From a virus: a stretch of 32,062 nt of DNA. The notes under the pieces are model-generated. The model saw only the letters and a list, made by a program, of their open reading frames with translations, was not told the DNA's origin and searched no databases. The DNA is taken from the IMG/VR virus record IMGVR_UViG_3300025168_000360, positions 1 to 32,062 of that record, one strand, 5' to 3'. How positions within the stretch are numbered: position 1 is the stretch's first letter; each line of letters starts with the position of its first letter. Both the position numbers and the translations under genes were made by a program. Below, piece after piece: positions 1-32,062 of this stretch.

Positions 1-1
1 T

Positions 2-238
2 AACAACTCCCTTGTTATATATACAGACATCGGAGCAATACAGCTCACTAACAAAGGATTAAAGATCATGACAGCACAACAATGGATAGAAAGCGGCGAG
101 CTAGTACACTGGACACTAGCAACAACTTGGATGCAACAACACAGCGCAAGCCACAACGAATTTGTAGAAGACTACCCACACTACACAGATAAAGAGATGT
201 ATCTTGCTAGTGACGTATTTGAATGGTTGGGCTACTAA
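2..238 (+). CDS. Unknown small protein, 5' end outside the window
   Basis: The frame is open from the first bases of the window to a TAA at 236-238, giving at least 78 residues. An internal ATG at 68 has an AAAGGA ribosome site at 53-58, nine bases away, so the true protein could instead be the 56 residues from there. The C-terminal half is rich in Trp, His and acidic residues (for example WIESGELVHW) and contains no motif I know. It lies just upstream of a terminator, so it is the last gene of the preceding transcript. I cannot assign a function. It could equally be a late or an accessory gene of the phage. Confidence 0.6.
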   Translation, partial: NNSLVIYTDIGAIQLTNKGLKIMTAQQWIESGELVHWTLATTWMQQHSASHNEFVEDYPHYTDKEMYLASDVFEWLGY

Positions 239-274
239 CAGCCCTAGAACCCCCTACAATCGAATAAGACGCCG

Positions 275-306
275 ACACCCACCGAAAGGCCTAGGGTGTT
301 TTTTTT
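275..306 (+). terminator. Rho-independent terminator
   Basis: Arms ACACCC (275-280) and GGGTGT (294-299) enclose an inner CC-GAAA-GG hairpin and are followed by an unbroken T run (299-306). This is a good intrinsic terminator ending the upstream transcript. The sequence CCCTAG/CTAGGG also occurs at 242, 291 and 311 and could form alternative pairings. Confidence 0.85.
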
Positions 307-317
307 CGTTCCCTAGC

Positions 318-328
318 GTGCTATAATA
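318..328 (+). promoter_or_regulatory. Extended -10 promoter for the small terminase
   Basis: GTGCTATAATA contains a perfect TATAAT (322-327) with an upstream TG (extended -10). The same 11 bases recur exactly at 5448-5458. No recognisable -35 box lies 16-18 bases upstream, where the terminator T run sits. The -10 is inside a small palindrome, GCTAT-A-ATAGC. The leader to the next ATG would be about 80 bases. Confidence 0.65.
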
Positions 329-412
329 GCCTTTAAACCAAGTTAATTAAAACTAACCAGTATAGCAACATTTGACGGTATTCACATAGCCAAAAGGAGA
401 AAAATAGACACC

Positions 413-985
413 ATGGGAAATAGCACCAAAGAGCCCTACGGCCGCCGTAGCAAGGCCGACAAAGGCAATCTTCCATATAATCCAAACGAAAGAATGGGGA
501 GGCCATTTAGTGAGTCAGAGCTTCAACTAATAGAAGATTACTCTAAGCTAGGTATGCCCGTTAAAGATATTTCAGAGGCTTTATTTATCTCCTTTTCTAG
601 CTTTCAAGAGATTATGAGACGACACAAGTCTATGGTGGAAGAATACGACAACGAAGGTGGTCTAAACAGGCTTAAAGACGATATCTTCTACATTAACCCA
701 TGGTACAGGTGGCAAAGAGGTAAACATCTCCACAAGCTAACTATATCTAAGAGCGTTCTAGAAAAGGCCGAGGAAGGTAATATACCTATCCTATTACACC
801 TAGCTAAAACACGCCTAGGCTGGACAGAAACAGCCCCTGTACACACTCCCGAAGCTGAACAGGTACTAGGCTTAGAAGCAGGTGAGGAAGTCACAGGAAA
901 TATAGAAGACATAACAGACAGCGAACTAGATAAGCAAGTAGCAGAGGCATTAAGGGTAATAGATGTAGATATAGAGGTGGAATAG
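413..985 (+). CDS. terS: Terminase small subunit (probable)
   Basis: The product has 190 residues. A helix-turn-helix-like segment lies at about residues 33-70, with a regularly spaced run through GMPVKDISEALF. The segment LLHLAKTRLGW at about 126-137 resembles the motif commonly seen in phage small terminase proteins just after the DNA-binding part. The C-terminus is acidic. The small subunit binds the phage packaging site and hands DNA to the large subunit, which lies 1.5 kb downstream. AAGGAG at 394-399 is 13 bases from the ATG, a long spacing, so translation may be modest. A 6-bp hairpin sits at codons 8-13. The family call rests on these motifs and on position; other HTH packaging or regulatory proteins are possible. 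Confidence 0.72.
   Translation: MGNSTKEPYGRRSKADKGNLPYNPNERMGRPFSESELQLIEDYSKLGMPVKDISEALFISFSSFQEIMRRHKSMVEEYDNEGGLNRLKDDIFYINPWYRWQRGKHLHKLTISKSVLEKAEEGNIPILLHLAKTRLGWTETAPVHTPEAEQVLGLEAGEEVTGNIEDITDSELDKQVAEALRVIDVDIEVE
436..450 (+). repeat. GC-rich inverted repeat at start of terS
   Basis: CTACGG (436-441) and CCGTAG (445-450) form a perfect 6-bp inverted repeat with a CCG loop, 23 bases after the start codon. Packaging (pac) sites often lie in or near small terminase genes, so it could be a terminase-binding element. It could also be an mRNA hairpin that limits translation, or chance. Confidence 0.3.
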
Positions 986-1441
986 GTAGCAAAACACCGC
1001 TTGTCTCTCTCACTTCCCATACAAACCGCACATAAAACAGCTCTATTAGGTTACTTTTAGGGCTATTTTTATATCTATATGGCTATTATTCTTAGTTAAA
1101 AGGCTCTTTTTTAGCTATTTACCAAGCTCTATAGGCTAATTAAGGCCGCATTTTAAAAGTGCCCTCGCTACGCTCGGGTTGGCTAAAGAAGTATGAAGCA
1201 TTGGGTAACTTGATATTCTCTTTAGTATTGAAGTCAAGCCTTCATGAGATATAAGAATGTGCAAGTACAGGGATAGGCATTGCTTAGATGTGAGAGGAAT
1301 ATTTAGGTGTGTTGTATTAGTAACCCTCCCCCATTTACCGAAAAAATTTTCAAAAAAATTCCCCAAAAAAAATTACACGTTTGACAATTACCCCCTCACC
1401 ATGTTTACTTAACACATAACCAATTTGGAAGGGATATCAAT
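986..1441. other. Non-coding gap of 456 bp
   Basis: No convincing gene is seen here. Three GGCTATT-type motifs lie in 1060-1135. A possible structured RNA is at 1193-1245: outer arms ATGAAG/CTTCAT and inner arms CTTGA/TCAAG. A very A/T-rich block with runs of A and the palindrome GAAAAAATTTTC lies at 1335-1375, directly before the promoter at 1381. The gap could hold a regulatory RNA, a packaging signal or the remains of a lost gene. Confidence 0.5.
1381..1409 (+). promoter_or_regulatory. Sigma70-like promoter
   Basis: A perfect TTGACA -35 (1381-1386) is followed after 17 bases by TTTACT (1404-1409), which has a TG just before it. The start codon of the next gene is about 30 bases downstream. 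It is the only promoter in the window with a clear -35 box, so it looks host-type and unlike the TGnTATAAT set. Confidence 0.65.
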
Positions 1442-1654
1442 ATGACTGACTTATTCAGGGGTATCGAGTTTGACCACGACGATTACCTTGGCAAGCGTCT
1501 AAGCCACGGAGACGATGTTATTTACTTAACGGCGATTTCCAGGAAGTTTGATAAGGCTCGTGTTGTTGGCTTTACCGAGAAAAAAGTTATCTTACAAACA
1601 GACGATGGCGAGACTGTTCGTTATCCTAATCACTTATTTATCACTGGGGAGTAA
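1442..1654 (+). CDS. Small hypothetical protein
   Basis: The product has 70 residues. GGAAGGG at 1427-1433 gives a strong ribosome site eight bases from the ATG. The C-terminal half alternates basic and hydrophobic residues (ARVVGFTEKKVILQT, then DDGETVRYP), as in a small beta-barrel or SH3-like fold, but this is only an impression. It is first in the operon that leads to the large terminase and ends two bases before the next gene. I do not recognise a family. Confidence 0.7.
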   Translation: MTDLFRGIEFDHDDYLGKRLSHGDDVIYLTAISRKFDKARVVGFTEKKVILQTDDGETVRYPNHLFITGE

Positions 1655-1656
1655 TT

Positions 1657-1938
1657 ATGAAACTAGAAGACATGAACGCAGAACAAAGAGAAGACCATCA
1701 CAGAGTTATTGCTGAAGCTCTTTCTGATATTGTTACTAAGGCAGCTAGTGCGTGTAACAGCCCACAAGATTACGTAGATTTCATGGGTTTCGCCTTAGAT
1801 TCTGTTACGGCTCCATTTATGGGGGGTTTAAAAGAAGTAGAGGGTGAGGCTAAGAAGGCTAGAATTTCTACGTCTGTAAATATCTATGAGATTACTGAGC
1901 TTGAAAAAAAGGAAGAAGCTGAAGATGGAGAACAGTAA
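1657..1938 (+). CDS. Small hypothetical helical protein
   Basis: The product has 93 residues and is mostly helical by composition, acidic, and ends in a highly charged tail (ELEKKEEAEDGEQ). GGGGAG at 1646-1651 is a good ribosome site inside the end of the previous gene. Its last 14 bases overlap the DUF3310 gene, whose ribosome site AAGGAAG is part of this reading frame, so the two are probably translationally coupled. There is no signal peptide or membrane segment. No family is recognised. Confidence 0.7.
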   Translation: MKLEDMNAEQREDHHRVIAEALSDIVTKAASACNSPQDYVDFMGFALDSVTAPFMGGLKEVEGEAKKARISTSVNIYEITELEKKEEAEDGEQ

Positions 1939-2272
1939 GCTTCAAAAGCACTTTGGCCTTGTACCTCCGTCCACTGAGACACCTGAGTACTACCCGAAGG
2001 AAACCTATGAGCCAATCAACGTCATCGACGCCTGGGACTTGTGTTTTCGTTTGGGGAATACCTTAAAGTACATTGCTCGTGCAGGTAAAAAGACTAAGGA
2101 CCCTTTGCAGGACTTAGTAAAAGCTCGTCATTACCTAACGCTTAAGATTGAGCAGCTAACTAAAGAACCAGTTCCGTCCGAGAAGTCTTGGCTAGACCCT
2201 GACAGCTATAATCTTGGCGCAGAAGCTATGAGGATTAAGAATGAATACGATATTCCTGATTTTACTGATTAA
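1925..2272 (+). CDS. DUF3310-family protein
   Basis: The product has 115 residues when started at ATG 1925, which has AAGGAAG at 1909-1915, nine bases upstream. An earlier in-frame ATG at 1886 would add 13 residues encoded within the previous gene and lacks a ribosome site, so I reject it. The central block INVIDAWDLCFRLGNTLKYI followed by ARAGKK and an LVKARHYL helix is the signature of DUF3310, small phage proteins of unknown biochemical role, sometimes labelled nucleotide kinases. The family is confident; the function is not. The gene overlaps the next membrane-protein gene by 32 bases. Confidence 0.8.
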   Translation: MENSKLQKHFGLVPPSTETPEYYPKETYEPINVIDAWDLCFRLGNTLKYIARAGKKTKDPLQDLVKARHYLTLKIEQLTKEPVPSEKSWLDPDSYNLGAEAMRIKNEYDIPDFTD

Positions 2273-2489
2273 CTGGGCATCTCTTGGCATTTATCACCTC
2301 AATGAAGAGATGATTGATAGCGATTGCCGCCTAGATATGTTCTCATGGACAAATATATTACTGTTTAACTTCTTAGTCTCCACTTTCGGCTTACTTTATG
2401 TAATAATACTATTAATTTTAGAATTTTTACGCTTTTTAGACCGAAAAAAGAGATTTTATGGACAAAAAAAGAGCCAAAGAGATACTTGA
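2241..2489 (+). CDS. Small membrane protein
   Basis: The product has 82 residues and two hydrophobic stretches: an N-terminal one starting MNTIFLILLINWASLGI, and a longer one at about 37-65 rich in Leu, Ile, Phe and Val. The C-terminus is basic (DRKKRFYGQKK), so it should face the cytoplasm. TGAGG at 2229-2233 is a usable ribosome site. The gene overlaps both the upstream DUF3310 gene and the downstream large terminase by 32 bases, a tight arrangement that supports it being real. Its size and topology fit a holin-like or superinfection-exclusion-type protein, but no lysis gene is adjacent, so I make no functional call. Confidence 0.6.
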   Translation: MNTIFLILLINWASLGIYHLNEEMIDSDCRLDMFSWTNILLFNFLVSTFGLLYVIILLILEFLRFLDRKKRFYGQKKSQRDT

Positions 2490-3945
2490 AGAGCATCAAA
2501 GAAGGCAGAAACGGAAGGTACTTTTATCTAAAGCACCGACCGATCTGCTCTCTTACATAGAATATGTTAAGGATGACTATGTAGTTTCATGGCATCACAA
2601 GGCATTATGCGACCGTCTTAGTCGCTTAAAAGACGAAAAATCCAAGAAAATTATCATCACAATTGGCCCTCAGCGTGGAAAGTCAGAAATAGTTTCGCGT
2701 AAGTTTGGTTTATGGTGGCTTGGTAATTTCCCCAGTGCTAAAATAATCATGTCATCTTATTCTGCCGAACTATCAAACTCCTTTAACCGAGATGCACAAC
2801 ACACAGCATCATCCATATCGCACAAAGAAGTGTTCCCAGAATTAGAGACAGGTCACGAAAACAAAAATCTAACATTAAGAGGCAACGATCTTGAAACTGG
2901 AAAAGGTGGTCATTTATATTCCGTTGGTGTTGGGGGTACTACTACTGGTAAGTCAGCAGGCTCGATTGGTAAGAGTGCAGACCCAGGCCTTTTCATTATT
3001 GATGACCCTACGAAGGATTTGGCTGAAGCTTTCTCAGAAGTTAAACGACAATCAATAAAAGAGTGGTTCCAGTCGGTCGTATCAACTCGTATTCACGGTA
3101 CGTCCCATGTAATCGTAACTCACACACGTTGGCACTCGGATGACTTGGCTGGCTGGCTAATCGACAACAATCAAGATGGGGAGTGGGAGGTTCTTTCCTT
3201 CCCTGAACTTGGTCCTGACACAGATTACCCTAATCCCTATGACCCTCGCATCAAAGATGATGAACCTTTATGGCCATCTGAAAAAGGTAACTACAAAGAG
3301 CTAATGAAGATCAAGGCAGCAGTGGGGGATTACGTTTGGGCAGCGCTTTATCAGGGCAAGCCTAGAATTGCTGGGGGTAACATCGTAAAAGAGGACTGGA
3401 TACAGTACTATACTCAGCTACCATTTGAGCCTTCTAAGCTTCGCAGCTCACAGTTAATCCAAGGATGGGATTTAACATTTAAAAAGACCACGGATGGATC
3501 TTATGTTGTGGGTGCGACTTTTGCTCGTTACGAATCCCAGTTCTACCTTCTAGATTTCTATAGAAAGCGTGTAGGTATCGGCGATACAATGAAAGCTATT
3601 AAGCAAATGTCTGAAAGGTGGCCTAGGTGTCGTCAAATTCTCGTGGAAGAAAAAGCGAACGGCTCGGCTATTTTGGAGTTACTTAAAAAACAGGTTTCTG
3701 GGATGATTCCTGTACTACCCAACACATCAAAAGATGAAAGACTGGTTGCGGTCGCTCCGTTCTTTGAGGCTGGGAATGTTTATCTTCCTGATATGTCTGT
3801 ACACACAAAAGACATTGTGGAAGAGCTCACGGCGTTCCCTTCTGCTCCAAACGACGATATTGTGGATTGTTTTTCTATGATTCTCGATAGGTTCTCAGGA
3901 TTAAAAGGTAAACGACACTTAGAAGCCATGTCTCGTGCGTGGTAA
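2458..3945 (+). CDS. terL: Terminase large subunit
   Basis: The product has 495 residues, the normal length for this ATPase-nuclease that pumps DNA into the prohead through the portal. The ATPase half has a Walker A-like loop GPQRGKSE at residues 70-77 and a Walker B strand GLFIIDDP ending in the acidic pair D182-D183. The C-terminal nuclease half has the expected acidic positions: the first strand LIQGWDLTF, the ILVEEKANG strand, and NDDIVDCFSM near the end. The start overlaps the membrane-protein gene and has only a weak ribosome site (AAGAGA), which suggests translational coupling. The portal gene follows 42 bases later. Confidence 0.95.
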   Translation: MDKKRAKEILEEHQRRQKRKVLLSKAPTDLLSYIEYVKDDYVVSWHHKALCDRLSRLKDEKSKKIIITIGPQRGKSEIVSRKFGLWWLGNFPSAKIIMSSYSAELSNSFNRDAQHTASSISHKEVFPELETGHENKNLTLRGNDLETGKGGHLYSVGVGGTTTGKSAGSIGKSADPGLFIIDDPTKDLAEAFSEVKRQSIKEWFQSVVSTRIHGTSHVIVTHTRWHSDDLAGWLIDNNQDGEWEVLSFPELGPDTDYPNPYDPRIKDDEPLWPSEKGNYKELMKIKAAVGDYVWAALYQGKPRIAGGNIVKEDWIQYYTQLPFEPSKLRSSQLIQGWDLTFKKTTDGSYVVGATFARYESQFYLLDFYRKRVGIGDTMKAIKQMSERWPRCRQILVEEKANGSAILELLKKQVSGMIPVLPNTSKDERLVAVAPFFEAGNVYLPDMSVHTKDIVEELTAFPSAPNDDIVDCFSMILDRFSGLKGKRHLEAMSRAW

Positions 3946-3987
3946 TTTTACAACAAATGTATGACAAGTATGACAAAAGGAAAAACT

Positions 3988-5421
3988 ATGAAATCACTTA
4001 GTAGAAAACAGATTGATAACTACGAAAACGCTATGACTGGCCTTGGTATGGCTGGTACTGACAAGGCTGCCTCAACTACAGTTAAATGGAGGCCTCTAGG
4101 TTACGCGGAAACTGCAAGACTTTATGGGGGAGACGCAATCGCAAAGAAGATCGTCGACCTTATCCCAATGGACGGTATGAGAGAATGGATTCTCTACAAT
4201 ATGCCTTCCGAAGCTAGGGGCGCAGACAAGAAATTCAATAAAATCGTGATGAAGCTAGAAGAAGAGTTTGATCGCCTTGGATTTAAGAATAAACTTCGTG
4301 AAGGTTGGCGTTGCGGTAGATTATGGGGAGATTCATTTCTATATGTTTCGATAGATGACTCTTTAGAGATTTCTACGCCCGTAGACATGGAAGGCATAAG
4401 AAAAATTAATGCTATCCAGATACTTTCCACTCAAGATGTGTCCATTAGCTCAGAAGATATGGATAAAGATCTTTCAAGCCTGAATTATGGTAAGCCTCTG
4501 CTATTTACAGTTAGTGGTAACGAAGGGCAGATTATAAAAATCCACCACAGCCGAATTATCCGTATTGCTGGCGAGTTTCTACCTAAAGAAATGCTTGAAT
4601 CAAATAATTACAAAAATGATTCCGTACTTTCTAAGTGTGCAGCATCCATAAAAGGTTACGGTGCAGCAATCGCTAACATTCCTAACCTAGTTCTTGAATC
4701 CAACGCCCCTGTATTTAAGATGGAGGGTTTAGCAGAAGCCTTAGCCGAGGACGATGCAGGCCTTGTTCAATCACGACTTCGCCAGGTACAAAGACAGCGT
4801 TCTTCAATGCGTGCGGTTGCGCTTGATGTGCAAGATGACTTTATCTTCCCACCTAACTCACTTGGTGGCGTAAAAGACATCATAAACAAAGCAGAAGATC
4901 ACGTTGTTGGTGCTTCTGGTTATCCAAAGACTTTACTTATGGGTACATCGCCTTCAGCATCACTTGGAGCGCAATCTGGAGCATCAGAATTTAGAGATTA
5001 CTATGACATTGTCGGTGAGCATCAAGAAATGCTTATCAAGCATCCAATTGATTATGTAATAAAATTAATTTTTGCACAAAAAGATGTTACAATTCCTAAG
5101 CGACCAAAGGGTTTCACTTTTAAGTTTGCTACACTTTTAAAGCAATCTCTAAAAGAAAAAATTGAGACTAGAAAGTTGCAAGCAGACATTGATAGAATTT
5201 ATCTTGAAGGCGGCGTAGTTGACCCTGATGAGATAGCAGAAAACAGGTTAGGTGGTTCCGATTTTTCTTTTGATACGATCATAGATCACTCCAGGGAAAG
5301 AAAAAGACTTGAGACTACTACATCCGCATTTTCAGGCACGAAGTCGAACTTAGGTATTGAGCCTTCTAAGACTGGCGGTACTGCAAGTGGGGAATCTACA
5401 GTTCCAAGTGAGCGTACTTAA
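3988..5421 (+). CDS. Portal protein, DUF1073 family
   Basis: The product has 477 residues from ATG 3988, which has AAAAGG at 3975-3980, seven bases upstream. Two earlier in-frame ATGs (3961, 3970) lack a ribosome site. The sequence follows the DUF1073 portal pattern: an N-terminal segment with YGGDAIAKKIVDLIPMDG, a GWRCGRLWGDSFLY segment, a conserved KIHHSRIIRIAGEFLP segment and a helical C-terminal half with LLMGTSPSASLG. The dodecameric portal forms the DNA entry channel. This family carries an anti-CBASS Acb1-related name in some databases, but I see no paired catalytic HxT/HxS motifs. Position directly after the large terminase supports the portal role. Confidence 0.88.
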   Translation: MKSLSRKQIDNYENAMTGLGMAGTDKAASTTVKWRPLGYAETARLYGGDAIAKKIVDLIPMDGMREWILYNMPSEARGADKKFNKIVMKLEEEFDRLGFKNKLREGWRCGRLWGDSFLYVSIDDSLEISTPVDMEGIRKINAIQILSTQDVSISSEDMDKDLSSLNYGKPLLFTVSGNEGQIIKIHHSRIIRIAGEFLPKEMLESNNYKNDSVLSKCAASIKGYGAAIANIPNLVLESNAPVFKMEGLAEALAEDDAGLVQSRLRQVQRQRSSMRAVALDVQDDFIFPPNSLGGVKDIINKAEDHVVGASGYPKTLLMGTSPSASLGAQSGASEFRDYYDIVGEHQEMLIKHPIDYVIKLIFAQKDVTIPKRPKGFTFKFATLLKQSLKEKIETRKLQADIDRIYLEGGVVDPDEIAENRLGGSDFSFDTIIDHSRERKRLETTTSAFSGTKSNLGIEPSKTGGTASGESTVPSERT

Positions 5422-5435
5422 CTGATAATGTTGCG

Positions 5436-5466
5436 TAATGCCATATAGTGCTATAATATGGCATTA
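5436..5466 (+). promoter_or_regulatory. Extended -10 promoter inside an 11-bp perfect inverted repeat
   Basis: Arms TAATGCCATAT (5436-5446) and ATATGGCATTA (5456-5466) are perfect complements with a 9-base loop. GTGCTATAATA (5448-5458), identical to the element at 318, lies in the loop and second arm, so any protein binding the palindrome would cover the -10 box. No T run follows, which argues against a terminator. The next gene starts 25 bases later. Confidence 0.7.
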
Positions 5467-5490
5467 ACACTTTTACAAATGGAACAATGA

Positions 5491-6669
5491 ATGAAAAATA
5501 TAGATTATATTAATTTCGATTCAACTCCTACGACCGAAATGCACGATAATGGATACCTTTCTGTAGAGTCGCTTCTTACACGAACGGGAATCTTTACTTA
5601 TCGACAAATGGGGCCAGACGGAAGACTGGAAACCATTAGGCAACTTCGACTTGAAGAAGAAATTTTCTCTCCCGAAACTATGGCAACGCAAATGGGGCTA
5701 CCAGTAACGAATGATCATCCTGAAGACTTCGTAACAGTAGAATCCACTCCTAATCTTGTAGTCGGTATGACTTCAGATCGTCCTAAGCGAGTAGAAATGG
5801 ATGGCGACTCTGAAAAGTACGTAAAGCAGCTAGTTACGTTTACGGATGGGGAGGCAATAGACCTAATCCAATCGGGACGAAAGAAAGAACTATCTCTTGG
5901 CTACACATGCGAGCTGGAGAAAGCGGAGGACGGTGCAACCTACAACGGCCTAGCATACGACTACATCCAACGAAATATCAAGTACAACCACTTGTCGCTA
6001 GTAGACCGTGCGCGCGCTGGTGCGAAGTGCAGAGTGATGCTTGATGGTGCAGACATTCATAATGATGAGTTAGTCAATTGCGACGGCTTATCTTTTGATA
6101 AAACTTTTCAATTTTTGGAGAATGAATCAATGACTAAAGTTTTTGTCGCAAACGACAAAGAGCTTGAAGTTTCTGAGGAAGTTTTCGTTTTACTTGATGG
6201 CCACAAAGTTGAGCTAGAAAAGTCTAATGAAGAGAAATCAGAGCTTACTAAGCTAGTTGATTCTACCAAAGCAGAACTAGATTCGGTTAAGGCTGAATTA
6301 GAAGAAGCTACTAAGAACTTCGACGCAAAGTCTGAAGAACTTAATGCTAATTTCGACAGTGCTGTTAAGAGTAGAATCGAAGTGATTGAGAAGGCTAAGA
6401 AAGTATTGAAAGATACTGACCTTCTTACAATGGAGAGTTCAGAAATTAAAGAAGCTGCGATTAAAGCTGTTCAGAAAGACGCTGACCTAGAAGGCAAGTC
6501 TGAAGAGTACATCAATGCACGCTTTGATTTTGTAATGGACTCTTACAAAGAGCCTAAAAGCGAAGCTAACTTAAGCCAAGCTCTAGACTCAAACACAGTT
6601 AAAGTTGTTAAAGACGCTGCAACAGTAGCATGGGAAAAAGCCCAAAATAAATGGAAGGAAGTTAAGTAA
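5491..6669 (+). CDS. DUF2213 prohead protease fused to scaffold
   Basis: The product has 392 residues. The N-terminal ~200 residues match the DUF2213 capsid-maturation protease type: VTNDHP with H76, KELSLGY with S135, and HLSLVDRARAG starting at H167. H76 and S135 are the likely catalytic pair, by analogy with HK97-type prohead proteases. A linker at about 185-213 leads to a helical, charged C-terminal part (about 240-300 strongly coiled coil), typical of a scaffold. An in-frame internal start at 6130 probably makes the scaffold alone (separate entry). The ribosome site is weak (GGA at 5481). A three-codon mini-ORF (5479-5490) ends immediately before the ATG. The gene overlaps the cement gene by one base (TAATG). 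Confidence 0.87.
   Translation: MKNIDYINFDSTPTTEMHDNGYLSVESLLTRTGIFTYRQMGPDGRLETIRQLRLEEEIFSPETMATQMGLPVTNDHPEDFVTVESTPNLVVGMTSDRPKRVEMDGDSEKYVKQLVTFTDGEAIDLIQSGRKKELSLGYTCELEKAEDGATYNGLAYDYIQRNIKYNHLSLVDRARAGAKCRVMLDGADIHNDELVNCDGLSFDKTFQFLENESMTKVFVANDKELEVSEEVFVLLDGHKVELEKSNEEKSELTKLVDSTKAELDSVKAELEEATKNFDAKSEELNANFDSAVKSRIEVIEKAKKVLKDTDLLTMESSEIKEAAIKAVQKDADLEGKSEEYINARFDFVMDSYKEPKSEANLSQALDSNTVKVVKDAATVAWEKAQNKWKEVK
6130..6669 (+). CDS. Nested scaffold protein from an internal start (candidate)
   Basis: ATG 6130 is codon 214 of the protease gene, in frame, and is preceded by TTTTTGGAG with GGAG at 6117-6120 and a nine-base spacer. That is a better ribosome site than the one for the full-length gene. 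The product would be 179 residues: a short N-terminal beta-like segment, then a long charged coiled coil and a helical C-terminus ending WEKAQNKWKEVK. Nested, in-frame scaffold genes within protease genes are known in other phages, for example lambda C/Nu3. This would let the cell make much more scaffold than protease. The site is seen directly; the expression is inferred. Confidence 0.6.
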   Translation: MTKVFVANDKELEVSEEVFVLLDGHKVELEKSNEEKSELTKLVDSTKAELDSVKAELEEATKNFDAKSEELNANFDSAVKSRIEVIEKAKKVLKDTDLLTMESSEIKEAAIKAVQKDADLEGKSEEYINARFDFVMDSYKEPKSEANLSQALDSNTVKVVKDAATVAWEKAQNKWKEVK

Positions 6670-7184
6670 TGCAATTAGAATATAACGAAAAAATGGATGC
6701 GTTTTACAAAGGCCAACACATCGAGCCTTTCCAACCTCACCTTATTGATTCTGGTGTAGCACAAGGTGTAGTACCTTTCGGTTCTCCAGTTGAGTTAGTT
6801 TCTATCTCTGAAAACTACCTAGCTGAGCAAGTTCAAGTAGCTGCTACTGGCTTCCAAGGTGTCGCTGTTCTTGTAGACGGTGCTGAGCAAGATGCTTATG
6901 CAGTTGTTACTCGTACTTCTAACGCTCTTGATGGTGCTGAAGATACAATCGCTGAAGCTGTAGCTGGATTCAAAGACAAAGCTCCTCTAGCAATCATGAA
7001 AACTGGCCGTGTAGTTGTTGCTCTTGCTTCTGCTGCTGCTGTTGGTGAACAAGTTTACCCTGTTGTTGCAAACGGAAAGTTCTCTACAACTGATACTGAC
7101 ACATTAGGTGGAAACATCAAGTGTATCGTTCACAGAGTTGCTGATGCAAATGGTCTTGGTATCATCGAAATGTTCAGAGTATAA
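6669..7184 (+). CDS. Capsid cement/decoration protein (DUF2190-like)
   Basis: The product has 171 residues, is Ala/Val-rich and beta-like, and has no signal or membrane segment. The N-terminal segment with DSGVAQGVVPFGSPVELVS and the later AIMKTGRVVVALASA and GEQVYPVVANG fit the small structural cement proteins encoded between protease and major capsid protein in phages of this type. Such proteins trim and stabilise the capsid surface. The start codon shares its A with the TAA of the protease gene (TAATG), so translation is coupled. The family call rests on these segments and on gene order; it is less certain than for the capsid gene. Confidence 0.72.
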   Translation: MQLEYNEKMDAFYKGQHIEPFQPHLIDSGVAQGVVPFGSPVELVSISENYLAEQVQVAATGFQGVAVLVDGAEQDAYAVVTRTSNALDGAEDTIAEAVAGFKDKAPLAIMKTGRVVVALASAAAVGEQVYPVVANGKFSTTDTDTLGGNIKCIVHRVADANGLGIIEMFRV

Positions 7185-7210
7185 ACACACTAATTAATAA
7201 GGAAGTAAAA

Positions 7211-8122
7211 ATGACTTACAAGAATATCGACGCTGATGCTGGCGTATTTTTTGAGCACGAATTAGAAGCTGTAAAAAGCCGTGCATATGAAATTGAGTAC
7301 CCACAACTAATGGCTCGTACTGTATTCCCTGCTGCTGCACAACTTTCAGCTCCAGGTGCACAATCTGTAACTTACGAAATGTTTGATTTTGTAGGACAAG
7401 CAAAGATTCTACATAGTTACGCTGCGGACATCCCGATGGTAGAAGTTAAAGGTAACAGATATACTCGCCAAGTATATACTGAAGCTCTAGGTTTCAACTA
7501 CTCTATCGACGACATTGACGCTGCTAGAATGGCTGGCAAGCCTCTAAACGACATGAAAGCTAAGACTGTAAGACGTGGCCTTCTTAAATTAGAAGACACA
7601 ATTGCTTTCCATGGTGATTCTGCTACAGATATCCCATCTTTCTTAGAGAATCCAAACGTCAACACTATGACAATCGACGCTGAGTGGACTAAAGGTACTG
7701 CTACTGGTCAAGACATCATTGACGATCTTCTAGCGATGGAGCAATCAATCATTGAGAACTCTAACGGCGTTGAAGCTCCGAACACTCTAGTTCTTTGCCC
7801 AGAAACTTACGCTACACTAGCAATGACTATCCACACTGATGGTGTAGACAAAACTGTTCTTGCTCACTTCCTAGACAACTCTGCTTACATCAGTTCTGTA
7901 CTTTCTGTACCTAACTTTAAAGTTGGTGGACTTAAAGACGGCGACCGTTATGCAATGATGTATGACCGTTCTCCAGACAAGCTATGGTTAGAAGTTGTTA
8001 AAGACGTAACTTTCCTACCAGCTCAAGAAAAGGCACTTATGTTCCAAGTTCCAGCATACATGAAAACTGCTGGCGTTATCTGCCCTTTCCCTAAGTCTGT
8101 ATGTATTGTTAAGGGCGTATAA
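7211..8122 (+). CDS. Major capsid protein, DUF2184 family
   Basis: The product has 303 residues, expected to take the HK97 fold. Recognisable family segments are YPQLMARTVFPAAA, then VTYEMFDFVGQAKIL, a YTRQVYTEALGFNYSIDDI block and KLEDTIAFHGD in the middle, and ALMFQVPAYMKTAGV near the C-terminus. The ribosome site AAGGAAG (7199-7205) is five bases from the ATG, as expected for a very abundant protein. Codons are noticeably regular (many Gct, Cta and act choices), again fitting high expression. A strong UACG-loop hairpin follows the stop codon by about 22 bases and probably protects or ends this mRNA. Confidence 0.92.
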   Translation: MTYKNIDADAGVFFEHELEAVKSRAYEIEYPQLMARTVFPAAAQLSAPGAQSVTYEMFDFVGQAKILHSYAADIPMVEVKGNRYTRQVYTEALGFNYSIDDIDAARMAGKPLNDMKAKTVRRGLLKLEDTIAFHGDSATDIPSFLENPNVNTMTIDAEWTKGTATGQDIIDDLLAMEQSIIENSNGVEAPNTLVLCPETYATLAMTIHTDGVDKTVLAHFLDNSAYISSVLSVPNFKVGGLKDGDRYAMMYDRSPDKLWLEVVKDVTFLPAQEKALMFQVPAYMKTAGVICPFPKSVCIVKGV

Positions 8123-8144
8123 TCATTACGATTTTTCGCGCTTC

Positions 8145-8164
8145 GCCTAGCCTACGGGCTAGGC
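8145..8164 (+). terminator. Stable UACG-tetraloop hairpin after the capsid gene
   Basis: GCCTAGCC (8145-8152) and GGCTAGGC (8157-8164) are perfectly complementary around TACG, giving a C(UACG)G loop of the unusually stable UNCG class. It is followed by TCTTTC rather than a T run, so it is either a weak terminator or an mRNA 3' end stabiliser that lets capsid mRNA accumulate above the downstream neck genes. Confidence 0.65.
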
Positions 8165-8189
8165 TCTTTCACTTATTATGGAGATTAAT

Positions 8190-8549
8190 ATGATTCACGT
8201 AGAAGTATTACAACCACGCACCGTTACTATGGGTCGCAGAGAAACTATGATTCACCTTCAAGGTGGAATGAATATGGTAGACGAAGACAAATGGGAACTA
8301 CTAGAAAAGCATAGAAAAGGTGAAGTTGAACTTGCAGAAAAGCGAAATTTAATACGAGTTCACAGGTCAAAGAGTGGTAAAATAAGTAAAAAGATAATTA
8401 CAAATTGTTATCTCCCAGACGACTTAAAAGCAATGAGAAGCAAAACGAAGTCTGCTGCTTTACTTAAAGCAATCGACGCTCAGCTAGAGTTGATTTTGGG
8501 GGATTTAGATTCACCAAAGAAAAGCCTTAAAGACGAGTTAGGGCTTTAA
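8190..8549 (+). CDS. Unknown small head protein candidate
   Basis: The product has 119 residues from ATG 8190, which has GGAG at 8180-8183 six bases upstream. An in-frame ATG at 8178 overlaps that ribosome site and is unlikely to be used. The N-terminal half (VEVLQPRTVTM, then IHLQGGMNMVDEDKWELL) looks like a small beta domain, and the C-terminal half is basic and helical (AMRSKTKSAALLKAID). It sits between the major capsid gene and the DUF4054 adaptor, where minor head proteins are often encoded. I do not recognise a family. Confidence 0.65.
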   Translation: MIHVEVLQPRTVTMGRRETMIHLQGGMNMVDEDKWELLEKHRKGEVELAEKRNLIRVHRSKSGKISKKIITNCYLPDDLKAMRSKTKSAALLKAIDAQLELILGDLDSPKKSLKDELGL

Positions 8550-8564
8550 ATATGAGGTAAAGCT

Positions 8565-9026
8565 ATGGCCTATGAAGATGTAACCCCTGCTTACGTTAAT
8601 CTTGTGTCGTACAATAAATACGCTGGTCAAACTGCCGACCAAGTGAACTTCGACGCCGTCAAACAAATGATGAGCGTTTATTGTAACTCGAACACAGAAG
8701 CACTTCCTGATCGCAAATACACTCATGGCCTAGCTTTGCTTATTTGCCACTACTACGCTATTGGCTCTCTGGTAAATCCAGAAGAAATTGACGATGGCGG
8801 TGGCGGCGGTGGCGATCTTGAAGGCATTAGAGGTCCTATCACAAAAGAAGTCGTAGGTGACATCGAGGTTACTTACGCAGATCTCACAGAAAGAAATTCA
8901 TCCCAAGGTGGAACTGGTGGAAACGGAAACGATTTTGACCGTCATGCTTGGCTCCAGAAGTCTATCTACGGCCTTCAATACTTACGCTTGCTAAAATCAT
9001 TCGGCAATAGACCTATTATTGTTTAG
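8565..9026 (+). CDS. Head-tail adaptor, DUF4054 family
   Basis: The product has 153 residues. It has the compact helical pattern of DUF4054 adaptors: a segment with FDAVKQMMSVYCNSN, then ALLICHYYAIGS, and a C-terminal helix with WLQKSIYGLQYLRLLKSF. Such proteins form the ring between the portal and the neck. A run of six glycines (DDGGGGGGD, about residues 76-84) forms a flexible insert between helices, and a second Gly/Asn-rich loop precedes the last helix. GAGG at 8553-8556 is the ribosome site. Position after the capsid and before the neck proteins agrees with the call. Confidence 0.78.
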   Translation: MAYEDVTPAYVNLVSYNKYAGQTADQVNFDAVKQMMSVYCNSNTEALPDRKYTHGLALLICHYYAIGSLVNPEEIDDGGGGGGDLEGIRGPITKEVVGDIEVTYADLTERNSSQGGTGGNGNDFDRHAWLQKSIYGLQYLRLLKSFGNRPIIV

Positions 9027-9034
9027 GAAAAAAA

Positions 9035-9391
9035 ATGTATTCAGGAATGACTATAAGAAAAACCAGCGTGACCGTTACTTCTTTTGAGAGTAGTGGTTAC
9101 GTGAATGGTAAATATGTGCAGGGCGCAGAAACAACAAAAGACATCCAGGCTGTTGTTATGCGCTGCTCTATGAAAGAAAGACAATTAATGGCAGAAGGTT
9201 TTAGAGGGCGTGAAACTCTTAAGCTTTATTTCTCGCCTGAAGACTTCAAAGAGATAGAAATGGGGGATACCGAAAAGGCGTCTACCTTTACTATAAACGG
9301 GAAAGTCTATGAGCAAATGTCTACTGAGCACTGGGACCAATTAATTGAACACACCAAGGTTCAAGTAGTGAGGAAAGAAGGCGATTACTAA
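9035..9391 (+). CDS. Neck/head-closure protein (probable)
   Basis: The product has 118 residues, beta-rich, with TFTINGKVYEQMSTEHWDQ near the C-terminus, a pattern common in small head-closure proteins that plug or extend the adaptor ring. The ribosome site AGGA overlaps the previous stop codon region (9025-9028), six bases from the ATG. The start codon of the next gene overlaps this stop codon (TAATG). No firm family is recognised from sequence; the assignment rests mainly on size and position between the adaptor and the tail-completion gene. Confidence 0.6.
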   Translation: MYSGMTIRKTSVTVTSFESSGYVNGKYVQGAETTKDIQAVVMRCSMKERQLMAEGFRGRETLKLYFSPEDFKEIEMGDTEKASTFTINGKVYEQMSTEHWDQLIEHTKVQVVRKEGDY

Positions 9392-10029
9392 TGGCTGCTT
9401 TTGATGAATTATCGACAATCGAATTTATAAGTTGGTGTGGTGAGCAGATCAAACATCTTGAAAAAGAGATGGCTAAGTCCGCTTCCATGCACCTTGATGT
9501 CGGTGTAATTGATTACGAAAAAGGTTCGCCATTTACAGACGGTATTGATGCTACTGTGCAAAAAGTAGTCGCTAAAAAAGACCCTGACGGGAATGTTTAC
9601 GAAGAAGAAGACCCGAATGTTAAGCTTGGTGACGTTGCTCATATGCACGAATACGGATTTATTAACGCCCAAGGCAACATTATTCCTGAGCGTTCATTTA
9701 TTCGCTCTACGGCAGCGCAGGAAAAAGAGTTCATTACAAACACTTTTTGGCGAACAATAGACAAGCAAATGCACGCTCGTGGCGACATGAGGGATATCAA
9801 TATAAGAAAGGCTTACAAGCACATTGGCGAAATACTACAAGACCAGGTAAGAAACACGTTTAAAACGTCTTACGGCGGTCGCTGGGAGCCTCTTGCAGAC
9901 CCTACTAGAGATGGTAGAACTACAAATGGTAAACCTCTAAGAGATACGTATGAATTGATGGCTTCAATAGCAGCTAGAATAGGTACAAGTCAGTACGATA
10001 CTGAAGCTACCGTAACAATAGAAATGTAG
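9391..10029 (+). CDS. Tail completion/virion morphogenesis protein (gp10-like)
   Basis: The product has 212 residues. The centre has the motif GDVAHMHEYGF followed by IPERSFIRST, typical of HK97 gp10-like and Mu-type virion morphogenesis proteins, and the C-terminal part has GGRWEPLADPT and GKPLRDTYELMASI, also typical. These proteins finish the head-proximal end of the tail. The start is coupled to the upstream stop codon by TAATG. An acidic insert (residues about 58-76, DPDGNVYEEEDP) precedes the motif. Confidence 0.82.
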   Translation: MAAFDELSTIEFISWCGEQIKHLEKEMAKSASMHLDVGVIDYEKGSPFTDGIDATVQKVVAKKDPDGNVYEEEDPNVKLGDVAHMHEYGFINAQGNIIPERSFIRSTAAQEKEFITNTFWRTIDKQMHARGDMRDINIRKAYKHIGEILQDQVRNTFKTSYGGRWEPLADPTRDGRTTNGKPLRDTYELMASIAARIGTSQYDTEATVTIEM

Positions 10030-10037
10030 GTGAAAAC

Positions 10038-10544
10038 ATGACTATAAATATTAAAAATGTTTTAGAGCCATCAATCAGAGATTTAATAATAAACGCATCA
10101 GGCTTAAGTGGTGATAATGTTATCTTTTATCATCCAAATGCACCACGACCATCGTTCCCTTATGCTACAATTAATTATCTCGCAACGAGTAAGAATATTA
10201 ACGATTGGCAGACAATGAATACCGATACTGGTCTTCTGGAATTGTTTGGTATTAGAGATATGACTTACTCTGTGAAGTTTTACGGTGAGGGTGCTTTTGA
10301 TTTAGCAAATAAAGTACAATCTCACATGTTTTTAAATACTAATAGACAAGCTCTATATAATGGTTCAGGTACTTCTATACTAAGAGCAAAGTCTGTGATG
10401 AACGACTATCAACTTGTAAACTCAAGATTTGAAGAGCGTTCTGTTTTAGATATAGTTTTTAATGTTGCCTTCGAGAATGGGGAAGTCACAGAAGATGTTG
10501 GTTATTTTGACCAGGTCGAGGTAATATGGGAAAATAAACCTTAA
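10038..10544 (+). CDS. Tail terminator protein (LIC_12616-like)
   Basis: The product has 168 residues. The segment APRPSFPYATINYL is characteristic of the neck/tail-terminator proteins that cap the tail tube and stop its growth; TYSVKFYGEGAFDLANKVQ and FEERSVLDIVFNVAF fit the same small alpha/beta fold. It is placed immediately before the sheath gene, the usual position. It starts nine bases after the previous stop codon. Confidence in the general role is good; the exact subfamily is less certain. Confidence 0.78.
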   Translation: MTINIKNVLEPSIRDLIINASGLSGDNVIFYHPNAPRPSFPYATINYLATSKNINDWQTMNTDTGLLELFGIRDMTYSVKFYGEGAFDLANKVQSHMFLNTNRQALYNGSGTSILRAKSVMNDYQLVNSRFEERSVLDIVFNVAFENGEVTEDVGYFDQVEVIWENKP

Positions 10545-10562
10545 TTATTTATTGGAGTTTTT

Positions 10563-11624
10563 ATGCCAAGTCTTTCAACAATAGTGGATGTTGATATCAC
10601 ACTATCAAGCGGTGCTGTCGCAACAAAGGGTTTTAATAGCCTTTGCTTGCTAGGCAAGAGTACAAGTTTTGAAACAGGTTTCGTATTAAGTGAAGTCAGA
10701 GTTTATTCTACTATTGAAGAAGTAGTTGGTGACTCCGATATTAAAGCTGACGGTGAAATCTACAAAATGGCTCAAATTGCTTTCAAGCAACAGCCATCAA
10801 TGGACAGTCTTTACATCGGCCATCTATCGGCAGCAGCAGAAGCTTTGACGGTTACTGAAGTCAACGATTTGCTTGAGTCAAACAACGAGTGGTTTGGGTA
10901 TGCTGGGGAGTTCAATGAAGCTGCTGACATTTCTACATTAGATATTAACTTATCTGGTAAGTACGGATTCTTCCTAATCGAAGAAGCAGTAGGCTCACTT
11001 CCTAGTGGTTTAGATGCGCTTTCTCACTATTCATCTCTATGGCACACAAAGTCTACAAAGACTGCTGGTGAAAAGTATGTGAACGTAGCTGTAGCGTCAA
11101 GACTTCTTGCGTTGCAACCAGGTTCATACACAGGTGCTTTTAAAGAATTAGTAGGGGTTGAAGCTTCTCAGTACACAACTACAGAAGAAGGTCTTTTAAG
11201 ACCTGCTGGCAACTCTCCAGCATGTAAAATCAACCAATACAGTGTAACTGCTGGTAGAGCAATCACATGGCCTGCTCAAACAGCTTCAGTTCAAAGCGTA
11301 GGTTTTATTGATACTTATATCGGTACATTATTCTTACAAGCTAGACTAGAAGAAGATGTTTATTCTGTATTTGTTCAGCAGCCAAAAATCCCTTATACAC
11401 CTGCTGGTGCTCAGTCTATCATTGCTGCTGTTAGTGCAAGATTAGATCAAAGTGTAAGAGAAGGGTTTTTAAAAGCACAACCTGCTCCAGTTGTAGAGCT
11501 TCCTGACTTCTCAACGATTCCTGATACTGCTGTTAGCTCTCGTATGCTTCCAGATATCAAGTTTTTTGCAGAAGCAGCAGGTGCAATCCACACTGTTAAA
11601 ATAGCAGGCAATGTATCTATATAG
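10563..11624 (+). CDS. Tail sheath protein, DUF3383 family
   Basis: The product has 353 residues. The N-terminal segment with ALSSGAV-like beta strands, the AQIAFKQQPSMDSLYIGHL segment and the central WFGYAGEFNEAADI match the DUF3383 sheath proteins of small myoviruses. The C-terminal half has AGRAITWPAQTASVQSVGF and ends in a beta strand HTVKIAGNVSI, as expected for the handshake arm of a contractile sheath. The sheath makes this a contractile-tailed phage. GGAG at 10554-10557, five bases from the ATG, is a strong ribosome site. The tube gene follows. Confidence 0.87.
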   Translation: MPSLSTIVDVDITLSSGAVATKGFNSLCLLGKSTSFETGFVLSEVRVYSTIEEVVGDSDIKADGEIYKMAQIAFKQQPSMDSLYIGHLSAAAEALTVTEVNDLLESNNEWFGYAGEFNEAADISTLDINLSGKYGFFLIEEAVGSLPSGLDALSHYSSLWHTKSTKTAGEKYVNVAVASRLLALQPGSYTGAFKELVGVEASQYTTTEEGLLRPAGNSPACKINQYSVTAGRAITWPAQTASVQSVGFIDTYIGTLFLQARLEEDVYSVFVQQPKIPYTPAGAQSIIAAVSARLDQSVREGFLKAQPAPVVELPDFSTIPDTAVSSRMLPDIKFFAEAAGAIHTVKIAGNVSI

Positions 11625-11651
11625 CATAACCAATAAAAAGGAAGGAATAAT

Positions 11652-12191
11652 ATGTCAACTTCAGCAATAAGAGTATTTGACCCTAAAGACGTTACAATCA
11701 CATGGGGTACTCATTTAATATCTGGTTTCGCAGAAGAAAAAATCTCTATCTCTTACCAGGATGATGCTTTTGATCTAGCAATTGGATGTGATGGTGAAGC
11801 AAGTCGTGTTCGTAAGAATAACAACTCAGCTACTATGACTGTAACTTTACAACAAACTTCTCCATCTAACGACTTCTTGTCTTTAATGGCTTTAGCTGAC
11901 CGTGTAAGTTCTTTAGGTATCTTACCTTTCACGCTAATCGACTATTCAGGCCAAACTAAGTGTTTCGCACCAAGTGCATACCTTACAAAAACTCCTGACA
12001 TGTCTCTATCTAACACTAACCAAACTATTCAGTGGGTATTCATCACTGATAATCTTGGGTGGCACATTGGTTCTAATATGGAGAATCCAATAGGGCCTCA
12101 AGCTGCGGTTAGTGTGCAAGAGCTTGCTAAAAGAGATATGAGGCCGCCTGCTGGTGCAAGAGGACAAACGTTCCCTAACCCGTTCTCATAA
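11652..12191 (+). CDS. Tail tube protein
   Basis: The product has 179 residues. The run DPKDVTITWGTHLISGFAEE at the N-terminus, a beta-rich core and the TNQTIQWVFITDNLGWHIGS segment fit the tube proteins of the DUF3277 type encoded directly after DUF3383 sheaths. It forms the inner tube through which DNA passes. GGAAGGA just upstream of the ATG is a strong ribosome site, in line with high copy number. The last ~30 residues are Pro/Gly/Arg-rich (MRPPAGARGQTFPNPFS) and probably extended. A palindrome with a promoter follows immediately after the stop codon. Confidence 0.82.
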   Translation: MSTSAIRVFDPKDVTITWGTHLISGFAEEKISISYQDDAFDLAIGCDGEASRVRKNNNSATMTVTLQQTSPSNDFLSLMALADRVSSLGILPFTLIDYSGQTKCFAPSAYLTKTPDMSLSNTNQTIQWVFITDNLGWHIGSNMENPIGPQAAVSVQELAKRDMRPPAGARGQTFPNPFS

Positions 12192-12197
12192 TCTCAT

Positions 12198-12252
12198 AAA
12201 TATCCTGTATTTGTTTATGCTATAAATGGTATAAATAAATCAGGATATTTTT
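12198..12252 (+). promoter_or_regulatory. Promoter in the loop of a long inverted repeat
   Basis: The arms 12198-12218 and 12231-12250 pair over about 20 bases: the outer 10 (AAATATCCTG/CAGGATATTT) are perfect, the inner part has one bulged T and one G-U pair. The loop holds ATGCTATAAATGG, the extended -10 motif (TGCTATAAA). TTTTT at 12248-12252 follows the stem, so the RNA may also act as an AT-rich terminator of the sheath-tube transcript. There is no clear -35 box. Confidence 0.6.
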
Positions 12253-12271
12253 ATTTCAAATGAGGTTATTC

Positions 12272-12679
12272 ATGGAAAATGTAGAAATTACGCTACAAGG
12301 TAAGCAAGTTGTTATCTTCCCATTCGCAGCAATGCAAGGCTGGAAACTAACACGTAGATTAATGTCTGTACTTGGTCCTGTTATGGGCGAAGCAGGATTA
12401 GGTGAAGGTGGTATAGCAGGTGCTATCGGTATCTTATTTGACCGATTAACTGAAGAAGAAATGGAAAAATTACTTCTTGAGCTAACGAGTCAGGTTACAA
12501 TTGATGGTCACAAGTGTAACTTCAATCGTGATTTAGGTGTAAATAAGTTTACTGTCGATTTAATCGAGGAAGTCATCAAAGCTAACTTTGAAGAGTTTTT
12601 TACAATGGTTCAAGACAAAGTAGGCGATTTCTTGGACACGAATCTAGCGATAGCGGAGAAAGCAGAGGAGAGTCAATAG
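12272..12679 (+). CDS. Tail assembly chaperone, short form
   Basis: The product has 135 residues from ATG 12272, with GAGG at 12262-12265 six bases upstream; an earlier ATG at 12260 overlaps the ribosome site. The protein has a beta start (ENVEITLQGKQVVIFPF), a hydrophobic helical middle (GAIGILFDRLTEEEMEKLL) and an acidic helical end, as in the G-type tail chaperones that coat the tape measure before the tube forms. It lies directly upstream of the tape measure gene. The -1 frame is open from 12592 past the stop codon, indicating a longer chaperone made by frameshift (next entry). Confidence 0.75.
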   Translation: MENVEITLQGKQVVIFPFAAMQGWKLTRRLMSVLGPVMGEAGLGEGGIAGAIGILFDRLTEEEMEKLLLELTSQVTIDGHKCNFNRDLGVNKFTVDLIEEVIKANFEEFFTMVQDKVGDFLDTNLAIAEKAEESQ

Positions 12680-12873
12680 ACATCCCTGAAACCGTTGCAG
12701 ATGCCTTCTTGTGGAGGCCTGTTGTTCAACGCTATATCAGCTACCATGATTTGACTATTATGCCTTTCAAAGATTTCTTAGACCTTCAAGAAATGATAAC
12801 ATTGAAGGAATACATGAAGTCAAAAACTGTAACTGGTATTGCCGAAGCAGCACTTGGCAGTATCACTGATTAA
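12676..12873 (+). CDS. Tail assembly chaperone extension, read by -1 frameshift (candidate)
   Basis: After the TAG at 12677 the -1 frame encodes 65 clean residues to TAA 12871: IDIPETVADAFLWRPVVQR, then Tyr/His-rich helices and a C-terminus ending AEAALGSITD. FLWRPVV followed by helices is the style of the T part of G-T chaperone fusions (lambda G/GT logic). No ATG, GTG or TTG with a ribosome site precedes the conserved start; AGAGGAG (12664-12670) lies five bases before an ATA. The start given here is only where clean coding begins. No canonical X-XXY-YYZ heptamer is visible; GTTTTTTA at 12595 is the nearest. A sequencing error or re-initiation is possible. Confidence 0.55.
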   Translation: MDIPETVADAFLWRPVVQRYISYHDLTIMPFKDFLDLQEMITLKEYMKSKTVTGIAEAALGSITD

Positions 12874-12887
12874 TATTTGGAGATACG

Positions 12888-15056
12888 ATGGCTAAAGAAA
12901 CCTTTATGTCACTGACGGCAAAACACTTGCCGAAACTCGTGCCATTACTTAAGCAGGTAAAGAAGAACACTGCTGATTGGAGTAAAGAGGCTTTCAAGTC
13001 TGCTACTGCTTCTGACAAACTCACAAAGTCTATAGACAAGCAGTCTAAGGCCGTAAAGGAGTTAAACCAAGATCAGAAGCTAAAGATAGAGCTTGAACAG
13101 CGTAACAGAAGGGCGACATTAGCCAACGCTAAGGCCAACACAATTGCAGCTAAGTCCATCAAGGCGAGGTCAAGCCGCCTTGTTGAGCTTACTCAAAAAA
13201 CAAAGTCATATACAAACGCCATAAAAAAACTTAACCATCATTCATCTATCAATGATTGGAATGGTATTGCTGGCAAGACTGCTACTAAGACAACTCGCAA
13301 GAGACTAAACATGTCAGCAGCAGTGGGGAATAAGAGGCGTACAAAGTCTACTTTCACGGATGCCCCTAGACCATCTACTATAGAAGATCTAGAGCTTCCA
13401 CCTCCAGCAAAGATAGCTAAGACTATAGGACTATTCCAAAGACTAGTAAGAGTTCAAAGAAGAGTCGGTAACGGCTTTCGTTCGTTTGGTAGAATAATAA
13501 GAAAGACGACTACATTTGTCTTTCGTCTCGCTAGAGCAACAGCTAAAGCCTTACTACCTCTTGATGCTTTCAGTGGCGCAATCTTAAAGATGAAATTATA
13601 CGGCTCAATGATGAGTGGTGTAGGTAAAGGTTTTGGCCTTTTAAATGACTCTATGAACTTAGCTGGTACACGTCAGCAAATGCAACAGTTCTTCAAGTTG
13701 CAGCTTCGTGGTGATGGTGCAGGAGCCGATCAGCTTCTAGGTGACATTACTAGTTTCTCATCTAAATCACCGTTTACAATAACTCAGTCTCGTGGCTTCT
13801 ACGGTAAGCTACTACAGGTTATGAACGGTTCGGGAATGGCTCTTGGAACGAAAAGTGACAGGTTCGGTAATCTTACTGAATTAGTGAGAATGTTTGGTGA
13901 TGCCGCAGGTGGCGACACGACAAGGATGTCTAGAATCGTTGTGACTATGTCTCAGATGTTATCTCGTGGTAAAGGTAACGAACTTGACTTCAGAGAATTA
14001 GCTAACTCCTTAGTTGATCTTAAGCCAATACTTAGAAAGATTATGGGCTTAGGTAAAGGTCAGGAATTTGAAGCTTCTAAAGTAGATCGTGCAATGATGC
14101 TTCAAGCGTTTAAAATGTATACGACAGGCGATGGACCTATGGCAGGTTCCATGGCGGCATCAATGAACACGTGGCCTGGTATTCTTTCTAACCTGAAAGA
14201 TATGATTATCACCTTCAAGGAAGAAGTTGGTAGACCTATGGTAGCTACGTTTGGACCTATACTTAGAAGTTTTAGAGATGCTTTCAATACACCTGAGATG
14301 AAAAAATCCTTCCGCTTGTTTGGTAGATGGATGGCTCAAACTGGTCTTACATTTACTCGTGTCATCAAGAGTCTTTTCGGCGGCGGTAAATTTGGAGGAT
14401 TCCTTCCAGGTCTAGGTAAGTCGATTAACATGATCGCACTTTATTTTGAAGATTTCTTGAAACTTATTAGAGGGCAAGATTCTGCTATTGGTAAGGCTAC
14501 AGGCTTTGGAGAAACTTGGAAAAGTGTCCTTAAGTTCTTTAACACAGCATGGGTATGGATGCAGAAGCTTGTCACTGTAGGCCCATGGAAGATGTTCACA
14601 GATATGATGAAAGGTATCATTAAAGATTTTTGGGAAAAGGGTAAAGAGTTTGTTAAGACTTTATTCTTCGATATAAGTACTGGTTTATTTGGTATCAGAG
14701 AGCCAATGCCCGATGCTGAGGGAATGAAAAAATTCGAGAAGATGACCCCTACGCAGCTTATGGACTACATGCACCGTGAGGATATGCAAGAAAACCATGA
14801 GCTTGGCAACAAGCTTCAAGAAATCTACAACAGAAAAACTAATGACGGCATGGGCTTCTTAGGTCAAGGTTTTAATAATTACGCTTCGATGTCTGGCATG
14901 GGTAGCTACTCACTTGCAGGTGGATATAGCTTAGGTGGTGGTGGTATGCAAATACAGCAAAACAACCACATCTATACCAACGAGGCAGCAGGCTCAATTA
15001 ATGATAGACTAGTATCTCAATTAGCTAGTGTTGAAGCTTATGAAGGGAGTTTCTAA
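12888..15056 (+). CDS. Tape measure protein
   Basis: The product has 722 residues. The N-terminal ~150 are strongly basic and helical (many Lys/Ser/Thr). The centre, about residues 245-475, matches the tape measure domain: ITSFSSKSPFTITQSRGFYG, LTELVRMFGDAAGG, ELDFRELANSL and GILSNLKDMIITFKEEVGRP. The C-terminal part has Gly/Met-rich loops (SLAGGYSLGGGG). At about 0.15 nm per residue the tail would be close to 110 nm. The protein spans the tube and is ejected with the DNA. The stop codon overlaps the next start (TAATG). Confidence 0.9.
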   Translation: MAKETFMSLTAKHLPKLVPLLKQVKKNTADWSKEAFKSATASDKLTKSIDKQSKAVKELNQDQKLKIELEQRNRRATLANAKANTIAAKSIKARSSRLVELTQKTKSYTNAIKKLNHHSSINDWNGIAGKTATKTTRKRLNMSAAVGNKRRTKSTFTDAPRPSTIEDLELPPPAKIAKTIGLFQRLVRVQRRVGNGFRSFGRIIRKTTTFVFRLARATAKALLPLDAFSGAILKMKLYGSMMSGVGKGFGLLNDSMNLAGTRQQMQQFFKLQLRGDGAGADQLLGDITSFSSKSPFTITQSRGFYGKLLQVMNGSGMALGTKSDRFGNLTELVRMFGDAAGGDTTRMSRIVVTMSQMLSRGKGNELDFRELANSLVDLKPILRKIMGLGKGQEFEASKVDRAMMLQAFKMYTTGDGPMAGSMAASMNTWPGILSNLKDMIITFKEEVGRPMVATFGPILRSFRDAFNTPEMKKSFRLFGRWMAQTGLTFTRVIKSLFGGGKFGGFLPGLGKSINMIALYFEDFLKLIRGQDSAIGKATGFGETWKSVLKFFNTAWVWMQKLVTVGPWKMFTDMMKGIIKDFWEKGKEFVKTLFFDISTGLFGIREPMPDAEGMKKFEKMTPTQLMDYMHREDMQENHELGNKLQEIYNRKTNDGMGFLGQGFNNYASMSGMGSYSLAGGYSLGGGGMQIQQNNHIYTNEAAGSINDRLVSQLASVEAYEGSF

Positions 15057-15823
15057 TGTCTGTATTTAATCCGTTAGATAGTGTTAGTAATAAGGTCTAC
15101 GACAAGTTTACTAACATAATGAAACTTACTGAGTACAAAGGTAATTTCAACGGCATTAGGGTTACTGAGGAAAATGCCGTTGTACTACGTGGTGACTGTA
15201 CTATATCTGAAGGTTATAACATGGCCTCGCAGGTTAGTAGTCACCCTGTATATAGGGCTGAAGATGTCACTGACAGTGTTAGGCCTGCTGACTTTGTTAT
15301 TTCACTTACATCACTATCGTCTGACGCTTCAATGAGTTACTTCGATACACTACAATCTCTATCTAACTCCCCTCTTGGGGGGTTTACTAGGAATGTTATT
15401 AATGCTTTCCAGGATGATGATAAGGATATGTTTGAGTCCAGATCACAAAGAGTCTTCGCTCAGCTTAGAAAGTGGTGGCAAGAAGGCACTCCTTTGGAGC
15501 TTGATACCGTTTATGATGTAAATGGATTTAAAGATACAAGCGGTAAGACATCGGCGTTTATTATTACGTCTTGTAACATACCTCGTAATAAAGATATTGG
15601 CTCTAGAGCAATTAAGTTTACCTTGCAGCTAAAGCAAATTAAGTTTGCTGAGATGGAAGAGGTTGCTATGCCTTTGTACTCTTATAGTAAGGGGACGACA
15701 CCTTCTGATATAACTCCTAGCTCAAACAAAACAAAAGAGCAGGATGACACTGTAAAAGAAGGTAAAGACTTACTAGATCAGTACAATGACAACGGCGGTA
15801 ACTTACCGAATATTTTTAATTAG
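15056..15823 (+). CDS. Dit-like baseplate protein
   Basis: The product has 255 residues. The block LRKWWQEGTPLELDTVYDV followed by AFIITSCNIPRNKDIGSRA and IKFTLQLKQIKFAE is the pattern of Dit-like phage tail proteins, which form the ring that joins tube and baseplate. It begins immediately after the tape measure, the expected place. The C-terminal ~50 residues are polar and low in complexity (SDITPSSNKTKEQDD), likely a flexible tail. Confidence comes from the central block and gene order; the N-terminal part is less distinctive. Confidence 0.75.
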   Translation: MSVFNPLDSVSNKVYDKFTNIMKLTEYKGNFNGIRVTEENAVVLRGDCTISEGYNMASQVSSHPVYRAEDVTDSVRPADFVISLTSLSSDASMSYFDTLQSLSNSPLGGFTRNVINAFQDDDKDMFESRSQRVFAQLRKWWQEGTPLELDTVYDVNGFKDTSGKTSAFIITSCNIPRNKDIGSRAIKFTLQLKQIKFAEMEEVAMPLYSYSKGTTPSDITPSSNKTKEQDDTVKEGKDLLDQYNDNGGNLPNIFN

Positions 15824-15831
15824 AGGTTTAT

Positions 15832-16173
15832 ATGAACGTATATGAGATGCCTGTCACAGCAAAACAAACTAGTAAGTATGTTTTTACTACTAACTTAGAC
15901 GGCAAGAATTATAACTTTGAATTTTGTTACAACAAAAGAATCGACACATATCACTTTTCAGTACTTGATCAAAACGGACAAGCAATAATAGCAAACCAAG
16001 CTTGTCTTTCGTATGTCAGTGGACTGACTAAAAAGTTCGCTATTGATAATCTACTTCCATTTGGTGACTTATGGGTGGCTGACCCTACTGGAAAGTACAA
16101 AGACCCTGGCGTTATTGATTTTGGTCTTGTTGTTTCTGCTTTCTACCTAAGTATACGTGATGAGGTAGTATGA
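15832..16173 (+). CDS. Baseplate plug protein (Pam3 gp18-like)
   Basis: The product has 113 residues, a small beta-barrel type protein with the segments YVFTTNLDGKNYNFEFCYNK and IDTYHFSVLDQNGQAI, then a loop with LLPFGDLWVADPTG. This pattern is the one of the small plug protein of simple contractile baseplates described in cyanophage Pam3. It would close the tube lumen near the hub. The stop codon overlaps the hub start (ATGA), so the two are translated together. GAGG just upstream gives a ribosome site. Confidence 0.75.
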   Translation: MNVYEMPVTAKQTSKYVFTTNLDGKNYNFEFCYNKRIDTYHFSVLDQNGQAIIANQACLSYVSGLTKKFAIDNLLPFGDLWVADPTGKYKDPGVIDFGLVVSAFYLSIRDEVV

Positions 16174-17369
16174 GTTATCTTAACAGAGAAATAACGGGTG
16201 CAGATACTAATATTGCAGCTCAAAAAGCTAGAGATATCGCTAATCGAAACTCTATAACTGGCGTCCCTAAATATCAAAGAGCTTATAGACTTGAAGTAGG
16301 TTCACCTAAAATTCAAGAGGTTTATAAGTCTGCTGACGAGATGTACCCTGATCAGGCTGACCCTGAAAGGCGTAAATATATTCCACCAACAGAAGGTGGC
16401 GTAATAGATATCACAGATAAATTTGCTATAACTCCTGTAGACACCTCTATATCGGGTGCTCCCTACTGGCTTAACGGTAAGGCTCTTTGGCAAGATCACG
16501 AACTTGGTTTTAGAATACAGTTTGAAATAATGCAAAATGATAAGCCATCGAACAACTTTAATAAGATCAAAGTTTACAATCCACCTGAAGAATTTGTTAC
16601 AGCCTGCAACCAGGACGCTGCTACAGTTAAGCTTTTTTGTGGTTATGTGACTGAGCGTAAAATAGGTCAACTTCTTATAGGTAGTATTTCGTCTACAAAA
16701 TACGAATCGCAAGGGCCTGACCAATGCCTTACAATTTTTGTGGGGGATTTAGCTGGCACATTTGCGACTAGGCATATAAATAGAATTTTCTCAGCAAACT
16801 ATTCTTATGCTAACGTAGTAGAACACTTAGCTGATTACATTGTGAGAAATGATATAACTTTGCAAGGTGCTGATATACTATTCGATATCAATACAAAGCT
16901 TGGTAAAAACCTTACCATTAGTGGCGATGCTTATGAAAACCTTAAAAACATATGTAGATCGTACGGCTTTTCCGTATTTAAGTCTGCTGGTATGCTGAAG
17001 ATAAGACCTGCTACAATACTTTCAAGTTTTGAGACAGCGCAACAAGTAAAGATCAGTGACCAAAGTGGACTTATTGGAAAGCCTGAGTTTATCACTAAGA
17101 AAAAGGGTGGTGACGGACAGGGTGAGTCAGTTAAAACTATAAGATTTAAATGTCTTTTAGATACTGAAATACAGATAAGGACACGAATATTCTTAAGTTC
17201 TAAAGCATTTCCTACAGATATTACTTGTGTTGTGACATCTCAAAAAATTGAGGGTGATTCAATGGGTGGAGCTTGGTACAATATAATCACAGCAGATATC
17301 GTTCCAGCAGTAGGTCCATCAGATGTGATATTTCCTAATAGTAATAATACAGCAGGAGTTACTTCTTAA
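16170..17369 (+). CDS. Baseplate hub protein (gp27/gp44-like)
   Basis: The product has 399 residues. It lies between the plug and the spike, where the hub is encoded in simple myoviruses. The mid part (WQDHELGFRIQFEIMQNDK, then FNKIKVYNPP and VKLFCGYV) and the C-terminal half (LTISGDAYENLKNICRSYGF, then SAGMLKIRP) resemble phage hub proteins with tandem beta domains. Its trimer would hold the spike. It overlaps the upstream plug by 4 bases and the spike gene by one (TAATG). No lysozyme domain is present. Confidence 0.75.
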   Translation: MSYLNREITGADTNIAAQKARDIANRNSITGVPKYQRAYRLEVGSPKIQEVYKSADEMYPDQADPERRKYIPPTEGGVIDITDKFAITPVDTSISGAPYWLNGKALWQDHELGFRIQFEIMQNDKPSNNFNKIKVYNPPEEFVTACNQDAATVKLFCGYVTERKIGQLLIGSISSTKYESQGPDQCLTIFVGDLAGTFATRHINRIFSANYSYANVVEHLADYIVRNDITLQGADILFDINTKLGKNLTISGDAYENLKNICRSYGFSVFKSAGMLKIRPATILSSFETAQQVKISDQSGLIGKPEFITKKKGGDGQGESVKTIRFKCLLDTEIQIRTRIFLSSKAFPTDITCVVTSQKIEGDSMGGAWYNIITADIVPAVGPSDVIFPNSNNTAGVTS

Positions 17370-18082
17370 TGTCAGATTATGTATCAGAGTTAGACTTAAT
17401 TGAGTTAGCAGTAAGAAAAAACCTGTTAGATGTAAACACGGTCGTTCCAGCCTACGTGAATAGTTACAACAGCACAAAGCAGCAAGCTAATGTCACTGTT
17501 TCCATTGCTAGGGGCGTGGGGAATATGGTGTTTGACCCTATCAAGTTAGATGGTGTTAAGGTTGCTTTCCCTCGTGTTGGTAACTCAGGTTTTTCCTACA
17601 AAATTAAAAAGGGCGACCATGTACTTCTAGGTTTCTGTCAAAGAGATCTACGTAAGTTCAATCGTGCAGGTAGAGGCTACGGTCCTGAGTCTAACGACTT
17701 GTTTCCTATAAACAGTGCCATCATACTTGGTGGCTATGCTCCCGATGCTGACATGTTCTTCCAGCAAAACAATGCTACGGAAGTTGTGGGGGATAAAATA
17801 TTTATTGGTAAGCCCAGCGAGACTGGGCCAACTCTTAGCCCTCAAATTATAGCTACTGGGGTTCCAACACCTGCTACTGGACCTTCTAGCGCAAAGCAGT
17901 ACGGACCTTTAAATTTAGACTTGGTTTCTCTTTTGGTTGCACTAGTTGAAAATTTAATTGTTGCTGGATACGGCAATGATACTACACCAGCTTCAGCAAT
18001 GATAGGCGGTTTAGATGCGGTTACTAAAGGAAACCTCGAAAAAATTGCAGTAGCACTTAAAAAACTAAAAGTAGGAGGATAG
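17369..18082 (+). CDS. Baseplate spike, Gp138 N-terminal type
   Basis: The product has 237 residues. Residues ~20-125 have the features of the Gp138 N-terminal OB-like domain of phage phi92 and relatives: a V-P-A-Y-V segment, TVSIARGVG, VKVAFPRVGNSGF, KKGDHVLLGFCQRDL and the closing SAIILGGYAPDAD. The remaining ~110 residues contain Gly/Thr/Pro-rich turns and then helix (LVSLLVALVENLIVAG). The spike is a membrane-piercing needle tip; it is short, so any enzymatic or PAAR tip is absent or separate. Start is coupled to the hub gene. Confidence 0.8.
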   Translation: MSDYVSELDLIELAVRKNLLDVNTVVPAYVNSYNSTKQQANVTVSIARGVGNMVFDPIKLDGVKVAFPRVGNSGFSYKIKKGDHVLLGFCQRDLRKFNRAGRGYGPESNDLFPINSAIILGGYAPDADMFFQQNNATEVVGDKIFIGKPSETGPTLSPQIIATGVPTPATGPSSAKQYGPLNLDLVSLLVALVENLIVAGYGNDTTPASAMIGGLDAVTKGNLEKIAVALKKLKVGG

Positions 18083-18083
18083 A

Positions 18084-18497
18084 ATGTCAGATATTTTTGT
18101 AAGTAGAGAGACAAACGACATTGTCTTTGACTCAGGTGATATCGTGTTCACCTCCGACTTAGGCTTTCCTGAGACAATGCGACAAAGAATAAAAGCCAAG
18201 CTCAACACATTTCTTGGGGAGTATTTTTTAGATGACAGAGATAACCCCCAGGTTGGTGTACCTTACTATCAGAAGCTTTTCGTAGATAAACAAGCTACTG
18301 CAAAGCTAGCTGATAACGTATTTCGTGCAGCTATATTAAGTATAGATGGCGTAACAGAGATAAATGATTTAAAATTTATTTTAAATTCAAGAACAAGAGA
18401 AATGACTGTGGACTTCAAGGTGAAAGCCACCGATGGCGGTGAAACTGTCGATGTAATAGACTCGGCAATATTAGGTCAATTTAACATAGGTGCATAA
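18084..18497 (+). CDS. gp25-like baseplate wedge protein
   Basis: The product has 137 residues. It starts with beta strands (IFVSRETNDIVFDSGDI) and continues with PETMRQRIKAKLNTFLGEYF and LDDRDNPQVGVPYYQ, the pattern of the gp25/DUF2634-type wedge proteins that help lock sheath to baseplate. AGGAGG overlapping the previous stop codon is one of the strongest ribosome sites in the window. Its C-terminal part has beta strands ending in the acidic segment DGGETVDVIDSAIL. The gene is followed at once by baseplate J. Confidence 0.78.
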   Translation: MSDIFVSRETNDIVFDSGDIVFTSDLGFPETMRQRIKAKLNTFLGEYFLDDRDNPQVGVPYYQKLFVDKQATAKLADNVFRAAILSIDGVTEINDLKFILNSRTREMTVDFKVKATDGGETVDVIDSAILGQFNIGA

Positions 18498-18498
18498 C

Positions 18499-20055
18499 AT
18501 GGCTGGAATAAATAATAGTGGCTTTACGCCAAAGAGTTTTTCGCAAATAAGAGATAGTATCGCTTCAAAAATTAGATCAGCTTTTGGTACTATTGACCCT
18601 CAAACTGGCGAAGTGACAAACATGGATTTGTCTCCAACCTCCAGGCTAGGCCAACTTACTGACATTGTTTCTACTGAAATTGAGTCGGTATGGGACGCAG
18701 TACAGGCTACTTATAACTCACGTTACCCAGACTTAGCATCAGGTAATAACTTAGACCAAGTAGTATCTATCACAAATACAGTCAGAAGACCTGCTCAGTT
18801 CAGCCTTGTTTCCTGTTACATGATGTCTGACAATGCAAATGTTGCGATTAGTTCTAACCAGCTTGTCGGTAAGAATATTGTTGGAGATGCCGAGCAGTTC
18901 TCAAGCGGTGTTGATGTAAACATCGGGGAAGATTTTATTATAATCTATCCAGATGATGCTTGTGACGAGGGCACTGTACAACTTAAGTGGCAAGGTAGTG
19001 ATTTAAATAAAATCACAATAGGCTTTGAAGACGATGTATCTACCATAAAAGCTGCCCTTGAAGATATGGAACTAGTTGCTGACAATAACGGCGTAAACGT
19101 ACTTGGGGGATTAAACTACGGTTACATCCTTATAGAGTTTCTTGATACTACCTTAGCTGTCAAAAAGCCTGAAGTTTTAGATAATTCTCTTAAGAGATAT
19201 GGAGATGACTTAGATTGTTTCGCTTACTACTCTTCTGATACTGCGATTACATTTACAGGCGACTCCTCACAAGGAAGGTCTATCCCTGCTCTATCAGTAA
19301 AAGAAGTAATAAGTTCTGATGTAAACTTTAGTGCGTGTATTAACTTAGAGCCTGGCGTTCCTGGTGTTCCTAGGGAGACTGATGCGCAGTTAAGAATAAG
19401 AAGAAAGCAAGACTTACAAAAAGTAGGCGAAGTAACACCTTCAGGCATTAAGTCTGCTGTTGCGGCATTGCCAAACGTAAGAAACGTTTTTGTATTACAA
19501 AATGATACAGCTAACACGGATTCAGAAGGTAGGCCTGCTCATAGTTTTGAAGTTTACTGTGATTCTGATGACGATATGAATGACCGTATTGCACAGACAA
19601 TTTATAATTCAAAGCCTATAGGTATAGGTGTGGTATCTACTGCTGGAGCTGGAGCTGTAAAAGAAGGGCAAGCATTAAACGTAAATAATGTTTTTGAAAC
19701 AATACCTTTCTCTAGACCAGAAGGCGTACTTGTTTATATCCATATAGACTTAACTACTGTGCCTGACTTCTGGCAAGCTGACACTGCTGAAGACCAGATC
19801 AAGCAAAACTTAATAGCTTATTTTGAAGATAGATACGAAATAGTAGATACTGGATATCAAAGAACAGTTTACGAGCACTCTATGTATACCCCAGTCAACG
19901 TAACAATAGGTATTGCTGACCTTGAGATAAAGTTGTCTAGCACATTACCTAGCGATGCAAGTGATGCTAACGAATACACGGAGACAAGTATACCTCTACC
20001 AATAGATAAGTATGCTTATGTAACAACAGAGTCAATTTTCATTCAGGTCGATTAA
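18499..20055 (+). CDS. Baseplate J-type wedge protein
   Basis: The product has 518 residues from ATG 18499, one base after the previous stop codon; a GTG at 18490 is possible but the AGG site at about 18487 suits the ATG better. The N-terminus (SQIRDSIASKIRSAFG, then LSPTSRLGQLTDIVS) and the core VPRETDAQLRIRRKQDLQ at about residue 290 followed by SGIKSAVAALPNV are classic baseplate J. With the gp25-like and DUF2612 proteins it forms the wedge that triggers sheath contraction. The length is usual for this family. Confidence 0.9.
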   Translation: MAGINNSGFTPKSFSQIRDSIASKIRSAFGTIDPQTGEVTNMDLSPTSRLGQLTDIVSTEIESVWDAVQATYNSRYPDLASGNNLDQVVSITNTVRRPAQFSLVSCYMMSDNANVAISSNQLVGKNIVGDAEQFSSGVDVNIGEDFIIIYPDDACDEGTVQLKWQGSDLNKITIGFEDDVSTIKAALEDMELVADNNGVNVLGGLNYGYILIEFLDTTLAVKKPEVLDNSLKRYGDDLDCFAYYSSDTAITFTGDSSQGRSIPALSVKEVISSDVNFSACINLEPGVPGVPRETDAQLRIRRKQDLQKVGEVTPSGIKSAVAALPNVRNVFVLQNDTANTDSEGRPAHSFEVYCDSDDDMNDRIAQTIYNSKPIGIGVVSTAGAGAVKEGQALNVNNVFETIPFSRPEGVLVYIHIDLTTVPDFWQADTAEDQIKQNLIAYFEDRYEIVDTGYQRTVYEHSMYTPVNVTIGIADLEIKLSSTLPSDASDANEYTETSIPLPIDKYAYVTTESIFIQVD

Positions 20056-20064
20056 GGAATTGAA

Positions 20065-23000
20065 ATGGTAAAACAATTAGAAAAGATAGATCACGTTGTT
20101 GAGTCAAAGAAAAACTATTTATCTCAATATCAAAATTCAACAAACTTTAATAGATTATCCGATGCGTTTCTTGAAGAGTTAAAAGAGCTAGAAGACGTTA
20201 TTGGGGATTGGCCTGAAGATTTAGACCTTGCCACTGCTGAAGGCATTAACCTAGACTACTGGGCTGATCTACTAGATTCGGACGTAAAGCCTTACGCAGA
20301 GGGTTTTAGGCCTTCTGACGACGAAACTTTTAGAGCTTTACTATACGCTATTGTTGGGGCGTACAATTCTAACGGTACGGCTAGAGCTATTCAAGAAACA
20401 TTATTAAATGTTCTTCAAGCTGACAGAGTTTACATTGATGACAACGGTGATGGCTCATTCTCTTTTGAAGTGGATAATCCTAAGTATATTTTTGGTAAAG
20501 AATTGATTGCAAATATTGTGAGACTTTCTAAGCCTGTTGGAGTTAGTTTCCTTGGTTATACGGTATCAAACCAGTATGACGAACCGATTTTTGGTTTTGA
20601 TACTGACCCTGAGCAAAATGTTTTTGGATTTGCTTGTATAGCTGGCTCTTGGTCGGCTACAGGATATTGGGAAAATTATAGATTTGCCCCTTACAATTCT
20701 TTGGATACTGCTGAAAGAATGACATACAATATGAATAATAACTTAGGAACAGCTTCTTTAGATATTATTCAGCCAAAAACAATAGCTGACGATTCTGAAT
20801 TTAACGGTAAAGACTTTATTGATGATGTTATGAATGAGTTCAACGGCGTTATTGGTGCTCGTATTGGTTATGAGACAGAGTCCTTTCAAGACCCACCGAT
20901 CATACAACAACCATTACAAACTGCACAATACAATGAGTTTGAAATAGACCCTAGCGAGATAGTCATATCTGGCGATTCTGGCTTTTCTATCGTCAATCAG
21001 AGTAATGTTATTCCTTCTACTTCAACTTCAGGACAGACTCAGGCTTTCATTAGATCTAAATTAAATCCTGGTGTTGGAGGAAACTATTCAAAGGGAGCTA
21101 TGGCGGCTTTTGAAATAGATTTTGGCAATGATTCTGCTCCACGTAATGCTATAAAAGCAAACTTTGACCAGGCCCTAGCTTTAGGTGATTATCTTGGTTT
21201 TATAGATCAATGGGACCAACAATGGATTTTCAAGGCATTATATGCGTATGACGAAGTTGAAATAAAAGGCAAATTACTTATCTGTAAAGTCGGTATTGAT
21301 CTTAACCGTGGTAGCTCTGACTTGTGGGTAAATGGGGAAAACGTAAAGTACAGTAATATTCTTTCTGGCGGCACTGCTACTATATTTTCATCGCCATCAG
21401 ATTTTCTAGCTAAGAATCCTAATGGCTTTTCCATTGGTTTCAACCCAGTAGATGTAGAGTTCCCACCTATAGCAAAGCGTGTAGAGCCCTACTATACAAA
21501 TGAAAATAAAAACTCTTTATATAAAGGCATTAATTTCTTTCTACCTTATGGGGAGGCAGAAGTTTTTAAGGCAGAGTTAGAATCCAACTTTAATGTAGGT
21601 GACACACTTACAATTTTTGATAACGAAAATAACAGGTTGGACTTTACAAGAACGACTGGCTCTACAAATAGAATTATAAGGCCAGGTAACTTTGATTGGG
21701 CATCTAGTAAAACCATTAATTCTAGATCTCTTGATGGAAACCCTACAAGTCAAATATCGGTCCCTTTACCTCTAGCCTCCGCAGCGGAAGAGGCAGTGTA
21801 CCCAGGGGTGTTTAACCTAGCGATGTATATATATATTGAATCCAGTAGTATTAACGACACAGGAAGTACAGCCGACCTGAACGTCAATGTCTACAATAAT
21901 ATTACCTCACCTAAGTACAGTGATATTTATTTAGGCGTGCAAAGGTTTTGTAACGCTAAAGGTGCTAAAATGAAATTTATTAGCCCTTACGGAAATGAAA
22001 TTACTCTTGTAAATAAAAAATTAAACGCTACGTTAATTACTATGCAAGAACTAGATTTCGGAAATAATACAGACTTTATATCTTCAATACAGTTCCCTAT
22101 AAAGTCTATGAATGAAACAGCTAACGTAGACATCTATGTTGATGGAATATTAAAAACAAACTTTACCAATATACCACGTTGGCAATGGAGATACGAAACT
22201 TATAATGTTTATGAAAACCCTGATAATTTTTCTAGTAACTATATAGAAGATTATGCAGCTATTCAGCAACTTGCTAGAACAAACTTAGCATTAGAGATTG
22301 ATTCAGAGACTAACAGACAACAAAGTGTTTTTGGCGATAGATTAGGTATGGAGCTTAAAGACCAAGGCGTAATGATTCAATTTTGGGATTACTTTACAAG
22401 CTCTAACATGGGTACAGTTAAATTTAATGGTCTTGAAATGTCTCCTAGACAAGCACTTGCAAGGTTTAAAGGTTTTGAAGTCACAGACAGTTCTAGTTGG
22501 TCTATCAATAACCCTAACGGACTTATAGAAAGTGACATTCCTCTGTCTAAACAGGAAAGCGCAGGGTTTCAACAACTAGACTACATATGGCCTTTAGCAC
22601 CTGCAATGACTTCAATTAATAGAATCGAAGTAGCTACAGAGAGCAACCCTGATGGGGGATACTGGAGTGTGTTACGTTTTTATTGTGACCTTTTTGATTA
22701 CAACAACTTCTTAACAAAAATTAAAAACAAGCTTGGTCTTGCTGGAATATCTGGTGACAATATCGAAGTAGTCGATAAAGGCGGTAATTTGCTGAAGCTT
22801 ACATTAAACTCTTCAGGTCGAGATGATTATATTTTCTTGGATATTAACTCCGATACAACTATAAATTACCAACAGGGAGGCTACGCAACAGTAAACGTTC
22901 TTTTAGCTACTGCTTCTGACCGATTTGGTCCTTACGTTAAAACTCCTGAGCTTGACATTGAATTTGGTGGCACTGTGATTGATGACACTTCTACAATCAA

Positions 23001-23406
23001 TTTCATGTCTTATCAGCAATCTACATTCAATGGTGTTGTTTATAGTGACTTAGATGATTTTAATACAAATAATCCTTTTGGTATTATATCCACAGAAATA
23101 CCTACTAAAAATCAATGGATTTTTGAAAATCTAACGACTTTTGACTCTTGTAGCTATGAAGTGTTTTCTGATTATTATAAGATGACTATAAAACTTAAAG
23201 ATATATCTTTTGATTACGCAGTAGGATTTAGAAACAGGCAGCCACAAGTATTAACTGCTCTTAATACTGAGCAATTAGCCGAGCTTAATGTTGATGATAC
23301 TAGTAATGTTGATTACTTAATCAAGACTGTAGAAGACAATGATGATGCTCCACAAGAAGGTTATGCTCTTAAGGGTGGTGGCCGTTTATCAATATTTAAT
23401 GTTTAG
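20065..23406 (+). CDS. DUF2612 baseplate wedge protein with a large C-terminal extension
   Basis: The product has 1113 residues. Residues 1-190 fit DUF2612 (tail protein I-like): LDYWADLLDSDVKPY, then ETFRALLYAIVGAYNSNG and RLSKPVGVSFLGY. Such proteins are usually about 200 residues, so roughly 900 are an extension. In it I see similar modules near residues ~450, ~815 and ~1002: NPNGFSI, NNPNGLIESDIP and NNPFGIISTEIP, the last two each preceded by an FNG segment about 25-35 residues before. Other parts are Asn/Ser-rich and beta-like. The extension may be a fibre or a support for the fibres encoded next. No signal or enzyme motif is visible. The first part is confident, the rest is not. Confidence 0.8.
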   Translation: MVKQLEKIDHVVESKKNYLSQYQNSTNFNRLSDAFLEELKELEDVIGDWPEDLDLATAEGINLDYWADLLDSDVKPYAEGFRPSDDETFRALLYAIVGAYNSNGTARAIQETLLNVLQADRVYIDDNGDGSFSFEVDNPKYIFGKELIANIVRLSKPVGVSFLGYTVSNQYDEPIFGFDTDPEQNVFGFACIAGSWSATGYWENYRFAPYNSLDTAERMTYNMNNNLGTASLDIIQPKTIADDSEFNGKDFIDDVMNEFNGVIGARIGYETESFQDPPIIQQPLQTAQYNEFEIDPSEIVISGDSGFSIVNQSNVIPSTSTSGQTQAFIRSKLNPGVGGNYSKGAMAAFEIDFGNDSAPRNAIKANFDQALALGDYLGFIDQWDQQWIFKALYAYDEVEIKGKLLICKVGIDLNRGSSDLWVNGENVKYSNILSGGTATIFSSPSDFLAKNPNGFSIGFNPVDVEFPPIAKRVEPYYTNENKNSLYKGINFFLPYGEAEVFKAELESNFNVGDTLTIFDNENNRLDFTRTTGSTNRIIRPGNFDWASSKTINSRSLDGNPTSQISVPLPLASAAEEAVYPGVFNLAMYIYIESSSINDTGSTADLNVNVYNNITSPKYSDIYLGVQRFCNAKGAKMKFISPYGNEITLVNKKLNATLITMQELDFGNNTDFISSIQFPIKSMNETANVDIYVDGILKTNFTNIPRWQWRYETYNVYENPDNFSSNYIEDYAAIQQLARTNLALEIDSETNRQQSVFGDRLGMELKDQGVMIQFWDYFTSSNMGTVKFNGLEMSPRQALARFKGFEVTDSSSWSINNPNGLIESDIPLSKQESAGFQQLDYIWPLAPAMTSINRIEVATESNPDGGYWSVLRFYCDLFDYNNFLTKIKNKLGLAGISGDNIEVVDKGGNLLKLTLNSSGRDDYIFLDINSDTTINYQQGGYATVNVLLATASDRFGPYVKTPELDIEFGGTVIDDTSTINFMSYQQSTFNGVVYSDLDDFNTNNPFGIISTEIPTKNQWIFENLTTFDSCSYEVFSDYYKMTIKLKDISFDYAVGFRNRQPQVLTALNTEQLAELNVDDTSNVDYLIKTVEDNDDAPQEGYALKGGGRLSIFNV

Positions 23407-23413
23407 GTGAATT

Positions 23414-24310
23414 ATGACTTTACAAATAGATGATGTCAAATGGGCTAATGACCCTTCTTCTTTGAAACTTGATGCCACATCTAACCAAAGAATAAGAGGC
23501 TGGGACACTAATGATGGTACAGCAGAAGGTAGACCCGACAGGCCTACTCTTCAGCATACTAATGGATGGAAGTACGCAGTTTATAAATGGCTTCAATATA
23601 TAAGCTCAATACGTAATCCTTTAGGGACGATTATTAGGTCTGATTTAACAGAAGATCAATTTTACCAAGAACGTGATGAGAACCAATGGGTTCTTATGGA
23701 TGGCAGATCTATAGCTGGCTCTGCACTATCTGCTATTACAGGAGAGCTCAACATCCCCGATGCTAGAGGTAATGTTTTAATTATGGGGGGTGAAAACTCC
23801 GACCCTAGTGTTGAAACTTTACTTTACCCAGGACAGACAGTAGAAGACAATGCCAGTCTTGATTCTGTAACTTTAACAGCTCCAGTGGGTGATGAAGCGT
23901 ATGAGCTAGGTAGATCAATAGTTGATATATCTGGAGTTAATTTTACGGGTACAACAAATACGGCATTTGCAAGAGACTATATATATAGTGGATTTAGAAA
24001 TATTCAAGATCTACAAAAAAGACAGCTAAACAACGGCATGTACCATAACACAGGACCAACATATAGATTGCTTCTAGGCGATACCAACGACCCTAATAAT
24101 GATGATACAAGGCCTGTTAATTTTAGTGGTAACGTATCTCACTCTCATAGTTTTACAGGTAAGTATGTGAACTCAACAATGTCATCGCCTACTTTAACAG
24201 TCACTACAGATACAAACGTAAAAGAAGTATACAACAACAGAAGAGATTTCCAATTAAACAAGTTTAACCCTAAAGTTAGATGCTGTAATTATTTTATAAG
24301 GATTAATTAA
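23414..24310 (+). CDS. Tail-collar fibre protein, paralogue 1 of 3
   Basis: The product has 298 residues. The N-terminus has VKWANDPSSLK, then a GW-with-DG segment (RGWDTNDGTAEG) and HTNGWKYAVYKWLQY. The middle is a phage tail-collar-like segment, GTIIRSDL then WVLMDGRSIAGS and NIPDARGNVL, typical of short tail fibres. The C-terminus ends in CCNYFIRIN. The same plan is repeated in the next two genes, showing a tandem triplication followed by strong divergence of the central receptor-facing part. The ribosome site is GTTTAGGTGAA. Binding partner: probably the baseplate wedge or hub, with the C-terminus outward. The receptor is not predictable. Confidence 0.78.
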   Translation: MTLQIDDVKWANDPSSLKLDATSNQRIRGWDTNDGTAEGRPDRPTLQHTNGWKYAVYKWLQYISSIRNPLGTIIRSDLTEDQFYQERDENQWVLMDGRSIAGSALSAITGELNIPDARGNVLIMGGENSDPSVETLLYPGQTVEDNASLDSVTLTAPVGDEAYELGRSIVDISGVNFTGTTNTAFARDYIYSGFRNIQDLQKRQLNNGMYHNTGPTYRLLLGDTNDPNNDDTRPVNFSGNVSHSHSFTGKYVNSTMSSPTLTVTTDTNVKEVYNNRRDFQLNKFNPKVRCCNYFIRIN

Positions 24311-24311
24311 A

Positions 24312-25214
24312 TTGCTGAAACCTAGTGAATATCCAGACTGGGCTAACGATAGCTCGGCATTAAAAAGAAATCCTGATATATCAATGTCAGAAAATGGTTG
24401 GAAGACAAGCGATGGCACTACTGAAGGCGTTGCTCAGAAGCCTACGTTAGAGCACACTAACGGCTGGTTTAATAAAGTCGGCCTGTGGATTCGTGAGCTG
24501 TCCCAAAATGGTGGGGACCCTGTAGGTACTTACCTAGAGACAACGCTTACCGAGACACAGTTTAATACATTACAAGCAGGTATCTGGATGCCTTGTGATG
24601 GTCGTTCTTGTGCAGGTACTCTTTATGCTCAGAGGACTGGGAGAAATACGGTCCCTGACCTTAGATACAAATACCTGTATATGTCAGGCCAAAATACAAC
24701 TACAACGATTCCAGATATGGGTGCTGTAGCTACAGAGTCAGATCAATATATGTATACTGACAATATGGTTTTAACAGTAGATACAGGAAGCTTAGATATA
24801 CAAGTAGGTGGCGACAGCGTTAGTTATGATGGTGACTTTATTACAGGAACCTCGGATACTCACTCACAGTATGTAAACGTCCCTTTAAGCTCTTATGAGT
24901 CGAAGTTGTTTTTTTCAGGTAGTGCTTTATTTTTGGAAACAAAAGATGAATTTAAGAGAATATCACCTGACATGGATTCTGGTGAGCTAGCAAATGGCTT
25001 GAGTTACGGACAGGCTACAAATGCAAGTGACATTAAAATACAAGTTCAAAGTCACACACACACATATACTGCAAACGCTACGGGCAATTTAAATTTTGAA
25101 GTTGAAAAAACATTGTCTAATCCTAATCCATATTTAAAAGCTGTTAATATAAATTACGCAGAAGAAACCGTTTTGCAGAGTCACCAATGTAATATCTTTA
25201 TAAGGGTTAATTAA
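24312..25214 (+). CDS. Tail-collar fibre protein, paralogue 2 of 3 (TTG start)
   Basis: The product has 300 residues. It starts at a TTG (24312), one base after the previous stop codon; the first ATG is at codon 26, but the upstream residues YPDWANDSSALK align with the other two paralogues, so the TTG start is needed. AGGA at 24299-24302 is nine bases upstream, formed by the codons for the conserved Arg-Ile end of paralogue 1. Collar elements: GTYLETTL, WMPCDGRSCAGT and TVPDLRYKYL. A beta region (SQYVNVPLSSYE) follows, and the end is CNIFIRVN. The TTG start may lower its level. Confidence 0.76.
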   Translation: MLKPSEYPDWANDSSALKRNPDISMSENGWKTSDGTTEGVAQKPTLEHTNGWFNKVGLWIRELSQNGGDPVGTYLETTLTETQFNTLQAGIWMPCDGRSCAGTLYAQRTGRNTVPDLRYKYLYMSGQNTTTTIPDMGAVATESDQYMYTDNMVLTVDTGSLDIQVGGDSVSYDGDFITGTSDTHSQYVNVPLSSYESKLFFSGSALFLETKDEFKRISPDMDSGELANGLSYGQATNASDIKIQVQSHTHTYTANATGNLNFEVEKTLSNPNPYLKAVNINYAEETVLQSHQCNIFIRVN

Positions 25215-25215
25215 T

Positions 25216-26187
25216 ATGGCTAAACCTACTGAAAATATAAAATGGGCCACAGATGCCGCAGCCCTTAAACAGCCGTATGGGGAAGAAAAGAAAAAATTCG
25301 GCTGGATAAAGTTATCCGATGGTTATGCTGAGAAACCTAATTTAAAAATAGTAAACTACTTACAAAACCTTATCTATAGATGGCTAGAATATCTAACTGT
25401 CAGTTCTGCCCCTGTAGGAACTATAATTTATTCTGTATTATCAGAGGTGCAGTTTTCTGCTGTTTCACCTAATGGGGAGTGGGTTCTTTGTGATGGTAGA
25501 AGTATTACTGGCTCAGTATACGAAGAAGTTACAGGCGTAAGTACCGTTCCAGACAAAAGATCTCTTTATACTACAATGACTGACGTAAGTATAACTAGTA
25601 GTTCTTACACAATTTTAAGCGATTCCGTAGCTCAACTTCCTTTTGATATGTATTTTGACAATGCAGGTAATGAAGTTTCATGGGTACAGAATTGGGATTT
25701 CAGTAATATAAAAGTAAAGGAACACAGCCAAAGCGCATTTAATGAAACTCCACAACTTTTCCCTAATCAGCATTATGTAGGTACAGGAAGAGCACAGAGA
25801 GAAAATAGTGTGCCAAATGTTGAAATTGGTGTAATAAACTCTAATAACTTCCATATTGTTGAAGCACCTCCTACTGGATACACGATTTTAGGTCCTGACC
25901 TTGCTACTTTTCGTCAAGAAAGAGAAGATGGAATAATCCCTGAATTTGATTCTGATTACGCAACGATTTTAACTGACGGTAACGCCGTCTTCTATGGTAA
26001 TACTGGATTCATTAGTAATGACCACGTAGTTACTTTTTCAGGCGCAAATAAAATTACTCCAAGCACTTCTTTGTCTTCTTCATTAATAAGAAGTACTGAA
26101 GCAGTAAATAGAACTATTTCTACTCCAACAAGAGGTAGGTTGAGAGCTAGGTCATACGGAGTAAGTTGTTATATGAGGATTAACTAA
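25216..26187 (+). CDS. Tail-collar fibre protein, paralogue 3 of 3
   Basis: The product has 323 residues. It shares IKWATDAAALK at the N-terminus, FGWIKLSDGYAEKP, the collar segment GTIIYSVL then WVLCDGRSITGS and STVPDKRS, and the C-terminal CYMRIN with the two genes before it. The central ~150 residues differ completely. AAGGG in the end codons of paralogue 2 (25203-25207) serves as ribosome site. The stop codon shares its A with the next start codon (TAATG). It likely binds a different receptor or forms a mixed fibre with its paralogues; which is not visible. Confidence 0.76.
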   Translation: MAKPTENIKWATDAAALKQPYGEEKKKFGWIKLSDGYAEKPNLKIVNYLQNLIYRWLEYLTVSSAPVGTIIYSVLSEVQFSAVSPNGEWVLCDGRSITGSVYEEVTGVSTVPDKRSLYTTMTDVSITSSSYTILSDSVAQLPFDMYFDNAGNEVSWVQNWDFSNIKVKEHSQSAFNETPQLFPNQHYVGTGRAQRENSVPNVEIGVINSNNFHIVEAPPTGYTILGPDLATFRQEREDGIIPEFDSDYATILTDGNAVFYGNTGFISNDHVVTFSGANKITPSTSLSSSLIRSTEAVNRTISTPTRGRLRARSYGVSCYMRIN

Positions 26188-26543
26188 TGAAGGCTAATAC
26201 ACTTTTAAAATGGATACCTGAGACACAAGCAAGCGATGAAGTATTTATATCTCCTGTGTATGACATGGAAAACTCTACAAGGGCTCTTGCTTTTCAAGTG
26301 CAATGGTCTAATGGTCTTGCAGGCACTTTCAAATGGCAAGCTGCGATTGTACCTGACTTGTGGGAAGATTATGTTTCGTGTGAGCCAGTTGTTTTAACTC
26401 TGGAGGGGACAGAAGAGCAACAACACAGTATAATTGCTCTACCAGACAGCTTTTTGGTAGCTGGATATATTAGATTAATCTTTGAACCAAATGGTATTCA
26501 ATCAGGGACTTTTGAAGTCGCTTTAAGAAGATGCCCGTACTGA
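26187..26543 (+). CDS. Small beta-rich fibre-associated protein
   Basis: The product has 118 residues. Alternating hydrophobic strands (ALAFQVQWSNGLAGTFKWQ, then SFLVAGYIRLIFEPNG and SGTFEVALRR) suggest a single immunoglobulin-like or lectin-like beta sandwich. Proteins of this style occur next to fibre genes in other phages as structural proteins of unknown role. The start overlaps the previous stop codon. No membrane segment or signal. It could be a small decoration of the fibre base or a fibre chaperone; the sequence does not decide. Confidence 0.65.
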   Translation: MKANTLLKWIPETQASDEVFISPVYDMENSTRALAFQVQWSNGLAGTFKWQAAIVPDLWEDYVSCEPVVLTLEGTEEQQHSIIALPDSFLVAGYIRLIFEPNGIQSGTFEVALRRCPY

Positions 26544-26550
26544 GGTTTTG

Positions 26551-27348
26551 ATGAAAACTTTTAACATAGACGATTGCTGCGACGAGAATAGTGGTGGCGG
26601 TAATGGTGAGCAAGGTCCACAAGGTCCTCAAGGTCCTCAAGGTCCACAAGGTCCTCAAGGTGAGCAAGGTGAGCAAGGCGATACAGGCGCACAAGGCCCA
26701 CAAGGTGAGCCTGGTAGCGGTTCTGGTGGTGGTGGCAATATATTCGTTGTTCCCGAAGAGACAAGCGCAACTATTCCTGAAAACATAGAGAATATTAATT
26801 CTGGGCTATTCCACTTAGATGGGGAATTGGTTGTTGATGGTAAGTGGGTTCTTTTAGGTGAAACTACAAATAATGGAATAGAAGAGTTTGGCTCTGGCGG
26901 TAATTTTCATACGCATACCGAACTAAAAGCTTTAGGTAGCTTTGGGATGGCTTACCAAGGAGATGTTTATAGACAAGTTATTAATCATAGGCTTGGTTAT
27001 TTTCCAATATTAAAGTTTATTGACCCAAGTGGTGTAGAGCTTGACCCCAATGTAAGACACTTAAATACAAATAACATTGTTTTAGAGTCAAATATTCCAT
27101 TGGTAGGAACGGTATATGCTCTTCATGAGCCGCATAGCGATACTGTTTCGTTGTTTGGAGACATCGCCTTAAGTAATATTAATGGGGTGTTTACACAGTT
27201 AATAACTCATAACGCTAAAACTTTTCCAATATTTAAGTTTCTAGGTGACGATGGTACAGAGTTAGCCTTTAAGGTGACTCACATTAGCAATAGAGTAGCT
27301 AAGATAGAATCTAACATTTTAGTCTCTGGGAAAATTTATATGTTATAA
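26551..27348 (+). CDS. Collagen-like tail fibre protein
   Basis: The product has 265 residues from ATG 26551, with GAGG at 26542-26545 five bases upstream (a TTG three bases earlier is less likely). Residues 19 to ~57 are thirteen Gly-X-Y triplets, mostly GPQ/GEQ, giving a collagen-like triple helix. A Gly/Ser linker follows, and two copies of a ~55-residue module (RQVINHRLGYFPILKF and TQLITHNAKTFPIFKFLG) end the protein. A related module ends the next gene. The N-terminus has a Cys-Cys pair (DDCCDE). Such proteins are usually trimeric fibres. The last codons overlap the next promoter. Confidence 0.78.
   Translation: MKTFNIDDCCDENSGGGNGEQGPQGPQGPQGPQGPQGEQGEQGDTGAQGPQGEPGSGSGGGGNIFVVPEETSATIPENIENINSGLFHLDGELVVDGKWVLLGETTNNGIEEFGSGGNFHTHTELKALGSFGMAYQGDVYRQVINHRLGYFPILKFIDPSGVELDPNVRHLNTNNIVLESNIPLVGTVYALHEPHSDTVSLFGDIALSNINGVFTQLITHNAKTFPIFKFLGDDGTELAFKVTHISNRVAKIESNILVSGKIYML
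26605..26713 (+). repeat. Nine-base tandem repeat encoding Gly-X-Y
   Basis: Twelve or so near-identical copies of a nine-base unit (GGTCCTCAA, GGTCCACAA and variants) encode the GPQ/GEQ triplets. Such runs slip during replication, so copy number may vary between related phages. Several spurious overlapping reading frames come from this repeat. Confidence 0.85.
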
Positions 27349-27349
27349 T
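27341..27349 (+). promoter_or_regulatory. Extended -10 promoter for the fibre gene
   Basis: TGTTATAAT is a perfect TATAAT (27344-27349) with the TGn extension, inside the small palindrome TTATA-TGT-TATAA. It overlaps the stop codon of the collagen-like gene. There is no -35 box at the normal distance. The next gene starts about 41 bases downstream. Confidence 0.55.
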
Positions 27350-27389
27350 TCCATTAACAATTAACTACCATTAATCAGGGGTGATACTA

Positions 27390-28754
27390 ATGGCAACTAA
27401 AAAACAGTTAGTGGACTTGGACTTTTCGTCTGCTTCCAAAATATTACAACTTCCTGCTGCAACGGCTTCAGGTCATGCCGTTCGTTACGACGAGTTTTCA
27501 GAGCTTGACGGAGATGTCTCAAGCCTAATCAGCCTTTCAGGTGTAGCTGAGAACGCAAGCCACTTTGGCACATTTACTGGTTCAACAATTTCAGACAGTT
27601 CAGACTTAAAAACGGCTCTTCAAGAATTGGAAGTAGCAGCGGAAAGTAATCAGCTAGAAGTAGATTCTGGCTCAACAGCTTTCTTATCTATTGCAGCAAA
27701 TAAAATCTCAATCTCGTCATTAGCGATCACCGATGTAACGGTCGATTCGACGCACGGCACATTGGCCGCTTATTTAACAGCTAATTCTTCTCATGGATTA
27801 CAATCTGGCGACGTTTTAGTTCTTGCTAATGCGGCTAACAGTCTTAACAGATCATACATACATAATGGCGGGTCTGATGCTACAGATGCTAACAATTTCA
27901 CTAGGTTACAAACAGACATTACGCCTGCAAATGTACGTGGATACTTTTCAGGTGGCGATGCGCTTGCTTACGATAGTGCTACTGGCGACTTTGACGTTAA
28001 TGTAGATGACTCTTCAATAGAAGTAGATTCTGATGCTTTGAGAGTTAAGGCTGCTGGTGTTAAACTTTCTCATGTTGATTTCGGTACTGACGCTGGTCAA
28101 ATTGATGCTGGCGATATTCCTCTTAAAACTTACTCTTGGTCTAGAATATCTAGTCCTGGCGATCTTCAAGACGCTGTTGAAAAATTAGATGCTGACGTTG
28201 CTGCGGTTATTGCTGGCGGCGACATAGCTTTAAATAACGGTGCAGCTACTAATGGTGAAGACGATGGTTCAGTAGATGTTAGAGTTGATTCTGTTGGAAT
28301 CGAAATTAACGCTTCTAATAACCTACAACTAAAAGACTTAGGTGTTGCTACAGCTAAATTAGCTGCTGACTGTGTTACTGGCGCAAAGATTGCTGATGAC
28401 GCTGTAGATTCTGAACATGTGACTGCTCAAGCGATAGACTTTTCACACTTCAATAGTTCTGCTGTTTGTTCTGACTTTAGTGCATGTGGTTCTAACCAAG
28501 TAGCTAGAGCTGATACTGTTAAGGCTTACATAGATGGCAGAACATACATGAGAATGAGTTCTGAAGATGTTGATCTAGTGGCTGGAACTGACTTAACTAT
28601 TACACACAATCTTGGTAACAAGTACGTGACTCTATCTTGCTACGACTCAAGTGATAAGATGATGGATGTTGAGGTTACGTTATTAACAGCGAATACTTTA
28701 AAGTTGAAAGCGACTGTGAACGCTGCCGACTCAAAAGTAATAATCGTTGGCTAA
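27390..28754 (+). CDS. Tail fibre protein
   Basis: The product has 454 residues from ATG 27390, preceded by AGGGGTGA (27377-27384), an almost ideal ribosome site five bases away; a GTG at 27381 lies inside it. The N-terminus (KKQLVDLDFSSASKILQLPA, then ATASGHAVRYDEF) is a common tail-fibre start. The middle has beta-helical repeats, including DLGVATAKLAADCV and TGAKIADDAVDSEHV. The C-terminal ~60 residues (TDLTITHNLGNKYVTL) resemble the modules that end the collagen-like protein. A terminator follows, so the gene forms its own transcript with a TGTTATAAT promoter. Likely an adhesive fibre. Confidence 0.8.
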   Translation: MATKKQLVDLDFSSASKILQLPAATASGHAVRYDEFSELDGDVSSLISLSGVAENASHFGTFTGSTISDSSDLKTALQELEVAAESNQLEVDSGSTAFLSIAANKISISSLAITDVTVDSTHGTLAAYLTANSSHGLQSGDVLVLANAANSLNRSYIHNGGSDATDANNFTRLQTDITPANVRGYFSGGDALAYDSATGDFDVNVDDSSIEVDSDALRVKAAGVKLSHVDFGTDAGQIDAGDIPLKTYSWSRISSPGDLQDAVEKLDADVAAVIAGGDIALNNGAATNGEDDGSVDVRVDSVGIEINASNNLQLKDLGVATAKLAADCVTGAKIADDAVDSEHVTAQAIDFSHFNSSAVCSDFSACGSNQVARADTVKAYIDGRTYMRMSSEDVDLVAGTDLTITHNLGNKYVTLSCYDSSDKMMDVEVTLLTANTLKLKATVNAADSKVIIVG

Positions 28755-28771
28755 CGGTTACTAGTAATAAG

Positions 28772-28800
28772 CTACCAGTCACGAAGGCTGGTAGTTTTTT
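28772..28800 (+). terminator. Rho-independent terminator
   Basis: CTACCAG (28772-28778) and CTGGTAG (28788-28794) form a perfect 7-bp stem with a nine-base loop, followed by six T bases (28795-28800). It ends the fibre transcript. Confidence 0.88.
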
Positions 28801-28808
28801 CTTTGTTT

Positions 28809-28817
28809 TGATATAGT
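28809..28817 (+). promoter_or_regulatory. Possible extended -10 promoter
   Basis: TGATATAGT fits TGnTATAAT with one mismatch and lies just after the terminator, 27 bases before the next start codon. TATACT at 28823-28828 is an alternative -10. A good -35 box is not seen for either. A promoter is expected here since the terminator isolates the next gene. Confidence 0.4.
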
Positions 28818-28843
28818 TTCCTTATACTAATAAAGGAAAATTT

Positions 28844-29143
28844 ATGAACACAAAAATAACTAGAGCTATATTTAGCGATATTTCTGAGCAAGCTTCTCTT
28901 CTATTTGTTGAGCTTGAAGTCAAAAAAGATTCTGGAAAAAATTTCATAATTAACTTTGATTTTGAAAACGATAAAGTAAACAGTACAGGCACCCAAATGT
29001 CTTTAGCTGAACAGCTTTTTGGCCTTCTTTCCTCGTTTAAAGACTCTGTTCGTTCTGACAATGTTTGGCCTGCAAAAACCAGATCGGTAGTCCATAAAGA
29101 CGCTAATAATGATGTCATAAGATGCGAAGAATGGTATATTTAA
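28844..29143 (+). CDS. Unknown small protein within the fibre region
   Basis: The product has 99 residues. AAAGGAAAA just upstream gives a usable ribosome site. The first half is beta-like (ITRAIFSDISEQASLLFVELE) with a basic-acidic middle (KKDSGKNFIINFDFEND), and the C-terminus ends in DVIRCEEWYI. It sits between a terminator and the next fibre gene, with its own possible promoter, unlike the tightly coupled genes around it. It does not look like a fibre. A chaperone, a small accessory protein or a host-interaction protein are possible, but no family is recognised. Confidence 0.62.
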   Translation: MNTKITRAIFSDISEQASLLFVELEVKKDSGKNFIINFDFENDKVNSTGTQMSLAEQLFGLLSSFKDSVRSDNVWPAKTRSVVHKDANNDVIRCEEWYI

Positions 29144-29171
29144 TACATAACAATTTAGAGGTAAAAATCTA

Positions 29172-30092
29172 ATGGCAGAAAATGGTAAGATTAGACTTCC
29201 TATGTCTGACAACCCTAGTCTATTCCCTCCTATGGGGAGTTACTATCTATGGTTGTCGCCTGAAGGCTTTTTTAAAAAAATGGACAGCGCAGGTAATATA
29301 ACTAATCTATCTGCACAATCTGTAAGCGACTTAGTAGATGTAGACTTAACAGGCCTGGAAGATGGTCAAATGTTAGTATGGGATGCTGTTGCGCAGCTTT
29401 GGAAGCCTAGTGATGTGCCTAGCGGTGGCGGTGGTACTGTCGAAGGCGGTGGCCTTAGTCCTGTAGAAGTTGACCTAAGTCTTACTCCAAATATAAATTT
29501 AGAAAACGGCAAAGCATATCTAATTAAGCCTGACACTAGTAATTCTAGTAATAACACGCTCTACCTGCCTTCTGGGGAGTCTAAAGACAAGCTTCTTATA
29601 CTTGACATTGACTCTAGCTTTTCAAGCTACCCTGTGACTGTAATGGGCGCTGTTGATGGTTTTACTGGCATTAGAATGGATGTAGACCACTCATGGATAG
29701 AATTTTACTACCACGATGGTGATTCTGAATGGAAAACTCAAGACCCTTATGCTGGTGCTGCTGGTGGATCTGGAGGCGGTAGCTATAATGCGCCTGAAAT
29801 ATGCGATTTAGACCTAAGTACGGATTACTACCCTACGCTTGAAAAAAATAAAATATATCTAATAAAGGCAGATGAAGTCAATCCAGCCAATAATATAGTA
29901 CAATTGCCTAGTGGCTCCGATGGCTGTTCACTAACAATTGTAGACTCTAATCTTAAGTTTGACCAATACCCTGTTACAGTTTATGGAGACATAGATGGAT
30001 ACACTGGTATTCGTATGAATGTAAAACATGCTTGGATGACTTTTTTATATTCAACTGAAGACGACGAGTTTAAAACTCAAGACCCATATTAA
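29172..30092 (+). CDS. Fibre protein with duplicated C-terminal module
   Basis: The product has 306 residues. After an N-terminal domain (GSYYLWLSPEGFFKK) and a GLEDGQMLVWDAVAQLW segment common in fibre proteins, two copies of an ~85-residue module follow at about 109-195 and 223-306: LENGKAYLIKP to WKTQDPYAG, and LEKNKIYLIKA to FKTQDPY. Gly/Ser linkers separate them. Each module has YPVTV followed by a GFTGIRMDV-type strand pattern, like the capping modules of beta-helical tail fibres. A third copy ends the following gene. The gene has GAGG about 11 bases upstream of its ATG. Confidence 0.74.
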   Translation: MAENGKIRLPMSDNPSLFPPMGSYYLWLSPEGFFKKMDSAGNITNLSAQSVSDLVDVDLTGLEDGQMLVWDAVAQLWKPSDVPSGGGGTVEGGGLSPVEVDLSLTPNINLENGKAYLIKPDTSNSSNNTLYLPSGESKDKLLILDIDSSFSSYPVTVMGAVDGFTGIRMDVDHSWIEFYYHDGDSEWKTQDPYAGAAGGSGGGSYNAPEICDLDLSTDYYPTLEKNKIYLIKADEVNPANNIVQLPSGSDGCSLTIVDSNLKFDQYPVTVYGDIDGYTGIRMNVKHAWMTFLYSTEDDEFKTQDPY

Positions 30093-30104
30093 CGAGGGAT
30101 AAGA

Positions 30105-31985
30105 ATGACTATACAGAATTTAAGCGATAGAGTTGTAAGCAGCGGTGGGGGTGGCGGTGCTGTTGATAGCGTTAATGGCAAAACTGGTAGCGTTGTTTTA
30201 AGCACTACAGATATTAATGAATCTGGCGATGATCTATATATTAGTTCATCAGAAAAATCCAAAATTGGTGAAGTCGATAGCAAAGAGAATGATCTAGGCA
30301 ATCCGCTAGTTGACGGCTACATACTAGCTTCAACTACCACTGGTTCTAGATCTTGGATTCCTCAACCTTCGGGCGGTGGCGGCGATGGTGCAGTTGCATC
30401 AGTCAATGGGCAAACTGGTACTGTAGTAATTACACCCGATAGCTTAGATGATACATCTACTGCGCATAAATTTGCGACACAATCAGAGCTTAATCAAATT
30501 GCTAGTCATGAAAGTAGTATTATTTTTAATACTTCTGCTATAGCAAATAATACTTCAGATATCGCTACTAAAGAAGACTCTCTAGGTACGCCTGCTGAAG
30601 ATGGCTATGTGTTGACATCCGACACAAATGGTAACAGATCATGGATTAGTGTTACTAGCGAAGGTGGAGATTCAGGAGTTATAAGTGTTAATGGCAAACA
30701 AGGTATTGTTACTATTAATCCTGATGACCTGGACGATTCTGCTAGTGACCATAAGTTTGTTAGCGCAGATGACCAATATTATATTGGACAGCTACCTTCA
30801 TTAGATGAAGCTGTTGATGATATTGAAGACGATATTTTACTGATTAATCAAGGATTATTAAGTAAAGAAGATAACTTAGGTAATCCATCGACTAATGGTG
30901 ATATTCTTAGCTCTGATGCTAGTGGTAATAGAACGTGGGTTTCTTTACCTGAAGTACCTGACGCTCCAGTAGATTCAGTATTTGGTAGAACTGGAGAAGT
31001 TACTAGTCAGTTTGGTGATTACGATGCTGATGATATAGATGATTCTACTAGTATTCATAGGTTCGCAACGCAATCACAACTAGATCAAATAGGTACAAAC
31101 ACTACTAACATTGCAGGCAAAGAACCGACAATAACAGCAGGAACGTCAGCTCAATACTATCGTGGTGATAAGACATTCCAGAACTTAAATAAAGGTGCTG
31201 TAGGTCTTAATAATGTTGATAATACTAGTGATGCTAATAAACCAGTTTCCAATGCAACTCAGCTAGAATTAGATGGTAAGATAGAATCTAGTGAAAAGGG
31301 CGTTGCTAATGGTGTTGCAACTTTAGATGACCAAGGAAAAGTAAATACTTCACAACTTCCTTCGTATGTTTCTGACATTGAAGAATACCCTAGCTTTGCA
31401 GCGTTTCCAGGCACAGGCGCAGCCGATAAAATCTATGTTGCTATCGACACTGGTTACATGTATAGATGGTCAGGTTCTACTTACGTACAGCTAACAGATC
31501 AAACTGCGGTTTGGGGTCATGTTGATGGTGATCTTGAAGATCAGGAAGATTTAATTGACGCACTTTCTGGTAAAATACCAACAACTAGCTTAGCTACAGC
31601 AGGCGGCGTGGCTACACTAGATGGTAATGGCACGGTTCCTCTCTCTCAAATCCCTGAAGGCATCGGTGGAGGATTAACACCTGAGTTAGTCAGTCTTACA
31701 TCGGGATTCAAAGTGTTAGAAGATGGTAAAGCTTACTTAGTTAAACCAGACGAAAGTATACTTGGTAATAATCAGCTAATACTACCTACTGGACAAACTG
31801 GATTTAGAGTATTTATATCTGATATTAATTACAAATTCGGCTCATACAATGTAATATTGCAGGCTCAAACAGGGCAAAAAATAGATGGTTTTGATAATTT
31901 AATACTAGATGTAGCCCATTGCTGGCTTGATCTATTTTTTATAGACGGTGAGTGGAAAACAGTAGACCCATACGCAGGCGGATAA
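30105..31985 (+). CDS. Long modular tail fibre protein
   Basis: The product has 626 residues. GAGGG at 30094-30098 is six bases from the ATG. Four SVNGKTG-type modules start near residues 21, 97, 192 and 290 (VNGKTGSVVL, VNGQTGTVVI, VNGKQGIVTI, VFGRTGEVTS), each followed by an Asp/Ser segment (DDLDDS-type) and a shared W-containing end. Then comes VGLNNVDNTSDANKPVS at about 366, a fibre trimerisation-type element, and a SQLPSYV/SQIPEGI repeat pair. The last ~90 residues are the third copy of the module in the previous gene (LEDGKAYLVKP to VDPYAGG). A typical modular phage tail fibre. Confidence 0.82.
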   Translation: MTIQNLSDRVVSSGGGGGAVDSVNGKTGSVVLSTTDINESGDDLYISSSEKSKIGEVDSKENDLGNPLVDGYILASTTTGSRSWIPQPSGGGGDGAVASVNGQTGTVVITPDSLDDTSTAHKFATQSELNQIASHESSIIFNTSAIANNTSDIATKEDSLGTPAEDGYVLTSDTNGNRSWISVTSEGGDSGVISVNGKQGIVTINPDDLDDSASDHKFVSADDQYYIGQLPSLDEAVDDIEDDILLINQGLLSKEDNLGNPSTNGDILSSDASGNRTWVSLPEVPDAPVDSVFGRTGEVTSQFGDYDADDIDDSTSIHRFATQSQLDQIGTNTTNIAGKEPTITAGTSAQYYRGDKTFQNLNKGAVGLNNVDNTSDANKPVSNATQLELDGKIESSEKGVANGVATLDDQGKVNTSQLPSYVSDIEEYPSFAAFPGTGAADKIYVAIDTGYMYRWSGSTYVQLTDQTAVWGHVDGDLEDQEDLIDALSGKIPTTSLATAGGVATLDGNGTVPLSQIPEGIGGGLTPELVSLTSGFKVLEDGKAYLVKPDESILGNNQLILPTGQTGFRVFISDINYKFGSYNVILQAQTGQKIDGFDNLILDVAHCWLDLFFIDGEWKTVDPYAGG

Positions 31986-31986
31986 T

Positions 31987-32062
31987 ATGTCACAACAAAC
32001 AATGAGTGGACGTGCTAGTGCAAAAACTAGTACCTTCACTTCCTTAACAGATACTCCAGATA
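31987..32062 (+). CDS. Next fibre-type protein, truncated by the window end
   Basis: Twenty-five codons are visible from ATG 31987, one base after the previous stop codon. They read MSQQTMSGRASAKTSTFTSL followed by TDTPD. FTSLTDTP is a common N-terminal segment of phage fibre proteins, so this is probably another fibre or a fibre-assembly protein. The remainder lies outside the window. Confidence 0.5.
   Translation, partial: MSQQTMSGRASAKTSTFTSLTDTPD

Follow-up and report, generated by a model that had tools for sequence, protein, structure and literature searches.

Gene context

The window, which is the whole 32,062-base virus record that was analysed, has a myovirus-like head-tail gene order. 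A DUF2213 gene is placed between the portal and capsid genes, giving the succession portal, fusion, cement, capsid. The head genes and the features of the DUF2213 gene are listed by position.

2458-3945, terminase
3961-5421, portal
5491-6669, + strand, DUF2213 gene, protease-scaffold fusion of 392 aa (Pfam, PHROG)
5542-6036, + strand, protease (DUF2213) domain, residues 18-182 (Pfam, model)
6016-6129, + strand, linker, residues 176-213, low-confidence or disordered in the model and unalignable in relatives
6043-6255, + strand, codons 185-255, near-complete codon identity with the relative L003 (51 of 55 conserved degenerate residues)
6095-6130, + strand, predicted RNA stem-loop pairing the Shine-Dalgarno (SD) sequence, inner hairpin at 6105-6121 (prediction only)
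6112-6120, + strand, SD sequence TTTTTGGAG of the internal start, GGAG core at 6117-6120
6130-6669, + strand, candidate nested in-frame scaffold gene, 179 aa, MTKVFVANDK..., sharing the stop at 6669
6669-7184, cement protein
7211-8122, major capsid protein, with tail genes coming next

The 392-aa protein matches Pfam DUF2213 with an E-value of 2.7e-38 (132 bits against a cut-off of 22) and PHROG 530, head maturation protease, with an E-value of 1.4e-78 over residues 7-389, a full-length match to the fusion. An extended -10 promoter-like element, GTGCTATAATA(T/G), is found at 5448-5459, directly upstream of the DUF2213 gene, and a second copy is found at 318-329, upstream of the first gene (413). 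A head-module promoter at 5448-5459 is plausible because L003 has GTGTTATAATAT in the equivalent position ahead of its own DUF2213 gene. An Rfam search of 5300-7400 returned zero matches. Further downstream, a predicted tail protein (26548-27348) contains a collagen-like Gly-X-Y repeat of 9-nt units (GGTCCTCAA) at 26605-26715.

The internal start site

Direct reading of the DNA bears out the SD, nine-base spacer and in-frame ATG at codon 214 that the sequence-only reading had described. The internal ATG occupies 6130-6132, is in frame with the ATG at 5491 and is separated from its SD by the 9-nt spacer AATGAATCA. The internal SD is also stronger than that of the full-length gene, as had been claimed, with a duplex energy of -6.4 kcal/mol at the internal start and -3.3 kcal/mol at 5491. 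With a median of -6.1 kcal/mol over the 34 gene starts of the window, the internal SD is about as strong as that of a typical gene. An equal or stronger SD precedes 9 of the 187 internal in-frame ATGs of the window's genes (about 5% per ATG), so the site by itself is weakly unusual and unconvincing alone; its significance derives from its position and its conservation.

Very strong SDs are present at two other internal in-frame ATGs, 17525 in gene 17369-18082 (-10.0 kcal/mol) and 14946 in gene 12888-15056 (-10.3 kcal/mol), making both alternative-start candidates. A three-codon ORF, ATGAATCAATGA (6122-6133), ends on the scaffold ATG and was considered as a coupling device; it was rejected because L003 differs there (AAAGAATCAATG) and the ORF is not conserved.

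Conservation across DUF2213 relatives

The comparison covered the protease-scaffold junctions in 47 DUF2213 genes, drawn from IMG/VR contigs and from named phages that include TLS, Rtp, Pam3, B054, LBR48, PaGU11, psageB2, S-CBS4, Silvergun, AP22 and BcepNY3. Most are 25-65% identical to the window's gene, and the removal of near-duplicates reduces, without fully modelling, the relatedness among the remaining genes. All 47 have a start codon at the beginning of the scaffold (ATG; TTG in L012), often preceding a K-[IVL]-x-[LVF]-D motif, and the linkers themselves cannot be aligned. Five junction starts (L012, L018, L020, L025 and phiEt88) were placed by eye from this motif. An SD of -5 kcal/mol or better accompanies the junction start in 43 of the 47 genes, many of full AAGGAGG type, and is weak in L025 (-3.2), phiEt88 (-4.0), RS51pmB (-4.0) and PVN02 (-1.9 kcal/mol). 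A lack of the SD and ATG in relatives that keep the fusion had been named beforehand as grounds for refuting the nested gene; the 43 genes, and L003 with its retained site, speak for the claim.

An unsupervised count of the best in-frame ATG, made over equal 60-codon windows in the same genes, likewise finds an SD-led ATG at 43 of 47 junctions (91%), against 13% of protease windows and 9% of scaffold windows (p 5e-9 and 3e-9, respectively). Median SD energy is -6.5 kcal/mol at junction ATGs and -1.8 kcal/mol at 216 other in-frame ATGs. Protein-preserving codon shuffles of 36 genes give a combined p of 5e-5 and are non-significant for some single genes (p 0.33 for L003). The shuffle test is conservative, since much of the SD is already dictated by the codons for Glu, Lys and Gly.

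Neither separate scaffold genes nor split relatives were found among the relatives examined. L089 and L092, Drexlerviridae-like IMG/VR contigs whose head genes are scrambled by tandem duplications, were considered as split relatives and set aside as repeat-riddled and apparently misassembled. Extra annotations in Jk06 and N5822 proved not to be nested scaffolds. A genome-contig scan with a narrow peptide pattern recovered one locus only.

Codon usage and module exchange

Codon usage changes at the junction, lending the proposed nested scaffold further support. With the cement gene, the capsid gene and two tail genes of the window as the training set, codon adaptation is 0.48 in the protease half and 0.70 in the scaffold half, the latter resembling that of tail genes. 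A family test, trained on each phage's capsid gene and stratified by amino acid, places the scaffold half nearer to capsid codon usage in 27 of 32 genes; the shift is significant in 21, significantly reversed in none and absent in five. The window's own shift value of 0.29 compares with -0.09 to 0.22 in 12 other long genes divided at the same relative position. Two of these control genes, portal and 27381, are nominally significant, so the family-wide result is stronger than that of the window alone.

A recombination boundary in Vibrio phages K437b and 95E33-2 (L068 and L073) joins different proteases to the same scaffold-cement module. Their scaffold DNA is 96% identical and their protease DNA 60% identical, and the high identity starts 28 nt before the internal ATG. 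Because this identity includes the SD, the scaffold appears to have moved with its own ribosome site, like an independent gene.

The closest relative and a predicted RNA fold

L003, at 65% amino acid identity, is the closest relative of the window's gene and retains TTATTGGAGAAAGAATCAATG, GGAG included; an IMG/VR search for nearer relatives returned nothing beyond an identical fragment (L002). Codon identity between the two was scored at conserved residues with degenerate codons. The codon matches at 43 of 123 positions (35%) in residues 1-184, 25 of 27 in residues 185-213, 26 of 28 in residues 214-255 and 37 of 69 (54%) in residues 256-392, so that identity is 93% around the internal site and 35% upstream. 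The longest run of identical codons is 25, as against 11 or fewer in nine other shared genes. Recent exchange of the whole stretch fails to explain this block, because about 40% of residues 221-260 differ between the two proteins and the conserved ones keep their codons. Residues 185-220 are near-identical throughout, and recent exchange may have occurred there. The strong codon-identity block is absent from the TLS-like and Pam3-like sets, which keep the SD itself, and no further copies of the block are present among the 20 largest repeat families listed for the window.

The SD is predicted to be paired in the window's stem-loop (probability unpaired 0.04), and the same fold is predicted in L003. 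Both folds exceed the stability of synonymous shuffles at the 2.5-5% level. This predicted pairing could lower initiation in the window and L003. Relatives in general show no such pairing (median SD probability unpaired 0.5), making coupling to upstream translation a lead for the window and L003 only. In these two, the stem-loop at 6095-6130, within a codon-constrained block of about 210 nt, might keep the SD inaccessible until it is unfolded by a ribosome passing through the protease part, so that output of free scaffold would depend on synthesis of the fusion; we regard this as a tentative and rather doubtful proposal.

Protein anatomy

An AlphaFold2 model built on an 18-sequence alignment has a mean pLDDT of 73, with good confidence as far as about residue 175 and values below 50 over residues 176-224. 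The modelled scaffold fold opens with two strands (215-219, 223-227), after which a helix spans residues 229-302. Met214 sits, in the model, one residue before the scaffold fold and at the end of a linker of about 35 residues. The sequence-only reading had placed the ATG exactly where the protease ends and the scaffold begins; the model agrees as to the beginning of the scaffold fold and disagrees as to the protease edge, since that domain ends at about 175-182. H76, S135 and H167 are invariant across 18 relatives, a pattern compatible with a putative proteolytic activity in which they would be catalytic.

PHROG 36941 (162 aa) matches residues 214-368 starting from its position 2, and its model begins exactly at Met209 of phage TLS, the equivalent internal start. 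A fold search of the structural model against the PDB gave zero significant matches.

Known systems

Phage lambda C is a protease with a nested, 3'-coterminal scaffold, Nu3, and belongs to a different, S49-type protease family. The likeness to C/Nu3 drawn in the sequence-only reading holds for the strategy, in that a nested in-frame start is present, and fails for the protease family, as no S49-type (ClpP-like) domain is listed among the Pfam matches of the window protein at E-values up to 10.

In Mu, translation of the scaffold (Z) starts in frame inside the protease gene (I), and PaMx73 has a similar site at Val177 with the SD ACGAGGA and a 9-nt spacer (PMC4378225). Both share the nested strategy, but their protease is of another Pfam family, PF10123. 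Kinship with this Mu-like I protease was considered and rejected: PF10123 is missing both from the Pfam matches of the window protein (E-values up to 10) and from all five records searched that carry DUF2213 relatives. In herpesviruses, which unlike the window are eukaryotic viruses, the protease gene UL26 and the scaffold gene UL26.5 overlap in frame and share their 3' end (PMC4498786). The title of a reference in that paper indicates that the short form, UL26.5, is expressed from a separate transcript with a nested promoter of its own.

Of the known systems, two come nearest: Mu I/Z and gene13/gene13' of BcepNY3 (prohead protease/scaffold), the latter itself a DUF2213 system (E 8e-52). BcepNY3 gene13' is annotated as an in-frame nested scaffold with a shared stop, starting at residue 199 (TGGAGATAACGCTATG), and this annotated start is the junction start located here. 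BcepNY3 is very divergent from the window and its scaffold is longer. Experimental proof of gene13' was not found in the literature searched, and the same literature yielded no description of a nested scaffold start for DUF2213 genes. The other annotated records examined have no nested scaffold annotated.

Interpretation and alternatives

With a probability of roughly 0.88, gene 5491-6669 contains a nested, independently initiated scaffold gene whose product is made in excess over the protease. The internal start is very probably real, judging from its sequence and conservation; that ribosomes use it, and that free scaffold is in excess, we infer. Initiation at ATG 5491 would yield the 392-aa fusion, in which a DUF2213 (prohead-protease) domain is followed by a helical scaffold at the C-terminus, and initiation at ATG 6130, from its own SD, would yield the 179-aa scaffold alone, the two proteins being 3'-coterminal in one frame. 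Free scaffold in excess would act with the major capsid protein to drive capsid assembly. The fusion, the rarer of the two products, would co-assemble through the shared scaffold domain, carrying the protease into the procapsid, where it would later remove the scaffold. These assembly roles are modelled on lambda, Mu and the herpesviruses (PMC4498786).

The conserved block might instead be mainly a promoter or another DNA or RNA element, producing a separate scaffold, cement and capsid transcript as for herpes UL26.5. Such an element could operate alongside internal initiation, and the block reaches about 85 nt upstream of the ATG, beyond what an SD needs, with a weak sigma70-like pair (TTGATA-17-GAGAAT) at 6095-6123. 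However, the number of promoter-like matches, counting both strands, is close to that expected by chance (6 against 3.2), the clear TGYTATAAT element, also present in L003, is instead upstream of the full gene at 5448-5459, and the TLS-like and Pam3-like sets keep only the SD and not the long block, which together leave this explanation unlikely. It is more improbable still that only the fusion is made and that free scaffold is released by proteolytic cleavage in the linker. The linker is predicted to be disordered, scaffold cutting by prohead proteases is known from related systems, and the herpesvirus fusion is likewise cut between protease and scaffold (PMC4498786). Yet cleavage requires no SD, start codon or codon-usage shift, and all three are kept family-wide; it may coexist with internal initiation but leaves the ribosome sites unexplained.

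Chance, in the form of an SD-like stretch before a Met codon retained for protein reasons, is strongly disfavoured. About 5% of the window's internal ATGs carry an SD this strong, linkers rich in Glu, Lys and Gly easily spell GGAG, and the shuffle tests of single genes are partly non-significant (again p 0.33 in L003). Against this stand the recurrence of the site at one place in 43 of 47 genes despite unalignable linkers, the combined shuffle p of 5e-5, and the independent support of codon usage and module exchange.

Implications for the DUF2213 family

Lambda, Mu and herpesviruses already exemplify the nested strategy, and within the DUF2213 family there is one annotation of it, in BcepNY3; the family-wide evidence appears to be new. 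At a tblastn threshold of E <= 1e-3, at least 1,741 of 50,697 phage records contain a DUF2213 relative, and nearly all records examined have only one protein annotated at the DUF2213 locus. If the internal start is used, many phage annotations are without their scaffold protein, and the DUF2213 family keeps the protease-with-nested-scaffold plan of lambda, Mu and the herpesviruses.

Gp24 of Pseudomonas phage Pa193 (PDB 9b40) is a profile homologue over the protease part (E 1.4e-16), and its length of 478 aa corresponds to a whole fusion. Residues 286-326 of gp24 are seen bound inside the capsid vertices of mature virions and the protein is named a putative scaffold, with neither a protease nor an internal start mentioned for it (Pa193 cryo-EM preprint). 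Because gp24 is a DUF2213-family protein, its protease domain seems to have been overlooked there. Among the relatives, PaGU11 carries an SD-led ATG at residue 195, and on the family pattern gp24 may be a protease-scaffold fusion with a nested scaffold.
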